Assembly (NCBI GenBank): GCA_029866155.1
Contig: JARWZW010000013.1
Coordinates: 62,001 to 126,000, forward strand
From: Caulobacter sp.
GTDB taxonomy: Bacteria > Pseudomonadota > Alphaproteobacteria > Caulobacterales > Caulobacteraceae
Reading direction: 5' to 3'
DNA length: 64,000 nt
A program made the position numbers and the translations under genes. A model generated the notes under the pieces. The model was not told the origin of the DNA and did not search any database. It saw only the letters and a program-made list of their open reading frames with translations. Each line of letters opens with the position of its first letter. The stretch's first letter is position 1. Positions 1-64,000 of the stretch are shown here, piece by piece.

Positions 1-417
1 CGCCCCAACGGCCCTTGTTCAGCGAGGACCTATGGCCCTCCGATGCCGGGCAGAGCCTGCTGGCCCTACTGGATTCGGGCCCGACGCGCCACTTCGCTGA
101 AGCTGCCTGCCTCTCCAGGGCTGAGTCTTCGGTTTCGGATCGGCCACGGACCACCAAGTCCTAGGGCAGGTCTGCAATATCGGGCTTCAATGGGTGCGAC
201 ATCGCGAGAATCCTTCCGAGGAAGAGATTATTGCGGCTTTCGTCTCCTGCGCGCGTCGGTGAGTGGGTAGACTCTGACCCTTGGTTCCCGTCGGGCTGAG
301 GGCGGACGGATAGAGCTGCGCTGCTACCCGGAAGCAGTCCCTCCGAACTTCGGCAAGAGGTGGGGAGCGCTCCTTCGCGCGCTTCCAGATTTCGCAGCCT
401 AGCCCTATCAATGTCGC

Positions 418-843
418 ATGAGCGACGCCCGATCTTACCTTGCTGATTGGTTCGAAGGCTTTTGGGGCGAGAAGCTGCCAGAAGGTGGCGCCACCGATCT
501 GTTCGAGCGGTTCGGTATCGATGGTGACGATGCCGACGAGTTCATGGAATCCTTCGCCAGCCGGTTTGAGGTCGATGCCGAAAATTTCCTCTGGTATTTT
601 CACTTTCGTGACGAGGCCGCCAACCCCGGCGCGCTGCTATTCAAGCCCATCTATAAACGCGTGAAGCGAATACCAATCACGCCGGACATGCTGGTCGAGG
701 CCATCGAAACCAAGCAGTGGCCGGTTGTATACCCTCCCCATGAGGTGCCAACCGTGCGCTGGGACGTGAGGGTAAGCCAGTTGGTTTTCGTGATTCCAGT
801 CGTCGCGCTTGCTCTGTTGCTATGGCTAGGCATTGTCGCGTGA
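418..843 (+). CDS. hypothetical protein (DUF1493-like acidic N-terminus, C-terminal TM helix)
   Basis: 141 aa ORF with coherent composition and a C-terminal hydrophobic segment (LVFVIPVVALALLLWLGIVA); family assignment tentative. Confidence 0.55.
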   Translation: MSDARSYLADWFEGFWGEKLPEGGATDLFERFGIDGDDADEFMESFASRFEVDAENFLWYFHFRDEAANPGALLFKPIYKRVKRIPITPDMLVEAIETKQWPVVYPPHEVPTVRWDVRVSQLVFVIPVVALALLLWLGIVA

Positions 844-916
844 GCGCCGATTGCACGAGGTGGCGTCGTGCCGGATAGCGGCCCCCAGAACCCGCGCGAA
901 GGGTGGGAAGCGGTTG

Positions 917-1222
917 CTATCGCTTGAAGGCTACCGTGCGGCTATGCGCGAACGGTGGCTGAGAAACTCCCGCGAACCAGTCCGCGCGCCATCCCGGGAG
1001 GGCTTCCAAATGAGTGATCAGGCCGCGCCAGCCCGGCCAGTCTTCGTGAAAAAGCCAGACATCGCCTGACGTTGTAACCTCGCAACAGATCAGATCGGTG
1101 GTGATCTCATCACGCTTGAAGAACACCACTTCCAGGATGAGATCCAAGGGCAAAACCCAGATCGCCTCCCTAAGGCTAACCTCGCGCTGCCTGGAGCTCA
1201 GCCGCTTAAGCCACTTCCACAT
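917..1222 (-). CDS. hypothetical protein
   Basis: 101 aa ORF with plausible protein composition; no family recognised. Confidence 0.4.
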   Translation of the reverse strand: MWKWLKRLSSRQREVSLREAIWVLPLDLILEVVFFKRDEITTDLICCEVTTSGDVWLFHEDWPGWRGLITHLEALPGWRADWFAGVSQPPFAHSRTVAFKR

Positions 1223-1444
1223 TCAGATAGTGTGCTGCTCCGCTTCAACTTCCGCAACGGGTCGGTTCTACCCGTTGAGTTCGGTGCGCAAAGCGGACCT
1301 TGGGGTTTCGTCGGCCCTGTGGGACCAACGGGATTCAAACGTCAGATTCTGGCCACTGGCCTGGCTGTCGAATCCGCCGCCCTTCGCCCGTCTATGCTAC
1401 AGACGCCGCAATGGGCGCGTGTTGGACTGATGAAGGCGTTGGCG

Positions 1445-1798
1445 ATGCAATACATGCTTCTGATCTATGAGCCGGAAAAAGCCTATGAGACCGAGGCCGG
1501 CCAGGCGTCCCTGATGGAGATCGTGGGCAAGCACATGGCCCTGTCCGCCCGGATGCGGGACGCCGGGGTGATTGTTTCCGGCGACGGGCTGCAGGGCTCC
1601 GAGACGGCCACGACCGTGGTCACGGGGGCCGGGGGCGTCCAGACCCTGCATGACGGGCCCTTCGCCGAGACCCGCGAGCAGCTGGGCGGCTATTATCTGG
1701 TTGAGGTCGGGTCCCTGGACGAGGCGCTGGTCTGGGCCCGGCAGATCCCCGTCATCGACGGCGGCAAGGTCGAGGTCCGGCCCGTGATGGTCTATTAG
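1445..1798 (+). CDS. YCII-related / DGPF domain protein
   Basis: MQYMLLIYEPE...LHDGPFAETREQLGGYYLVEV...DGGKVEVRPVMVY; contains the DGPF motif; internal ATG of the 1232 ORF. Confidence 0.88.
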   Translation: MQYMLLIYEPEKAYETEAGQASLMEIVGKHMALSARMRDAGVIVSGDGLQGSETATTVVTGAGGVQTLHDGPFAETREQLGGYYLVEVGSLDEALVWARQIPVIDGGKVEVRPVMVY

Positions 1799-1803
1799 CG
1801 GCC

Positions 1804-3018
1804 ATGGAGGGGCGGCTGATCGAGGCGGCGCGCAGCCGCGTGGTCGCCGCCCTGGCCGCCCGTTTCCGCAATCTTGATCAGGCGGAGGACGCCTTTGCCG
1901 AGGCCGCCGCCAGCGCCGTGGCGGCCTGGCGACGGGAGTTTCCGGAGGACCCTGCCGGCTGGCTGTGGCGGACAGCCTATCGCAAGGCCCTCGACGCCCT
2001 GGCCCGGGCCGAGACCCGGAGAAGGGCGATCCACGACGCGCCGCCGCCCCAGCCCACCCCGGAAGACATTCTGCTGGACGCCGACCAGCCCATTCCGGAC
2101 GAGCGGCTGAGGCTGATCTTCGTCTGCTGTCACCCGGCCCTGGCCCCTGACGCCCGGATCGCCCTGACCCTGAAGGTGGTCTGCGGACTGTCGGTGGACC
2201 GGCTCGCCCGCGCCTTTCTGGTCAGCCGGCCGGCCATGCTGCAGCGGATCACCAGGGCCAAGGCCAAGATCGCCTCTGCCGGGGCGATCTTCGAAATTCC
2301 GGGCCCGGAGGCCTGGCCAGAACGCGTGGGGGCCGTCCTCGCCACCCTCGAGGTCGCCTATGCCCAGGCCCATGAGGACGCCGTCCTGGCCGGGGACGGG
2401 GCGGGCTTTGCGGCTGAGGTGCTCAGGCTCTCGGGCCTGATGGTCCAGCTCATGCCCTTCGAGCCGGAGGTGCTGGCCCTCGCAGCCCTGGTCCGGTTTG
2501 CGGAGGCTCGCCGCCCGGCCCGGCTGGATGAGGCCGGCGCCATGGTCCCCCTCGCCCTGCAGGCGCCGCATCTGTGGCGAGGCGACCGGATTGCCGAGGG
2601 CGCGACCCTGCTGGACCGGGCGGCGGACATGGACAGCCCAGGTCCGCTCCAGGTCCTGGCGGCCATCCATGGCGCGCATCTGTCCCGGCAGGAAACCGGC
2701 GTCACGCCCTGGGGCGACATCGTCCGGCTCTATGACGCCCTGCGGCTGATGCGGCCTGGGCCCGTCACCGAGGTCAATCGCGCCGTGGCGGTGGCCGAGG
2801 CCTTCGGGCCGGAGGAGGGGCTTCGCGCCTTCAACGCCATCGCGCCGGACGGGCTGGCGGGCTGGCTGCCCTGGCAGGCGACGCGGGCCTGGCTGCTGGA
2901 CCAGACGGGGCAGAGGCTGGCGGCGGCATCGGCCTATGAAGCCGCCCTGGCGCTCAATCCGCCCCAGGCCGAGCGTGTCTATCTCGAACGACAGAAGGCG
3001 CGCCTGCAGGGAGGCTGA
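1804..3018 (+). CDS. ECF RNA polymerase sigma factor, ECF42-like (C-terminal DUF6596/TPR-like region)
   Basis: FRNLDQAEDAFAEA, IALTLKVVCGLSVDRLARAFLVSRPAMLQRITRAKAKI; directly downstream of DGPF protein. Confidence 0.88.
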   Translation: MEGRLIEAARSRVVAALAARFRNLDQAEDAFAEAAASAVAAWRREFPEDPAGWLWRTAYRKALDALARAETRRRAIHDAPPPQPTPEDILLDADQPIPDERLRLIFVCCHPALAPDARIALTLKVVCGLSVDRLARAFLVSRPAMLQRITRAKAKIASAGAIFEIPGPEAWPERVGAVLATLEVAYAQAHEDAVLAGDGAGFAAEVLRLSGLMVQLMPFEPEVLALAALVRFAEARRPARLDEAGAMVPLALQAPHLWRGDRIAEGATLLDRAADMDSPGPLQVLAAIHGAHLSRQETGVTPWGDIVRLYDALRLMRPGPVTEVNRAVAVAEAFGPEEGLRAFNAIAPDGLAGWLPWQATRAWLLDQTGQRLAAASAYEAALALNPPQAERVYLERQKARLQGG

Positions 3019-3074
3019 TCCGGCAGGCGAGTGGCCGCTTTCCCATCCGGCGGCCGCTGTGGCATACCGGCGGC

Positions 3075-4862
3075 ATGGACGGCAGCCAGAACCTCGCACC
3101 CTTTCGTGACGCCCGCTACGCGCCCCGGCGCCTGGAGGTCGAACAGCGACCGGACGGAACCACGGTCCTGACCAACCCGACCGGCTATTCGGACCGGTTC
3201 CAGACCACCTGGGCGCCCCTGGATCACTGGGCGGTCCAGGCTCCAGACCGGGTCTGGCTGGCCGAACGGGATGGCGAAGGCTGGCGGACCATCACCTATG
3301 CGCAGGCGCGCCGGAAGGTGGCGGCCCTGGCCGGCGCCCTGACGGCCATGAACCTGGGCGTTGAACAGGTGATGCTGATCCTGGCCCGGAACGGCATCGA
3401 CCATGCCCTGATCAGCTATGGCGCCATGGCGATCGGCCTGGCGATTGCGCCGGTCTCGCCCCAGTACGGTCTGAAGGGCGCCGACCTGTCGCGGCTGGCC
3501 TTTGCCTGCGGCGTCCTGAAGCCCTCTGTGGTCTATACCGATGACGCCGCCGCCTTCGAGGGGGCCCTGGAGGCGGAGTTCCTGGCCGGTCTGCCCGTCA
3601 TCGCCAGCATGAATGCCGGCGAGCGCTGCATGGACTTCGAAGCGCTGCTGGCCAGTCCGCCGGCCGACTTCACGGCCTTGCCCGAAGACACCGCCAAGCT
3701 GCTGCTGACCAGCGGTTCCACGGGCCGGCCCAAGGCGGTCATCGGGACCCACCGCAACATCGCCCTGAACGGCGCCCAGATCGCCGCCTGTTTCGACGAT
3801 CCCGATCCCCCCGTGGTGGTCAATGCCGCCCCCTGGAGCCACAGCCTGGGGGCCAACGCCATCCTGCACATGGTGCTGCACCGGGGCGGGACCCTCTATA
3901 TCGACGCCGGACAGCCCGTGGCCGGCCGGTTCGAGGAGACGCTGCGCAACCTGCGCGAGGTCGCGCCCACCTATCACAACATGGTCCCGGCCGGCTGGGC
4001 CCTGTTCGCCAATGCCCTGGAGAAGGAGCCGGACCTGGCCCGGACCTTCTTTTCGCGTGTGCGGGTCCTGCAGTATGGCGGCGCCTCCATGGCCCAGTCG
4101 ATCCTGGACCGCATCCAGGCCGTGGCCGTGGCCACGATCGGCGAGCGGGTCACCTTCGCCACGGGATATGGATCGACGGAAACCGGGCCCACCGCCTGCA
4201 ACATCCACTGGCTGAATGCCCGGTCGGGCATGTGCGGACTGCCGGTGCCCGGCACCTCGGCCAAGCTGGTGCCTGTCGGCGAAAAGCACGAGATCCGGGT
4301 CAAGGGACCGCAGATGTCTCCCGGCTATCTGGGCGAACCCGAGCTGTCCGCCGCCGCCTTTGACGAAGAGGGCTATTACCGCCTGGGCGACGCCGCCCGG
4401 CTGGTCGATGAGGCTGATCCCTCTGCGGGGCTGGTCTTCGACGGCCGGCTTGTCGAGAACTTCAAGCTGGCCAGCGGCACCTTCGTCGCCGCCGGCGCCC
4501 TGCGGGTCGCCGCCGTCTCCGCCATCGGCGGGGCGGTGTCTGACGCCGTGGTCTGCGGCGAGGGCGAGGAAGGCGTGGGGCTGATGCTGTTCCTCGATTC
4601 CGGCTACTGCGCCCGGGTCGGCCACATGGCGGCGGTCCGGACCGCCATCGCCGCGGGGCTGGGCCGGATGAACGCGGCGGCCAGGGGCGGCGGCGGAAAG
4701 ATCTGGCGGGCGCTCATCCTGGATGGAGCCCCCGATGCGGCCAGCGGCGAACTGACCGACAAGGGCTATATCAACCAGGCCCTGGCCCGCTCGCGACGGC
4801 CGGTCGAGCTGACCAGGCTGTTTGCGGCGCAGCCCGATGCCGGGGTCATGACGTTTCTTTGA
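3075..4862 (+). CDS. AMP-dependent acyl/feruloyl-CoA synthase
   Basis: LLLTSGSTGRPKAVIGTHRN P-loop motif, GYGSTETGP motif; N-terminus resembles feruloyl-CoA synthases. Confidence 0.85.
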   Translation: MDGSQNLAPFRDARYAPRRLEVEQRPDGTTVLTNPTGYSDRFQTTWAPLDHWAVQAPDRVWLAERDGEGWRTITYAQARRKVAALAGALTAMNLGVEQVMLILARNGIDHALISYGAMAIGLAIAPVSPQYGLKGADLSRLAFACGVLKPSVVYTDDAAAFEGALEAEFLAGLPVIASMNAGERCMDFEALLASPPADFTALPEDTAKLLLTSGSTGRPKAVIGTHRNIALNGAQIAACFDDPDPPVVVNAAPWSHSLGANAILHMVLHRGGTLYIDAGQPVAGRFEETLRNLREVAPTYHNMVPAGWALFANALEKEPDLARTFFSRVRVLQYGGASMAQSILDRIQAVAVATIGERVTFATGYGSTETGPTACNIHWLNARSGMCGLPVPGTSAKLVPVGEKHEIRVKGPQMSPGYLGEPELSAAAFDEEGYYRLGDAARLVDEADPSAGLVFDGRLVENFKLASGTFVAAGALRVAAVSAIGGAVSDAVVCGEGEEGVGLMLFLDSGYCARVGHMAAVRTAIAAGLGRMNAAARGGGGKIWRALILDGAPDAASGELTDKGYINQALARSRRPVELTRLFAAQPDAGVMTFL

Positions 4863-4918
4863 TTGAAGTTGACGGTCCTAGATGAAATTCTCTTCGAACA
4901 ACCGGAAGGGGGTGACCA

Positions 4919-5491
4919 ATGGCCGAACTTAGCGCGGCTCAACTTGAATTCCTAAGGAGCCAAGGGATCAGCCCAGGAATGTTATTTGACGCTAGCGGAC
5001 TTCGAAGAAAAGACTATTCGCGTCTTATGGACGATCTCGGCGTTTATTTCGCATTCGGCGTTTCAGAATGTTCCGCCGGTGGGCATTCAATTAGAACGAA
5101 ATTCGGGCATTGTATTCAATGCGATACTTCCAAAATCGCGTATGCCACAAGGCATGCTAAGGGCGGCTTCGTTTACGTCGCGGCTTCGCAAACGGCAGCC
5201 CTCACAAAAATTGGAATGTCAAGTAATTTGCTTGAGAGAGTGAATAACATAAATGCTTATCAATACGGCGGAGCTTCTGACTGGCTGATATGTTGCTATG
5301 CTGAAGTGGAGGAAGCCGGACACGTGGAATTTCAAACGCAGGATATGCTAGCGGAATTTCGAGTTGACGGAGACTATATTCGTGCTGGTCGGAGGCAAAA
5401 GTGTTACGAATTGTTTCGGTGCTCATCCGATGTGGCTGAGAATGCGCTGGCTTTATGCGCACCTGCAGGTTCAGTGAAGTGGCCGGACTAA
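4919..5491 (+). CDS. GIY-YIG nuclease family-like protein with N-terminal zinc-ribbon-like C/H motif
   Basis: GGFVYVAASQTAALTKIGMSSNLLERVNNINA matches GIY-YIG (T5orf172-like) core; upstream ECSAGGHSIRTKFGHCIQCDTSKIAYATRH; visibly AT-richer than flanks. Confidence 0.7.
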   Translation: MAELSAAQLEFLRSQGISPGMLFDASGLRRKDYSRLMDDLGVYFAFGVSECSAGGHSIRTKFGHCIQCDTSKIAYATRHAKGGFVYVAASQTAALTKIGMSSNLLERVNNINAYQYGGASDWLICCYAEVEEAGHVEFQTQDMLAEFRVDGDYIRAGRRQKCYELFRCSSDVAENALALCAPAGSVKWPD

Positions 5492-5531
5492 TCGGCGGGT
5501 TCGATAACATTTAGTCAAAGATGCGTCCTTT

Positions 5532-5753
5532 GTGCTGGCCCACCCGGGGCGATGTGCGCATTCTCGATTGTCCATCGCGGACGAGGGCGGCGCCATGCAG
5601 GCCGGGATGGACCGTCTCACCGCTGCGCTGGGGAACGGCGCTCCCAGGGGCGTGATCTGGCGCTATGCGCCCTATCCGCAGGAAAAGCACAGCACCATCT
5701 ATCACCCGGCCGCCACGGCGGCGATCCGGGCCCTGTTTCCGCCCGTTCCCTGA
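5532..5753 (+). pseudogene. C-terminal remnant of an alpha/beta superfamily hydrolase (COG2819-like esterase)
   Basis: MQAGMDRLTAALGNGAPRGVIWRYAPYPQEKHSTIYHPAATAAIRALFPP resembles the C-terminal end of such esterases; no N-terminal catalytic part present upstream. Confidence 0.5.
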
Positions 5754-5770
5754 GATCTTGCCGGCTGCAG

Positions 5771-5803
5771 GACAGCCCCCGAGGTCTGGCCCCGGGGGCT
5801 GTC
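5771..5803. terminator. inverted repeat, likely bidirectional terminator
   Basis: GACAGCCCCCG (5771-5781) / CGGGGGCTGTC (5793-5803), 11 bp perfect arms, between convergent coding ends. Confidence 0.55.
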
Positions 5804-5816
5804 GAACAACCCGTGA

Positions 5817-6962
5817 CTACAGCCCCTTGGCGGGGTTGATCAGGTACTTCTCGCCGGTGGCGCGCCGATTGTAGACGGCGATGGCCTCGGCGCTCAGGGT
5901 CTCGGCCAGAGAGATCTCGGCCGCATAATGGCTGGCGAAGGTGGTCTTCAGTTCAGCAGCCACCCGGTCGCGCAGCTTCTGGGAAGCGGCAGGACCGATC
6001 TTCATCAGGAAGGGCGTCAAGAGCCAGCCGCCGATGCCCCAGATCATGCCGAAGGCGCGGTTCAGCTCCGTCGGGGCCATGTCCAGGCCGCCATAGATAT
6101 AGACCTGCTTGTGAACCGAAGAGCCGTAGCGGCTGTAGACGGCGGCGGTCTTGTTGGCCGCGATCTCCATGCAGGTCAGGATCTGGCCGGCCAGCTTGCC
6201 GCCGCCGATGGCGTCGAACGCCAGGGTGGCGCCCGTGGCGACCAGGGCCTCGGTCAGGTCATTCAGGAAGGTCGGGGCGCTGGAATCGCAGATGTATTTG
6301 GCGCCGATGCCGCGCAGGATGGCCGCCTGCTCGGGGTTGCGGACGATGTTCACCAGGTCGATGCCGTCCTTGATGCAGATCTTGTTGAGCATCTGGCCGA
6401 GATTGGAGGCGGCGGCGGTGTGGACCAGGGCCTTGTGACCCTCCATCCGCATGGTCTCGGTCATGCCGAGCGCGGTCAGCGGATTGACGAAGCAGGAGGC
6501 GCCTTCGGCCGCCGTCGCATCGGCCGGCAGGACCAGGCAGCTGGCCACCGGCAGGGTGCGGTACTGGCCGTACATGGCGCCGCCCAGGACGGCGACCTTC
6601 TTGCCCAGCAGGGCCTGGGCCGTCTCTGAGGTTCCGGCGGCGATCACCGTGCCGGCGCCTTCATTGCCGACCGGCATGGATTCATCGACCCGGGCCGCCA
6701 TGGCCCGCATGGCCGGGGCCGGCATGGGAGCAGTGACCACCGGGCGGGCGGCCGTGCCGCTATAGACGGCGGCGGCCATGTCGGCCGGGCCCAGCAGCAG
6801 GCCGAGGTCCGAGGGATTGATCGGCGAGGCCTCGATCCGGACCAGGACCTCGTCCGGACCGGGGGCCGTGACTTCGACCTCGGCCAGGGACAGTTCCAGT
6901 TCGCCGCTGCTCTTGAGCAGCGAGCGCAGCTGCAGGCCGGATGTGGGGATGGGTGTCGACAC
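5817..6962 (-). CDS. zinc-type alcohol dehydrogenase / NAD(P) transhydrogenase-like oxidoreductase (MDR superfamily)
   Basis: EVTAPGPDEVLVRIEASPINPSDLGLLLGPAD; VNPLTALGMTETMRMEGHKALVHTAAASNLGQM. Confidence 0.85.
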   Translation of the reverse strand: MSTPIPTSGLQLRSLLKSSGELELSLAEVEVTAPGPDEVLVRIEASPINPSDLGLLLGPADMAAAVYSGTAARPVVTAPMPAPAMRAMAARVDESMPVGNEGAGTVIAAGTSETAQALLGKKVAVLGGAMYGQYRTLPVASCLVLPADATAAEGASCFVNPLTALGMTETMRMEGHKALVHTAAASNLGQMLNKICIKDGIDLVNIVRNPEQAAILRGIGAKYICDSSAPTFLNDLTEALVATGATLAFDAIGGGKLAGQILTCMEIAANKTAAVYSRYGSSVHKQVYIYGGLDMAPTELNRAFGMIWGIGGWLLTPFLMKIGPAASQKLRDRVAAELKTTFASHYAAEISLAETLSAEAIAVYNRRATGEKYLINPAKGL

Positions 6963-6999
6963 GGGTGCGTTTCCTCGGATTGGCTTGTTGGCGACGGGC

Positions 7000-7689
7000 T
7001 TAGCCCTGCGGAGCCTGCGGGTCCAGCTTCGGGGGCGCGCTCTGCGGTCTGGCCAGACTGCGGGTGACGCCCAGGCAGATCAGAAGCTGGCCGCCGAAAT
7101 ACAGGGTCCAGACGCCATATCCCGGCCACTCGGCGCCGGCCAGGGGGCCCAGGCGGGCGAAGATCAGTAGGTCCGACAGCACGAACATGACGGCGCCGAG
7201 GCCCACCACGAAACGCGGAAAGCGGCTGATCCAGGCGGCGGCGGCCATCAGGGACAGGACCGCCGCATAGAAGGCGATCCCGGGCGCCCCGGAGCGATCG
7301 GTCGGCAGAAGCCAGGCGATGATGACCGTGGCCGGAACCAGCACAAGGGCCAGCAGGGCCTGGCTGCGGGTCAGGCGGGGCCTGCGGTTGCGCAGATAGA
7401 GGGTGATGGCGAACAGATGGCCGACCAGGAACGCGACGGCGCCGACGATCAGTCCGGCCAGGTTCAGCAGCACGTCGCCGAGGGCGCCGAAGGCCATGAC
7501 CGCCGCCAGCAGCCAGCCATCGCCGGTCCTGGCTCGAAGCGCAGCATAGACGGCCAGCAAACCGACGCCGGACCCCTTCCAGGCGACCTCGACAAGGGGT
7601 GAAAGCTCCATCGCCCCTGCCGCCAGATAGCTGACCCCGCCGGCGATGGCGGCGACCAGCACCGCGGTCGTGAGTTTGCTTTTGGCCAT
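7000..7689 (-). CDS. lysoplasmalogenase-like (YhhN family) membrane protein
   Basis: multi-TM; MAFGALGDVLLN, FLVGHLFAITLYL typical of YhhN/TMEM86; start assigned to MAKSKLT. Confidence 0.8.
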   Translation of the reverse strand: MAKSKLTTAVLVAAIAGGVSYLAAGAMELSPLVEVAWKGSGVGLLAVYAALRARTGDGWLLAAVMAFGALGDVLLNLAGLIVGAVAFLVGHLFAITLYLRNRRPRLTRSQALLALVLVPATVIIAWLLPTDRSGAPGIAFYAAVLSLMAAAAWISRFPRFVVGLGAVMFVLSDLLIFARLGPLAGAEWPGYGVWTLYFGGQLLICLGVTRSLARPQSAPPKLDPQAPQG

Positions 7690-7818
7690 GGCTTCCCCCG
7701 TCCCGGCGACAATACAGGGTTTTTCATCTCGGTATTCCGACAAGACGGATCACCTTGCGGCATTTCCCTTCGCAGCAAAATCCGTCATGACCTGCCTAAA
7801 GTGGAACGGAGAAATCCC

Positions 7819-9369
7819 ATGAACGGCGCCGACGCCCTGATCACCACCCTTTGCGACAATGGCGTCGTGGCCTGTTTCGCCAATCCGGGCACCAGCGAGA
7901 TGCAGTTCGTCACGGCCCTGGACCGCGAGCCGCGCATGCGCAGCGTGCTCTGCCTGTTCGAGGGCGTGGCGACGGGGGCGGCCGATGGCTATGGCCGGAT
8001 CGCCGGGAAGCCCGCCTGCACCCTGCTGCATCTGGGGGCCGGCTACGCCAATGGCGGCGCCAACCTGCATAACGCCAAACGGGCCGCGACCCCGGTGGTC
8101 AATGTGATCGGCGACCACGCCACCTATCACCGCCAGTATGACGCCCCGCTCAATTCCGACATTGCCGGCTGGGCCGCGCCCAACAGCCTCTGGGTCAAGT
8201 CGGCGGAAAGCCCCGATGAGGTCGGTCCCCTGGCGGCCGAGGCGGTCCAGGCCAGTTTTGGCGCTGCCCCGGGAGTGGGGGGAGGCTGCGCCAGCCTGAT
8301 CCTGCCGGCCGACAGCGCCTGGCTGGAAACCACGGTCCAGGGGCCGGTCCTGGCCCCAAGACCCCGGACCCGGGTAGGAACGGACGCAGCCGCCGCCATG
8401 GCCGCCCGCATAAAGGCGGCCAGGAAGCCGGTCGTGCTGATGGGCGGCAGCTGCTGTGGCGAGGCCGGGGTCACTGCCGCCAGCCGCCTGGCCGCCGCCG
8501 GAGTTCGGGTCATGACCGACACCTTTGTCGCCCGGATGTCCCGGGGCGCCGGCCGGTTTGCGCCGGACCGGATGCTGTATTTCGGCGAGATGGCCATGGC
8601 CGACCTGGAGGGGGTCGACCTGATGGTGCTGGTCGAGACCACCACCCCCGTCGCCTTCTTCGCCTATCCGGACCGGCCCAGCGTTCTGGTCCCGGAAGGT
8701 TGCGAAGAGGCCAGCCTCTGCGGCCGCGACGCCGACGGACCCGCCGCTCTCAATGCCCTGGCCGATGCCCTGGGCGCCCCAGCCCAGGGCGGGGTGGAGG
8801 ACCTGGCCCTGCCGGCTGCTCCCAACGGACGGCTGGACCCCTACAGCATCGGGGCCTCGATCTGCCGGCACATGCCGGCCGGGACCATCATCTCGGACGA
8901 CGCCGTGACCGCCGGCCTGCCGGTCTATACCTCGACCAAAACCGCCCGGGCCCATGAGTGGCTGATGCTGACCGGCGGCGCCATCGGCCAGGGCATCCCG
9001 GTGGCGGTCGGGGCGGCCGTGGCCGCGCCCCATGCCAAGGTGCTGAGCCTCAATGGCGATGGGGCGGCGATGTATACCGTCCAGGGCCTGTGGACCATCG
9101 CCCGGGAAAACCTCGACGTGACGACCGTGGTCTTCGCCAACCACGCCTATCGGATCCTCAATATCGAGCTTGGCCGCACGGGCGCCGGCAATCCCGGACC
9201 GGCGGCGAAAAAGCTGCTGGACCTGGGCAGCCCCCGCATCGACTGGCTGCAGATCGCCGGCGGCCTGGGCATCCAGGCCGAACGGGTCTCGACCGCCGAG
9301 GCCTTCGACGAGGCCTTCGAACGCGCCATGTCCCAGACGGGGCCGCGCTTCATCGAGGCGGCGCTTTAG
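7819..9369 (+). CDS. thiamine pyrophosphate-dependent enzyme, acetolactate synthase large subunit-like
   Basis: NGADALITTLCDNGVVACFANPGTSEMQFVTALD; GDGAAMYTVQGLWTIARENLDVTTVVFANHAYRILNIEL. Confidence 0.9.
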   Translation: MNGADALITTLCDNGVVACFANPGTSEMQFVTALDREPRMRSVLCLFEGVATGAADGYGRIAGKPACTLLHLGAGYANGGANLHNAKRAATPVVNVIGDHATYHRQYDAPLNSDIAGWAAPNSLWVKSAESPDEVGPLAAEAVQASFGAAPGVGGGCASLILPADSAWLETTVQGPVLAPRPRTRVGTDAAAAMAARIKAARKPVVLMGGSCCGEAGVTAASRLAAAGVRVMTDTFVARMSRGAGRFAPDRMLYFGEMAMADLEGVDLMVLVETTTPVAFFAYPDRPSVLVPEGCEEASLCGRDADGPAALNALADALGAPAQGGVEDLALPAAPNGRLDPYSIGASICRHMPAGTIISDDAVTAGLPVYTSTKTARAHEWLMLTGGAIGQGIPVAVGAAVAAPHAKVLSLNGDGAAMYTVQGLWTIARENLDVTTVVFANHAYRILNIELGRTGAGNPGPAAKKLLDLGSPRIDWLQIAGGLGIQAERVSTAEAFDEAFERAMSQTGPRFIEAAL

Positions 9370-9386
9370 GGAGAGGGGCTTGCAGA

Positions 9387-9549
9387 ATCCTTCTCCCCTC
9401 GAGGGAGAAGGTGGGAGCCGAAGGTTGACGGTTGAGGGGGTCTTTCCGCGCGGCCGGCGCCCGAAAGTCATTCAAGATCAATCCCTACCGCCGGCGCAGC
9501 CCCTCATCCGTCGGCTTCGCCGACACCTTCTCCCTCGAGGGGAGAAGGG
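9387..9549. repeat. REP/BIME-like intergenic repeat, copy A
   Basis: starts with palindrome CCTTCTCCCCTCGAGGGAGAAGG and ends with its exact reverse complement CCTTCTCCCTCGAGGGGAGAAGG; highly similar copy at 9935-10096. Confidence 0.9.
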
Positions 9550-9585
9550 ATTGATATGTTTTCAGGGTTGTGATCTGTTCTTGAT

Positions 9586-9933
9586 ATGTCCCGCCCCGGC
9601 CAGCGCGAATTCGCACGCCACATGCGTCGTCAGCCGACCCATTGCGAAGCGCGGCTTTGGGAGCGGTTGCGGGGGAGGCAGTTCGAGGGGCTGAAGTTTC
9701 GGCGGCAGGCGCCGATCGGACGGTATATCGTGGACTTCTTTTGCGCCGAGCAGGGGTTGATCCTCGAAGCCGACGGGCCGACCCACGAGGACAGTGAGCG
9801 TGACCAGGTCCGCGACGCCTGGTTGGCCGAAAGGGGCTATCGCCTGCTGAGGTTTCGCAATGAGCAGATCGCCATGAACCTGGACCAGGTGCTAGACATC
9901 ATCCGAAGTCACATCGTCGGCCCTACAACCTGA
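9586..9933 (+). CDS. DUF559 domain-containing (Vsr-like) endonuclease
   Basis: MSRPGQREFARHMRRQPTHCEARLWERLRGRQFEGLKFRRQAPIGRYIVDFFCAEQGLILEADGPTHEDSERDQVRDAWLAERGYRLLRFRNEQI. Confidence 0.92.
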   Translation: MSRPGQREFARHMRRQPTHCEARLWERLRGRQFEGLKFRRQAPIGRYIVDFFCAEQGLILEADGPTHEDSERDQVRDAWLAERGYRLLRFRNEQIAMNLDQVLDIIRSHIVGPTT

Positions 9934-9934
9934 A

Positions 9935-10096
9935 ATCCTTCTCCCCTTGAGGGAGAAGGTGGCAGCCGAAGGCTGACGGTTGAGGGGGTCTGTCCGCGCG
10001 GCCGGTGTTGAGTGGTTTTCTCGATCAATTCTTACCGCCGGCGCGGCCCCTCATCCGTCGACTTCGCCGACACCTTCTCCCTCGAGGGGAGAAGGA
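9935..10096. repeat. REP/BIME-like intergenic repeat, copy B
   Basis: direct repeat of copy A (same edges, diverged centre); same terminal palindromes (one substitution in left). Confidence 0.9.
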
Positions 10097-10104
10097 ATCA
10101 GGTG

Positions 10105-11913
10105 CTACTTCCGCTTCTTGAAGCCGCTCTTGCCGGGGGGCGGGCCCTTGAAGGGCGGGGGGCGGCTGTTGGAGACCGCCTTGCGCGGCCCGCCGGGGCC
10201 GCCGCGGGGCTTGATGGCCGCAGGGGCCGGGCGCTCATCGCGCTGGCTGGGGGCGCCGGCCGGTTCGATCTTGACGTCGTCGCGGACGGTGGCGCGTACG
10301 GCCTCGGCAAACCGCACGGCCGCCTCGGTGGTGATTTCGAACTTGGTCTCTCCGTCAAAGATGCGGATCGAGCCGACATCCTTCTTGGTCACATGGCCCA
10401 GGCGACAGATCATCGGCAGCAGCCATTTGGGGTCGGCGTTGTTGCGCCGGCCGACATTGAGCCGGAACCAGATGCCGCCGCCCTCGGTCGGGCCCTCGTC
10501 GCGGCCATAGCTTTCCTGCGGCCGTTCCCGGGGCGCCCGGACCGGGCGTTCGCGGACTTCGCCGGCCTGGCGCGGACCCTTGGCCGGCCGGGCGTCGGCG
10601 CCGCGACCGTCATCATAGAGCTCTTCCGGCTCTGGCATCTTGGCCCGCTGCAGGCGGATGAAGGCCGCCGCGATCTCCTCGGCCGACTTCTGCTCGAGCA
10701 GAAGCTTGCCCAGGGCCATGTCGTCCTCGGTCGGGGCTTCGGTCCCCATGGCGGTTTCCAGCAGGCGGGTGCGGTCGCGCTCGCGGATTTCGTCGGCCCC
10801 GGGCGGGCCGCTCCAGCCGGCGTCGATATTGGCGGAGCTGAACAGCATCTCTGCCTTGCGGCGTCGGGTATAGGGAACCACCACCACCGAGGTGCCCTTG
10901 CGCCCGGCCCGGCCGGTCCGGCCGCTGCGGTGGAGCAGGGTGGCCTTGTTCTGGGGCAGGTCGGCATGGATCACCAGGCCAAGGTCGGGCAGGTCCAGGC
11001 CGCGCGCCGCCACATCGGTGGCGACACAGACCCGGGCATGGCCGTCGCGCAGGGCCTGCAGGGCGTCAGACCGCTCCCGCTGGCTCAGTTCGCCCGACAG
11101 CCCGACCACGGCAAAGCCCCGCTCGCGCAGGGAGGCATGCAGGTGCCGCACCGCCTCGCGGGTATGGCAGAAGACCAGGGCGCCGGGGCTTTCGAAATAG
11201 CGCAGCAGGTTGACCACCGCATGCTCGACCTCGTTGGGCGCCACCCGGACGGCGCGATAGTCGATATCGCCGTGCGGCTGGTCCTTGGTGGTGGTGTCGA
11301 TCCGCAGGGCGTCCTTCTGGAAGCTGCGGGCCAGGGTGGCGATTTCCCGGGCGATGGTAGCGGAAAACAGCAGGGTGCGGCGCTCGGGCGGGGCGGCGCC
11401 GAGGATGAACTCCAGGTCCTCGCGGAAGCCCAGGTCCAGCATCTCGTCGGCCTCGTCCAGCACCACCACCCGGATGGCGGACAGGTCCAGGGCGCCTCGC
11501 TCCAGATGGTCGCGCAGACGGCCGGGGGTACCAACCACGATATGGGCGCCGACATTCAGAGCGCGGGCCTCGCTGCGGGCGTCCATGCCGCCGACGCAGG
11601 ACAGCATGCGGGCGCCGGTCTTTTCATAGAGCCAGGTCAGTTCCCGGTTGACCTGAATGGCCAGTTCCCGGGTCGGGGCGATGATCAGGGCGAGCGGCGT
11701 ATTGGCCCGGCCAAACCGCGGCTCGTCTCCCAGCAGGGTCGAGGCCATGGCGATCCCGAAGGCGACGGTCTTGCCAGACCCCGTCTGGGCCGAGACCAGC
11801 AGGTCCTGTTCGTCGGGGGCTTCCAGCACGGCCGCCTGGACCGGGGTGGGAGATTCATAGCCGCGCTCAGAGAGCGCCGCATCGAGGGCGGGGTGGCTTG
11901 GAGGGAAGGTCAT
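10105..11913 (-). CDS. DEAD/DEAH-box RNA helicase with C-terminal DbpA-type RNA-binding domain
   Basis: SAQTGSGKTVAFG, PTRELAIQ, VVLDEADEMLD, SAT, HRSGRTGRAGRKG. Confidence 0.95.
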   Translation of the reverse strand: MTFPPSHPALDAALSERGYESPTPVQAAVLEAPDEQDLLVSAQTGSGKTVAFGIAMASTLLGDEPRFGRANTPLALIIAPTRELAIQVNRELTWLYEKTGARMLSCVGGMDARSEARALNVGAHIVVGTPGRLRDHLERGALDLSAIRVVVLDEADEMLDLGFREDLEFILGAAPPERRTLLFSATIAREIATLARSFQKDALRIDTTTKDQPHGDIDYRAVRVAPNEVEHAVVNLLRYFESPGALVFCHTREAVRHLHASLRERGFAVVGLSGELSQRERSDALQALRDGHARVCVATDVAARGLDLPDLGLVIHADLPQNKATLLHRSGRTGRAGRKGTSVVVVPYTRRRKAEMLFSSANIDAGWSGPPGADEIRERDRTRLLETAMGTEAPTEDDMALGKLLLEQKSAEEIAAAFIRLQRAKMPEPEELYDDGRGADARPAKGPRQAGEVRERPVRAPRERPQESYGRDEGPTEGGGIWFRLNVGRRNNADPKWLLPMICRLGHVTKKDVGSIRIFDGETKFEITTEAAVRFAEAVRATVRDDVKIEPAGAPSQRDERPAPAAIKPRGGPGGPRKAVSNSRPPPFKGPPPGKSGFKKRK

Positions 11914-12036
11914 GGTCACTTCATTGTGCAGCGCACAACGGCGCAAGGCGGGGCTGGTACGCCATTCAGAGGCGAAAGGCCAGCCCTGCTGAGAATCAGT
12001 GATCCGGGGCCAGATCAATCAGACACTCAAAAAGCC

Positions 12037-12163
12037 TGTCACCCCGGCCGGAGCGAAGCGCAGAGCCGGGGCCCAGAGCGGCCGGGCCGGCGATTGGCAG
12101 CGGCGATAGCGATGCTGTGGCCCTGGTTCCCGGATCCTCCCTCCGAACCGTCCGGGATGATGA
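12037..12163. repeat. second REP-like intergenic repeat family (inverted pair)
   Basis: TGTCACCCCGGCCGGAGCGAAGCGCAGAGCCGGGGCCCA ... CCCTGGTTCCCGGATCCTCCCTCCGAACCGTCCGGGATGATGA, imperfect inverted modules. Confidence 0.6.
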
Positions 12164-12183
12164 GTATCGTTGAAAAGAAAGGC

Positions 12184-12585
12184 TCAGAATCCGGGGCTGG
12201 AGTAGTCCACCACGCCCTCGCCGAACACCGCCTTGACGGCGGCGGGCCGGCGGTCGGCCAGGTCCTCGTCCTCTTCCACCTGTTCGGGGAATTTCAGCTC
12301 GACCTTGAAGGCGCCTTCGTCGATCACATAGGTCATGATCCGCCAGGCCCGGGCCGGATCCTCCCGGCCGCAGGCGTCCCAGTAGGCCTCCAGCACCGCG
12401 TCCAGCACCGGCGGGCTCAGCCGGTAATGGATCACGTCGGGATCATCCTCCTGATAGAAGACATCGGCGCTGACGCTGCCCTCCTCCATCTCGGCATAGA
12501 CCATGATCTTGACCGCCTCCTCGGAGGCGACGCCCAGGGCCAGGTGGCCGATATCCTGGTAGAAGGCCTCGAAATCGGGGGTCAT
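12184..12585 (-). CDS. hypothetical acidic protein
   Basis: 133 aa, MTPDFEAFYQDIGHLALGVASEEAVKIMVYAEMEEGS... Confidence 0.7.
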   Translation of the reverse strand: MTPDFEAFYQDIGHLALGVASEEAVKIMVYAEMEEGSVSADVFYQEDDPDVIHYRLSPPVLDAVLEAYWDACGREDPARAWRIMTYVIDEGAFKVELKFPEQVEEDEDLADRRPAAVKAVFGEGVVDYSSPGF

Positions 12586-12606
12586 GGGGCAGGGTCCTTT
12601 CTGGCT

Positions 12607-12655
12607 TCAGGGTCCTCCCCCAGGCGCGCAGCGCCGGTTCGGGGGAGGACCCTGA
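12607..12655. terminator. long inverted repeat, likely terminator downstream of lepA
   Basis: TCAGGGTCCTCCCCC (12607-12621) / GGGGGAGGACCCTGA (12641-12655), 15 bp perfect. Confidence 0.65.
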
Positions 12656-12657
12656 TT

Positions 12658-14469
12658 TCAGTTGTCGTCCATCTTCAGGGCGGCGATGAAGGCTTCCTGG
12701 GGGATTTCCACCTTGCCGAACTGGCGCATGCGCTTCTTGCCGGCCTTCTGCTTGTCCAGCAGCTTGCGCTTGCGGCTGGCGTCGCCGCCATAGCATTTGG
12801 CGGTCACGTCCTTGCGCAGGGCGCGGACTGTCTCGCGGGCGATGATGCGGCCGCCGATCGCCGCCTGGATGGGGATGACGAACATGTGGCTGGGGATCAG
12901 CTCCTTCATCTTCTCCACCATGCCCCGGCCGCGCTGCTCGGCCCGGTCCCGGTGGACCAGCATGGAAAGCGCATCCACCGGCTCGGCATTGACCAGGATC
13001 TGCATCTTGACCAGGTCGCCGACCCGGTAACCCTCGATCTGGTAGTCGAAGCTGGCATAGCCCTTGGAGATGGACTTCAGCCGGTCATAGAAGTCGAACA
13101 CCACCTCGTTCAGCGGCAGGTCATAGACCAGCATGGCGCGGCTGCCGACATAGGACAGTTCCCGCTGCTGGCCGCGGCGGTCCTGGCACAGCTTGATCAC
13201 CCCGCCCAGATATTCGTCCGGGGTCAGGATGGTGGCCTTGATCCAGGGCTCGGCGATGGTGTCGATCTTCACCGGGTCGGGCAGGTCGGCCGGGTTGTGC
13301 AGGTCGATCTCGCCGCCGTCATGCATCAGGTTGATCTTGTAGACGACGCTGGGCGCCGTCGCGATCAGGTCCAGGTCGAACTCGCGGCTCAGCCGCTCCT
13401 GGATGATTTCCAGATGCAGCAGCCCAAGGAACCCGCAGCGGAAGCCAAAGCCCAGCGCGGCGCTGGTCTCCATCTCGTAGGTGAAGCTGGCGTCGTTGAG
13501 CCGCAGCCGGCCGATGGCCGCCCGCAGGTCCTCGAAATCGGCGGCGTCCACGGGAAAGAGGCCGCAGAACACCACCGGCTGGACGTCCTTGAAGCCGGTC
13601 AGGGCCTGGGCGGTGGGCTTCTTCTCGTCGGTGATGGTGTCGCCGACGGCGGCGTCGGCCACTTCCTTGATCTGGGCGGTGAAGAACCCGACCTCGCCGG
13701 GACCGAGACTCTCGACCGGCGTGTTCTTGGGCAGGAAGACCCCAACCCGGTCGACCAGGTGGCTGGCCCCGGCGTTCATCATCTTGATCCGCTGGCCGGC
13801 CTTGAGCGTTCCGTCAAAGACCCGCACCAGCACGATGACCCCCAGATAGGCGTCATACCAGGCATCGACCAGCAGAGCCTTGAGCGGCGCGTCCGGGTCT
13901 CCCTTGGGCGGCGGCAGGCGGGTGACAATGGCCTCCAGCACATCGGAAATGCCCAGGCCGCTCTTGGCGCTGCACAGAACGGCGTCGGAGGCGTCGATGC
14001 CGATGACATCCTCGATCTGCTGGCGCACCCGCTCGGGCTCGGCGGCTGGCAGGTCGATCTTGTTCAGGACCGGCACGATCTCGTGGTTGTTGTCGATGGC
14101 CTGATAGACATTGGCCAGGGTCTGGGCCTCCACCCCCTGGCTGGCGTCCACCACCAGGATCGAGCCCTCGCAGGCGGCCAGGGACCGGCTGACCTCATAG
14201 GCGAAGTCGACATGGCCGGGGGTGTCCATCAGGTTCAGGATATAGGTCTCGCCGTCATTGGCCTTGTATTCCAGCCGGACGGTCTGGGCCTTGATGGTGA
14301 TGCCCCGTTCTTTTTCGATGTCCATGTTGTCGAGGACCTGCTCGGTCATCTCGCGTGCGGTCAGCCCGCCCGTCTGCTGGATCAGCCGGTCGGAGAGGGT
14401 GCTCTTGCCGTGGTCGATATGGGCCACGATGGAGAAGTTGCGGATCTTGTCGATAGGCGGCGTCGTCAT
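12658..14469 (-). CDS. lepA: elongation factor 4 (LepA)
   Basis: [27 protein letters not shown]; full-length GTPase with MDTPGHVDF and C-terminal [28 protein letters not shown]. Confidence 0.98.
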
Positions 14470-14530
14470 GGGGCCGCATCTAGCACATTGTGGCGTTGGT
14501 GCGAGTGCGGCGATGGTTCGGTTCGCTTAT

Positions 14531-14563
14531 CCCCACCTTCTCAAGACGGATGGGTGGAGAAGG
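14531..14563. repeat. possible degenerate copy of the 9.4 kb REP-like repeat end
   Basis: CCCCACCTTCTCAAGACGGATGGGTGGAGAAGG; reverse complement keeps CCTTCTCC...GAGAAGGTGGG. Confidence 0.35.
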
Positions 14564-14605
14564 GATTGTCCGCACCTCTCCCGGACGCTGGTTGGGCCTC
14601 CACTG

Positions 14606-15790
14606 CTAATCGACGTCTGAATCGCCAGCCGGGGGCAAAGCAAGGGCAGGCTTAACGTCTTCGGCATAGACGCAGATCATGTCTGCACCCGATTGGCTTC
14701 GTTCCGCTTCCAGCTGTTGCTGGAACGCGGATGAACTGATCTTTTTTTCATTCAGGAAATCAAAATGTGCGGTCGTCGCTTCGAGAACTGACGCGCGGGA
14801 GAGAAGGGTCTGTGCCGTTTCCACACGGAGCGGCAGGGAGCTCTTGCTACCCATCGAACCGAGTTGCGCCCGGATGACGGGCAACAATTCGAGTGGGCTG
14901 TAGGTCTTGGCAGCCTCAACCCTCAGATCATCAATCCAGTCGATGCCCCGATTGGAATCATGGACAAAATCCAGCAGTTCGGTCAATTTTCTGGCGGGCA
15001 ACAGATCCAGGTATTCGGCCGACAGAATCTGTTCGGCCCGATTGTCGAACAGAACCGCCCTTGCATGCATTCTCGCCTGTCGAACCCAGTCCATGTAGTT
15101 GGATCTGAGATCAAGGGCCGCTTCTGACATCATACCAAGGTTGCTGCACACGGTCGCGTGTCCAATCATTGCGAGCGTGTACAGATCGTCAATAGCCTCG
15201 ATTTCACGGGGCGTGCGACAGCGTGACCATTGCTGCTTGTATTGGTTGGTCAGTATATTGAATTCGCGTTTGCTTTGTATGAGCAGGTCGCTGCGTGATT
15301 TTTCGTCTGTTGCCTGTTCAGCATGTCGAAGATTGTTTATAGCGAAATGGAGTTTTGACCGTTGAGAGCTCTCAATAAGCTCCCGGATTTCCTTGACGTC
15401 CCTTGTGAGCACATCAAGCTTCTTGTCGATCTGGTCCATGCGCCGGCTCATATAGGCAAAGCCCGCGATCGACGTGACCATCCCCAGGCCGGACATGGAG
15501 GCCCCTGCCGCCGAGATCGAAAGGACGGTCTCGACCGTGGACTGAACCTGTTCCACATCCTTGGCCAGCTTCCAAAGCTGTACATTCTGGACAAGGTCGC
15601 TGATCACGCCGAGGCCCGGCACAAGGCCCGCCAGGGCGGAGACAGTTCCCGTCCCCGCCAGATGCATGACGATCCGTCCGCCACCGTCACGGATGACTCC
15701 TGGAAACACCTTGTAGGCGCCGCTCATGATGTGAGGGATCGCGGAAAGCGGGATCTGTCTAGCGACCGTCAGGCCAAGTTCAGCAAGCAT
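14606..15790 (-). CDS. orphan protein: glycine-rich hydrophobic hairpin plus coiled coil
   Basis: HLAGTGTVSALAGLVPGLGVISDLVQNVQLWKLAKDVEQVQSTVETVLSISAAGASMSGLGMVTSIAGFAYMSRRMDQIDKKLDVLTRDVKEIRELI; start chosen at MLAELGLT. Confidence 0.8.
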   Translation of the reverse strand: MLAELGLTVARQIPLSAIPHIMSGAYKVFPGVIRDGGGRIVMHLAGTGTVSALAGLVPGLGVISDLVQNVQLWKLAKDVEQVQSTVETVLSISAAGASMSGLGMVTSIAGFAYMSRRMDQIDKKLDVLTRDVKEIRELIESSQRSKLHFAINNLRHAEQATDEKSRSDLLIQSKREFNILTNQYKQQWSRCRTPREIEAIDDLYTLAMIGHATVCSNLGMMSEAALDLRSNYMDWVRQARMHARAVLFDNRAEQILSAEYLDLLPARKLTELLDFVHDSNRGIDWIDDLRVEAAKTYSPLELLPVIRAQLGSMGSKSSLPLRVETAQTLLSRASVLEATTAHFDFLNEKKISSSAFQQQLEAERSQSGADMICVYAEDVKPALALPPAGDSDVD

Positions 15791-16121
15791 TCTGCATCCA
15801 GACAAATTTGATCGGCGCCGCTTTGACGCCAGACCTGATGGCGTTGAACCATGATGACGCGCTTGCCTCTCCTGGCGGACCGCCGCAGCCCTCATCGTCT
15901 CGTGAAACAATGCAAACAATCGAGTGCGCGGGCAAGCGATACCATCTCTGGCCGATCTGGGCGCCAAAAAGCGGGGATACGTGCAAACCCGCTTCCGGCG
16001 GCCCCCGGGCGGTTCAACATCCGCCGCTCTCCGGCCTTCTTCGCAGTTGCGAAATGGACCCAAAGCCCTAGATACGGCATTAAGCCGACATCGATGCCCG
16101 GGGATGACTGACTTGCGCGCC

Positions 16122-17216
16122 ATGACCAGACCCTCCCTGCGCCGTCTTGCGCTGCCCCTGCTGCTGGCCGGGGCCCTGCCGCTGGCGGCCTGCGGCGGCA
16201 AGACGGAGGAAGCGCCCAAGACGCGGTCGGCCCTGACGGTGACCGTGGCGACGGCCACGCCCCAGACCCTGCCCCGGCGGGTGGATGTCTCCGGCACGGT
16301 CACGGCCTGGCAGGAAGTGGTGGTGGGGGCCGAGACCGGCGGCCTGACGGCGGTGCAGGTTCTGGCTGACGAAGGCGACTATGTGCGCCAGGGCCAGCTG
16401 CTGGTGAAGATGAACGATACCCTGCTGCGGGCCGGCCTGAAACAGGCCGAGGCCCAGGTCCAGAGCGCCCGGGCCTCCCAGGCCGAGGCGGACGCCGCCC
16501 TGGTGCGATCGCAGGACCTGAAGGCCAAGGGCTACCTGTCCCAGGCGGCCCTGGATACGGCGCTGGCCCGGCAACGCACCGCCGCCGCCGGCGTGGCCGC
16601 CGCCGATGCCGCCCGGGCCCAGACGGCCGCCCTGCTGGATCAATCCAGCCTGCGGGCTCCGGTCTCTGGCCGGATCACCGCCCGTTCGGTCGTGAAGGGC
16701 CAGATCGTGTCCCCGGGGGTCGAGCTGTTCCGGCTGGTTCGTGATGGCCGGCTCGAGCTGGCTGGCGAACTGCCCGAGGCCCAGCTGGGCCTGGTCCGGC
16801 CCGGCATGATCGCCCGGATCGGCGGCGATGATGGCGGCCAGTCCACCGGCGTCGTGAGGCTGGTGACGCCCCAGGTCGACACCCGGACCCGGGTGGGGCT
16901 CGCGCGTATCACGCTTCGGCAGGCCGACGGCTTCAAGCCAGGCATGTTTGCCCGGGCCAGTATCGATGTGGGGGATCAGCCGGCCCTGGTCACGCCCCAG
17001 TCCGCTGTCGTCTTCCGCAACAGCAAGCCGGGGGTCTTTGTGGTCGATGACAAGGGCTTGGCGCATTTCCGGCCGGTGACAACCGGCGCCCGGGTTGGCA
17101 AGTCGGTGGAGATCGCTGACGGCCTGAAGGTCGGCGAGCGTGTCGTGGTCAACGGGGCGGGCTTCCTGTCCGATGGCGATACGGTGCGAGTCGTTGTCGC
17201 CCAGCCGGGGCAATAG
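16122..17216 (+). CDS. RND efflux periplasmic adaptor (MFP) lipoprotein
   Basis: lipobox-like LPLAACGG; HlyD/AcrA features, LRAPVSGRITARSVVKGQIVSPG. Confidence 0.93.
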   Translation: MTRPSLRRLALPLLLAGALPLAACGGKTEEAPKTRSALTVTVATATPQTLPRRVDVSGTVTAWQEVVVGAETGGLTAVQVLADEGDYVRQGQLLVKMNDTLLRAGLKQAEAQVQSARASQAEADAALVRSQDLKAKGYLSQAALDTALARQRTAAAGVAAADAARAQTAALLDQSSLRAPVSGRITARSVVKGQIVSPGVELFRLVRDGRLELAGELPEAQLGLVRPGMIARIGGDDGGQSTGVVRLVTPQVDTRTRVGLARITLRQADGFKPGMFARASIDVGDQPALVTPQSAVVFRNSKPGVFVVDDKGLAHFRPVTTGARVGKSVEIADGLKVGERVVVNGAGFLSDGDTVRVVVAQPGQ

Positions 17217-17222
17217 GCGATC

Positions 17223-20200
17223 ATGTTCCGCAACATCTCCGCCTGGTCGATCAAGAACCCGATCCCGGTCATCGTGCTGTTTGTCATCCTGACGGTGGCT
17301 GGCATCCAGGGGTTCCTGCAGATGCGGGTGAACAATTTCCCCGACATCGATTTTCCCCTGGTGGTGGTGGTCGCCTCTCAACCCGGCGCCGCGCCGCCGG
17401 AACTCGAGACCCAGGTCACCCGGATCATCGAAGACGCCATGACGGGTCTGCAGGGGGTGCGTCACGTGTCGTCCACGGTTGGCGACGGAGTGTCCAACAC
17501 CAGCGTGCAGTTCCTGATCGGCACGGACCTGGAAAAGGCCACTAACGACGTGCGCAACGCCGTGGCCTCGATCCGGTCGGACCTGCCCCAGGACATTCCC
17601 GAGCCCTTCGTCCAGCGGATCGATATCTCCGGCCAGCCCCTGATCACCTATGTGGTGCGCAGTGGTTCGATGAACCCGGAACAGCTCAGCTGGTTTGTCG
17701 ACAATGATGTCTCCAAGCGACTGCTAGCGATCCAGGGGATCGCCCAGGTCACACGCGAAGGCGGCGTGTCTCGCGAAATCCGTGTCGAACTCGACCCCTC
17801 CAAGCTTGCGGCCCAGGGGGTCACGGCGGCGCAGGTCAGCCAGGTCCTGAAGTCCATCAATGCCGACCTGCCCGGTGGCCGGGCGACCCTTGGCGGTGAG
17901 GAGCGGGCGATCCGCACCCTGGGCGGCGCCGACACCGTCCAGCAACTCGCCGACCAGAGGATTACCCTGGGCGGGGGCCGGGTCGTGCGCCTGGGCGATC
18001 TGGGCCTTGTGGTCGACAGCTGGACCGAACCGCGGATCCGGGCCCGCTTCAATGGCGAGGAGGTGGTCTCCTTCTCCATGCTGCGCACCCGGGACGGCAG
18101 CGAGGTCAAGGCCGGCAAGGCGGTCCGCATCGCGGTGGCGCAACTGGATTCGGAGCGAGACGACCTGAAGATCGAGGAGGTCACCTCTTCGGTCAAGGAC
18201 GTCGAGGCCAGCTATCTGGCGTCCGTCGAGGCCCTGCTGCTGGGCGCCGTCCTCGCCGTGGTGGTCGTCTATCTGTTTCTTCGGGACTGGCGCGCCACCC
18301 TGATCACGGCCGTGGCCATGCCGCTGAGCCTGTTGCCAAGCTTCGCGATCCTGGCCCCCCTCGACCAGAGCTTCAACGTCGTCACCCTGCTGGCCCTCAG
18401 CCTGACCATCGGCATCCTGGTGGATGACGCCATCGTCGAGATCGAGAATATCGTCAGGCATATGCGTCAGTACGGCCTCAAGCCCTATGAGGCTTCCATG
18501 GAGGCAGCCGACGAGATCGGACTGGCCGTGGTGGCGACGACCGCCACGATTGTCGCCGTGTTTGCCCCGGTCGGCTTCATGCCGGGGGTGGTGGGTCAAT
18601 TCTTCAAGTCCTTCGCCCTGGCGGCCTGTGTGTCGGTGCTGTTCTCGCTGGTGGTGGCGCGGATGCTGACCCCCCTGATGGCGGCCTATCTGCTCAAGGC
18701 CGACAGCGGCCCCAAGGAACACAAGGATCCCTTCTGGATGGCGCCGTATCTGAAGGCGCTGGAATGGGGTCTGGCGCACCGGATGATCGGCTTTGCCCTC
18801 GGCACAGCTTTCCTGTTCGGCTCGATCTTCATCGCCAGTCGGGTGCCGGCGGAGTTCATCCCGGCCGGTGACCGGGGTTACAGCGCAATGGCGATCGAGT
18901 TGCCACCGGGAGCGACCCTGGAAGACACGGACGCCCTGGTGCTGCGGATTACCAAAATCCTCAAGGCCCGCCCGGAGGTGAAGAGCGTTTATGGCGGGGT
19001 CGGCGCCGGCCTTGCTGCAACCGGACCTGGCGGGTCAGGCTCTGCACTCAGTGATGTTCGCCGGGCATCGGTGACAGCCAACCTGATCCCACGCAACGAA
19101 CGAAAACTGACCCAGCAGGAGTTCGAACAGGACATCGTCAAGGACTTCGCCGCCATTCCGGGGGCCAGGATCCGCTTCGGGGTGGACGGATCGGCGCCGC
19201 TGTACAATGTCACCCTCTCCAGTGACGACGGAGCCGCTCTGATCAGGGCGACCCGCGAGGTCGAGACCCAGATGCGAGCCCTGCCGGGCCTGACGAATGT
19301 GGTCAATACGGCCGACATCGCGCGGCCCGAAATCCTGGTTACCCCAAAGGCGGACGTCGCGGCGCGTATGGGTGTTTCTTCCAGTGACATCAGCCAGGCA
19401 GTCCGGGTGGCGACCCTCGGGGACATCGACCAGCTGCTGCCCAAGTTCAATCTCGGCGACCGCCAGGTTCCCATCCGGATCCGCTTGACCGAGGATGCCC
19501 GGACCGACATGGCCGTGCTGGAAAACCTGCGGGTGCCCACTGCGTCCGGGGCTTCGGTTCCCCTGTCGTCCGTGGCGGACCTGCAGTTCGGGGCTGGCCC
19601 TAGCCAGATCAATCGCCTTGACCGCAGCCGCAACGCCACCATCACCGCCGAACTGGCCGGCATCGCCCTCGGCGAGGCAGACAAGGCCGTCAAGGCTTTG
19701 CCTTCACTCAAGAACCTCCCGCCCGGCGTCAACATCCAGCCCTCCGGCGATGTCGAGGCCTTTGCCGAGTTGGGCGTGGGATTTGTCACCGCCTTCGTCA
19801 CCGGCATCCTGGTGATGTATGTGGTGCTGGTCCTGCTGTTCAAGAGCTTCTCCCATCCGATCACCATCCAGATGGCGCTGCCTCTCGCCCTTGGCGGAGC
19901 CTTCGGACTCTTGCTCATCACCGGCACAAATCTCTCCATGCCGGCCTTGATCGGCCTTCTGATGCTGATGGGCATCGCCGCCAAGAACTCGATCCTGCTG
20001 GTGGAGTATGCCATCGAGGCGCGCAACGGCGGCATGACCCGCTATGACGCCCTGATGGACGCCGCCCACAAGCGGGCCAGACCGATCATCATGACGACGG
20101 TCGCCATGGGCGCCGGGATGCTGCCGGTCGCCATGGGCTGGGGGCTGGATATCGAGTTTCGCCAACCCATGGGCATCGCGGTGCTGGGCGGACTGATCAC

Positions 20201-20354
20201 CTCGACGTTGCTGAGCCTTCTGTTCGTGCCAGTGATGTTCACTGTTGTCGAGGACAGCACAGGCTGGCTGCGCCGCAAGCTGGGCTTTGCCCGCAAGCGG
20301 GGGATCGACGGGGTCCCACCGGCCAGCCGCCCGGAAGCCATGGCGGCGCAATAA
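17223..20354 (+). CDS. RND efflux inner-membrane permease (AcrB/MdtB family)
   Basis: 1043 aa; ISAWSIKNPIPVIVLFVILTVAG...PGAAPPELETQVTR; ILVDDAIVEIENIVRHM; GIAAKNSILLVEYA. Confidence 0.97.
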   Translation: MFRNISAWSIKNPIPVIVLFVILTVAGIQGFLQMRVNNFPDIDFPLVVVVASQPGAAPPELETQVTRIIEDAMTGLQGVRHVSSTVGDGVSNTSVQFLIGTDLEKATNDVRNAVASIRSDLPQDIPEPFVQRIDISGQPLITYVVRSGSMNPEQLSWFVDNDVSKRLLAIQGIAQVTREGGVSREIRVELDPSKLAAQGVTAAQVSQVLKSINADLPGGRATLGGEERAIRTLGGADTVQQLADQRITLGGGRVVRLGDLGLVVDSWTEPRIRARFNGEEVVSFSMLRTRDGSEVKAGKAVRIAVAQLDSERDDLKIEEVTSSVKDVEASYLASVEALLLGAVLAVVVVYLFLRDWRATLITAVAMPLSLLPSFAILAPLDQSFNVVTLLALSLTIGILVDDAIVEIENIVRHMRQYGLKPYEASMEAADEIGLAVVATTATIVAVFAPVGFMPGVVGQFFKSFALAACVSVLFSLVVARMLTPLMAAYLLKADSGPKEHKDPFWMAPYLKALEWGLAHRMIGFALGTAFLFGSIFIASRVPAEFIPAGDRGYSAMAIELPPGATLEDTDALVLRITKILKARPEVKSVYGGVGAGLAATGPGGSGSALSDVRRASVTANLIPRNERKLTQQEFEQDIVKDFAAIPGARIRFGVDGSAPLYNVTLSSDDGAALIRATREVETQMRALPGLTNVVNTADIARPEILVTPKADVAARMGVSSSDISQAVRVATLGDIDQLLPKFNLGDRQVPIRIRLTEDARTDMAVLENLRVPTASGASVPLSSVADLQFGAGPSQINRLDRSRNATITAELAGIALGEADKAVKALPSLKNLPPGVNIQPSGDVEAFAELGVGFVTAFVTGILVMYVVLVLLFKSFSHPITIQMALPLALGGAFGLLLITGTNLSMPALIGLLMLMGIAAKNSILLVEYAIEARNGGMTRYDALMDAAHKRARPIIMTTVAMGAGMLPVAMGWGLDIEFRQPMGIAVLGGLITSTLLSLLFVPVMFTVVEDSTGWLRRKLGFARKRGIDGVPPASRPEAMAAQ

Positions 20355-20416
20355 GAGACGGCCCCGATCTGGCCGAACCGGTCAGATCAGAAAAACAGGC
20401 GCAGGTTCAAGGCCTT

Positions 20417-20459
20417 GGGGCCAGGTCCGATGGTGGTTTCACAGCCATCGGACCCCGGC
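20417..20459. terminator. inverted repeat between convergent genes, likely bidirectional terminator
   Basis: GGTCCGATGG (20424-20433) / CCATCGGACC (20445-20454). Confidence 0.55.
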
Positions 20460-20468
20460 CTCGGTTCC

Positions 20469-20984
20469 TCAGAGGCCCGCCGAGAACAGGTCCACCTTGC
20501 CAAGGGCGACGCCGCGGGCGCGGAGGATGGCGTAGACCATGCTGGTGTGGAAATAGATGTTTGTGGTCGCAAACCCCGTCAGCCACTGGCTGGCCTCCAG
20601 GGTCGGGGACATGTTGTTGCCGAGGGTGACCGTCAGGGCAACGCTGTCGCGGCCCTCGAACTGCTCGGGCGTGATCGCCGCCAGATAGGCCCGGGCTTCT
20701 GCAAAGGCGGCTTTGTAGCCTGCAAGGTCCAGGTTGCCGTCGACATCGGCCGGGACCGGCTGATCCGCCACCCGGGCGACCCACTGACGGGCAAAGTTGC
20801 AGACGATATTCAGTTGGAACCGCATCGGATGCATGTCGTCGATCAGGCGCCAGTCGAGGATCGATTCAGGGTCCAGTCCCTGGGCCGTTGCATGGGCGGC
20901 GCCCTTGGCCAGCAGGTGCTCGGCGGTGGACAGGGTGCGGCTGAACAGGCCGACGAAGGTGTAAAGGTTGACGGACATGGGCAT
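20469..20984 (-). CDS. DUF1993 family protein
   Basis: LLAKGAAHATAQGLDPESILDWRLIDDMHPMRFQLNIVCNFARQWVARVA. Confidence 0.82.
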   Translation of the reverse strand: MPMSVNLYTFVGLFSRTLSTAEHLLAKGAAHATAQGLDPESILDWRLIDDMHPMRFQLNIVCNFARQWVARVADQPVPADVDGNLDLAGYKAAFAEARAYLAAITPEQFEGRDSVALTVTLGNNMSPTLEASQWLTGFATTNIYFHTSMVYAILRARGVALGKVDLFSAGL

Positions 20985-21070
20985 AACCTCCCGAAATTAA
21001 AGCGGTTTTCGTTGCCGCCGGGCGGGACGCTTGGCGGATGACTAGCAGTCTGTCAGGCCCGGCCTGTGGA

Positions 21071-22078
21071 TCAGGCGACCTTCACCCGGGCGGCGCTTTC
21101 CGGAAGGTCCTCGCCGAAGGCGCGCTGATAGAATTCGGCCACGGTGGGCCGTTCCAGTTCGTCGCACTTGTTCAGGAAGGTCATGCGGAAGGAAAGGCCA
21201 AGGTCGCCGCCGAAGATCTCGGCGTTCTGGGCCCAGGTGATCACCGTCCGGGGGCTCATGACCGTCGAGATGTCGCCGTTCATGAAGGCGTTCCGGGTCA
21301 TGTCCGCTACGCGAACCATGGCCGCCAGTTTGCGACGGCCCTCGGCGGAGGCGTAGGACGGGTTCTTGGCCAGAACGATCTCTGCTTCCACGTCGTGATC
21401 CAGATAGTTCAGCGTCGTGACGATGGACCAGCGGTCCATCTGACCCTGATTGATCTGCTGGGTGCCGTGGTACAGGCCGGTCGTGTCGCCCAGACCAATG
21501 GTGTTGGTGGTCGAGAACAGGCGGAAATAGGGATTGGCCCGGATGACCTTGTTCTGGTCGAGCAGGGTCAGCTTGCCGCCGGCTTCCAGAACCCGCTGGA
21601 TGACGAACATCACGTCCGGGCGACCGGCGTCATATTCGTCGAACACCAGGGCCATGGGGCGCTGCAGGCACCAGGGCAGGATGCCTTCCCGGAACTCGGT
21701 GATCTGTTTGCCTTCCTTGAGGACGATGGCGTCCTTGCCGACCAGATCGATGCGGCTGACATGACTGTCGAGATTGACCCTGACCAGGGGCCAGTTGAGG
21801 CGCGCCGCCACCTGCTCGATGTGGGTCGACTTGCCGGTGCCGTGATAGCCCTGGACCATCACCCGCCGGTCGAAGGCCAGACCGGCGACAATGGCGAGGG
21901 TGGTCTGCGGGTCGAACCGGTAGGATTCGTCGATTTCCGGCACATGGCTGTCGCGATGACTGAAGGCAGGCACCTTCATGTCGCTGTCGACGCCGAAGAC
22001 GTCTCGAACACTGACCTGTCTGTCGGGGACCAGGCTCAGCAGGGGATCGGCGGCGGGGGTGTCTTGGGAGTCTGACAT
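21071..22078 (-). CDS. cobS: aerobic cobaltochelatase subunit CobS
   Basis: [47 protein letters not shown]; start at MSDSQDTP. Confidence 0.95.
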
Positions 22079-22157
22079 GGTATCGGTTCGATACCGCAGT
22101 CTGTGCGTTGGGCAAACATCTGTTCGAACGCAAACCGTGGTCAATTCGGAGATTGGG

Positions 22158-22880
22158 ATGCTCAAGACCCTGAAGTGGCGCATCTGGCTGGACCTTGCCC
22201 GTCGGGAACTCGGGGCGACGACGGCGATTCTCGTGGTTGCCTCGGGAGCGCTGGCCTTCATTGGACTGGCCGACGAAGCCGCTGAAGGCGGGGCTCATGG
22301 TCTGGACAGGGCGCTTCTGTCCATGTTGCGAACGGCTGGCGATCCGGCTGCTCCAGCCGGCCCCGCCTGGCTGTTGATCGCCATGCGGGATGTGACGTCC
22401 CTGGGGTCGATCACCGTCCTGGGCCTCATCGTCCTCCTGACGGCCGGACTGTTCGCCAGTCTGCGCCATGGACGGGAAGCCCTTGTGCTGCTCCTGGCCA
22501 GCCTGGGCGGGATGGCGATCAGCCAGGGCCTCAAGGCGGTGTTCGCCCGAAGCCGGCCCGAGGAGGCCCTGCGACTGGTCGAGGTGACCAATGCCAGTTT
22601 TCCCAGCGGCCACGCCATGCTGTCGGCGGTTGTCTATCTGACCCTGGGCGTGTTGGTGGCGCGGTTCAGTCCCAGGCGGAGGGTCAAGGCTTTCGCCCTG
22701 ACGGTCGCGGTCCTGCTGGCCCTGTTGGTCGGGATCAGTCGCATCTATCTGGGAGTTCACTGGCCGACCGATGTCTTGGCTGGCTGGAGCGTTGGGGCCG
22801 CCTGGGCCATGGCCTGCTGGCTGGCCGCCTGGCGCCTGGAGCGCGGCAGGGCGCCGGACCCTAGAGTGCAGGGCGCCTAG
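22158..22880 (+). CDS. PAP2-family phosphatase
   Basis: [36 protein letters not shown] motifs. Confidence 0.92.
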
Positions 22881-22984
22881 AAGCCTGTTCCGACAAGTGC
22901 GTGGCGGTTATCGGAACGAAACAGGCTCCAATACTCTGAATCAGAGCCTGTCTTTCCGTTTTGATCGTAGCGGAACAGTCTTTA
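22881..22984 (+). repeat. ~105 bp intergenic repeat family R2, copy 1
   Basis: AAGCCTGTTCCGACAAGTGCGTGGCGGTTATCGGAACGAAACAGGCTCCAATACTCTGAATCAGAGCC...; matches reverse complement of 39977-40092. Confidence 0.75.
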
Positions 22985-23626
22985 GGCGAGCTTGGCCTTT
23001 TGCAGGGTCTTCCAGGCCTTCAGCACCCGCTGCAGCTTGTGCTCGGCCGAGCGGTCGCCGCCATTGCTGTCGGGATGGCAGCGTTTGAGCAGGTCATGGT
23101 AGCGGGCCTTTATCTCCGCCGGTTCGGCGGTCTCGGGCAGGTCCAGATCGGCCAGGGCTCCCCGCTCCATCTTGCCCAGGCTTCGACCGTCCGGTCTTTG
23201 CGGCGACACGAAATCGCTGCGCGAAAAGCCGAACAGGCTGAAGGAGTCGCCCCAGCCCTGAGGATTTTTCGCGGCTGCTGCGGCCTCGCGGCTGCGGTTC
23301 GAGGCCTTGAAGCTCCAGGTGGGACGCTCTCCGGTCTGTCTTGCGGCCTGGGCCGCCGCCACCTGCTCGTCGCTCATGCCGGAGAAGAAGTTCCAGCTCT
23401 TGTTGTACTCGGCGGCGTGGGCCTGGCAGAACCAATAGTGCTCGTGCATCCGTTCCCGCGACTTTGGCGCCCGGGCCGTCGCTGCGGCCCGGCATTCCGC
23501 ATGTTCGCAGGGGCGCTCCCCCGGTTTCAGGGCATGAACGTCGTTGGCCCGCTCCTGCTCACCCTCCTTGGGAGGTCGAACACGGATATCCACAAATTTT
23601 GGCCGGTATTGGAAGGCGCCGCTCAT
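22982..23626 (-). CDS. J domain-containing protein
   Basis: C-terminal ADLDLPETAEPAEIKARYHDLLKRCHPDSNGGDRSAEHKLQRVLKAWKTL. Confidence 0.93.
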   Translation of the reverse strand: MSGAFQYRPKFVDIRVRPPKEGEQERANDVHALKPGERPCEHAECRAAATARAPKSRERMHEHYWFCQAHAAEYNKSWNFFSGMSDEQVAAAQAARQTGERPTWSFKASNRSREAAAAAKNPQGWGDSFSLFGFSRSDFVSPQRPDGRSLGKMERGALADLDLPETAEPAEIKARYHDLLKRCHPDSNGGDRSAEHKLQRVLKAWKTLQKAKLA

Positions 23627-23671
23627 TGTCCGGAGTATGGTCCGTCAGGCTTTCCATTTCCAGAATTGAAC

Positions 23672-23953
23672 ATGACCGAATCCGGCCCAATCGCTCGAAT
23701 GATCCATCAGAAGCTGACCGAGGCTTTCGCGCCACAGCGGCTTGAGGTCGTCGACGACAGCAACCGCCACCAGGGACATGCTGGTCATCGAGAGGGGGGA
23801 GAGAGCCATTTCAATGTCTTGCTGGAAAGCCAGGCCTTTGCTGGTGTTGGACGTGTGGCCCGTCAGCGGCAGGTCCATGCCGTTCTGGCCGAAGAACTTG
23901 CGGGACCGGTCCACGCGCTTTCAGTCAAGGCCCTGGCGCCCGGCGAGACCTGA
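23672..23953 (+). CDS. BolA family protein
   Basis: IHQKLTEAFAPQRLEVVDDSNRHQGHAGHREGGESHFNVLLESQAFAGVGRVARQRQVHAVLAEEL; divergent from J-domain gene. Confidence 0.93.
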   Translation: MTESGPIARMIHQKLTEAFAPQRLEVVDDSNRHQGHAGHREGGESHFNVLLESQAFAGVGRVARQRQVHAVLAEELAGPVHALSVKALAPGET

Positions 23954-23982
23954 CCTGGCGGGACCTGATTCAGCCGGGGTAG

Positions 23983-24366
23983 TCAGTCCGGGCTGGAAGG
24001 GATCAATGCCGAACGCAAGCCGACCAGTGCCTTTTCCAGATCGCTCTGCAGAAAGGGCTTTTGCAGCACCGGGGCGCCGCGATAGGCCTCGATAATGCCG
24101 GCTTCGCCGTAACCGCTGGCGAAGGCGAACGGCAGGCCTCGAGATTTCAGAATATCCGCCACCGGGAAACTCCGCCGACCGCCAACATTGACGTCCAGGA
24201 TCGCAACATCGATCTCGCCGTCACGGGCCAGCAAAATCGCCTCTTCGATGTCGGAAGCCGGGCCGACGATCTTGCAGCCGAAGTCGGCAAGCATGTCCTC
24301 GACCAGCATTGAGACGAGTAGTTCGTCCTCGACCACAAAGACCCGCAGGTCCGCCAGTTCAGTCAT
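23983..24366 (-). CDS. stand-alone response regulator receiver protein
   Basis: LRVFVVEDELLVSMLVEDMLADFGCKIVG...VAILDVNVGG...PFAFASGYG...VLQKPF. Confidence 0.9.
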   Translation of the reverse strand: MTELADLRVFVVEDELLVSMLVEDMLADFGCKIVGPASDIEEAILLARDGEIDVAILDVNVGGRRSFPVADILKSRGLPFAFASGYGEAGIIEAYRGAPVLQKPFLQSDLEKALVGLRSALIPSSPD

Positions 24367-24452
24367 GCCGTTCACCCGGAGCGCAGATGCGTTCGCAGCC
24401 GCAGGTCCTGACAAAGCCCTCAAGGGTCGGTCGGTTCCATCGGGCGTCCATT

Positions 24453-25565
24453 TCATGCCGTCGCTCCTTCCGACTGCAGGAAGGCCCGCAGGGTCGGCGC
24501 GTCGACGGATCTGGCGACGAAGGCGTCTCCCAGGGCATGGACCAGCACAAGGGTCAGGGCGCCGGCCTCGGCCTTCTTGTCCTGGGCCATATGGGCGACC
24601 AGGCGATCGGCAGAAAACGGATGGCCGGCGACCTGGTCCAGCCGGATCGGCAAGCCTGCCCGGGCAAGCAGCAACGCGGCGGCTTCTGCGTCCGCTGCCG
24701 GGCAGAGTCCGGTCGCGGCGGCAAAGCGGAAGGCCAGGGCGCAACCGGCGCCGACCGCTTCACCGTGCTTCAGGGCGTCGCCATAGGCATTCTCGGCTTC
24801 GAGGGCGTGGCCAAAAGTATGACCCAGGTTCAGAAGCGCCCGGCGTCCGGTTTCCCGCTCGTCTTCGGCGACGATTTCCGCCTTCATGGCGACGCAGTGT
24901 CGAACAGCTTCCGCAAGAGCCAGGGGCTCGCGTGCGAGGACCGCCGGGATGGCGTCGCCCAGCCAGTCGCAGAAGGCCCGGTCGCCAAGCAGCCCGTATT
25001 TGATGATCTCCGCCATACCGCAGACCATCTCCCGGTCAGGCAGGGTGGTGAGGACGTCGAGGTCGGCCAGCACCAGCCTCGGCTGATGGAAGGCGCCGAT
25101 CAGGTTCTTGCCGCGACCGGTATCGATCGCCGTCTTTCCGCCTACGCTGGAATCGACCTGGGCCAGGAGGGTGGTCGGAATCTGTATGAAGTCGATACCG
25201 CGCTTGTAGATGCTGGCCGCAAACCCGGCCAGGTCGCCGACAACCCCGCCGCCCAAGGCCACGATCAGGTCGCCGCGATCCAGCTCCAGGGCCAGAAGCC
25301 GGTCGCAAAGATCCGCCAGGCCCTCAAAACTCTTGCTGGCCTCGCCGGGGGGAATCGTCAGGAGTCTGGCCTCGATTCCGGCCTCCGACAGGGATGACAG
25401 CAATCGTTGGCCATGCAGGGCGGCGACATCGGCGTCCGCCACCACGGCGGTCCTGGCCCGGCGCAGCAGAGGCGCGATATGGCGACCGGCCTGGTCCAGC
25501 AGTCCTTTGCCAATGTGGACGTCGTAGCTGCGGCCAGCCAGGCTTACCGGTACGGTATGGATCAT
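24453..25565 (-). CDS. aroB: 3-dehydroquinate synthase
   Basis: [48 protein letters not shown]. Confidence 0.97.
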
Positions 25566-26119
25566 GCTGCGGCTCCCTGTCCGTCGAGCCAGGCCTGAAG
25601 GGCCGCGACGACGGCTGCAACAGATTCGTGGTGCGGGGTTTCCCCGAGTTGAACGGTCAGGTCAGCCTGGGCGTAGACAGGGTAGCGGATCGCCGCCAGA
25701 TCGGTCAGGACATCCAGCGGGTCCTTGCCGCGCAGCAGCGGCCGGGTTTCCTTTCGGGCGACCCGGCGGGCCAGGATGTCGAGATCGGCTTTCAGCCAGA
25801 CGGAAATGGCCTTGTCCCGGATCAGCCTCCGGGTTTCGTCGTTCATGAAGGCGCCGCCGCCGGTCGCCAGGACCATCGGACCCTCTTCCAGAAGCCGGGC
25901 GATGACCCGGCGCTCGCCGTCTCGGAAGTCGGCCTCCCCGAAAGCTTCGAAGATCTCGGCGATCGAGCGGCCGGCAGCGGCCTCGACCTCATTGTCCGCG
26001 TCACGAAACGGCAGGTCCAGATAGGCTGCCAGTCGACGGCCGACACTGGATTTTCCAACACCCATCAGTCCCACAAGGGCGATGGTCCTCTGGCGAAGGC
26101 GCGGATCGGGATGGGTCAC
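25562..26119 (-). CDS. aroK: shikimate kinase
   Basis: [38 protein letters not shown] overlap with aroB. Confidence 0.97.
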
Positions 26120-26253
26120 CGGAGTCGCTTACACGACGGTTCCAGCAGGGGCCAAGCTCTGGCGGGGTCGATCCGGTTCAATCGTACAAAAAGCTGCGTT
26201 ATCCCGGCTGGCGGGCGCTATTCCTGCGGGCGACGGCAGCATTGGCGGATGGT

Positions 26254-27561
26254 ATGGGTATGGACATGCTTCGCCTCTGTCTCGCCCTTCTGTTTGGCCT
26301 GGCTGCGGTCTCCGCCGCCTCAGCCCAGGCTGTCGCAGTCGCCCCGCTGGCTGCGCCTGACGTCTTTTCCGGGGGATCCCGCACTACAGGACTTGGCCCC
26401 GACCTCTGGCGGGGCTCTTCGGCCGCGGTGGTGCGCAGCCTGCTGCCAGTTCTGGCCAGCCGGCCCCTGAGCCCCGCTGCGCGGACCCTGGCTCTTCAGG
26501 TTTTGAGCACCGGCGCCCAGGCCCCGGATGGTGCGGCCGAGGACCGGGGGCTGGCGGTCGCACGGGCGAGGGCGCTCCTGGCGCTGGGCGACGCCGGTGC
26601 TGTTGCAGCCTCGGTCGAGCGTCTTCCCAACATCATGGCTGACCCAGCTCTGGCCGAGGTTCTGGCTGAGGCGGCCCTCATTCTGGGCGAGGACGCAAGG
26701 GCCTGCCAGATTGAGGCCGGGATGACGGCAGGCCGGTCCGAACTCTACTGGCTTCGCCTGCGCGCCTATTGCCAGGCCACGTCCAGTATGACTGACGCCG
26801 CCCAACTCAGTCTCACCCTGGCGAACGACGCCGGACGGGACGGCGCCTTTTTGAGGCTGATGACGGCCCTGCTTGTCGGGGCCGAGCCCGGGGCGCCATC
26901 AGTGCGCAACGGCGTCAGCCTTGCCCTGTCCCGCAGGCTTGGGCTCAAGCTCTCGGCCGAAGGCGCGCCGACGGCCATTGCCCGGGCGATCCGGCCGCCT
27001 GTCCAGGAAGCGCCGCCCCAGGCGGAAGCCATTGATGCCGACCCAGTCGGCGCGGCAAGGCGGCTTGTGGAGCTGGGCGATGCGCCAGGCGCTCGAGTCG
27101 TCCGGCAAGCCCTTGCGGCGGACGACGGTCGGTGGACGCCGGCCGATCTCGCCCTGCTGGACGCCCTCATCGCGGCTGCCGAAGGCAAGGCTGCAGGCTT
27201 TGACCTGAAGCGACTGTCCTCCCTTGATCCACAGGCGGCGGCGCCGCTGTGGGCTGCGCAATGGATGGCGGCGCTGGGTTCCCCGACAGACCCTGAAACG
27301 CGCCTGTTTCTTTCGGCGCGGGAGCGGGGCAGGGCGGAACCCAACGCCGTGAACCTGGCCGCCCTGGCCCTGGCGGCTGAGGCCGGCGCCCTGGGTGAGA
27401 CCGCTTTGCTGGCTGTCGCGGTCGCGGCCGATGGCGGACCGACCGGGCCGGGCCCCTCGGACCGAGCCGCCATCATTCGGGCCCTGAGGCGGGCAGGACT
27501 TGATCGCGCAGCCGAGGCCTTCGCGGTGGAGGGGCTGTCGGCCATCATGACGTCAAGATGA
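26254..27561 (+). CDS. hypothetical secreted/envelope protein
   Basis: N-terminal signal-like MLRLCLALLFGLAAVSAASAQA; stop overlaps start of xerD (ATGA). Confidence 0.75.
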   Translation: MGMDMLRLCLALLFGLAAVSAASAQAVAVAPLAAPDVFSGGSRTTGLGPDLWRGSSAAVVRSLLPVLASRPLSPAARTLALQVLSTGAQAPDGAAEDRGLAVARARALLALGDAGAVAASVERLPNIMADPALAEVLAEAALILGEDARACQIEAGMTAGRSELYWLRLRAYCQATSSMTDAAQLSLTLANDAGRDGAFLRLMTALLVGAEPGAPSVRNGVSLALSRRLGLKLSAEGAPTAIARAIRPPVQEAPPQAEAIDADPVGAARRLVELGDAPGARVVRQALAADDGRWTPADLALLDALIAAAEGKAAGFDLKRLSSLDPQAAAPLWAAQWMAALGSPTDPETRLFLSARERGRAEPNAVNLAALALAAEAGALGETALLAVAVAADGGPTGPGPSDRAAIIRALRRAGLDRAAEAFAVEGLSAIMTSR

Positions 27562-28472
27562 GCGCCGGATGGAGCGAGGCCTTCCTGGAAATGATGGCGG
27601 CGGAACGCAACGCCTCGCCCAACACGCTCACGGCCTATCGCAAGGACCTGGAAGACGCATCGGGATTTCTGGCCGGTCGTGGCCGGGGATTTGGTGATGC
27701 CGGCGTCGAAGACATCGAGGCCTGGTTTGTCGCCCTGCAGGGGCGGGGCCTGAGTGCTGCCACCGCGGCTCGCCGCCGCTCGGCGATCCGTCAGTTCTAC
27801 CGGTTCGTTCTGGGGGAGGGCTGGCGAAACGATGATCCGTCCCGACGGGTCGAGGCGCCCCGCCAAGGACGGCCGCTGCCCCGGGTGCTGACGCGGGCGG
27901 AGGTCGAGGGCCTGATCGCCGCGGCCGTTGCAGCCGACAGCGCGCAAGGCCTGCGACTGACTTGCCTGATCGAGCTGACCTATGCTGCCGGACTACGGGT
28001 CTCTGAACTGACCAGTCTCACCCTTCGAGCTCTTGCTCCTGACCCCGCCTATCTCATGGTGCGGGGCAAGGGCGGCAAGGAGCGGCTGGCGCCGCTGAAC
28101 ACCGCGGCGAGACAGGCGGTCAAGGCCTATCTCGAGGTTCGCAAGACCTTCATTCCCGCGGGTCTGCCGGAAAGTCCATGGCTGTTTCCGTCGCGCAGCC
28201 GCGCCGGTCGTTTGACGCCGCGGCGGTTCTCCCAACAGCTTGAGGCGGCCGCCTTGGCCAGCGGTCTCGACCCGAGCCGGGTCAGCCCGCACGTCCTGCG
28301 CCACGCGTTTGCGACCCACCTGCTGGATGGCGGGGCCGATCTCCGAGTGGTCCAGACCCTGCTGGGTCATTCTGACATCGCTACGACCCAGATCTATACA
28401 CATGTCTCCGGTGAACGCCTTCGGGAAGTGGTCGAGACCCGCCATCCTCTCGGACGTCGGGGTGGGAGCTGA
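27558..28472 (+). CDS. xerD: site-specific tyrosine recombinase XerD
   Basis: [54 protein letters not shown]. Confidence 0.95.
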
Positions 28473-28515
28473 AACCAGTCGAGTCCTTGACGCCCTCAAG
28501 CAAGGCCGTCACAGA

Positions 28516-28535
28516 GCCTTCGCACATGCGAAGGC
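28516..28535. terminator. inverted repeat between xerD and lyase gene
   Basis: GCCTTCGC ACAT GCGAAGGC, followed by CTTTG; no strong T tract. Confidence 0.45.
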
Positions 28536-28552
28536 CTTTGGGAGACAGCGCC

Positions 28553-29602
28553 ATGAAGACGCCGCGGGGATTTTTCAAACCTCTGGCCATTGGCGCCCCG
28601 ACACCGCCGAGGGACCTCCCGGTCCGGGTGGAGCGCATGATCCATTTCGTGCCGCCCCATCTGGACAAGGTAAGGGCCAAGGTTCCCGACATGGCGCGGC
28701 AGGCGGATGTAGTCCTGGGCAATCTCGAGGATGCTATCCCGGCCGACGCCAAGGATGCGGCCCGCGCCGGTTTCATCGAAATGGCCAACGCAACGGATTT
28801 TGCGGCGCTCAATGTGGGGCTTTGGACCCGGATCAACTGTCTCAATTCGCCCTGGCACTTCGATGACGTGACCCAGATCGTCGCCGGTGTCGGAGATCGG
28901 CTGGATGTCATGATGGTGCCCAAGGTCGAGGGCCCCTGGGACATTCACTATATGGACCAGTTTCTTGCCGTGCTCGAAGCCCGGCACGGATTGAAGAAGC
29001 CGATCCTGCTGCATGCCATCCTCGAGACGGCGGAGGGCGTGAACAATGTCGAGGCCATCGCGGCAGCTTCGCCCAGGATGCAGGGGATCAGCCTGGGCCC
29101 GGCCGACCTGGCCGCCAGCCGCGCCATGAAGACGACCAGGGTCGGCGGCGGTCATCCCTTCTACAAGGTGATCGAGGATCCGCGTTCGGATGGCGGAGCG
29201 CGGGTCGCCGCCCAGCAGGACATCTGGCACTATACCTTCGCAAAGATGGTCGACGCCTGTGCGGCCCATGGCATCAAGGCCTTCTATGGTCCCTTTGGAG
29301 CCATCGATGATCCGGAAGCCTGCGAACAGCAGTTTCGCAATGCTTTCCTTCTGGGATGCGCCGGGGCCTGGAGCCTCCATCCCAGCCAGATCGACATCGC
29401 AAAGCGCGTCTTCAGTCCGGACCCCGACGAGGTGAAGTTTGCGGTCCGGATTCTTGAGGCCATGCCGGATGGAACCGGCGTGGTCATGCTGGATGGCAAG
29501 ATGCAGGACGATGCGACCTGGAAACAGGCAAAGGTCATGGTCGATTGCGCTCGACAGATTGCAGCGCGCGATCCCCAGATCGCCGCCCAGTACGGTTTTT
29601 GA
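28553..29602 (+). CDS. CoA ester lyase, L-malyl-CoA/beta-methylmalyl-CoA lyase-like
   Basis: [75 protein letters not shown]. Confidence 0.9.
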
Positions 29603-29745
29603 TGTCCCCGGCTCCGGACCGGGCGGTTCAGGCCTGGCCGGAGTTCCGGACCTAGCGCAGTGGGCGGCGATAGTCAGAGCTTTCCCTTTGCCACGTCCTT
29701 CACTACAATCCCGGGTCTTCCGGGACGGTCTGCGTCAGGCGAACC

Positions 29746-30708
29746 ATGGCTCTTCACTACCTCGAATTTGAACGCCCGATCGCTGAGCTGGAAGGCAAGA
29801 TCGAAGAGCTTTCAAGGCTCTCCGAGTCGGCCGGCGCGGGATCATTCGATACGGAAGTCGAGGCCCTGCGCGTCCGGCTAGACAGCCTGCGCCGTGAAGC
29901 CTACGGCAAGCTGGATCCATGGCAGAAGACCCAGGTGGCCCGCCATCCGGAACGGCCACATTTCATCGACTATGTCGCCGGCCTGATCGAAGAGTTCGTC
30001 GAGCTGAGGGGCGACCGCAAGTTCGCCGATGACCAGGCTATCATTGGTGGCCTTGGGCGGTTTCGCGGACAGCCAGTGGTCGTCATGGGCCACGAAAAGG
30101 GGCACGACACCACCACCCGCCTCAAGCACAATTTCGGAATGGCCCGGCCTGAAGGCTATCGCAAGGCGGTCCGCCTGATGGACATGGCCGAGCAGTATGG
30201 CCTGCCCGTCATCAGCTTCGTGGACACGGCGGGGGCCTATCCGGGCCTGGGGGCCGAGGAGCGGGGACAGGCCGAGGCGATCGCCCGCTGCACGGAACGC
30301 TGTCTGACCCTGAATACGCCGATGATCGCCACCGTGACCGGAGAGGGTGGATCAGGCGGCGCCATTGCCCTGGCCGGCGCCAACCGTGTGCTGATCCTGG
30401 AACATTCGATCTATTCGGTCATCAGTCCGGAAGGCGCCGCCTCGATTCTCTGGCGCGATGGCGCCCGGGCCAAGGACGCCGCCGAGCAGATGAAAATCAC
30501 CGCGCCGGACCTGCTGAAGCTGGGGGTCGTCGACAGGATTATCCAGGAACCCCCGGGTGGCGCCCATGCGGATCGCGACGCCGCGATCCAGGCCGTGGGC
30601 GATGCGGTGGAGCAGGAGATCGCGAGTCTCTCCAATATGGGCCCTGAAGAGCTTCGCACCCAGCGGGCAGACAGATTCTACGCCATCGGCCAGCATGGCC
30701 TGGCTTAA
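29746..30708 (+). CDS. accA: acetyl-CoA carboxylase carboxyltransferase subunit alpha
   Basis: YLEFERPIAELEGKIEEL; FVDTAGAYPGLGAEERGQAEAIAR; VTGEGGSGGAIAL. Confidence 0.98.
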   Translation: MALHYLEFERPIAELEGKIEELSRLSESAGAGSFDTEVEALRVRLDSLRREAYGKLDPWQKTQVARHPERPHFIDYVAGLIEEFVELRGDRKFADDQAIIGGLGRFRGQPVVVMGHEKGHDTTTRLKHNFGMARPEGYRKAVRLMDMAEQYGLPVISFVDTAGAYPGLGAEERGQAEAIARCTERCLTLNTPMIATVTGEGGSGGAIALAGANRVLILEHSIYSVISPEGAASILWRDGARAKDAAEQMKITAPDLLKLGVVDRIIQEPPGGAHADRDAAIQAVGDAVEQEIASLSNMGPEELRTQRADRFYAIGQHGLA

Positions 30709-31108
30709 GGTCGTCCTCGCCCTTGTGGTGCTTGCCCTGCCGTTGCCTGTCCGGGCGGCGTCACCCGAGGCCATGGAGGCACGATATACGCCCGCCTATG
30801 ACCGCTGCCTCGACCAGCCCGGCGGTCAGACCACCTACGGCATGATCCAGTGCACAGCGGAGGAACTGAAGGTCCAGGACGGCCGCCTGAACCAGGCCTA
30901 CCGCGTCGCCATGGCAGACCTGAACGATCGCCAGAAAGCCCGACTGAAGACGGCCCAGAGGGCCTGGATTGCTTTTCGCGACGCAGACTGCGCCGCCCAG
31001 TTTGACGAAGACTGGGGAACCCTGTCCCGTGTCACGGCCAATATGTGCGTGCTGCAGCGAACCGTAGAGCGCACCCTGGAACTCGAGGCCTATCGTCAGG
31101 CGGAATAG
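30695..31108 (+). CDS. lysozyme inhibitor LprI family (DUF1311) protein
   Basis: signal peptide; CTAEELKVQDGRLNQAYRVAMADLNDRQKARLKTAQRAWIAFRDADC; overlaps accA end by 14 nt. Confidence 0.85.
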   Translation: MAWLKVVLALVVLALPLPVRAASPEAMEARYTPAYDRCLDQPGGQTTYGMIQCTAEELKVQDGRLNQAYRVAMADLNDRQKARLKTAQRAWIAFRDADCAAQFDEDWGTLSRVTANMCVLQRTVERTLELEAYRQAE

Positions 31109-31197
31109 GGAGTTGGCCCAGGGTCAGCCCGCGCCGGACTCTGCACCGGGCCTGTTGTGCAACCCCTCTTGCCTGACGCCGGGTGACGTTCTGATAG

Positions 31198-32205
<1,008 letters not shown>

Positions 32206-32317
32206 CGCCGGTCGGCGAAAACGTTCTGTCAACCTCTGTGACGTTTCAGACAAGTTTTCGCAAAATCACCCGGTTTGGGCCGGGGGATTAGGCCGGCGTT
32301 AGAAAGCAGCTCCTCAT

Positions 32318-32338
32318 GTGTCTCCGGTCTGGAGACAC
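32318..32338 (+). promoter_or_regulatory. perfect hairpin containing the Shine-Dalgarno of the downstream GGDEF/EAL gene
   Basis: GTGTCTCC GGTCT GGAGACAC; GGAG of the 3' arm is 7 nt from ATG 32342. Confidence 0.6.
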
Positions 32339-32341
32339 CGA

Positions 32342-34558
32342 ATGCTGACGCTTCGAGACGTCGCTACTCTGATCACCCCGGCTGCCCCCTCCGACCCTGG
32401 GGGCCTGCTCTATGACCGCTTCCGGGCCGAGCCGGATACGCTGATCGTGCCGGTCGTCGATGACTCTGGAAAGCCGGTTGGTCTTCTGGATCGCAACGAC
32501 TTCTTTCTGAAGATGGCGGCGGAGTATGGGCGGGCTCTCTATGCTCGGCGGCCGATCTCGGCGTTGATGCACTCAGAGCCCCTGATCGTGGATGCGGGGG
32601 TTTCCCTTGCGGACTTTACTGCAGACAGTCTTTCCTGTCGGCCGTCGGAACTGCTCAGCGGCTATATCGTCACCGATGGCGGGCGGTACCTGGGGGTCGG
32701 CACGATCCTTTCCCTGCTGCAAGCCTCCAGCGATGCGAACAGGAAGGTGGCCATGGCCCTGGCCTCTGCCAATGCTGCGGCCGAGCAGGCGCGGACCTTC
32801 ATGACCGAGGTGGTGGAGTCCATGCCGGCGGTCGTATTCGTCAAACAGGCCAGCGACAACCGCTACATCCTCCTGAACCGGGCGGGTGAACAGCTTCTGG
32901 GCTATAGCCGGGAGGAAATGATCGGGCGGACGGACGCCGAACTTTACGAACCGGGACTGGCCGCCACCTACCTCGAACGCGACCAGGAAGTGCTCGTCTC
33001 TGGTGAAGTCCGGATCATCGAGGAGGAGGTTGTCCCGCGCCGCGACGGGGCCACCATCACCCTGCGCACCAAGAAGCGGGTGATCCTGGGCAAGGATGGG
33101 CGGCCGCAGTATCTGATTGGCGTGTCCGAGGACATTTCAGAGCGGAAACGGGCTGAAGAACAGATCGCGCGGCTGGCTCACTATGATCCGCTGACCGACC
33201 TGCCAAACCGGGTGCTGTTCCAATCCGCCCTGCGTGAAGCCTTGTCGGGCTCGAGACGCCGCCCTGAGTGCGTCGCCGTTCACTGCATCGATCTGGACCG
33301 CTTCAAGGTCGTGAACGACACGCTCGGGCACCCGGCCGGGGACGCGCTGCTGCGCGCCGCCGCCGACCGGTTGCGAGGGTGCGTCCGCGAAGGCGACACC
33401 GTCGCTCGTCTCGGAGGCGACGAGTTCGCTGTTGTCCAGAGGGGCTTGACCAGCGACATGGACGCCACGCGGCTGGCGGCCCGCATCGTCGACACCCTGT
33501 CCCAGCCTTTCGACATTCAGGGGCATCAGGTGGTGGCCGGGGCCAGTGTTGGGGTCGCCTTGTCGCCAAACGATGGCCTCGAGCCTGATGAACTGCTCAA
33601 GAAGTCCGACATGGCGCTTTACCGGGCCAAGGCGGAGGGACGCGGCGGATTTCACTTCTTCGAGCCCGCAATGGACGAGAAGTTGCAGGCCAAACGGGCG
33701 CTCGAAGTGGATCTTCGCAAGGCCCTCGCTGACGGCCAGTTCGAACTCCACTATCAGCCACTGTACAATCTCGCCGAAAACCGGATCAGCGGTTGTGAGG
33801 CGCTGGTGCGCTGGAACCATCCGTTGTCCGGGATGATTTCGCCCGCCGATTTCATCCCGCTGGCCGAGGAAATTGGCCTGATCACTCCGATTGGCGACTG
33901 GGTTCTGCGCGAGGCCTGTGAGGTGGCTGTCCGATGGCCTTCTCACGTCCGGTTGGCGGTCAATCTATCGCCGGCCCAGTTTCGGGGACGGCATCTCGTG
34001 TCATCGGTGATTTCAGCCCTGGCCCATTCGGGACTTGAAGCGTCGCGGCTGGAACTGGAGATCACCGAGTCCGTGCTGCTGCAGAACAACTCGGACAACC
34101 TGGCCATACTGCACGATCTCAAGGCCATGGGCGTGCGAATTTCCATGGATGATTTTGGCACCGGATACTCATCCCTGAGCTATCTCCGGAGCTTCCCCTT
34201 CGACAAGATCAAGATCGATCAGACGTTCGTTCGGGACATCCTGCATGATTCAGACGCCATGGCGATTATCCGGGCCGTGATGGACATGGGGGCCAGCCTC
34301 GGGATCGTGACGACTGCTGAAGGCGTTGAGTCCGACGAGCAACTCGAAGAACTGCGGCGCCAGGGCTGTCAGGAAATCCAGGGGTACCTGATCAGTCGTC
34401 CGGCTCCTGCGGCCCAGATTGCAGATTTGCTGGGCGCGGGCGCCGATTTGCGGTTTGCCAGAAATCCGGTGATCGGAACCATGCCGTTCACATTGCCAGG
34501 GAAGCAGACTGCAGCAGTTCGCCGCCGGCGATCGGGGGCGTCTTCCCGCGTCGGTTGA
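32342..34558 (+). CDS. CBS-PAS-GGDEF-EAL cyclic-di-GMP signalling protein
   Basis: N-terminal CBS-like pair, PAS (AVVFVKQASDNRYILLNRAGEQLLGYSREEMIGRTDAEL), ARLGGDEFAVV, GCEALVRWNHP. Confidence 0.95.
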   Translation: MLTLRDVATLITPAAPSDPGGLLYDRFRAEPDTLIVPVVDDSGKPVGLLDRNDFFLKMAAEYGRALYARRPISALMHSEPLIVDAGVSLADFTADSLSCRPSELLSGYIVTDGGRYLGVGTILSLLQASSDANRKVAMALASANAAAEQARTFMTEVVESMPAVVFVKQASDNRYILLNRAGEQLLGYSREEMIGRTDAELYEPGLAATYLERDQEVLVSGEVRIIEEEVVPRRDGATITLRTKKRVILGKDGRPQYLIGVSEDISERKRAEEQIARLAHYDPLTDLPNRVLFQSALREALSGSRRRPECVAVHCIDLDRFKVVNDTLGHPAGDALLRAAADRLRGCVREGDTVARLGGDEFAVVQRGLTSDMDATRLAARIVDTLSQPFDIQGHQVVAGASVGVALSPNDGLEPDELLKKSDMALYRAKAEGRGGFHFFEPAMDEKLQAKRALEVDLRKALADGQFELHYQPLYNLAENRISGCEALVRWNHPLSGMISPADFIPLAEEIGLITPIGDWVLREACEVAVRWPSHVRLAVNLSPAQFRGRHLVSSVISALAHSGLEASRLELEITESVLLQNNSDNLAILHDLKAMGVRISMDDFGTGYSSLSYLRSFPFDKIKIDQTFVRDILHDSDAMAIIRAVMDMGASLGIVTTAEGVESDEQLEELRRQGCQEIQGYLISRPAPAAQIADLLGAGADLRFARNPVIGTMPFTLPGKQTAAVRRRRSGASSRVG

Positions 34559-34561
34559 TTT

Positions 34562-35515
34562 TCAGCGAGAGGGCCCGAAAGTCGCTCGCCTGGCCTCATT
34601 GAGGTCGATCAACGCGTGGCGTGTGTCGTGCAGGGTTCGCTGGATCCGTCGCCCCAGGGTGACATGCGGCAGCGCAGGACCGGGCATGCAGGCTTCCAGT
34701 TCGGCAATAACCCTGGCTGGCGGACCGTCGTTCAGGAAGTGGTTCGCTCCAGCGACGGACCGGAAGCGGATCGGCCGCAGAGTCCGGGCCTCCCTGGCAA
34801 GCCGCTCGGCAGCGCTGATCGGCGCAAAATCATCCTGGTCGCCGTGGACAATATGAACGTCGGCGCTGATCCGGGGCAGCGCCCGATGCATGTGGGTCAA
34901 CTGTGGCGCCTGCTGTCCCACCTCCAGCACGGCATTGCGAAGGTCCCGGGGGATCACCTTCAAGACTCTCTGACCCAAGCGCACAAGGGATCGGGCCATC
35001 GGCCCCGGCTCTCCCAGATAACCGGACAGCAGGACAAGCCCCTCCAGTCGCCTGGGACGACAGGCCGCCATGAGGGTTGAGATGGCCGCCCCGTAGGACT
35101 GTCCCACCAGAAGCAGTCGCTGTCCGGGCACGGTGGAAAGGGCCGGCATCAGGGCCTCCGCCTGGACCCGGATGTCACCAACATGGCTTTCGGGTTGGCT
35201 GCTGGCAAAGCCCGGCCGGTCGACAACCACCATTTCCCGGTCATGGGGCAAATGAGCCAGAACCGGCGCCCAGTACTCGGCCCAGCTTGGCGCTCCGGTG
35301 ATCACGACGATCTTCCACGGGGCCGGCCGGGTTCTGGGTGTGGTCAGGGCGGACAGGATCCAGCGATGGCTCCCACCGGCCTGGAAGGTGACGCGGCGGA
35401 CCACAGAGGGATCATACCGGGTCGCTGTGGGGACATGTTCGAAGCGACCCGAGGCTGCGCTTTCGAACGCCGCCCAGCCCAGCCCCATGACTCCCTTTGG
35501 TCGATCTCTCGCCAT
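34562..35515 (-). CDS. alpha/beta hydrolase
   Basis: VVVDRPGFASSQ; LLLVGQSYGAAIS; HIVHGDQDDFAPI; ANHFLN. Confidence 0.85.
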   Translation of the reverse strand: MARDRPKGVMGLGWAAFESAASGRFEHVPTATRYDPSVVRRVTFQAGGSHRWILSALTTPRTRPAPWKIVVITGAPSWAEYWAPVLAHLPHDREMVVVDRPGFASSQPESHVGDIRVQAEALMPALSTVPGQRLLLVGQSYGAAISTLMAACRPRRLEGLVLLSGYLGEPGPMARSLVRLGQRVLKVIPRDLRNAVLEVGQQAPQLTHMHRALPRISADVHIVHGDQDDFAPISAAERLAREARTLRPIRFRSVAGANHFLNDGPPARVIAELEACMPGPALPHVTLGRRIQRTLHDTRHALIDLNEARRATFGPSR

Positions 35516-35675
35516 GGTGTTTACGTTCCGCCCCGGTGCCTTCAGTCGCGGAACCAAATCTGTGGGCTCGAGCCGTCACCGGCAAGCGGCAGGGACGAGC
35601 AGATCTCATGAACAGGCCGTGATCAGACCGGGTCACGCCTCCACTACCGGGTCCAGGCCGCTGACCGGCTGGGAA

Positions 35676-36017
35676 TCAGGCGCGATAGAGGTTCTCGACG
35701 TCGACGATCGCACCGTCGCATTCCATGACGGCGAAAGCGGCGCAAAGAACCTCCCGGAGGATCATTTCATTGGGTAGCCATTGCGACTGACGGCGCACCG
35801 AGAGGATCAGGTCAGGAATAGCGGCGCGCAGCGCCTCGCTTGAGGCCAGGTTTTCGAGCTGCCGCTGGAGTTGCTCCCAGGTGCAGATGGGCATGGGAGC
35901 GCCGACCACGGCGGCACGGCGAAACCGTCCCTGGAACCGCTCGATCTCTGCCCGCATCCAGATCGAATGGCCGAGGCCAAGGCTGGCGGTCCTGTCATGG
36001 TCATTTGCCGGAATCAT
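35676..36017 (-). CDS. hypothetical protein
   Basis: MIPANDHDRTASLGLGHSIWMRAEIERFQGRF...; upstream ATG at 36083 also possible. Confidence 0.55.
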   Translation of the reverse strand: MIPANDHDRTASLGLGHSIWMRAEIERFQGRFRRAAVVGAPMPICTWEQLQRQLENLASSEALRAAIPDLILSVRRQSQWLPNEMILREVLCAAFAVMECDGAIVDVENLYRA

Positions 36018-36204
36018 GGAGCCCTCACCCGAGACAGTTCCACATTGGACCAATCCGTTCGGTGTTCGCGTGACGGCGATCACGCGCGACGCCAGAATCC
36101 TTGTGGTGGTCCGGCGGGGGTTAGAATGACCTTTCTAGACTGGAGTTCTACAGAAGGGCATCGGTCGCCGGACAAGGCGACATTTCCGAATAAAGGAGCG
36201 CTGC

Positions 36205-36690
36205 ATGTCTGCCGCCAAGAAGAGCAAGAAGTCTGCCGTGATCGAGACCGGTGTCGATATGGATATCGCCCGTAAAATCTGGCTGGCCGGTGTCGGCGCC
36301 TATGGACGAGCCTATACCGAGGCGCAGGATGCCGCTGAAAAGCTGGCCCATGGTGCTTCCGACGCCTTTGATCAGCTTGTCGCCAAGGGAGAGCAGGTGG
36401 AGGACTCCGTCCGGGAACGCATCGCCAAGGCGCCGGCCGGCAAAAAGGTCGCCAGCCTGATGGGCGAAGTCACCAAGACCTCGAAGGCGCGGCGCGAGGC
36501 GCTGGAGGCCCGGATCGGCGCAGTTCGGAAATCCCTTACAGAAACCCTGGCCCCGTTCAATCTGGCGGCCTTGGGGGAAGCGGTTCAGGCCCTGACCCTG
36601 CAGGTGGAGGCCCTGACGGAAGAGGTGGCGACCCTGAAGGCCGAAAAGCCGGCCCGCAAGGCCGCAAAACCCGTCGAAGACGCCGCCTGA
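36205..36690 (+). CDS. phasin-like PHA granule-associated protein (PhaF/PhaI type)
   Basis: ARKIWLAGVGAYGRAYTEAQDAAEKLAHGASDAFDQLVAKGEQVEDSVRERIA; Lys/Ala-rich C-terminus. Confidence 0.88.
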   Translation: MSAAKKSKKSAVIETGVDMDIARKIWLAGVGAYGRAYTEAQDAAEKLAHGASDAFDQLVAKGEQVEDSVRERIAKAPAGKKVASLMGEVTKTSKARREALEARIGAVRKSLTETLAPFNLAALGEAVQALTLQVEALTEEVATLKAEKPARKAAKPVEDAA

Positions 36691-36712
36691 TCCCGGAAGG
36701 TCGCCGTCCTGG

Positions 36713-37294
36713 TCATGGCGCCAGGGCGGCGACCGGCATCATTATCTGGGCCGCCGCCCTGGCTATCCGTTCCCGCTCAGAGCCGGCTTCGCCGGCCAAC
36801 TCCAGGGCGACGGGATGGAACCCGACGAGGGTGCTCATCTGGCTTGCCAATCCCTGTGAGCTCTGAAGGGTGCCCCCGATGGTCCCCTTCATTCGCAGTG
36901 CTTCAAGGCAGGATAGTAGGGCTGTTCTCTGCCCGGTCAGAATGCGCCTGGCGGACTGGGCGACGGCCGTGTTCTCGATCGCCAGGCCTGGTTCGCGGTA
37001 GAAGAAACGGGCGTCCCAAGCCTCCTCAACGAGAATATGGACATGGGTCCAGAGCATCTCGAGGCTGGGCTCGCGCAGGCAAGCCGTGGTCGCCGCGTCC
37101 AGAACCAGGGCCAGCTCCGAGGCATAGGCTTCCATCAGCTCCGCCAGGATCTGCGGCTTGCCCTTGAAGTGGTAGTAGAGATGTCCTGCACTGATCCCCA
37201 TGGCCGAGGCGATATCGACGGCCGAAAGGGGGGCGACGCCATCCTGGTTGAACAGCTCCCGGGAGGCTTCGAGTATGCGGTCGCGCGTTTTCAA
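36713..37294 (-). CDS. TetR family regulator (PhaD-like by context)
   Basis: MKTRDRILEASRELFNQDGVAPLSAVDIASAMGISAGHLYYHFKGKPQIL. Confidence 0.9.
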   Translation of the reverse strand: MKTRDRILEASRELFNQDGVAPLSAVDIASAMGISAGHLYYHFKGKPQILAELMEAYASELALVLDAATTACLREPSLEMLWTHVHILVEEAWDARFFYREPGLAIENTAVAQSARRILTGQRTALLSCLEALRMKGTIGGTLQSSQGLASQMSTLVGFHPVALELAGEAGSERERIARAAAQIMMPVAALAP

Positions 37295-37393
37295 CTGCCG
37301 CAGTCTCCAGTTGACTTGGCCTATCAGGGGTTCAGCATAGGCTCACAAAACGCAGCCGGGCGAGAACGATCTGGCGCGACGGGAGGCGAGGCA

Positions 37394-39085
37394 ATGACGA
37401 AGGCAGGGATCCACCTGGAGACAGGGGGGGCAACGGATAATTCCGGGGGGCTCAATCCGATTGTCGGGGTGGCCAGAGAAGACCTGATCGGCGCAGTCGG
37501 TGTGCTTCTGCGGGAAACGGCCGGTCGTCCCGTCAAGACCCTGAAACATGTCGCGGCCTTCAACGGAGAGTTGGTCAGGATCGTCACCGGAAAGTCAGAA
37601 CTGGAGCCGGCCGCCCGCGATAAACGGTTCGCAGATCCCGCCTGGCGGACCAATCCGCTCTACCGGGCCGGGATGCAATACTATCTAGCGGTCCAGAAGG
37701 GGGTTGCCGGCTGGCTGGACGATGTCGAGTTTGACGAGCTTGAGCGGGCGCGGGCGAACTTCGTGACCGGCATGATTCTGGACAGCCTTGCTCCGTCAAA
37801 CAGCCTGGTCGGGAATCCGTCGGCCATCAAGAAGGCCTTCGAGACGGGTGGCGGTTCGCTTCTGAAAGGGCTCCGGAACGCCTATGACGACCTTACCAAG
37901 AACGACGGGATCGTTAGCCAGGTCGACAAACGACCTTTCAAGGTTGGCGAAAACCTCGCCGTCAGTCCCGGCAGTGTGATTCACCGCACGGAGATGATGG
38001 AGCTGATCCAGTATCAGCCGAGTACCGAGACGGTGCATCAGACGCCCCTGATGATCATTCCGCCCCAGATCAACAAGGCCTATGTGAACGACCTGTCTCC
38101 GGACAAGTCGATGGTCCGGTTCCTGGTGAGCAGCGGTTTCCAGGTGTTCCTGGTCAGCTGGCGAAATCCGACCCGGGAACAGGCCCACTGGGGTCTGGGC
38201 GATTATGTGGACTCACTGATCGAGGCTACCGATGTGGTTCGTTCCGTCACCGGGTCGACCCAGGTCAATCTTTCCGGCGCCTGTTCCGGCGGGATAACCA
38301 CCGCCACACTTCTCAGTCGGCTCGCTGCAGAGGGAGACGACCGGATCGGCGCCGTTTCGATGATGGTCTGTGTGCTCGATCCCGACGCGTCGGACAGTGA
38401 AGCCGGTGCGCTGGTCTCCAAACACGGCATCGAGATGGCGCGCCAGCGATCAGCCAAGAAGGGGATTCTCGAGGGGGCATCCCTATCCAGAACCTTTGCA
38501 TGGCTGCGACCCAATGATCTGGTCTGGAACTACGTCATCAACAACTATCTACATGGCGAAGATCCGCCGCCGTTTGATGTCCTGTTCTGGAACAACGACA
38601 GCACCAACCTGACTGCAGCACTCCATTCCGACTATCTTCGGGTTTATGAAGATCAGCCGTTCCGCAATCCCGGTCAGGTCGAATTGGCGGGCCACAAGGT
38701 CGACCTGACCAAGGTTACCCAGGATCTGTTTGTCGTGGCCGGAGTCACGGACCACATAACCCCTTGGAAAGCCTGCTACCGCCTGACCCAGTTGATTGGC
38801 TCGCCAAAGGTGGACTTCGTCCTGTCCCAGGCAGGACATATCCAGGCCCTGCTGAATCCGCCGGGCAATCCCAAGGCCAAGTATTTCCACAGCGCCACCC
38901 GTCCGCCGGCTTCGATCGAAGACTGGCTAACAAATGCCGCTGAGGAAAAATCCGGGTCCTGGTGGCCCTTCTGGAAGGACTGGCTTGCGGAACGGTCAGG
39001 ACCGCTCAGGGCGGCCCCCAAGTCGCTCGGTTCCCGGAAATACCGCCCGCGGGAGGCTGCGCCCGGCCTCTATGCATTTGAATAG
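37394..39085 (+). CDS. phaC: poly(3-hydroxyalkanoate) synthase, class II-like
   Basis: NPLYRAGMQYYLAVQKGV; PSNSLVGNPSAIKKAFETGGGSLLKGLRN; VNLSGACSGGITTA (lipase-like box); VLSQAGHIQALLNPPGNPKAKYF. Confidence 0.93.
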   Translation: MTKAGIHLETGGATDNSGGLNPIVGVAREDLIGAVGVLLRETAGRPVKTLKHVAAFNGELVRIVTGKSELEPAARDKRFADPAWRTNPLYRAGMQYYLAVQKGVAGWLDDVEFDELERARANFVTGMILDSLAPSNSLVGNPSAIKKAFETGGGSLLKGLRNAYDDLTKNDGIVSQVDKRPFKVGENLAVSPGSVIHRTEMMELIQYQPSTETVHQTPLMIIPPQINKAYVNDLSPDKSMVRFLVSSGFQVFLVSWRNPTREQAHWGLGDYVDSLIEATDVVRSVTGSTQVNLSGACSGGITTATLLSRLAAEGDDRIGAVSMMVCVLDPDASDSEAGALVSKHGIEMARQRSAKKGILEGASLSRTFAWLRPNDLVWNYVINNYLHGEDPPPFDVLFWNNDSTNLTAALHSDYLRVYEDQPFRNPGQVELAGHKVDLTKVTQDLFVVAGVTDHITPWKACYRLTQLIGSPKVDFVLSQAGHIQALLNPPGNPKAKYFHSATRPPASIEDWLTNAAEEKSGSWWPFWKDWLAERSGPLRAAPKSLGSRKYRPREAAPGLYAFE

Positions 39086-39099
39086 CCAAGGATGATCCT

Positions 39100-39978
39100 T
39101 TGAAAGCCGCCCGAAACACCACCGCTGGGGGTTCTGCCGGTCCAGAATTCGCTGTTCTCCAGGCCGGGGGGCGACAGCTGCGGGTCGCCACCTGGAAGGC
39201 GATCCAGCCCCATCCGGTGAGGCCGAGCCGTCCGATTCTGTTCTTCAACGGCATCGGGGCCAATATCGAGGTGATGTCTCCGCTGGCTGACTGGTTTCCC
39301 GATCGTGATCTGATCACCTTCGACATGCCGGGGGTCGGCGGATCGCCCAAGCCGGTAATTCCCTACCGTCCCTGCACGATGGCCTGGACGGCGGCGCGGC
39401 TGCTCGACCAGCTAGGCTATGAGAAGGCGGATGTCATGGGAGTCAGCTGGGGCGGCGGGCTGGCGCAGCAGTTTGCCTTCCAGCATCCGAAGCGGACGGG
39501 CCGGCTGGTCCTGGCCGCCACCTCTGCAGGCGTTATCATGGCGCCGGGAGACATTCGGGCGCTCAGCAAGATGGCGGACCCCAAGCGCTATGTGGATCCG
39601 CAATTCATGCGGCGAAACTTCGAGACTCTCTATGGCGGCGAAACGGTGGGCTCGGATGGCCATATCGGCCGCATCAGTCCCCCATCCCGGACCGGTTATC
39701 TCTTCCAGCTCGGAGCCATGGCGGGATGGACCAGCGTGCCGTTCCTGCCTTTCGTAAAGGCGCCGACCCTGGTGATGATGGGTGATTCTGACCCGATCGT
39801 TCCACTTGTGAACGGCAAGTTCCTCAAGGCTCTGATCCCCAATTCCCGGCTGGAGATCATCGCAGATGGCGGACACCTTTTTCTGGTGACAAAGGCTGCT
39901 GAAAGCGCGCCGCTTATCCGGAGCTTTCTGGATGCACCCGACGCCAACGAGAGGGGCCGGAGTCGAAAGGCGGCCTAG
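39100..39978 (+). CDS. phaZ: intracellular PHA depolymerase-like alpha/beta hydrolase
   Basis: ILFFNGIGANIEVMSPLADWFPDRDLITFDMPGVGGSPKPVIPYR; VMGVSWGGGLAQQFAFQHPKRTGRLVLAATSAG; start TTG. Confidence 0.85.
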   Translation: MKAARNTTAGGSAGPEFAVLQAGGRQLRVATWKAIQPHPVRPSRPILFFNGIGANIEVMSPLADWFPDRDLITFDMPGVGGSPKPVIPYRPCTMAWTAARLLDQLGYEKADVMGVSWGGGLAQQFAFQHPKRTGRLVLAATSAGVIMAPGDIRALSKMADPKRYVDPQFMRRNFETLYGGETVGSDGHIGRISPPSRTGYLFQLGAMAGWTSVPFLPFVKAPTLVMMGDSDPIVPLVNGKFLKALIPNSRLEIIADGGHLFLVTKAAESAPLIRSFLDAPDANERGRSRKAA

Positions 39979-40092
39979 CAGGCTGTTCCGTTATGACCGA
40001 ACCGACCATAAGGGAAAAACGGGCTCTGATTCAAAGTGTTAGAGCATGTTTCGATCCGACAGCCGCGTCACACCTATCGGAACATGCTTTAG
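39977..40092 (-). repeat. ~105 bp intergenic repeat family R2, copy 2 (inverted relative to copy 1)
   Basis: reverse complement AAGCATGTTCCGATAGGTGTGACGCGGCTGTCGGATCGAAACATGCTCTAACACTTTGAATCAGAGCCCG... aligns with 22881-22984. Confidence 0.75.
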
Positions 40093-40174
40093 CCCGACGA
40101 CCCTGACACTCCGTACTTGACCGCCCCCGGGTAAGGCTCAGAACAATCGCTGCAGCAAACCCCAAGGCCTCACC

Positions 40175-40963
40175 ATGATCGAATTGCTCGAACACCCCCT
40201 GTCACCCTACGCGCAGAAGGTGCGGATCGCCCTCGACGAAAAGGGCGTGGAATATGTCCTTCGAACTCCGGAAGCGATGGGTTCGGGTCAGGCGTCGGAG
40301 GCGTTTCGCAAGGCCAATCCGAGGCTCGAAGTCCCCGTGCTGTATTGCGAGGGGCAGGCGATTTTCGACTCGACGATCATTCTGGAATTCATCGAGGAGC
40401 GGTTTCCCGAGCCGTCCCTTCTGCCGACCTCGGCGGCTGACCGGGCCCGGGTGCGGATGATCGAGGATCTTTGCGACACGCATTACGAAGCCATCACTTG
40501 GGGCCTGAGCGAGATCGCCAACTTCAAGCGCGCCACCGGTGAGCAGGCACAGGCAATGCAGACCCGGGCGGCCGAAGAACTGGCCCAGCTTCACGACTGG
40601 CTGCAGGGGCAACTGGGCGACCGTCAGTGGTTCAATGGCGAGCAGTTTGGCTGGGGGGACCTGTCGGTCGCGCCCTATGTTGCCGGGGCGATCGGCTTTG
40701 GCATGGCGCCGGGCGCCGGTCTCCTGTCGGACTGGTTCGCGAGGGCGTCAGCTCGGCCTTCGGTGGCTGCAGCGCTGGAGTCTGCCAAGGCTTCCCTGTC
40801 TGCCATGGCCAATGTCGCCGGGATCGTCGAGGCGGGGCTGTTCAAGCGTCAGTATCGGGATCACCGTCTGGAATGGATGGTCCGCTCGGGCGGGCTGTCG
40901 ATCGTCCAGGAGGGACTCGAGCGCGACAATATCCGCTTCAATGCCGCGCCGGTGCGCGGATGA
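40175..40963 (+). CDS. glutathione S-transferase family protein
   Basis: HPLSPYAQKVRIALDEKGVEYVLRTPE; VPVLYCEGQAIFDSTIILEFIEERFPEPSLLP. Confidence 0.93.
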   Translation: MIELLEHPLSPYAQKVRIALDEKGVEYVLRTPEAMGSGQASEAFRKANPRLEVPVLYCEGQAIFDSTIILEFIEERFPEPSLLPTSAADRARVRMIEDLCDTHYEAITWGLSEIANFKRATGEQAQAMQTRAAEELAQLHDWLQGQLGDRQWFNGEQFGWGDLSVAPYVAGAIGFGMAPGAGLLSDWFARASARPSVAAALESAKASLSAMANVAGIVEAGLFKRQYRDHRLEWMVRSGGLSIVQEGLERDNIRFNAAPVRG

Positions 40964-41601
40964 TCGAGCTCTGGCACTGTATTGATGCTCGATCGTTCCG
41001 GGCGCTCTGGGCGCTGGAGGAACTGGGCCTGGAGTATCGGCTGAAGATCCTGCCCTTCCCCCCGAGATTCCGCGAGCCGGCCTATCTGGCGGTCAATCCA
41101 CTGGGGACCATTCCGTTCCTCGTCGATGGTGAGACCCGGATGAGCGAGTCTGCGGCGATCGTGCAGTATCTGGCGACCCGGTCGGGGACCACCGACCTGG
41201 CTGTTTCGCCGGGTGATCCCGACTACGGCGCATGGCTCAACTGGCTGCATCTGGGGGAGGCGACCCTGACCTTTCCGCAGACCCTGGTGCTGCGGTACCG
41301 GGTCCTGGAGCCGGATCGTGCGCCACAGGTTGCGGATGACTATGCCCGATGGTTCCTGTCCCGTCTCAAGGCGGTCGACCGTGCGTTGGCCCTGGGGCCC
41401 TGGCTCTGCGCTGGGCGCTTCACGGCGGCAGACATCTCGGTGGGATATGCCCTGCTCCTGGCGAGGCAACTCCAGTTGCAGGATTCCTTTCCTCCTGCTG
41501 TGGCGGAATACTGGGAACGGTTGCGCGGCCGGTCAGGTTTCCAGAGGGCCAAGGCGGCGCAGGCGGTTAACTCGGTCGAAGCCCCGCCTTTCCCCGCGTG
41601 A
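40960..41601 (+). CDS. glutathione S-transferase family protein
   Basis: SFRALWALEELGLEYRLKILPFPPRF; LAVNPLGTIPFLVDGETRMSESAAIVQYLATR; ATGA overlap with preceding GST. Confidence 0.93.
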   Translation: MIELWHCIDARSFRALWALEELGLEYRLKILPFPPRFREPAYLAVNPLGTIPFLVDGETRMSESAAIVQYLATRSGTTDLAVSPGDPDYGAWLNWLHLGEATLTFPQTLVLRYRVLEPDRAPQVADDYARWFLSRLKAVDRALALGPWLCAGRFTAADISVGYALLLARQLQLQDSFPPAVAEYWERLRGRSGFQRAKAAQAVNSVEAPPFPA

Positions 41602-41609
41602 CCTTACGG

Positions 41610-42869
41610 TTAGCTGGATAAGGGTTCTGAAGTCTTGATTTCCCGCCGGGCGAGGAACGCAGTGACTCCCATGTCGCCGGTGACGTTGCCGACTGTTCGA
41701 AAGATGTCGGGCACGACCTCAACGGCCAACAGGATGGGCAAAAGCTCGATCGGTGCGCCCAGGGCGATGCAGATCGGGGCGACGCTGGCGAAGAAAGAAA
41801 CCTGTCCAGGTAGACCGACCGACCCTACGGATACGGCAAAGGCCACCAGTATGGCTGCGCCATATTGATGCAAGCCTGGCTCAAGGCCGTAGAGGTGGGC
41901 GACAAAAACCGCGACGGCCAGGTTTGCGACGGGACTGGTCACACGAAACACGGCCACCGCCAGGGGCAGGACCAGACCTGTCGTCCGCTCTGAAACCCCC
42001 AGCACATCCCGGCTACGTTCCAGCATGGCAGGCAGGCTGGCCAGGGAAGACTGCGTGCTGAAGGCGACTGCCAGAACGGGGCCTGCCGCCCGGACAAAGC
42101 GTTGAATAGGGGCCGCGCGCGTCAGGGCGACCAGGCCAAACAGGATGACCGTGACCCCGGCCGTCACCAGCGAAACCATAAACACATACTGCAGAAGCGT
42201 CGCCGCTCCGCCAAGGCCAGTGCGGAATCCGACACTGAGAGAAAGGGCGAAGACTCCCAAAGGCGCCGCCCAGAGCACCCATCGGACGATCACCAGCATG
42301 GTCTCGGCGACGGCACGAAAGACAGTCAGGAGCGGGCCGCTCAGGTCGCGCGGTAACCGGGTCGCTGCGAACCCGAAAAACACGCCGAAGAAGACCAGGG
42401 GCAGGATCGCGTCCTCTACGGCCGCCTTCAGGGCATTCGCCGGGGCCAGGGATCGAAGGAAGTCCGCCAGGGTCGAGGCATGGACGGCGTCCGCAGATGG
42501 CGCCACCGCGCTGGATTGCAGGGCCGCACCGCCAACAGGGTCTATCGGCCAGAGGCTGAGCAGGCCGCGTGTGGCCAGAACGCTGTAAAGCGAGAAAGAC
42601 AGCAGTAAAATCGCGAAAATGCAGATGGCTCTCAGCGCTAGCCGCCCTGTGGCGGCCGCGTCGGCGACCGAGGCAATGCCAACAACCAGAAGCGTGAACA
42701 CCAGTGGCACTATGGTCATCCGCAGGGCGTTCAACCAAAGCGCGCCGATAGCCTCCACAATACTGGCCGCACTGTCCAGGGACGTCCCGCCCAAGACCTG
42801 CAGTAGCGTTCCAGCCAACAGGCCCATGACGAGGGCCAGAAGCACGCGAAGCGGCAGAGACCTGAACAA
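41610..42869 (-). CDS. dicarboxylate/amino acid:cation symporter (DAACS family)
   Basis: NALRMTIVPLVFTLLVVGIAS; STQSSLASLPAMLE; LPGQVSFFASVAPICIALGAPIELLPILLAVEVVPDIFRTVGNVTGDMGV. Confidence 0.93.
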   Translation of the reverse strand: MFRSLPLRVLLALVMGLLAGTLLQVLGGTSLDSAASIVEAIGALWLNALRMTIVPLVFTLLVVGIASVADAAATGRLALRAICIFAILLLSFSLYSVLATRGLLSLWPIDPVGGAALQSSAVAPSADAVHASTLADFLRSLAPANALKAAVEDAILPLVFFGVFFGFAATRLPRDLSGPLLTVFRAVAETMLVIVRWVLWAAPLGVFALSLSVGFRTGLGGAATLLQYVFMVSLVTAGVTVILFGLVALTRAAPIQRFVRAAGPVLAVAFSTQSSLASLPAMLERSRDVLGVSERTTGLVLPLAVAVFRVTSPVANLAVAVFVAHLYGLEPGLHQYGAAILVAFAVSVGSVGLPGQVSFFASVAPICIALGAPIELLPILLAVEVVPDIFRTVGNVTGDMGVTAFLARREIKTSEPLSS

Positions 42870-43030
42870 GAAAGAATCCTTCTGGCGGTGTCAGCCGACC
42901 CCGGAGGTGGCCTTGTGGGCTCTTCAAACGACCTGTTGCTGTCCTGGTCAAGTCGCAGATGGCTATAGCTGCGCCTCACCTGCTGAGAGGTAGGGCGACC
43001 GCGGGGAAGGCCGACAGTTCGGCCCCGCTG

Positions 43031-43079
43031 CGTCAATTCATCGCTTGCTTCAAATTCAGCCTTCGCGTCAATTCATCGC
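43031..43079. promoter_or_regulatory. 14 bp direct repeat, candidate operator
   Basis: CGTCAATTCATCGC at 43031-43044 and 43066-43079, upstream of an HTH protein gene. Confidence 0.4.
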
Positions 43080-43141
43080 ATCGCCAACCTCTTGTAGCGA
43101 GGAATCAAGGCGTTCGCGTGCGGGAAGTCAAAGGCAAGGCC

Positions 43142-43627
43142 ATGGAAAAGCAAGTCATCGAGGCGTCGGAGATTTCTGCTCTTTCTCCTGAGCTTTCGAC
43201 ATCAGACAAGAAGCGCCTGGCGGCCAGAATCGGAACCCGGTGGTTTCTGCAGAGCCTGTCGCTGGCCCGATCGTTCGGGGGAGGTGACATTCTCGACGGC
43301 CTGATCCTGCTAGCCATTACCGACGCCAACACCCGTTATCTCAATGACCCCGCCTCGGGCTTTCAATGTGTCGAAGATATTCCGCCTGACGGCATGCGCC
43401 AGTCGGTCAGTGTATACCAGATCGCCCGCGATCTCGGGCTGTCCTATGAAACAGCGCGACGTCATGTTCAGCAACTGATCAAGGCTGGAAAGATCGACCG
43501 CAAGGCGGATGGCATCATTGTTCCTGCCAGGCTGTTCGCCGAACGTGAAAATCTGGGATTGACCGGGCGAAGCTACAAAAATCTCCAGTGTCTGGTCGAG
43601 CAAATGAAGGAAATTGGCGTTTCATGA
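43142..43627 (+). CDS. helix-turn-helix regulatory protein (winged-helix-like)
   Basis: VSVYQIARDLGLSYETARRHVQQLIKAGKIDRKADGIIVPARLF. Confidence 0.75.
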   Translation: MEKQVIEASEISALSPELSTSDKKRLAARIGTRWFLQSLSLARSFGGGDILDGLILLAITDANTRYLNDPASGFQCVEDIPPDGMRQSVSVYQIARDLGLSYETARRHVQQLIKAGKIDRKADGIIVPARLFAERENLGLTGRSYKNLQCLVEQMKEIGVS

Positions 43628-43841
43628 CGCTTTCGTGACGATTTTTTCGTTTCCAGCGCCTGATTGCAGCCTCTTCAACTGCAAACAACATTTTTTGTTA
43701 ACCCTAAGGGCGCTGAAGTCTCTCAAGCGTGTTTGACCCGATTTGGGTTCTGATGCGCAGGCCTTGTTCAAGCCTGCGCCTGGATTCCGAGCTAGGGCCC
43801 GCACGATTCCGTCAATTGGGCGGAGCTCTGGGGAGAAGGCC

Positions 43842-45452
43842 ATGGCCGCAGACTACGATCTGGCGCAACGACTCGATTTCATGGGCCTGGATCAGGCCTC
43901 ACGTGAACGGATGAGGGCCATGCGGCCCGTGATCCGAAAGGAGATCGGCGCGGCGCTGGCCTCCTTTTATGACAAGGTCAGACAGGTCCCTGAGACCCGC
44001 GCCTTTTTCTCCAGCGAGGCCGGAATCCAGTCCGCCTCCAATCGGCAGCAAGGTCACTGGGATATCATCGCCTCGGCCGACTATGGGGAAGCCTATGTGA
44101 ATGGCGTGCGGGCGATCGGCAGGGCCCACGCCCGGCTGGGTCTGGAACCAAGGTGGTACATTGGCGGCTATGCCCTGATCTGCGATCACCTGGTCAAGGC
44201 TGTGATCAACGACGTTTTCTCAAAAGGAGCGTTCGGCTTTGCCCAGGCAGGAGCCGCTGAAAAGGCCGGAGCCGCTGTTTCAACCCTTGTCAAAGCGATG
44301 CTCCTGGACATGGATTTCGCCATCTCGATCTACATCGAGACCCTGGAGGAAGAGCGGGCGCGGCTGGAATCGGTGCGGGTTGCAGCCGAGCAGCGACAGT
44401 CGGCCGCTGTTTCGGCTCTTGGCGAGGCGCTATCGCGGCTTGCCGGAGGCGACCTGGTGTCGCGCCTGGATGCAGAGGTTTCACTTGAGTTCGAACAACT
44501 CAAGTCGGACTACAACGCTGCCATAGACTCGCTACAGGCCACGCTTCAGGCTGTTGCGGGTTCGACAGAGACCATTCGAGCGAGCACCGAGGAAATCGCC
44601 CAGGCGTCGGACGATCTGTCCCGCCGGACCGAGCAACAGGCTGCGGGCCTGGAACAGACAGCTGCGGCGCTGGATGAACTGACTGCGACCGTAAAGAAGG
44701 CTGCCAGCGGCGCTCAACAGGCCGCCGATGTTGTTACGGCCACCCGCAACGAAGCCCAGCGGTCCGGTGAGGTGGTTGAGCAGGCTGTCTCCGCCATGGG
44801 GCAGATCGAGAAATCCTCCGGCCAGATCACTCAGATTATCGGGGTGATTGATGAAATCGCGTTCCAGACCAACCTTCTGGCTCTGAACGCCGGGGTCGAG
44901 GCGGCCCGGGCCGGAGACGCCGGTCGAGGTTTCGCGGTCGTGGCGCAGGAAGTGCGCGCCCTGGCCCAGAGATCGGCGGATGCAGCCAAGGAGATCAAGG
45001 GACTGATCGGCGCCTCGACGACCCAGGTCGGCGCCGGGGTGAAGCTGGTTGGAGATACGGGTGAGGCCCTGAAGCGCATAATCCAGGGAGTTGGCAGCAT
45101 CGACTCCCTGGTGTCTGAAATGGCGGCGTCGTCCCATGAGCAGGCGACCGGCCTCAACGAGGTCAATACTGCCGTCAACCAGATGGATCAGGTCACCCAG
45201 CAAAACGCTGCAATGGTCGAGCAGGCTACGGCGGCCACCCAATCGCTCAAGGTCGAAACCAACGATCTGTCCAATATCCTGGGGCGGTTCAACCTGGGTT
45301 GGTCGTCAGCCTCTCGCGGCAGGGTGAGCGCTGTAGAGGCGGCTCCGACCCGGCCCCTTGCCGGTGGACGGCAACCAGGGTCGGTCACAACGCAGTCTCG
45401 AGGCAACCTGGCGATCGCCGCCTCGCCGTCAGTCAGTTGGGAAGAATTCTAA
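43842..45452 (+). CDS. globin-coupled sensor methyl-accepting chemotaxis protein (HemAT-like)
   Basis: N-terminal protoglobin domain ([38 protein letters not shown]) plus MCP signalling core ([53 protein letters not shown]); no TM segments. Confidence 0.96.
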
Positions 45453-45716
45453 AAGCGCTCAACCTCGGGCAATTGCGTCTGCGTTAACTATCCGTTCTGC
45501 AAAACATGAACCTATGGATCCTGCCTGATCTGATCGCCGCTCTTCCTCGAGCGGAGCCGTCGGATCGGTCCAGGTGGGAGCGAAGTCGGTGCTTTATGCG
45601 GGCTTGAACACTTCAGGAAGGGTTCTGGTGGGTATCGAAGCCGAGAAAGCGCAGCCGTGGGCCTGGTCCAAGCTTCACCGCGACGGTGTCGCACCACAGT
45701 TCCGAAGGGGGCATTG

Positions 45717-45998
45717 ATGGCAGTTTCAACAGGTCTGGCCTTGCCGCCGCATCTCGACATCGCGGCAGCTGCGCCCCTGAAAGATCGGCTTCTCGCGCTC
45801 AGGGGGCGAGATCTGGAGCTCGATGGCTCTGCCGTGGTTCGCATGGGGGCCCTGTGCCTTCAGGTGCTGCTCGCCGCCAGCCGCAGTTGGCGGAAGGATG
45901 GCCACACGTTTCGAATTGTCGATCCATCGCACGGCCTCTGCGAGGCGCTTCGGCAGATGGGAGCGGCGCCAGCGCTGCCCAGGTCACAAGGGGAATAG
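45717..45998 (+). CDS. STAS-domain chemotaxis protein (CheX position in Caulobacter operon)
   Basis: ASxxxAPLKDRLLALRGRDLELDGSAVVRMGALCLQVLLAASRSWRKDGHTFRIVDPS. Confidence 0.82.
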   Translation: MAVSTGLALPPHLDIAAAAPLKDRLLALRGRDLELDGSAVVRMGALCLQVLLAASRSWRKDGHTFRIVDPSHGLCEALRQMGAAPALPRSQGE

Positions 45999-46003
45999 AG
46001 TAC

Positions 46004-46369
46004 ATGACGCAGACAATTCTTACCGTGGATGACTCCCGGACCATGCGGGACATGCTCCGGATGGCGCTGGTGGGGGCGGGGTTTCGGGTCATCGAGGCCG
46101 TCGATGGCATCGATGGGCTCCATGTTCTGGAAGGTGAGCGGCCTGATGTGATCATCACCGACATCAACATGCCCAACCTGGACGGCTTCGGCTTCATCGA
46201 GGCGGTGCGCGCCGATACCGCAGCCCGGGCCACGCCGATCCTGGTGCTGACGACGGAAAGCGATCCGGAAAAGAAGCTGCGGGCTCGCGAGGCCGGAGCG
46301 ACGGGCTGGATCGTCAAGCCGTTCAATCCTGAAAAGCTGGTTTCTGCCATCCGCCGCGTCGCGGCCTGA
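46004..46369 (+). CDS. cheY: chemotaxis response regulator CheY
   Basis: TILTVDDSRTMRDMLRMALVGAGF...DVIITDINMPNLDGFGFI...GATGWIVKPF. Confidence 0.95.
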   Translation: MTQTILTVDDSRTMRDMLRMALVGAGFRVIEAVDGIDGLHVLEGERPDVIITDINMPNLDGFGFIEAVRADTAARATPILVLTTESDPEKKLRAREAGATGWIVKPFNPEKLVSAIRRVAA

Positions 46370-46383
46370 GGAGGAGTTTCGTC

Positions 46384-48600
46384 TTGGACGAGATGGAAGC
46401 CATCAAGGTCACGTTTTTCCTGGAGTGCGAGGAGCTGCTCGCGGACCTTGAGAATGGTCTGTTGACCATGCGGGCGGGCGACGCGGACAACGAGACGGTC
46501 AATGCTGTCTTCCGCGCGGTCCATTCCATCAAGGGTGGGGCCGGCGCATTCGGTTTTGAATCCCTGGTGCGGTTCTCGCATGTGTTCGAGACGCTTATGG
46601 ACAAGGTCCGCTCGGGTCACATGCCCCAGAGTACGGACCTGGCGGAGGCCCTTTTGAGGGCGGCGGACGTCCTCGCCGACCTGGTTTCCGCAGCCCGCAA
46701 CGGCGTTTCAGGCGAGGATGAGCGGTCGGTGGCGATTGCTGCCGAGCTGGAGGAAATCACCCGGACCGGCGTGCCCGTGGCCGCAGGCGCTTTCGAGGCG
46801 CCCAGGGTCGAGGTCGCGAATACGGAGCTTTCCCCGGCCCCGGAACAGGTTTCCGACCTGGACGATCCCGATTTTTCGTTCACGCCTATGACGATCACGC
46901 TGGATGACCCCGCCGCGCAGGCGCCCGACTGGACGGTCGAGTTTTCCCCGCTCAAGTCCCTCTATGCCAGCGCCAACGAGCCAGCGGTCCTTCTGCGTGA
47001 ACTGGAGCGCCTCGGCGAAGCTGTCATTTCCCTGGATTCAAGCCGACTGCCTGATCTTGCCGATCTGGACCCGGATGGCGCCTATCTCGACTGGAAGATC
47101 ACCCTGAGGGGAGACGTCGACCAGCAGGCCATTCGGGACGTCTTCGATTTTGTGGAGGGTGATTGCATTCTCAAGGTCGAGTCTGCCGAAGAGCCAGCCT
47201 CACCCATGGTGGACATTTCCGCTCTGATCGAGGGCGCTCTGTCGCACAACGACTCGCGTCCGGCCGAGGTCGTGGCGGCTGCGCCGCCGTCACCGCCGGT
47301 CCAGGAGATTCCGGTTTCAGTCATCCCGCCCATCGCACCCAAGCCGGCCCCGGCTGTTGCTGCAGACCCCCAAGCCTTCGCGCCACAGGCGACAATTCGG
47401 GTCGACCCTGAGCGAATTGACAAGCTGATCGATCTGGTCGGCGAGCTTGTGATCAACCAGGCCATGCTGGCCCAGCGGGTCGCCGAGTCCGGCCTTGCCG
47501 GATCTTCAAGCCTTGCGATGGGACTGGACGACCTCGAGCAGCTGACCCGGGAAATCCAGGAAAGCGTCATGGCGATACGCGCCCAGCCGGTAAAATCGGT
47601 CTTCCAGCGCATGCCGCGTCTGGTGCGGGAAACCGCAGCCATGACCGGAAAGCAGGTTCGCCTGGTCACAGACGGTGAAGCCACGGAGGTCGACAAGACG
47701 GTGATCGAACGGATCGCCGATCCGATCACCCACATGATCCGCAACGCCATCGACCACGGTCTGGAATCGGCGGAGGACCGGGTCGCTGCAGGCAAGCCGC
47801 CAGAAGGCACTGTTCGTCTTGCCGCCCTTCATCGGGGCGGACGGATCGTGATCGAGGTTTCGGATGACGGCCGCGGCATCAACCGCAAGCGCGTCCAGGC
47901 CATCGCCATCGAAAAGGAACTGATCGCGCCTGACGCCACCCTGTCAGACGAGGAAATCGATAACCTGATCTTCCTCCCGGGATTCTCGACGGCAGCCGTG
48001 GTGTCCGATGTTTCCGGTCGCGGCGTAGGGATGGACGTGGTCCGCCGGAGCATCCAGGCGCTTGGTGGGCGGATCACGATCGCCTCGCGGCCAGGTCAAG
48101 GCTCCACCTTTACTCTGAGCTTGCCTCTCACTCTGGCGGTGCTGGACGGGATGGTGGTCGATGTCGAGGGTCAGACCCTGATCGTTCCGCTGAACCATAT
48201 CGTCGAAAGTCTGCGACCCAAGGTCGATGAAATTCACCGCCTGGGTCCCACCGGCATGGTTCTGGCCGTGCGCGGAGACCAGGTGCCGCTGGTCGATATC
48301 GGCCAGATCCTGGGCTTCCGGTCTCATGCGCCCAGTCCGGTCGATCGGGTTGTTCTTCTGATCGAGAATGAAGACGGGGGGCGCGCAGCTCTGGTCGCTG
48401 ACGCCATCCAGGGGCAGCGGCAGGTCGTCATCAAGAGCCTGGAAGCCAATTATCGTCAGGTGGACGGCATCGCCGCCGCCACCATCCTGGGCGATGGCCG
48501 TGTCGCGCTGATCCTCGACGTTGACGCCCTGGTGGCGATGCGTCGACGGGAGCCCCCGACCCGACCTTCGTTCGATCCCCTGCAGATTGCCGCGGAGTAG
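46384..48600 (+). CDS. cheA: chemotaxis histidine kinase CheA
   Basis: HPt [45 protein letters not shown]-terminal CheW-like. Confidence 0.98.
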
Positions 48601-48604
48601 CGAC

Positions 48605-49072
48605 ATGATCGACCTGACCATTCAGAACGCGAACGATCAGATCGAACTGATCTCATTCAAGATCGGCGAACAGGAATTCTGCGTCGACATCATGTCGGTT
48701 CGGGAAATCCGCGGCTGGGCGCCAGCCACGCCTCTGCCGCAGACCCCCGCCTATATGCGCGGTGTGATCAATCTGCGCGGCGCGGTCCTGCCGATCATGG
48801 ATCTGGCGGTCCGGCTCGGGCTGCCGGTCACGGAGCCTTCGGCCCGCAGCGTCATCATCGTGGTCAAGACCGCCGAGCGCATGGTTGGGCTGCTGGTGGA
48901 TGGCGTCTCCGATATCCTGACGGTGACTCGCGATTCCATCCACGCGACGCCGGACGTGGCCTGTGACCGGGTCCGCAGCTTTGTTCGGGGCATTCTGTCG
49001 ATCGATGGTAGAATGATCAGCGAAGTCGCCCTTGATCGTGTCATGCCGGAAATGGAGTCCATGGCGGCATGA
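48605..49072 (+). CDS. cheW: chemotaxis coupling protein CheW
   Basis: [51 protein letters not shown]. Confidence 0.97.
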
Positions 49073-49944
49073 CCTCGGCTCTCGCCCGCAAAAACGATGT
49101 GGCATCCTCCCTGGTCTCGGGGGAGTTCGCTTTCTCGGACGCCGATTTCAAGGCGATTGCCCAACTGCTTTACAGTATGGCGGGCATCGCACTGCCCGAC
49201 AGCAAGGCCACCCTGGTCTATTCTCGGCTGGCGAAGCGTCTCAGGTCGCTCGGCCTGAAGACTTTCGGGGAATACTGCGACCTGGTCGCTTCTCCTGAAG
49301 GGGAGGACGAGCGTCTGATGATGCTTGCCGCCCTGACAACCAATGTGACCCGCTTCTTTCGCGAGCCGCATCATTTCGAGCATCTTCAGTCCCAGGTGAT
49401 CGAGCCCCTGGCGGCGTCCGTTCGAGCCGGGCGCAGACTGCGCATCTGGTCGGCAGGCTGCTCGACGGGACAAGAGCCCTATTCAATCGCTCTGACCATC
49501 CTCAAGGTCATTCCGGAAGCCCACCGGCTGGATGTGAAGATCCTCGCTACCGATATCGATCCCAATGTGATCCGTACCGCCCGGGCTGCAACCTATCCGC
49601 AGGATCTCGTCGACGAAATTCCACCCGCCATGCGGGGCTCCTGGATGGAGCGCAGCGACGGCGGCTGGACTATGTCCGCCAGTGTGCGCGGTATGGTGAC
49701 GGCCAATGAGCTGAACTTGATGAATGATTGGCCGATGCGCGGAAGCTTCGACGCGATCTTCTGCCGCAACGTCGTGATCTATTTCGATGAAGCCACCCAG
49801 GCCCGCATGTGGAGCCGTTTCGCTCCCCGGCTTTCGCCAGGCGGACGGCTCTATGTCGGCCATTCCGAGCGGGCGGCCTATGCTGGCTCCAAGCTGGAAA
49901 CCGATGGCCTGACGACTTACCGGGCTCCAGGGGTGCTTGCATGA
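49069..49944 (+). CDS. cheR: chemotaxis methyltransferase CheR
   Basis: [53 protein letters not shown]. Confidence 0.97.
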
Positions 49945-50969
49945 ACCCCGTCCGCGTTCTCATCGTTGACGACAGCGCCACCATGCGCGGTCTGATCAAG
50001 GCGACGCTGAAGCGCGATCCCGGAATCGAGGTCGTCGGCGCCGCTGCCGATCCCCATGAGGCCCGGCAAGCGATCAAGACCCTGAATCCGGATGTGATCA
50101 CCCTGGATATCGAGATGCCGAACATGAACGGCCTCGAGTTTCTGGAAAAGATCATGCGCCTTCGGCCCATGCCGGTGGTGATGCTGTCCACCCTGACCCA
50201 GGCCGGGGCCGAGCCAACTCTTCGGGCCCTCGAACTGGGCGCCGTCGATTGCCTGGCCAAGCCGGTCTCGATGGACGATTCCAGCCTGGCGCTTAGCGAT
50301 CTGGGCGCCCGGATCAGGGCTGCTGCCACGGCGCGCGTCCGTCCCATCGGTCAGGTGCAGCAGGCTCCCAAGCCGCCGGCCGGCTATCGGCCGAGCAGTG
50401 ATGTCGTTGCGATCGGGTCATCAACCGGCGGCGTCGAAGCCCTGCTGACGGTCATTTCTCAATACCCGGCCAATTGTCCCGCCACCGTGATCACCCAGCA
50501 TATGCCGGCGAGTTTTACAGCAAGCTTCGCGGCTCGACTCGACCGGGCTACCGGAGCCAGCGTGGCAGAGGCCTATGACGGTGCACCCGTTGAGCCAGGA
50601 AAAGTCTGGCTCGCTCCGGGTGGTCTGACCCATCTCGAGGTGGTCGGCACGACCAACAAGCGATGTCGGTTGTTCAGCGGCGACACCGTCAGCGGACATC
50701 GCCCCTCTGTCGATGTCCTGTTTCAGTCTGTTGCCCAGGCCGCCGGTGCGAAGGCGGTTGGGGTCATCCTGACCGGTATGGGACGTGATGGGGCCCAAGG
50801 ACTGTTGAAAATGCGACAGGCGGGGGCCAGGACCCTTGGCCAGGACGCCGCAAGTTGTGTGGTCTATGGCATGCCCAAGGCTGCCTTCGAGATCGGGGGC
50901 GTCGAACGCCAGATAGCCCTTCAGGGCGTGGGCGCCGCCATCCTCGAACTTTCCGGGGGGAGGGTCTAG
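49941..50969 (+). CDS. cheB: chemotaxis methylesterase CheB
   Basis: receiver domain plus [45 protein letters not shown]. Confidence 0.98.
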
Positions 50970-50973
50970 AAAC

Positions 50974-51363
50974 ATGCCCGCTGCAAGTTCATTAAAGGTT
51001 CTCGTCGTCGACGACCAATTGACCATGCGTGCCCTGGTCAGGTCTGGTCTGCAACAGATCGGTGTCACACAAATCCAGGAAGCCGCCGACGGTGAAGACG
51101 CCTTGCGAATGGTGGTCGAACGGCCGGTCAATCTGATCCTGTCCGACTACAACATGCCCAAGATGGACGGGCTTGGCCTGCTCAGGGCCGTGAGGACCTA
51201 TGGTCCGACCAGCAAGATCGCCTTCATCATGTTGACCGGTCGAGCGGACACCGATCTGGTCAAGCGCGCGGCGCAGTTCGGTGTGAACAACTATCTGGTG
51301 AAGCCCTTCACGGTTCAGGGTTTGCGCGGAAAGATCGAACAGGTTTTCGGGGCGCTTACATGA
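50974..51363 (+). CDS. response regulator CheY (second)
   Basis: KVLVVDDQLTMRALVRSGLQQIGV...LILSDYNMPKMDGLGLL...VNNYLVKPF. Confidence 0.95.
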   Translation: MPAASSLKVLVVDDQLTMRALVRSGLQQIGVTQIQEAADGEDALRMVVERPVNLILSDYNMPKMDGLGLLRAVRTYGPTSKIAFIMLTGRADTDLVKRAAQFGVNNYLVKPFTVQGLRGKIEQVFGALT

Positions 51364-51923
51364 TGGCAAGCCGCCTCCCCATGGCCGCCGCCCCGACTCT
51401 GGCGACGCCACAGAAAATTAACGTGATCCAGGGAGAGTATCACGTCTCCGCTGACTCCAATGTCATGCTGACGACGGTCCTGGGGAGCTGCGTGTCGACC
51501 TGTCTTCATGATCCGGTCGCCGGTGTCGGCGGCATGAACCATTTTTTGCTGGCGGAACAGACGGGTCGCGGCACTGAAGACGCCATGAGGTACGGCGCCT
51601 ACGCGATGGAAATGCTGATCAATGGCATGCTGAAACTGGGCGCCCGGCGAGAACGGTTCCAGGCCAAGCTATTTGGCGGCGCCCGCATGATGGCGGGACT
51701 TTCCGACGTGGGGGCCGACAATGCCCGTTTCGCGCTGAAGTTCATCGAGGATGAAGGCTTCGTCCTGACGGGCCACAGCCTGGGCGGCACGGCTGCCCGA
51801 CGTGTCGAATTCTGGCCTTCGAGCGGCCGCGCCCGCCAGAGGCTCAATGTGGCCGAAGAGCCGGCGGCGGCGCCGCCTAAGGTTCCGGTCAAGGTCGATC
51901 TGGGCGAAGTGGAGCTGTTCTGA
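51360..51923 (+). CDS. cheD: chemoreceptor glutamine deamidase CheD
   Basis: LTTVLGSCVSTCLHDPVAGVGGMNHFLLAE; AKLFGGARMM; GGTAARRVEFWPSSGR. Confidence 0.95.
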   Translation: MMASRLPMAAAPTLATPQKINVIQGEYHVSADSNVMLTTVLGSCVSTCLHDPVAGVGGMNHFLLAEQTGRGTEDAMRYGAYAMEMLINGMLKLGARRERFQAKLFGGARMMAGLSDVGADNARFALKFIEDEGFVLTGHSLGGTAARRVEFWPSSGRARQRLNVAEEPAAAPPKVPVKVDLGEVELF

Positions 51924-51925
51924 GT

Positions 51926-52291
51926 ATGTCCTATGCTTCTGGAGTTTCGTCCGGCGCCATCCAGCTGGAAGAAGTCCTGACAAGGATCGCCGAGGCCACA
52001 GCCAGCGCTGCGGTCATCGCCGATGAATGCCAGGCCCATGTCGGCACCCTGCTTGCCAGGGCTGGCGACAACCTTGGTGACCATGCCGATCTTCAGAGAC
52101 TGGATGCTCTCAGCCAGACCCTCCACGGCCTTACCATGATCATTGCGCGGACCTCGGCCCATGCTCCTTCAGGCTCGGAAGTTCTTCTGGATCCGCTGGT
52201 CAAGGGCATCGGTCTGAAGGCGCTCGCCGATCGGATTACAGGCGCAGCCCGGCCTGCGCTCGAGCCGGCTGGCGAACTGGACCTGTTCTAG
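51926..52291 (+). CDS. CheU-position chemotaxis protein (by order)
   Basis: 121 aa between cheD and a third CheY-type gene, as in the C. crescentus che operon. Confidence 0.6.
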   Translation: MSYASGVSSGAIQLEEVLTRIAEATASAAVIADECQAHVGTLLARAGDNLGDHADLQRLDALSQTLHGLTMIIARTSAHAPSGSEVLLDPLVKGIGLKALADRITGAARPALEPAGELDLF

Positions 52292-52295
52292 GGTC

Positions 52296-52898
52296 ATGTC
52301 CTCTGCTGTTCTCCCCAGTTCCCGCATCAATCTCGAAAAGATTTCGGTGATGCTGGTGGACGACAACCAGCAGTCCCTGGATCTTCTCTGCCAGATCGTG
52401 ACCGGATTTGGCGTCAAGCGTCTGATGCGATTCAGTTCGCCTCACGAAGCTCAGGAAAATCTCAGGCGTCACACCGTCGATTTGATCATCAGTGACGCTC
52501 ATATGCCCGCGATGGACGGCTATGAGCTGACGCGCTGGCTTCGGCGGGAGGGACCCGATCCTACCCGGTTTGTTCCGGTGATCATCGTTACTGGCCATAC
52601 CCGCGAGTCGGAGGTCATGAAGGCACGGGACAGCGGGGTCAGCTTCACTGTAGCCAAGCCGCTCACCCCGAAGATCATGCTGGAGCGGATCTTCTTCGTT
52701 GCGCGCGAAGAGCGGATGTTCATCGAAGCGCAGAATTATGTCGGGCCGGATCGTCGGTTCAAGCGGTTAGGTCCGCCCGCCGGAATGGACGGGCGTCGAT
52801 CCGACGATCTGGCTGTGGAGGTGGGAGAAGCACAGACTCCCAACCTTAGCCAGGAAGAGATCAATCTCATGATGAAGCCGACGAAGGTGTCCCTTTGA
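52296..52898 (+). CDS. response regulator (CheYIII position) with C-terminal extension
   Basis: ISVMLVDDNQQSLDLLCQIVTGFGV...LIISDAHMPAMDGYELTRWL...VAKPLTPKIM. Confidence 0.93.
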   Translation: MSSAVLPSSRINLEKISVMLVDDNQQSLDLLCQIVTGFGVKRLMRFSSPHEAQENLRRHTVDLIISDAHMPAMDGYELTRWLRREGPDPTRFVPVIIVTGHTRESEVMKARDSGVSFTVAKPLTPKIMLERIFFVAREERMFIEAQNYVGPDRRFKRLGPPAGMDGRRSDDLAVEVGEAQTPNLSQEEINLMMKPTKVSL

Positions 52899-53380
52899 CT
52901 GATGCTCGCAAATATCGGGTCAAGACGCGGCTCAACACCCTGGCGTTCGACGGCAAGGGGCTGATGGCCCGGGATGCGCTGAAACAGGCAGAAGCCGGGG
53001 TCGAGTCCATGCGGGATGTCCTTGAGGAGGCCCTGGCCGACAGCGTCCGCGAGATTGTCGAGGTCTTCGGGCCGGGCGCCCCGGACCGCGAAGGTCAGGA
53101 TCCCATGTCGCTCTATGTTTTCGGGCTGGCGGTCATAGACGCCTGCGCCATTGCACCCGAGTCTGGCCTGGACAAGGTGGCGCACAGCCTCTGCACATTG
53201 GCCGACTCGTTTGGCACCAGCGCCCGTTGGGACTGGCAAGCAGTGGATGTCCACGTCGCAACCCTGCAACTGCTCCATAGTGACCGGACGCTTTCCGCTT
53301 CGGCGCGCAACACCGTTCTGGCTGGCTTGGCAGAGGTAATCCGCCGTCGGGCCGTGGCCCAGGGCGTATCCGAGGACTGA
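52895..53380 (+). CDS. CheE-position chemotaxis protein (by order)
   Basis: 161 aa, last gene of operon; order match with C. crescentus cheE. Confidence 0.6.
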   Translation: MTDARKYRVKTRLNTLAFDGKGLMARDALKQAEAGVESMRDVLEEALADSVREIVEVFGPGAPDREGQDPMSLYVFGLAVIDACAIAPESGLDKVAHSLCTLADSFGTSARWDWQAVDVHVATLQLLHSDRTLSASARNTVLAGLAEVIRRRAVAQGVSED

Positions 53381-53547
53381 GGTTCGGCCACGTCCCCTGC
53401 GCTCTGTCACATAGATGAATGGGAGCCAACCGCACCCTCAGGGTGAGTTCAATCACGGTCGTCCAATTGTGTCCCCGGGGTGGCGCTGGGCCGCGCTGAC
53501 AGGCGCGGTGGACAAAAAGTTCCTGCGCCAGACGCAGGGGCAAAACT

Positions 53548-54678
53548 GTGAAAGTGGCAATCGTGGCCGGGACTCGTCCCGAAGTGGTCAAGCTGGCTCC
53601 GGTTAGGGCGGCCCTGGCGGCCCGCCAATCGTTCACGCCCATCTGGATATCGACCGAGCAGCAGGCTGCCCTGAACCAGCAGACCCTTGCGACCATGGGG
53701 ATCGTCCCCGATCTTTGCCTCGCCCCTCCCGGCGACGCTCAGAGCCTCGGCGGTCGCTTCGCCCATGTCATGGGCCAACTGGACCTCGCCTTCGAGACCA
53801 TATGTCCAGACCTTGTGGTGGTGCAGGGCGATACCTCCAGCACTGCTGCCGGGGCGATGGCTGCCTTCGCCCGCCGAATTCCGGTGGCCCATGTTGAAGC
53901 AGGTCTGAGGACCTTTGACCTGGCGACGCCGTTTCCCGAAGAGGGATGGCGCTGTGTGGTCGGGCAACTGGCCGAACTGCATTTTGCGCCGACCGGTGCA
54001 GCCGCAGAAAATCTGGCGCGAAACGGTGTGAACAGCTCCCGGGTCCACGTCACCGGCAATACCGGCATCGACTCCGTCAGGCTGACGGCTGCAGGCATCG
54101 CGCCAGAGGCCGCCACGCCTGGACTGCGTCGCATCCTCGTGACCCTGCACCGTCGGGAGAACTGGAACGAGGCGCTGGATGAGGTCCTGGCGGGGCTGCT
54201 GGATATCCGCGACCGGGTCAGGGATGTCGAGATCGTCTTTGTCGCCCACGCCAATCCGGCGCTCCGCAGGCGGGTTTTCGGCATGCTGGACGGCCAGGAA
54301 CGGGTCCGGATCGTCGGGCCGCTCGAATATCCGGATTTTCTGGCCCTGTTGAAGAGCAGCGACCTTGTCATGTCGGACTCGGGCGGGGTCCAGGAGGAGG
54401 CGCCTGTGTTCGGCGTTCCGGTCCTGGTCCTCCGGGACTCCACCGAGCGGATGGAGGCCGTGACAGCTGGCGTAGCCCGACTGGTGGGCGTTCAGCGCCA
54501 GTCGGTCCAGGCGGCTGCATGCCAACTTCTGGATGATGAACAGGACCGGCAGCGGATGGCTCGGGCCGTAAGCCCGTTTGGCGACGGGTACGCCTCGGAA
54601 AGAATCGTCGAGGTAATTGCCGCGCGGTTCGCGAACCTGCTTGCTAGCCGGCCCGCCGGCCTGCTGAATGCTGGTTAG
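53548..54678 (+). CDS. wecB: non-hydrolysing UDP-N-acetylglucosamine 2-epimerase
   Basis: VAIVAGTRPEVVKLAPVRAAL; VAHVEAGLRTFDLATPFPEE; SDSGGVQEEAPVFGVPVLVLRDSTERME. Confidence 0.96.
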   Translation: MKVAIVAGTRPEVVKLAPVRAALAARQSFTPIWISTEQQAALNQQTLATMGIVPDLCLAPPGDAQSLGGRFAHVMGQLDLAFETICPDLVVVQGDTSSTAAGAMAAFARRIPVAHVEAGLRTFDLATPFPEEGWRCVVGQLAELHFAPTGAAAENLARNGVNSSRVHVTGNTGIDSVRLTAAGIAPEAATPGLRRILVTLHRRENWNEALDEVLAGLLDIRDRVRDVEIVFVAHANPALRRRVFGMLDGQERVRIVGPLEYPDFLALLKSSDLVMSDSGGVQEEAPVFGVPVLVLRDSTERMEAVTAGVARLVGVQRQSVQAAACQLLDDEQDRQRMARAVSPFGDGYASERIVEVIAARFANLLASRPAGLLNAG

Positions 54679-54695
54679 CCATAAGGCGGCATGGG

Positions 54696-56999
54696 GTGGG
54701 GGTGACGGTGCAGACGATCTTGCACGACGCGGGGACCTGGTTCACCAGCGCTGGCGTCACCCCCGACTCCCTTTTTCAGGCCCTGTTGGCTTATTGGGGC
54801 TTCCTGAAGATCGCCATCATCGTGACAGCGGTGCTGATCACGATTTCTTCTATCGATGACCTGTTCATCGATCTGCTGTTCTGGTGGCGCAGCTGGGAAA
54901 AGCTTTGGGATTTCTGGGGCCGGCCACCCAAACAGGCGCTGTTGGATCGCCATCCGGAAAAGATGATCGCCTTGATGGTGCCTGCCTGGCAGGAGAGCGA
55001 CGTCATCGCGAGCATGGTGGCCAACACCAACAAGACCTTCGACTACAGCCGCTACAAGATCTTCATCGGGGTCTATGCCAACGACCCCGACACGGCCCGC
55101 GAAGTGGAGAAGATCCGCCAGCGCTTTCCCAATGTCTATCGGGCGGAGGTGCCGCACGATGGTCCGACCAGCAAGGCTGACTGCCTCAACTGGCTGGTCC
55201 AGAACATCCTGCTGCACGAGAAGCGCACCGGAGACCGTTTCGACGCCTTTCTGATGCATGACGCAGAGGATGTAGTGCACCCTTATGGCTTGAAGACCGT
55301 CAACTGGTTCATCGAGGACCGGGGGATGATCCAGATGCCGGTGCTGTCCATGGACCGCCCCTGGTACGAGCTTGTCGCGTGCCACTACATGGACGAGTTT
55401 GCGGAGTTCCATACAAAGGACCTGCCGGTCCGTTCCCAGGTTTCGGGCATGACTCCTTCGGCGGGGGTGGCTACTGCCTTTGCCCGCAGCGCCATGCTGG
55501 CTTTATGCCGGGAAAAGGATGGCCAGCCATTCAATACCGACAGTCTGACTGAAGACTACGATGTCGCGCACCGGCTGAGCGCCCTTGGCTATCCATCGGA
55601 GTTCATCCGCTATCACGCCCGGGTCCCGCGGCGTCGCAAGGCCTGGTTCCGCAAGGGCGATGTGACGGTAATGCGCCGCGAACTGGTGGCGACCAAGGAG
55701 TTCTTTCCGGACAAGTTCGTCACCAGCGTCAGGCAGAAGACCCGCTGGATGCTGGGTATTTCCTATCTGGGCTGGCAACAGCTGGGCTGGTTCGGGGATC
55801 TCGCCAATCGCTATTATCTCTTCCGGGACCGCAAGGCGCTCTTTACCTCGCCGGTCGGCGCCATCGCCTATCTGATCGTTATCCAGGTTCTGGGCTACTG
55901 GGGGGTCTCGGCCATCTGGCCGCAGATAGCCCAGCTGCCGCCCCTGATCGACCAGCCCTGGGTCTGGACCCTGGTCTTCATAAACTTCTTTTTCCTGGTG
56001 AACCGCATCCTGCATCGGGCCTGGTTCACAGGCACCAACCACGGCATCAAGCATGTCTGGCTGACGCCCGTGCGGATCGTGGTCTCAAATCTGGTCGGGT
56101 TCGGAGCCTTCGGCCGGTCACTTCGGCAGTATGTCACGCATCTGATCACCGGTCGAACCATCGCCTGGGACAAGACCCAGCACAGCTATCCCTCCCTGTC
56201 GGAGTTGCAGCAGGGCGGCGGCCGGATCGGCGATGTCCTGCGATTCTGGAACCACCTCAGCGAGGAAGACCTGGAGCGAGCGCTGGCGGCGCAGCGAAAC
56301 CGTTATCGGCCCATCGGGCTTCAACTGCTGGATCTGGGTCTGATCGAGGACGAGCATCTGGCCGAGGCCTTCGCCGAGCGGGGAGAGGTCTATGCCTCGA
56401 TGTTTGATGCCTTCCAGATCGAGCGGGACCTGCTGAAGGTTCTGACCGTCCAGCAGGCGGCCTGGTTTGGCGCCGTGCCCCTTCGGCGGCAGAATGGCGG
56501 CATCGATGTCGCCCTGTCCGAGCCGCTTCCGGCGCCGCGCCGAGCCGAACTGGAGAAGCTGCTCGGTGTGGCCGGGGTCAAGAGCGTCCGCTACCTCTAT
56601 GCGCCGCTCAGCGATATCGCCTTTGCCATCAGGTTCGCCTGGGATGATCAGGCCTTTGCTGCGTCCCGGGCTGTCCTGGCCCGCACCCGGCAGGAGGGCC
56701 GGATCAGCGCCTCGGACGAGGCCGGCCTCTGGCGCGCCATTCGCGTCAAGCACGTGCGGCTGGGCGACCTTCTGGTGCGGTCTGGCGCCCTGTCCCATGA
56801 CGACCTGCAGACGGCCCTGACCCGGGGACGTGATCTGCCGGGCAGGCTGGGCGAGCAACTGGTCGCTTCGGGCCTGGTTTCGGCAGAGGCCAGGGATGCG
56901 GCCCTGGCGCTTCAGGTTTCGGCTGCCTGGGTCGAGCTCAGGCTGTCAGAGGCGATCGCCTCCGCCTCAAAAGCTGAGCCCGCCCGATACGCCTACTGA
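54696..56999 (+). CDS. NfrB-like membrane glycosyltransferase with C-terminal MshEN-like domains
   Basis: SSIDDLFIDLLFWWR; MIALMVPAWQESDVIASMVANTNKTFDYSRYKIFIGVYANDPDT; C-terminal GRIGDVLRFWNHLSEEDLERALAAQ...PIGLQLLDLGLIEDEHLAEAFAER. Confidence 0.9.
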   Translation: MGVTVQTILHDAGTWFTSAGVTPDSLFQALLAYWGFLKIAIIVTAVLITISSIDDLFIDLLFWWRSWEKLWDFWGRPPKQALLDRHPEKMIALMVPAWQESDVIASMVANTNKTFDYSRYKIFIGVYANDPDTAREVEKIRQRFPNVYRAEVPHDGPTSKADCLNWLVQNILLHEKRTGDRFDAFLMHDAEDVVHPYGLKTVNWFIEDRGMIQMPVLSMDRPWYELVACHYMDEFAEFHTKDLPVRSQVSGMTPSAGVATAFARSAMLALCREKDGQPFNTDSLTEDYDVAHRLSALGYPSEFIRYHARVPRRRKAWFRKGDVTVMRRELVATKEFFPDKFVTSVRQKTRWMLGISYLGWQQLGWFGDLANRYYLFRDRKALFTSPVGAIAYLIVIQVLGYWGVSAIWPQIAQLPPLIDQPWVWTLVFINFFFLVNRILHRAWFTGTNHGIKHVWLTPVRIVVSNLVGFGAFGRSLRQYVTHLITGRTIAWDKTQHSYPSLSELQQGGGRIGDVLRFWNHLSEEDLERALAAQRNRYRPIGLQLLDLGLIEDEHLAEAFAERGEVYASMFDAFQIERDLLKVLTVQQAAWFGAVPLRRQNGGIDVALSEPLPAPRRAELEKLLGVAGVKSVRYLYAPLSDIAFAIRFAWDDQAFAASRAVLARTRQEGRISASDEAGLWRAIRVKHVRLGDLLVRSGALSHDDLQTALTRGRDLPGRLGEQLVASGLVSAEARDAALALQVSAAWVELRLSEAIASASKAEPARYAY

Positions 57000-58637
57000 G
57001 ACCTTCGGCCCGACGAAGGCGTCCGGAACACCGACAGTGTCGGTGACCGGAGTCGCATAGAGGATGTCCAGCGTCCAGCGACCGTCGAGGGTCATGCGAA
57101 GACCGCCGCCAGCGAACAGGCCGTGGCTGCTGTCCGGTCCCACCGTATCTTCGTTGCTGGCCCAGGCCCCTTCAACAAAGGCTGCCGGGCGGAGGGTGAT
57201 CCTGGGCCCGAGTTCTGCGGCAGGGCCATAGATATCCACCGACCCGCTGACGCCACTGTCGCCATAGAGGGCGCCGGGGTCGAGAGCGCGACCGCCGATC
57301 AGGCCGCCATAGGTGAACTCTTCATACTGGAGCAGAGGCCTGTCGGCCTTCTGGGCCCGCAGGCGTGGCTGGATGAGAAGGCCGCCGCGCAGGATGGAGG
57401 CCTGGCCTTCGAACCGCAGGACTGTCGCGGCCGGATCGGCCTGGATGCGGCTGAGCAGCGGGTCGCCTTCGACCGAGGCTCCAAGGCCATCAAGCCCCTT
57501 GCGAAGGCTAAGGAAGCCCCAGGCCGAAGCGCCTTCAGATCGATAGTCCGCCTGGACGCCGGCATAGACGACACGGAGCCGGTCGCGGGCCGTGGCAGGA
57601 CCGGTGGTCAGGTCGGTGTCCTGATTGACAGACTCCAGACCGAGGCGTCCGGCCACAAGAAGGTCGCCGGTCGGGGTCGAATACAGGCCCAGCGGATGGC
57701 GAAGCTCGAGCCTGGCCAGCCGTGTGAGGCCCTTGGTGTCGAGATTGGGGGGGCGCTCATCGGGCTTTTGCTCGAACACCGCCAGATCGCCGCGAACCTC
57801 GAGGCCCGAACTGGACAGCAGGGCCTGGCTGGAAATCTGCGCGCCGCGCTGGGCGTCCCCGGTGAGATCGTGGAACAGGCCGATGATGGTGTGCTCCCGG
57901 AGGGGCGTCAGGCCATCGAGGATCAGGCTGGCCCCGCCGCTCCAGGTCCCGACGGTGTCGGCCGAGGCGTTCTGGGCGCTCAGAAACAGGCTGGGCGGCC
58001 CGGGCGAAACGGCCAGCACCAGCACCACGCCTTCACCATCGGCGGCGGCTCGGGTGGAAGGGGCGACGCCCCAGAAGCCGAAGCGAGAGGCCGCGTCGAC
58101 CCCTCTTTTCAGATCAAGGACATTCAGGGGGCGACCGGAGCGGACATCGGCGAAGGCCCGGCGAATGAAGGCCTGGCCCGCCTCGTCGGCGCCGGTGACC
58201 TCCAGTTCCGAGACGACCCCCTCGCGCACCCGCACCCGCCAGCCGCCGTCGGTCAGCCGGACCACCTCGGCGCGGGCCGCGACATAGCCGGCCCGGGCAT
58301 AGCGGCAGTCCAGATAGGCGGCCAGCCGATCGGCGGTTCCCGCATCGGCTGGCTGGCCCAGCAGAGCGCTCCAGCCGACTGAAAGCTCGGCTGCCGACAG
58401 CCTTGTAGAGCCCTCCAGGCTGACGCCGGACAGGGCCGGGCCTGAGGCTGCCGGACTTGGCGCGGGGCAGGCGGCAGGGGCCGATTTCAGGGTGATGGCC
58501 TTCTGGGGGCTCTGGAACCGCAGGACCTCGGCCGGCGAGGGGCCCGGCGTCTGGGCCAGGGCGGCGCCTGAAATCAGACTGGCGGCCAGCATGATGGGCG
58601 CCGCAGCGACCCTGACCCTGATGTCCCGGATTTTCAA
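56967..58637 (-). CDS. ShlB/FhaC/HecB-type two-partner secretion transporter (TpsB)
   Basis: signal peptide; POTRA-like LSGVSLEGSTRLSAAEL...; conserved YGGLIGGRALDPGALYGDSGVSGS; C-terminal aromatic residue F. Confidence 0.88.
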   Translation of the reverse strand: MKIRDIRVRVAAAPIMLAASLISGAALAQTPGPSPAEVLRFQSPQKAITLKSAPAACPAPSPAASGPALSGVSLEGSTRLSAAELSVGWSALLGQPADAGTADRLAAYLDCRYARAGYVAARAEVVRLTDGGWRVRVREGVVSELEVTGADEAGQAFIRRAFADVRSGRPLNVLDLKRGVDAASRFGFWGVAPSTRAAADGEGVVLVLAVSPGPPSLFLSAQNASADTVGTWSGGASLILDGLTPLREHTIIGLFHDLTGDAQRGAQISSQALLSSSGLEVRGDLAVFEQKPDERPPNLDTKGLTRLARLELRHPLGLYSTPTGDLLVAGRLGLESVNQDTDLTTGPATARDRLRVVYAGVQADYRSEGASAWGFLSLRKGLDGLGASVEGDPLLSRIQADPAATVLRFEGQASILRGGLLIQPRLRAQKADRPLLQYEEFTYGGLIGGRALDPGALYGDSGVSGSVDIYGPAAELGPRITLRPAAFVEGAWASNEDTVGPDSSHGLFAGGGLRMTLDGRWTLDILYATPVTDTVGVPDAFVGPKVSVGVSGGLSF

Positions 58638-58748
58638 TGTACTGCCCCTGACCCTCGCCGGTTCAACCTCACCACGAGGCCCTTGCGAGGGTCAAGGCAA
58701 ACTCGTGACCCCAGCTTGAACTGGCGGTGAACGCTTGGCCTTTGCGTT

Positions 58749-59936
58749 GTGGCGCAATCAGGGCTAACGGCCAGCCTTCCCCCGGAGGACCCGCCCTTGC
58801 CCGCCCCGTTCAAGGCCATCGAGATCAGTCAGCTGGCCCACAGGATGAAGGCCGAAGGCCGCAGCATCATCCATATGGAGTTTGGCCAGCCCTCTACCGG
58901 GGCGCCGGCGGCGGCCATCGCCGTGGCCCATCAGGTGCTGGACAGCGACGGCATGGGCTATTGGGAAAGCCCGGCCCTGCGTGACAGGATCGCCCTGCAC
59001 TACCAGCAGACCTATGGCGTGACGGTGGATCCGGCCAGGATCATCCTGACCTGCGGGGCCTCGCCGGCCCTGGTGCTTGCCCTCTCCTCGCGGTTTGCGG
59101 TCGGCGACCAGATCGCCCTGGCGAGGCCGGGCTACATCGCCTATCGCAACACGCTCAAGGCCCTGAACATGGTTCCCGTGGAGCTGGCCTGTGGTCCCGA
59201 AACCCGGTTCCAGCTTTCGGCGGCCATGATCGAGGCCCTGGATCCGGCGCCGGCGGGCCTGATCATCGCCAGTCCGGCCAATCCGACCGGCACCATCATC
59301 GAGGGTGACGAACTGGCCGCCATTGCCCGGGTCTGCCGGGATCGGGGCATACAGATCGTGTCGGACGAGATCTATCACGGCCTGAGCTATGTCGAGCCGG
59401 CCCGCTCCATCCTGGAGTTCGAGCCGGGCGCCCTGGTGATCAACAGCTTCTCCAAGTACTTCTCCATGGTGGCCTGGAGGCTGGGCTGGCTGGTCTCGCC
59501 GCCGGACCATATCGCCCGGGCCAGAGCCTTTGTCGGCAACCTGTTCCTGACCGCTCCGTCCCTCAGCCAGCATGCCGGGCTGGCCGCCATGGACTGCCGG
59601 GACGAGCTGGAAGGACATGTCGAGGTCTATCGGCGCAACCGCGACCTGCTGCTGTCCGCCCTGCCGGAACTGGGTCTGAACGCCATCGCGCCGCCGGACG
59701 GCGCCTTCTATATCTGGGCTGATGTCGGCCATCTGACCCGGGACAGCCTGGCCTTCTGCGGGCGGCTCCTGACCGATACGGGGGTTGCGACGGCCCCGGG
59801 CATCGACTTCGACCCGGTAGAAGGCCACCATTTCATCCGGATGAGCTTTGCCGTCTCGACCCCTGAGATCGAGGAAGCCCTGGGCCGGATGATCCCCTGG
59901 TTCGCCGCCCGGTCAGCCGAGACTCAGTTGAGCTGA
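58749..59936 (+). CDS. pyridoxal phosphate-dependent aminotransferase (class I/II)
   Basis: IHMEFGQPSTGAPAAAI; IIASPANPTGTII; LVINSFSKYFSMVAWRLGWLVSP. Confidence 0.95.
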   Translation: MAQSGLTASLPPEDPPLPAPFKAIEISQLAHRMKAEGRSIIHMEFGQPSTGAPAAAIAVAHQVLDSDGMGYWESPALRDRIALHYQQTYGVTVDPARIILTCGASPALVLALSSRFAVGDQIALARPGYIAYRNTLKALNMVPVELACGPETRFQLSAAMIEALDPAPAGLIIASPANPTGTIIEGDELAAIARVCRDRGIQIVSDEIYHGLSYVEPARSILEFEPGALVINSFSKYFSMVAWRLGWLVSPPDHIARARAFVGNLFLTAPSLSQHAGLAAMDCRDELEGHVEVYRRNRDLLLSALPELGLNAIAPPDGAFYIWADVGHLTRDSLAFCGRLLTDTGVATAPGIDFDPVEGHHFIRMSFAVSTPEIEEALGRMIPWFAARSAETQLS

Positions 59937-60124
59937 GACGCCCCCGGGCCCTGGTCTTCCAGACGCCGGATGTCCTCGATGATGTCGTCCCAGTCGGCCA
60001 GGCCCTGGATGTCGCCCATGGCCGCGAACTCGGCCGCCCTCAGCATGGCGATGGTCTCGGCGTCGTCGCCATACTGGGCGATCAGTGCGAGAGCTGTGGT
60101 CCGGGCGGCGTTGGTCTTGGGCAA
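59924..60124 (-). CDS. small hypothetical protein
   Basis: MPKTNAARTTALALIAQYGDDAETIAMLRAAEFAAMGDIQGLADWDDIIEDIRRLEDQ. Confidence 0.7.
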   Translation of the reverse strand: MPKTNAARTTALALIAQYGDDAETIAMLRAAEFAAMGDIQGLADWDDIIEDIRRLEDQGPGASQLN

Positions 60125-60419
60125 GGCGGCGTCTCCGGACTGTGCAGGCTGATCCCAGAGCTAGGGCGCGCAGCGGGCAAGCCAAGATGCGGTGTATCCG
60201 CGTAACTGTTGCGGGCCCGGCGCAGCCGTGAACCCCGCCAGGCGCTTGGGGTGGTCATGTCGCTCTCCGCCGTGTCAAAGGGCCTCAGGCCAATCCCGGT
60301 CCGGCCAGGGATCACGGGCCCCGGACAGAAGGCCCTGAAAGCCAGACTCCGGCATTGAGATGGATCAAGGCAGGCCCGGGGAAGGGGCGGCATTCTCCCC
60401 GTAAACGGGAGGAAGGCCG

Positions 60420-60662
60420 ATGATGTCGCGAAACTCGCCTGGACTGCGCCTGGCGCGCTACCTGTCTCTGATCCTGCTGTTCGGCCCTCTGGTGGCCATG
60501 GCCATTGTCTGGGGCGTCACCGCCCTCGGGGGCACGACGCCCCAGAGGGTGGAGATCCTGGCCCTGGGCGACAAGATCCTGGTCGGTCTGCTCTGCCTGG
60601 GCGCCCTGGGCCTGGTCTCGGAGTTTGTCCTGCTGCCGATGATCCTGCGCGACCGGAAATAG
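60420..60662 (+). CDS. small two-TM membrane protein
   Basis: 80 aa with two hydrophobic segments. Confidence 0.6.
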   Translation: MMSRNSPGLRLARYLSLILLFGPLVAMAIVWGVTALGGTTPQRVEILALGDKILVGLLCLGALGLVSEFVLLPMILRDRK

Positions 60663-60688
60663 GCCGGCAGGACCGTCGGAACTCAACC

Positions 60689-62389
60689 TCAGCCAGCGTC
60701 CTCAAGCTTCAGCGCCGCCTTGACCTCGCGCTTGAGGAACTTGCCGCTGGCGTTGCGGGGCAGGTTCTCGGCGAGGAACCAGATGTAGCGGGGCGCCTTG
60801 TGCTTGGCGATCAGCTCGATGCAGAAGTTGCGCAGTTCGGTCGCGGTCAGGGTCTCGCCCGCCCGCAGGACGACGGCGGCGCCCACTTCCTCGCCCAACC
60901 GTTCGTCCTCGACCCCGAAGACGCAGCATTCCGCCACTGCCGGATGGCGGTAGAGGGCGGCTTCGACCTCGACGCAGTAGACGTTCTCGCCGCCGCGCAG
61001 GACCATGTCCTTCTTGCGGTCGACCAGGAAGATGAAGCCCTGCTCGTCGATCCGGGCGACATCGCCGGTATGCAGCCAGCCGTCGGTGATGGATTCCGCC
61101 GTGGCTTCCGGCCGGTTGATATAGCCCTTGATGACCGAGGAGCCCTTGACCCAGAGCTCGCCCACCTCGCCGGAGTGCAGTGTATTGCCGGCGTCATCGA
61201 CCACCTTGGCTTCAAAGCTGGGCATGGCCCGGCCGCAGCTGGCCGGCTTGTCGACGAAGAAGTCGGCCGAGATGGAGGTGATGATCCCGCAGGTCTCGGT
61301 CATGCCATAGCCGGTATTGGGCCGGGCCGTGGCGACGGTCTCGTCGATCTTGGCCACCAGGTCCGGCTGGATCTGGGCGCCGCCGCCGCCAACCGACAGG
61401 AGGCTGGAGGTGTCGTACTTGCCGAATTCCGGATGGGTGATCAGCTCCCGGGCCATGACCGGCACGCCGCTGACCGAGGTGATCTTCTCCTGCTCGATCA
61501 GCTTGAGGGCCTCGCCGGCCTCCCAGCGATACATCAGCACCATCTTGCCGCCCGCCGCCGTGGTGGCGTAGGCGCCGCAGTTATTGGCCGTGACATGGAA
61601 CAGGGGCGTGGTCACCAGGGTGACCGGAACGGGCACGGGCGCGTCGGGGTCGGGAACCACGCCGGTGGCCCTCTGGGTCGCCAGGCCATGGACCTGACCC
61701 GAGAACATCATGTTCATCAGGTTGGAAATGCAGCCCCGGTGGGTCAGCTGCGCGCCCTTGGGAAAGCCCGTGGTGCCCGAGGTGTAGAAGATGCAGGCGT
61801 CGGAATCGGGGTCCACCGTCACCGCCGGCAGGTCGCCGCCGACGGTGATCACCTCGGACCAGGGGGTGGCCCCGGCGGGCAGGGGGTCGGTGCGCACGGC
61901 CACCAGCCGGGCGTCGCCCGCCATGCCGGGCTGTTCATTCATCCGGGCGATCCGCTCGGCGTCGGCGAACACCACCTTTGGCGCAGCGTCCTGGAAGCCG
62001 AAGGCCATTTCCGAGGCGGTCCACCAGGCGTTCATGCCGACCACCGTGATCCCCAGGCTGCAGCAGGCCCAGTAGAGCAGCATCCATTCGGGATAGTTGC
62101 GCATCGCGATGGCCACCCGGTCCCCGGCCGTCACGCCCGCCGCCTGCAGCCAGTTGGCGATGGAGGCGGTCAGGGCATGGGCCTGACCATAGGTGATCCG
62201 CTCGTCCTGATAGACTAGATAGTCGCGGTCGGCGAAGGGCAGGGTGGAGAGCCACAGTTCCCGCACGCTGGGCGGAGCGGACTTGTAGGCGCGGATCCAG
62301 GTCCCCCGCAGATCGATCTCCTCGATCTCGAAGGGCATGCCCGGCGAGGTCAGTTCGGTCCAGGCCTGTTCGAATTCCGCGTAATGCAT
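60689..62389 (-). CDS. AMP-dependent fatty acid--CoA ligase
   Basis: ACIFYTSGTTGFPKGAQLTHRG; NTGYGMTETCG; SDGWLHTGD; start at MHYAEFEQAW. Confidence 0.95.
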   Translation of the reverse strand: MHYAEFEQAWTELTSPGMPFEIEEIDLRGTWIRAYKSAPPSVRELWLSTLPFADRDYLVYQDERITYGQAHALTASIANWLQAAGVTAGDRVAIAMRNYPEWMLLYWACCSLGITVVGMNAWWTASEMAFGFQDAAPKVVFADAERIARMNEQPGMAGDARLVAVRTDPLPAGATPWSEVITVGGDLPAVTVDPDSDACIFYTSGTTGFPKGAQLTHRGCISNLMNMMFSGQVHGLATQRATGVVPDPDAPVPVPVTLVTTPLFHVTANNCGAYATTAAGGKMVLMYRWEAGEALKLIEQEKITSVSGVPVMARELITHPEFGKYDTSSLLSVGGGGAQIQPDLVAKIDETVATARPNTGYGMTETCGIITSISADFFVDKPASCGRAMPSFEAKVVDDAGNTLHSGEVGELWVKGSSVIKGYINRPEATAESITDGWLHTGDVARIDEQGFIFLVDRKKDMVLRGGENVYCVEVEAALYRHPAVAECCVFGVEDERLGEEVGAAVVLRAGETLTATELRNFCIELIAKHKAPRYIWFLAENLPRNASGKFLKREVKAALKLEDAG

Positions 62390-62582
62390 AGGGGGGGTCC
62401 ATCCTCCGGTGGTCGGCGTCTGGCGCGCCTGTTGGTTATCAGCGTTCAGGATAGCGTGACGGGCCCGGCGAAGGCGAGCCCTTTTGCGCCTGTTCCCGGG
62501 CCGGGGCGGCCGATGGTGGATTTGGCGGCCCCCGGGGTCTAGACAGCGGGCTGCAGGCGCGGGGCCTGTGGAGACGGCGACC

Positions 62583-62765
62583 ATGGCGGGCCTGAAGGAC
62601 AAGCGTGGCTTCATCGACAAGGACCGGCTGGACCTGTCGGAGCGACAGGCCATGGAATACTGGATGAAACGCTGGGGCGTCACCCGCGACCAGCTGACCG
62701 CCGCCCATCGCAAGGTCGGCCGGATGACCAAGGACATTGCCGCCGAGCTGGGCAAGAAGCGGTAG
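62583..62765 (+). CDS. DUF3606 domain-containing protein
   Basis: IDKDRLDLSERQAMEYWMKRWGVTRDQLTAAHRKVG. Confidence 0.85.
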   Translation: MAGLKDKRGFIDKDRLDLSERQAMEYWMKRWGVTRDQLTAAHRKVGRMTKDIAAELGKKR

Positions 62766-62819
62766 GTTTCTGTCTTTTTTTGTCGGATCGGTGAGGCGCG
62801 AACCGCCGAGATGGGTGTT

Positions 62820-62866
62820 CTGGCTCTGGGTCCTTCGATAGCGGCTTCGACGCTTCCGGGATGACG
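62820..62866. repeat. possible half-copy of the 12.0 kb REP-like family
   Basis: CTGGCTCTGGGTCCTTCGATAGCGGCTTCGACGCTTCCGGGATGACGA resembles right module at 12121-12163. Confidence 0.35.
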
Positions 62867-62903
62867 AGCGTGGGTGAACCGGCGTGCGGGAAAGGCCGCT
62901 TCG

Positions 62904-63368
62904 CTAGACCGCCGCCCTTGCGCTCGCCTCGACCCGTTTGCGGTCGGCCAGGCGCAGGGTGGAGCTGGCCTTGGCCAGGACGGCGCCGGCGGGGTCGAGG
63001 AGGCGGGCTTCCATGAAGCAGGTGGAGCCGCCGCGGCGTTCGACCCAGGCCTCGGCGAAGACGCGGCCGGGGCGGGTGGGGGCGAAGAAGCTGACCTTCA
63101 GTTCCAGGGACATGGGGGTGATGTCCATGCCCGCCATGGCGATGACCGCATGGGCCATGGCCGCGTCCAGCCAGCCGGTGACAAATCCGCCCTGAACCAC
63201 GCCGCCGCTGTGGCACATGTGCTGGCCGGCCTCGTATTCCAGCCGGGCCTTGCCCTCCGGGTTCATTTCGTGGCGGGCGACCAGGCCAAGCGCCTGTGAC
63301 AGGGGGTCGGTGATCGGGCCCTCGAAAGGCTTGGCATGGGTGAGGTCGGGGGCGGCGGATTCGGTCAT
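62904..63368 (-). CDS. PaaI-family hotdog thioesterase
   Basis: MCHSGGVVQGGFVTGWLDAAMAHAVIAMAGMDITPMSLELKVSFFAPTRPGRVFAEAWVERRG. Confidence 0.9.
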   Translation of the reverse strand: MTESAAPDLTHAKPFEGPITDPLSQALGLVARHEMNPEGKARLEYEAGQHMCHSGGVVQGGFVTGWLDAAMAHAVIAMAGMDITPMSLELKVSFFAPTRPGRVFAEAWVERRGGSTCFMEARLLDPAGAVLAKASSTLRLADRKRVEASARAAV

Positions 63369-63560
63369 GGTCTGTCCAGGGACGAAAGGGGTTGCCACCC
63401 ATAGCGGCGGGGCGGGCCCGGACTCAAGATGCCCGGGTCCGGCAATCGGGCGAGGCGGACCCCGGCTGTGAGGCGGCGCAGGCCGGACTGCCGCCGGGCC
63501 GCCGGCAGGACAGCCGGTCGGCCCGATCGCCCGGTCCGGGCCTCTTGAGGCCGGGGCCCC

Positions 63561-64000
63561 TCAGCGCTGAACCGGGCAGCTGTCGTCGCCGTCGCCGTCG
63601 CTGTCGGGGCAGTCGTCTTCTTCCACGGCGCCCAGCACATTGACGGTGATGACCGAAGGCTGTTCGCCTCGGGCCCCGGCGCCGCTGGCCGCCTGGGCGG
63701 CGTCCTGGGCGGCGGCGGAGGCGGCGGAGGCTCCGGTCTGGGCCCCGACATCGACGCTGACCCCGGTGGGGATGCCGAAGGAGGTTCCGCCGACGCTGAA
63801 GTTGTCGGCGTTGGCCACGGTCTGGGCGGCGACGAACAGGCTGCCCGTCACCCGCACCCCGGCGTCGCCGGCGTCCACCGTGCCGCGGGGGGCGATCAGG
63901 AAGACGCTGGGGGCCTCGGCGTCGGGATCGGGCTGGAAGGCCGAGATACCGGCCCCGGTCACGGCCCCGGCGGTGTCGAGTTCCGCCGACAGGTTGGCGT
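63561..64000 (-). CDS. C-terminus of filamentous haemagglutinin family protein (DUF3739-like TpsA), truncated by window edge
   Basis: LIAPRGTVDAGDAGVRVTGSLFVAAQTVANADNFSVGGTSFGIPTG; frame remains open to the right edge. Confidence 0.82.
   Translation of the reverse strand, partial: ANLSAELDTAGAVTGAGISAFQPDPDAEAPSVFLIAPRGTVDAGDAGVRVTGSLFVAAQTVANADNFSVGGTSFGIPTGVSVDVGAQTGASAASAAAQDAAQAASGAGARGEQPSVITVNVLGAVEEDDCPDSDGDGDDSCPVQR

Follow-up and report, generated by a model that had tools for sequence, protein, structure and literature searches.

REP-like repeats are common in bacterial genomes. In the 64,000-nucleotide stretch of Caulobacter sp. DNA analyzed here (the window), two copies of such a repeat enclose a small DUF559 gene. 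The question raised by this locus is whether the nuclease encoded there occupies the position of a RAYT transposase and disperses the repeats, as a sequence-only reading had proposed. The question also bears on the alphaproteobacterial CGTC repeats, which are reported to be without a dedicated transposase and for which no mobilizing enzyme was known (PMC3733652).

The direct repeats of about 162 bp that had been read at 9387-9549 and 9935-10096 are real, and their limits were refined to 9386-9550 and 9934-10098. The features of the locus are as follows.

Doublet A, 9386..9550, no strand assigned: inverted pair of two-hairpin modules, REPIN/MITE-like, lying upstream of the DUF559 gene.
Module A-left, 9389..9440, plus strand: hairpin 1 at 9389-9411; hairpin 2, GGAGCC-GAA-GGTTGA, at 9414-9428; tail CGGTTGAGGGGG at 9429-9440.
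Module A-right, 9500..9548, minus strand: reverse-oriented module with hairpin 1 at 9526-9548 and tail CCCCTCATCC at 9500.
DUF559 gene, 9586..9933, plus strand: 115 amino acids, Vsr/EDxHD-fold nuclease (predicted).
Doublet B, 9934..10098, no strand assigned: the other direct copy of the doublet, lying downstream of the DUF559 gene.
Module B-left, 9937..9988, plus strand: hairpin 1 at 9937-9959; hairpin 2, GCAGCC-GAA-GGCTGA; tail TTGAGGGGG.
Module B-right, 10047..10095, minus strand: reverse-oriented module with hairpin 1 at 10073-10095.

Doublets A and B are 88% identical over 163 nt, and the arms of doublet A (9389-9413 and 9524-9548; 25 nt) are 100% complementary. As described, each repeat is an inverted module pair that is conserved at its edges and diverged at its center. 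The gene starts about 36 nt past doublet A, and its stop codon adjoins doublet B. From outside to inside, each module consists of hairpin 1 (CCTTCTCCC-N5-GGGAGAAGG), TG, hairpin 2, and a tail of the CGG(A/T)TGAGGGG type. The 23-bp palindrome noted earlier is present as a hairpin, but its actual structure is a 9-bp stem closed by a 5-nt loop. The second hairpin and the GATGAGGGG-type tail are further parts of each module. The 23-mer of hairpin 1 occurs 4 times in the window at ≤3 mismatches, whereas dinucleotide shuffles predict 0 occurrences. The window locus, doublet-gene-doublet in layout, is among 11 loci with at least two hairpins per side (loose pattern). With hairpin 1 adjoining the gene, it does not have the commonest arrangement; the module tail points inward at 57 loci, outward at 4, and is unclear at 37. 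At the site orthologous to the window locus, related species carry single doublets of other types. Both doublet centers (9480-9500 and 10030-10046) hold CGCCGGCG, which fits the Caulobacter ScmA methylation motif YGCCGGCR, possibly by chance.

The genome that contains the window (3.5 Mb, 73 contigs) was searched for further copies, with repeat copies being located by pattern only. A 25-nt hairpin pattern gave 50 matches at ≤3 mismatches, whereas its reversed control gave 0. Each hairpin is matched on both strands, and the 50 matches thus correspond to about a dozen doublets, several of which are cut by contig ends. Control open reading frames (ORFs), random intervals, reversed patterns, and shuffles ruled out chance or GC-rich background. 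The DUF559 family (PF04480) was found at three places in this genome: the window gene, C12, and C8. The C12 gene (L002, G000:C12:61521-61829) has an in-frame TGA at a conserved tryptophan and is bracketed by a different family of inverted hairpins; this locus is a decayed unit. At C8, a DUF559 fragment lies near yet another inverted pair. Therefore, the window gene is the only intact DUF559 gene of its genome. At a separate locus of the same genome (L013, G000:C31:36642-37204), an outward-facing inverted pair of a different family (CCTCACCCTCCC...GGGAGGGTGAGGGGTTAC) lies between two doublets of the window type that are about 400 bp apart, and the sequence adjoining each doublet is duplicated too.

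The window protein matched PF04480 with an E value of 6.6e-37 (126.2 bits, with a gathering cutoff of 20.6). Residues D50, E61, D63, H67, and D73, which are invariant in an alignment of 17 diverse sequences (A1), are all present in it, and no defense-system match of note was found for this protein. An AlphaFold2 model (mean pLDDT, 87) was matched by Foldseek to NGO0050 (3hrl; E = 1.8e-8), to the homing endonuclease I-Bth0305I (3r3p; E = 1.5e-4), and more weakly to Vsr (1vsr), and the sequence profile agreed with the fold match (3r3p; E = 0.004). The window protein is thus predicted to fold like I-Bth0305I and Vsr, in an EDxHD/Vsr-type nuclease fold. Weak Foldseek matches to several Toxoplasma and Tetrahymena mitoribosomal proteins suggest that this fold has also been adopted in organelle ribosomes. 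The median dN/dS of the DUF559 frame was 0.15 over 120 pairs, indicating purifying selection in dispersed copies, and so the enzyme has been kept. In Caulobacter crescentus cells without the methyltransferase ScmA, the DUF559 protein VsrA (CCNA_02930) triggers an SOS response (PMC12907096), which makes it likely that DUF559-type proteins are active nucleases in cells.

Within the family, 92 of 119 genomes encode DUF559; across the phylum, 167 of the 398 genomes sampled do. Bracketing was scored from the best inverted repeat whose two arms lay on opposite sides of the gene (score of at least 16) in 60 stretches, mostly of 16 kb. By this measure, 48 of 63 DUF559 places in the family (76%) were bracketed, compared to 1 of 260 other ORFs shorter than 1 kb in the same stretches (0.4%) and 0 of 405 random intervals. 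Fisher's test gave a P value of about 1e-42 for loci that are not all independent, since the 98 bracketed loci fall into 67 flank-homology groups. Bracketing was also found at 14 of 29 places in other families of the class and at 10 of 19 in other classes of the phylum. The repeats have widely different sequences (CCTTCTCCC, CCCTCTCTC, CCCTTCCCC, and CCCTCCCC types) and share one plan. The expectation that DUF559 genes would be consistently flanked by repeats was borne out for most such genes of the family; the remaining 24% had no detectable bracketing repeats at a score of at least 16. Among the 10 loci nearest the window protein, mostly of another DUF559 clade, 1 of 8 testable loci was clearly bracketed. 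The window repeat type (at least 4 hits) was found in 50 of 92 DUF559-positive genomes and in 5 of 27 DUF559-negative genomes (odds ratio, 5.2; P = 0.001, not corrected for phylogeny). The repeats are therefore not equally common where DUF559 is lacking, and yet 5 of those 27 genomes still hold the repeat family. These data establish the association of DUF559 with hairpin repeats as general, reaching other classes of the phylum, although not every DUF559 gene has it. One locus, L231 (G537:C31), carries an unusually long and nearly perfect inverted repeat around its DUF559 gene (score, 98; about 100 nt).

We compared DUF559 similarity with module similarity after removing pairs with homologous flanks and permuting within genera. 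For same-genus pairs at non-homologous sites, the two were correlated with a rho of 0.70, a value reached by 0 of 500 permutations (maximum, 0.47). The co-variation is thus not merely due to shared descent of sites. Within one genome, similar DUF559 proteins had similar modules (median, 43 of 60), whereas the modules of dissimilar ones were unrelated (16.5, against a background of 14). Between genera, the correlation was weak and not significant (rho, 0.06; reached by 43 of 300 permutations). The bracketed DUF559 nearest the window protein belongs to another genus (L080) and carries the window repeat type, the window gene itself lying between two complete doublets of that family; likewise, the bracketed DUF559 nearest the C12 gene carries the C12 repeat type. 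The repeat family tracks the DUF559 lineage, within genera and at non-homologous sites.

A complete unit is composed of a hairpin module, DUF559, and an inverted hairpin module and usually spans 430 to 630 bp (about 510 bp). The outer hairpins are the ends of the unit: alignments of units at unrelated sites run from one to the other and stop there or shortly beyond (L043/L073, L069/L070, and L050/L077), and two units of one genome, L044 and L081, lie at unrelated sites in opposite orientation with 86.5% identity. Relatives supplied empty sites, which the sequence-only reading had asked for, as well as sites with solo hairpins or DUF559-less doublets. Four species carry the full unit at the L069 site, whereas G071, with flanks 97% and 96% identical, has exactly one end hairpin. 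The L073 site holds the unit in G071, G134, and G122, one hairpin in G125, a window-type doublet in G046, and nothing in G052. The L070 site has a DUF559-less doublet of the same repeat family in one species. About twenty species match across the joined flanks of the L072 site; the closest have one hairpin, and several others have none. So one site can be empty or hold a solo hairpin, a doublet, or a full unit. Flanks at the empty and solo-hairpin sites are 95 to 97% identical, and gain and loss are not always separable there. Loci L072, L079, and L076 represent one orthologous intergenic site, with flanks 93% identical in two of the species, that holds DUF559 units differing in lineage and orientation; this site is a re-occupied hot spot. 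At one empty site, the DUF559 unit is replaced in two species (L306 and L319) by another palindromic repeat, which is of the CCTTCGAGGCTC...GAGCCTCGAAGGACG type.

DUF559-less doublets are far more numerous than doublets that hold the gene. The distance between hairpin starts is 117 to 149 bp for 43 of the 45 inverted pairs in the closed genome G105; one pair of 407 bp holds a DUF559 gene, and one of 1,232 bp is probably a chance pairing of neighbors. No DUF559 remnants were found in the DUF559-less doublets of five genomes (G003, G024, G045, G061, and G075). In G045, where DUF559 was not detected, some doublets of about 300 bp (L330-L333) hold a second, nested inverted repeat (CCACGGACCTCACAGACC) of another MITE-like family. 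No consistent target duplication was found at 29 doublets of one genome or at 9 of the window's genome, and precise empty sites have a shared hairpin in its place. An insertion sequence of the DDE type, or a MITE derived from a DDE transposon, was rejected because no consistent target-site duplication was found at these doublets. Judged from these sequence comparisons, DUF559 and its cognate hairpins form a real mobile unit with a REP-RAYT-like layout and an unrelated enzyme chemistry.

In hairpin 2, stem pairing has been kept by many compensatory changes (pairing of 1.00 at variable inner pairs, compared to shuffled means of 0.40 to 0.59). Its triloop is GNA in 54 of 65 cases, versus 6.7% of background hairpins, and TNC, the form expected from the other strand, in only 2 of 65; the GNA loop is therefore strand specific. 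C-GNA-G loops form extraordinarily stable DNA minihairpins (PMC4686876). Such a strand-specific, ultrastable loop suggests that what is recognized is single-stranded DNA, folded and of defined polarity, although RNA roles are possible. The flanks are pyrimidine rich before the hairpins and purine rich after them; no T-run was found following the hairpins, and a function as terminators was rejected on that ground.

A RAYT gene elsewhere could have explained the repeats. No matches to or candidates for the Y1/RAYT family (PF01797) were found in the genome of the window. In the family, PF01797 is present in 19 of 119 genomes, versus 92 of 119 for DUF559, and 13 of 23 tested Y1 genes (L127-L156) are bracketed by inverted repeats of a different kind, with terminal inverted repeats (TIRs) of the GGGGACAG/CGGTGACA type. 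The sequence-only reading was thus supported in part: DUF559 does hold the RAYT position, since in one genome after another it lies between repeats of its own family and co-varies and moves with them.

We consider it probable that DUF559 and its flanking two-hairpin modules constitute one mobile genetic unit, that the DUF559-less doublets are its non-autonomous (MITE/REPIN-like) relatives, and that the nuclease would drive their dispersal, this last step being our best inference. In the proposed mechanism, the Vsr-fold nuclease would recognize the hairpin modules, probably as single-stranded DNA folded with the GNA minihairpin loop, and would cut at or near hairpin 1. Host replication or repair would then copy the unit or doublet to a new site without target duplication, and recombination between the two end hairpins could delete a unit, leaving one solo hairpin. 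The main weakness of this mechanism is the joining step: the Vsr-type nuclease fold cuts DNA, but we know of no strand-joining activity for it.

A scheme in which another enzyme moves the doublets in trans, with DUF559 a passenger repeatedly carried inside them, does not share that weakness. The 5 of 27 DUF559-negative genomes that keep the repeats and the large excess of DUF559-less doublets also fit a passenger. Yet among ORFs of <1 kb, essentially only DUF559 is bracketed (1 of 260 controls), each of the unrelated repeat families has a DUF559 lineage of its own, dispersed copies show purifying selection on the frame, and the window's genome has no Y1 candidate. We therefore regard a passenger role as unlikely. 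If that other enzyme were an HUH Y1 transposase encoded elsewhere in the genome, with DUF559 incidental, the system would be a classical REP-RAYT one. The doublet layout does resemble that of REPINs (PMC3116915), but PF01797 was not found in the 73 contigs of the window's genome and is far rarer than DUF559 in the family, and the Y1 genes of relatives have GGGGACAG/CGGTGACA-type TIRs rather than CCTTCTCCC modules, leaving this explanation with hardly any probability.

Two further explanations start from the nuclease itself. DUF559 could act in a homing-like manner, cutting hairpin-bearing or empty alleles so that the unit is copied by flank-homologous repair and spreads mainly between alleles rather than by transposition. 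The fold shared with I-Bth0305I is consistent with homing, as is the site at which relatives with 93% identical flanks hold different, oppositely oriented units. However, units that closely resemble one another lie at many non-homologous sites, even within one genome, a spread that allelic homing does not produce, and we consider homing improbable. Alternatively, DUF559 could be a resident repair or defense nuclease that serves the host, in very short patch (VSP) repair or linked to methylation as proposed for Caulobacter VsrA, in which case the hairpins would terminate or insulate a gene that moves horizontally. The SOS response provoked by C. crescentus VsrA without ScmA (PMC12907096) and the unbracketed DUF559 genes would suit such a role. 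It leaves unaccounted for the many DUF559-less doublets, the co-variation of repeat and DUF559, the solo hairpins, and the strand-specific GNA loop, and neither the flank composition nor the missing T-run matches terminators; we consider a resident role quite improbable.

Under the preferred reading, in which the nuclease disperses the hairpins, linking a class of hairpin repeats to DUF559 supplies a candidate function both for the repeats and for this protein of unknown function. If this is true, a simple nuclease can take the place of a transposase in serving dispersed palindromes, and there is a second, unrelated route to REPIN-like populations. On balance, we lean slightly toward a broader proposal, namely, that Pseudomonadota harbor a class of very small mobile elements whose sole protein is a nuclease of the Vsr/homing-endonuclease fold, which would move by the nuclease acting on folded DNA hairpins together with host repair, maintain large families of nuclease-less doublets, and represent an independently arisen, transposase-free counterpart of REP-RAYT. 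We group the DUF559 units with REP/REPIN-type elements; the mechanism that would make them a separate class is one that we infer. No description of a link between DUF559 and hairpin repeats was found in the full text of open-license papers, and a prior description elsewhere is possible.

Several known systems share parts of this arrangement. The likeness of the window protein to the very short patch repair enzyme Vsr, which nicks specifically at T:G mismatches, is a predicted similarity of fold to 1vsr. VsrA also has a DUF559 domain and causes a DNA damage response in vivo; unlike the window protein, it has been studied as a repair nuclease linked to the methyltransferase ScmA (PMC12907096). 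I-Bth0305I and other homing endonucleases of the EDxHD/Vsr fold are, by the model, of the same fold, and they too are nucleases encoded by mobile elements. In contrast to homing endonuclease genes, DUF559 units lie outside introns and inteins, have hairpin ends, and are accompanied by dispersed, non-autonomous doublets. Homing endonuclease genes insert at one conserved recognition site and are copied through homology of the flanks; the DUF559 units occupy many non-homologous sites, and some sites have been re-occupied.

Among repeats, the Caulobacter CIR elements (Chen and Shapiro 2003, as described in PMC10969869) are, like the doublets, intergenic alphaproteobacterial repeats and are listed as MITEs, defined in that description by CcrM (GANTC) sites. 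GANTC was present in 1 of 29 doublets of one genome and was not enriched in the doublets tested, which may set them apart from CIRs as described in the citing paper (PMC10969869). The CGTC-tagged REPs are likewise abundant palindromic dimers of alphaproteobacteria, but by their published description (PMC3733652), the DUF559 modules differ from them in sequence and are without a CGTC (or TGTC/CCTC) tag and CCA tail. TIRYT repeats (PMC3733652) resemble the GGGGACAG/CGGTGACA repeats around the Y1 genes of the family. The closest parallel in organization is provided by REPtrons (REP-RAYT, TnpAREP) and REPINs (PMC3116915, PMC3733652, and PMC8266576): as in the DUF559 units, short intergenic hairpin repeats occur as inverted doublets in many copies, one or a few enzyme genes are bracketed by cognate repeats, and there is no clear target duplication. 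Unlike REPtrons, the DUF559 units bracket a PF04480 gene for a predicted Vsr/EDxHD-fold nuclease rather than an HUH Y1 transposase, their modules have two hairpins with a GNA loop and no terminal GTAG tag, and their repeat families vary with the DUF559 lineage.

Follow-up and report, generated by a model that had tools for sequence, protein, structure and literature searches.

The closest described relative of the locus analysed here is the WecB-NfrB-NfrA-YbcH (NGR) system of Escherichia coli, which makes the receptor glycan of phage N4 and in which linkage of wecB (nfrC) and nfrB is a published arrangement (PMC8669469); residues matching the catalytic positions of NfrB have been tested in that organism (PMC8669469). 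The Caulobacterales norm is that nfrA comes after nfrB, as in the wecB-nfrB-nfrA operons (e.g. G043, Brevundimonas). The Bcs cellulose synthase is likewise processive and activated by c-di-GMP, and has an exit pore in the outer membrane, the TPR-barrel BcsC. TpsB transporters such as FhaC, CdiB and ShlB combine two POTRA domains with an Omp85-type barrel fold, and the Omp85 proteins studied so far move or insert proteins (PMC11116518).

The locus lies in a 3.5-Mb Caulobacter genome (G000). The window, meaning the whole 64,000-nucleotide stretch of DNA that was analysed, covers positions 62001-126000 of contig C50 of this genome, and the named loci nearest to its locus are from Caulobacter species.

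The wecB-nfrB pair

A first-pass annotation of this DNA had described a wecB gene followed 17 nt later by nfrB. The coordinates are correct (wecB stop at 54678, GTG start of nfrB at 54696), and both identities are backed by TIGR00236 and NF012033 scores above the cut-offs of those models (Table 1). Against the E. coli NfrB model NF008411 the window protein scores 565 bits, under that model's cut-off of 1170. All motifs of processive family-2 glycosyltransferases are present in NfrB, namely DxD (D189), TED (residues 285-287) and QxxRW (QKTRW, residues 347-351), and E. coli D169, D267 and W330 align with D189, D287 and W351. Because its predicted structure (AlphaFold, pLDDT 83.5) has bacterial cellulose synthase as its top Foldseek matches, BcsA ranking first, and high-scoring matches to hyaluronan and chitin synthases, NfrB is probably a processive synthase.

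Table 1. Features of the wecB-nfrB-barrel locus, in window positions.
Feature	Position	Strand	Evidence
wecB (nfrC), non-hydrolysing UDP-GlcNAc 2-epimerase, 376 aa	53548..54678	+	TIGR00236 375.7 bits (equivalog cut-off 210.15); PF02350 336.6 bits
nfrB, 767 aa, processive family-2 membrane glycosyltransferase with MshEN at its C-terminus	54696..56999	+	NF012033/PRK15489 668.5 bits (cut-off 537)
MshEN domain (predicted c-di-GMP binding), NfrB residues 509-646	56220..56633	+	PF05157 26.4 bits (Pfam cut-off 23.1); PDB PilF/MshE/PilB matches
Second MshEN-N motif pair (RLGDLL...RLGEQL), NfrB residues 688-740	56757..56915	+	NF053729; motif scan
Orphan outer-membrane barrel of TpsB type, with a signal peptide, two POTRA domains and a beta-barrel; candidate substitute for NfrA	56967..58637	-	POTRA_2/ShlB below cut-off; CdiB/FhaC matches
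CTCA-N6-GTTCAA repeat, 96-111 nt before wecB	53437..53452	+	Kept upstream of wecB in 5/5 Caulobacter genomes
GTTCA-N6-GTTCAA repeat before the barrel gene	58716..58732	-	Kept upstream of the barrel in 5/5 Caulobacter genomes

The two C-terminal MshEN-like segments noticed in the first pass proved to be one full MshEN domain, above the Pfam cut-off, and a second MshEN-N motif pair. The motif scan places the motif starts at residues 510/539 and 688/717, and two stretches of NfrB match the c-di-GMP motif model NF053729; the second pair is intact in the window protein and degenerate in E. coli NfrB. Of the MshEN residues tested in E. coli, glycine G491 is kept (G512) and both leucines are substituted (L490 by I511 and L537 by F559). 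By homology to E. coli, the pair is best read as a c-di-GMP-controlled, ManNAc-based polysaccharide system of the N4-receptor type (PMC8669469, PMC8669472). This much of the earlier interpretation stands and, since the pair has already been published as the NGR/N4-receptor system, this part is known.

NfrA and the TpsB-type barrel

Gene order was compared across 25 nfrB loci, E. coli included, and in most of them an NfrA homologue lies directly 3' of nfrB or one gene off. No NfrA homologue was found 3' of nfrB in the five orthologous Caulobacter loci or in G410, which belongs to a different genus. A search with PF13283 (NfrA_C) gave no match in G000 or in any other of the eight genomes that carry the barrel described below; the same model was positive in E. 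coli and in G065, a genome of the same genus with an ordinary wecB-nfrB-nfrA operon. The first-pass statement that no NfrA is visible is thus true genome-wide, but it overlooked the TpsB-type barrel convergent with nfrB, the proposed outer-membrane part of the system, which is present here instead of the NfrA of E. coli. The Caulobacterales wecB-nfrB-nfrA operons encode orthologous WecB and NfrB (47-70% identity for NfrB); unlike the present locus, they keep NfrA and have no barrel orthologue.

Several NfrB loci depart from the usual arrangement in other ways. Neither NfrA nor the barrel was found in the NfrB genomes L105 (a MAG) and L141 (Phenylobacterium aquaticum); in the latter, nfrB matches fall in two frames and the gene is probably frameshifted, with a convergent wecB and a DUF2334 protein (L141:7938-13043). 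In the Alphaproteobacteria MAG RI_492 (L110:7920-10724), a single open frame joins an NfrB glycosyltransferase that lacks MshEN to a signal-like stretch, TPRs and an NfrA barrel; this looks like a fusion of inner-membrane and outer-membrane parts, unless a stop has been lost. The NfrBs of L080, L081, L082 and L083 (G314, G153, G134 and G116) are about 600 aa long, match window NfrB only up to residue 509 and lack the MshEN region; there nfrB is followed by NfrA and then by a second, shorter NfrA-like gene.

In G000 the barrel gene overlaps nfrB by 33 nt. Across the five Caulobacter genomes it has 551-587 codons and runs toward nfrB, with 3' ends that overlap in four (by 33 nt in three); in G082 a gap of about 110 nt separates them. 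The Pfam matches of the window protein to POTRA_2 and ShlB are both under cut-off, and a barrel profile matched CdiB at 8.1e-9. A five-sequence AlphaFold model, whose confidence is modest (pLDDT 62.6), returned CdiB (3.4e-18) and FhaC (1.2e-16) in Foldseek. Sequence profile, model and Foldseek agree on two POTRA domains and an Omp85-type barrel, the architecture of TpsB. The eight barrels form one clade in the tree (100/99); the adjoining TpsBs sit beside TpsA-like giants, as do the more distant relatives examined. The tip of L6 reads RAL in the five Caulobacter barrels and RGL in the three others, and the RG plus aromatic motif of most local TpsBs is absent, although some TpsA-linked relatives deviate as well.

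Unlike FhaC, CdiB and ShlB, the window barrel has no adjacent TpsA. No match to the TPS domain (PF05860) was found in G019, G077, G079 and G082, four of the eight barrel genomes, and the loci compared share no conserved candidate substrate gene beside the barrel. A giant haemagglutinin-like TpsA is encoded downstream in G000, the only one in that genome, but a different TpsB lies near it, some 23-25 kb beyond the barrel; for this reason, and because those four genomes have no TPS domain, a partnership between the barrel and the giant TpsA was rejected. On the same contig past the window are a 4142-aa TPS-domain protein (L010:7561-19989) and, separated from it by other genes, a TpsB whose neighbour is an ExbB-like protein with fused DUF2341 and laminin-G parts (L011:2754-7312), with ExbD- and TonB-like genes likely also nearby; these genes possibly form an energised two-partner system.

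Co-occurrence with nfrB and the upstream repeat

With a threshold of at least 600 bits (next best score 206), barrel orthologues occur in 8 of 390 family genomes, from genera g1, g18 and g60. All eight encode NfrB and none encodes NfrA. Within the genus (75 genomes), six genomes are NfrB-positive and all five barrel genomes are among them (Fisher p=3.5e-7, a value that ignores shared ancestry). Two linked arrangements are seen: in the five Caulobacter genomes the barrel is convergent with nfrB and overlaps it or lies next to its 3' end, and in G410 it lies upstream of nfrB on the same strand, with 20 nt between them. In the two remaining genomes barrel and nfrB are not linked. Since the left flank of the locus has changed in G000 and the right flank in G077, the common core is wecB-nfrB-barrel. 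A prediction that the barrel would be present held in Caulobacter sp. 17J80-11 and 17J65-9, where nfrB stands alone without NfrA: both carry the barrel elsewhere, with no TpsA beside it.

In the NfrB tree the barrel genomes fall into two groups around the Brevundimonas NfrA group, which indicates that the exporter type switched two or more times, or else switched once and reverted. As the five Caulobacter species may form a single clade, the number of independent events is small (about three placements), and shared ancestry limits the proof value of the barrel and NfrB counts.

The repeat TCA-N6-GTTCAA, common to wecB and the barrel gene (Table 1), also precedes the barrel and nfrB in G410. 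The 224 kb scanned contain 12 sites, 11 of them upstream of wecB or the barrel, against a Markov expectation of 0.8. Some NfrA-type loci (G314, G153, G134, G116 and RI_492) have the form GTTCA-N6-GTTCA ahead of nfrB or wecB. We regard the repeat as supportive only, because it was found post hoc, exact GTTCA-N6-GTTCA stands upstream of 7 of 273 control genes (2.6%), and it was not found upstream of nfrB and the barrel in the 17J genomes.

Proposed exporter replacement and its alternatives

The genome data favour the view that the orphan TpsB-type barrel functionally replaces NfrA. WecB would convert UDP-GlcNAc to UDP-ManNAc, and c-di-GMP bound to the MshEN domain(s) would activate NfrB, the inner-membrane processive synthase, to polymerise a ManNAc-containing glycan and push it into the periplasm. 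A UDP-ManNAc substrate is in keeping with the linkage of nfrB to wecB. NfrA, with its TPR domain and beta-barrel, is absent in this lineage and would have been replaced by an Omp85 barrel without a TpsA partner, whose POTRA domains would stand in for the TPR domain and whose barrel would form the exit pore. We infer activation by c-di-GMP, the identity of the sugar and passage of the glycan through the barrel, and judge the scheme as a whole somewhat more probable than its negation; that a TpsB barrel was converted from protein secretion to c-di-GMP-controlled polysaccharide export we rate at even chances. Compared with Bcs, the predicted c-di-GMP sensor is MshEN and not PilZ, and the proposed exit pore is of the Omp85 type and not a TPR-barrel.

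The new part is the barrel in place of NfrA, just outside the segment that the first-pass annotation described. To our knowledge no Omp85 protein exports polysaccharide, and a literature search for Omp85 in polysaccharide export found no case, the Omp85 papers retrieved concerning protein transport or assembly. A glycan-exporting member would be a new job for the superfamily and widen its function, and would show the exporters of synthase-dependent polysaccharides to be exchangeable. For relatives of Caulobacter in which no exporter is expected from the published NfrA model, the barrel is the gene to test for surface glycan and phage sensitivity; for an N4-like Caulobacter phage, smooth LPS has been reported as the receptor (PMC12633290).

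Replacement has to be set against the convergent orientation of the barrel in five genomes, where it is not co-transcribed with nfrB, and its lack of linkage in two, and also against the small number of independent events, the modest barrel model and the NfrB genomes L105 and L141, which gave no match to NfrA or the barrel. The orphan TpsB might still secrete a protein without a recognisable TPS domain, for instance an adhesin or glycan-modifying protein working with the NfrB polysaccharide, while the glycan exits elsewhere. Its fold and nearest relatives are indeed TpsB, the Omp85 proteins studied act in protein translocation or outer-membrane protein assembly (PMC11116518), and the co-occurrence with NfrB would be accounted for too; this reading is nevertheless rather unlikely, as four barrel genomes have no TPS-domain protein, no conserved candidate substrate gene accompanies the barrel and the absence of NfrA is left unexplained. 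The convergent orientation, the unlinked copies and the possible shared ancestry of the species would also suit a barrel that came along with the locus in a single lineage as a bystander, with NfrB using an unrelated exporter. We hold this to be improbable: the two genes are linked in two distinct arrangements and co-occur even when unlinked, no barrel without nfrB was found in the 390 genomes, the barrel is complementary to NfrA, and an upstream repeat is common to wecB and the barrel.

The first-pass annotation had placed the pair after the che operon, co-directionally, and had taken the polysaccharide to be attached to chemotaxis. The placement is accurate for G000, where cheE ends at 53380 and wecB begins 167 nt later in the same direction, but che genes are missing next to wecB in the four further Caulobacter genomes that share the locus; a 2OG-Fe(II) oxygenase gene precedes it there, with PfkB-kinase and nucleoside-hydrolase genes nearby. 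Because the che neighbourhood is special to G000 among the five genomes it cannot carry a functional claim, and conservation of the che linkage was rejected. FlhDC/FliA control nfr in E. coli, where nfr can impede motility (PMC8669469); like the co-directional placement in G000, this would favour functional coupling of the wecB-nfrB operon to chemotaxis, through co-transcription with the che operon or control by it. Given the missing adjacency elsewhere and the repeat element between cheE and wecB, such coupling is highly improbable. A sigma-70 promoter scan of the cheE-wecB interval found none, and the interval has a single terminator-like match, on the minus strand. The genes upstream of wecB match the Caulobacter che operon pattern, the last being a 161-aa gene in the cheE position, and a protoglobin-MCP chemoreceptor gene (window 43743-45452) heads this operon.
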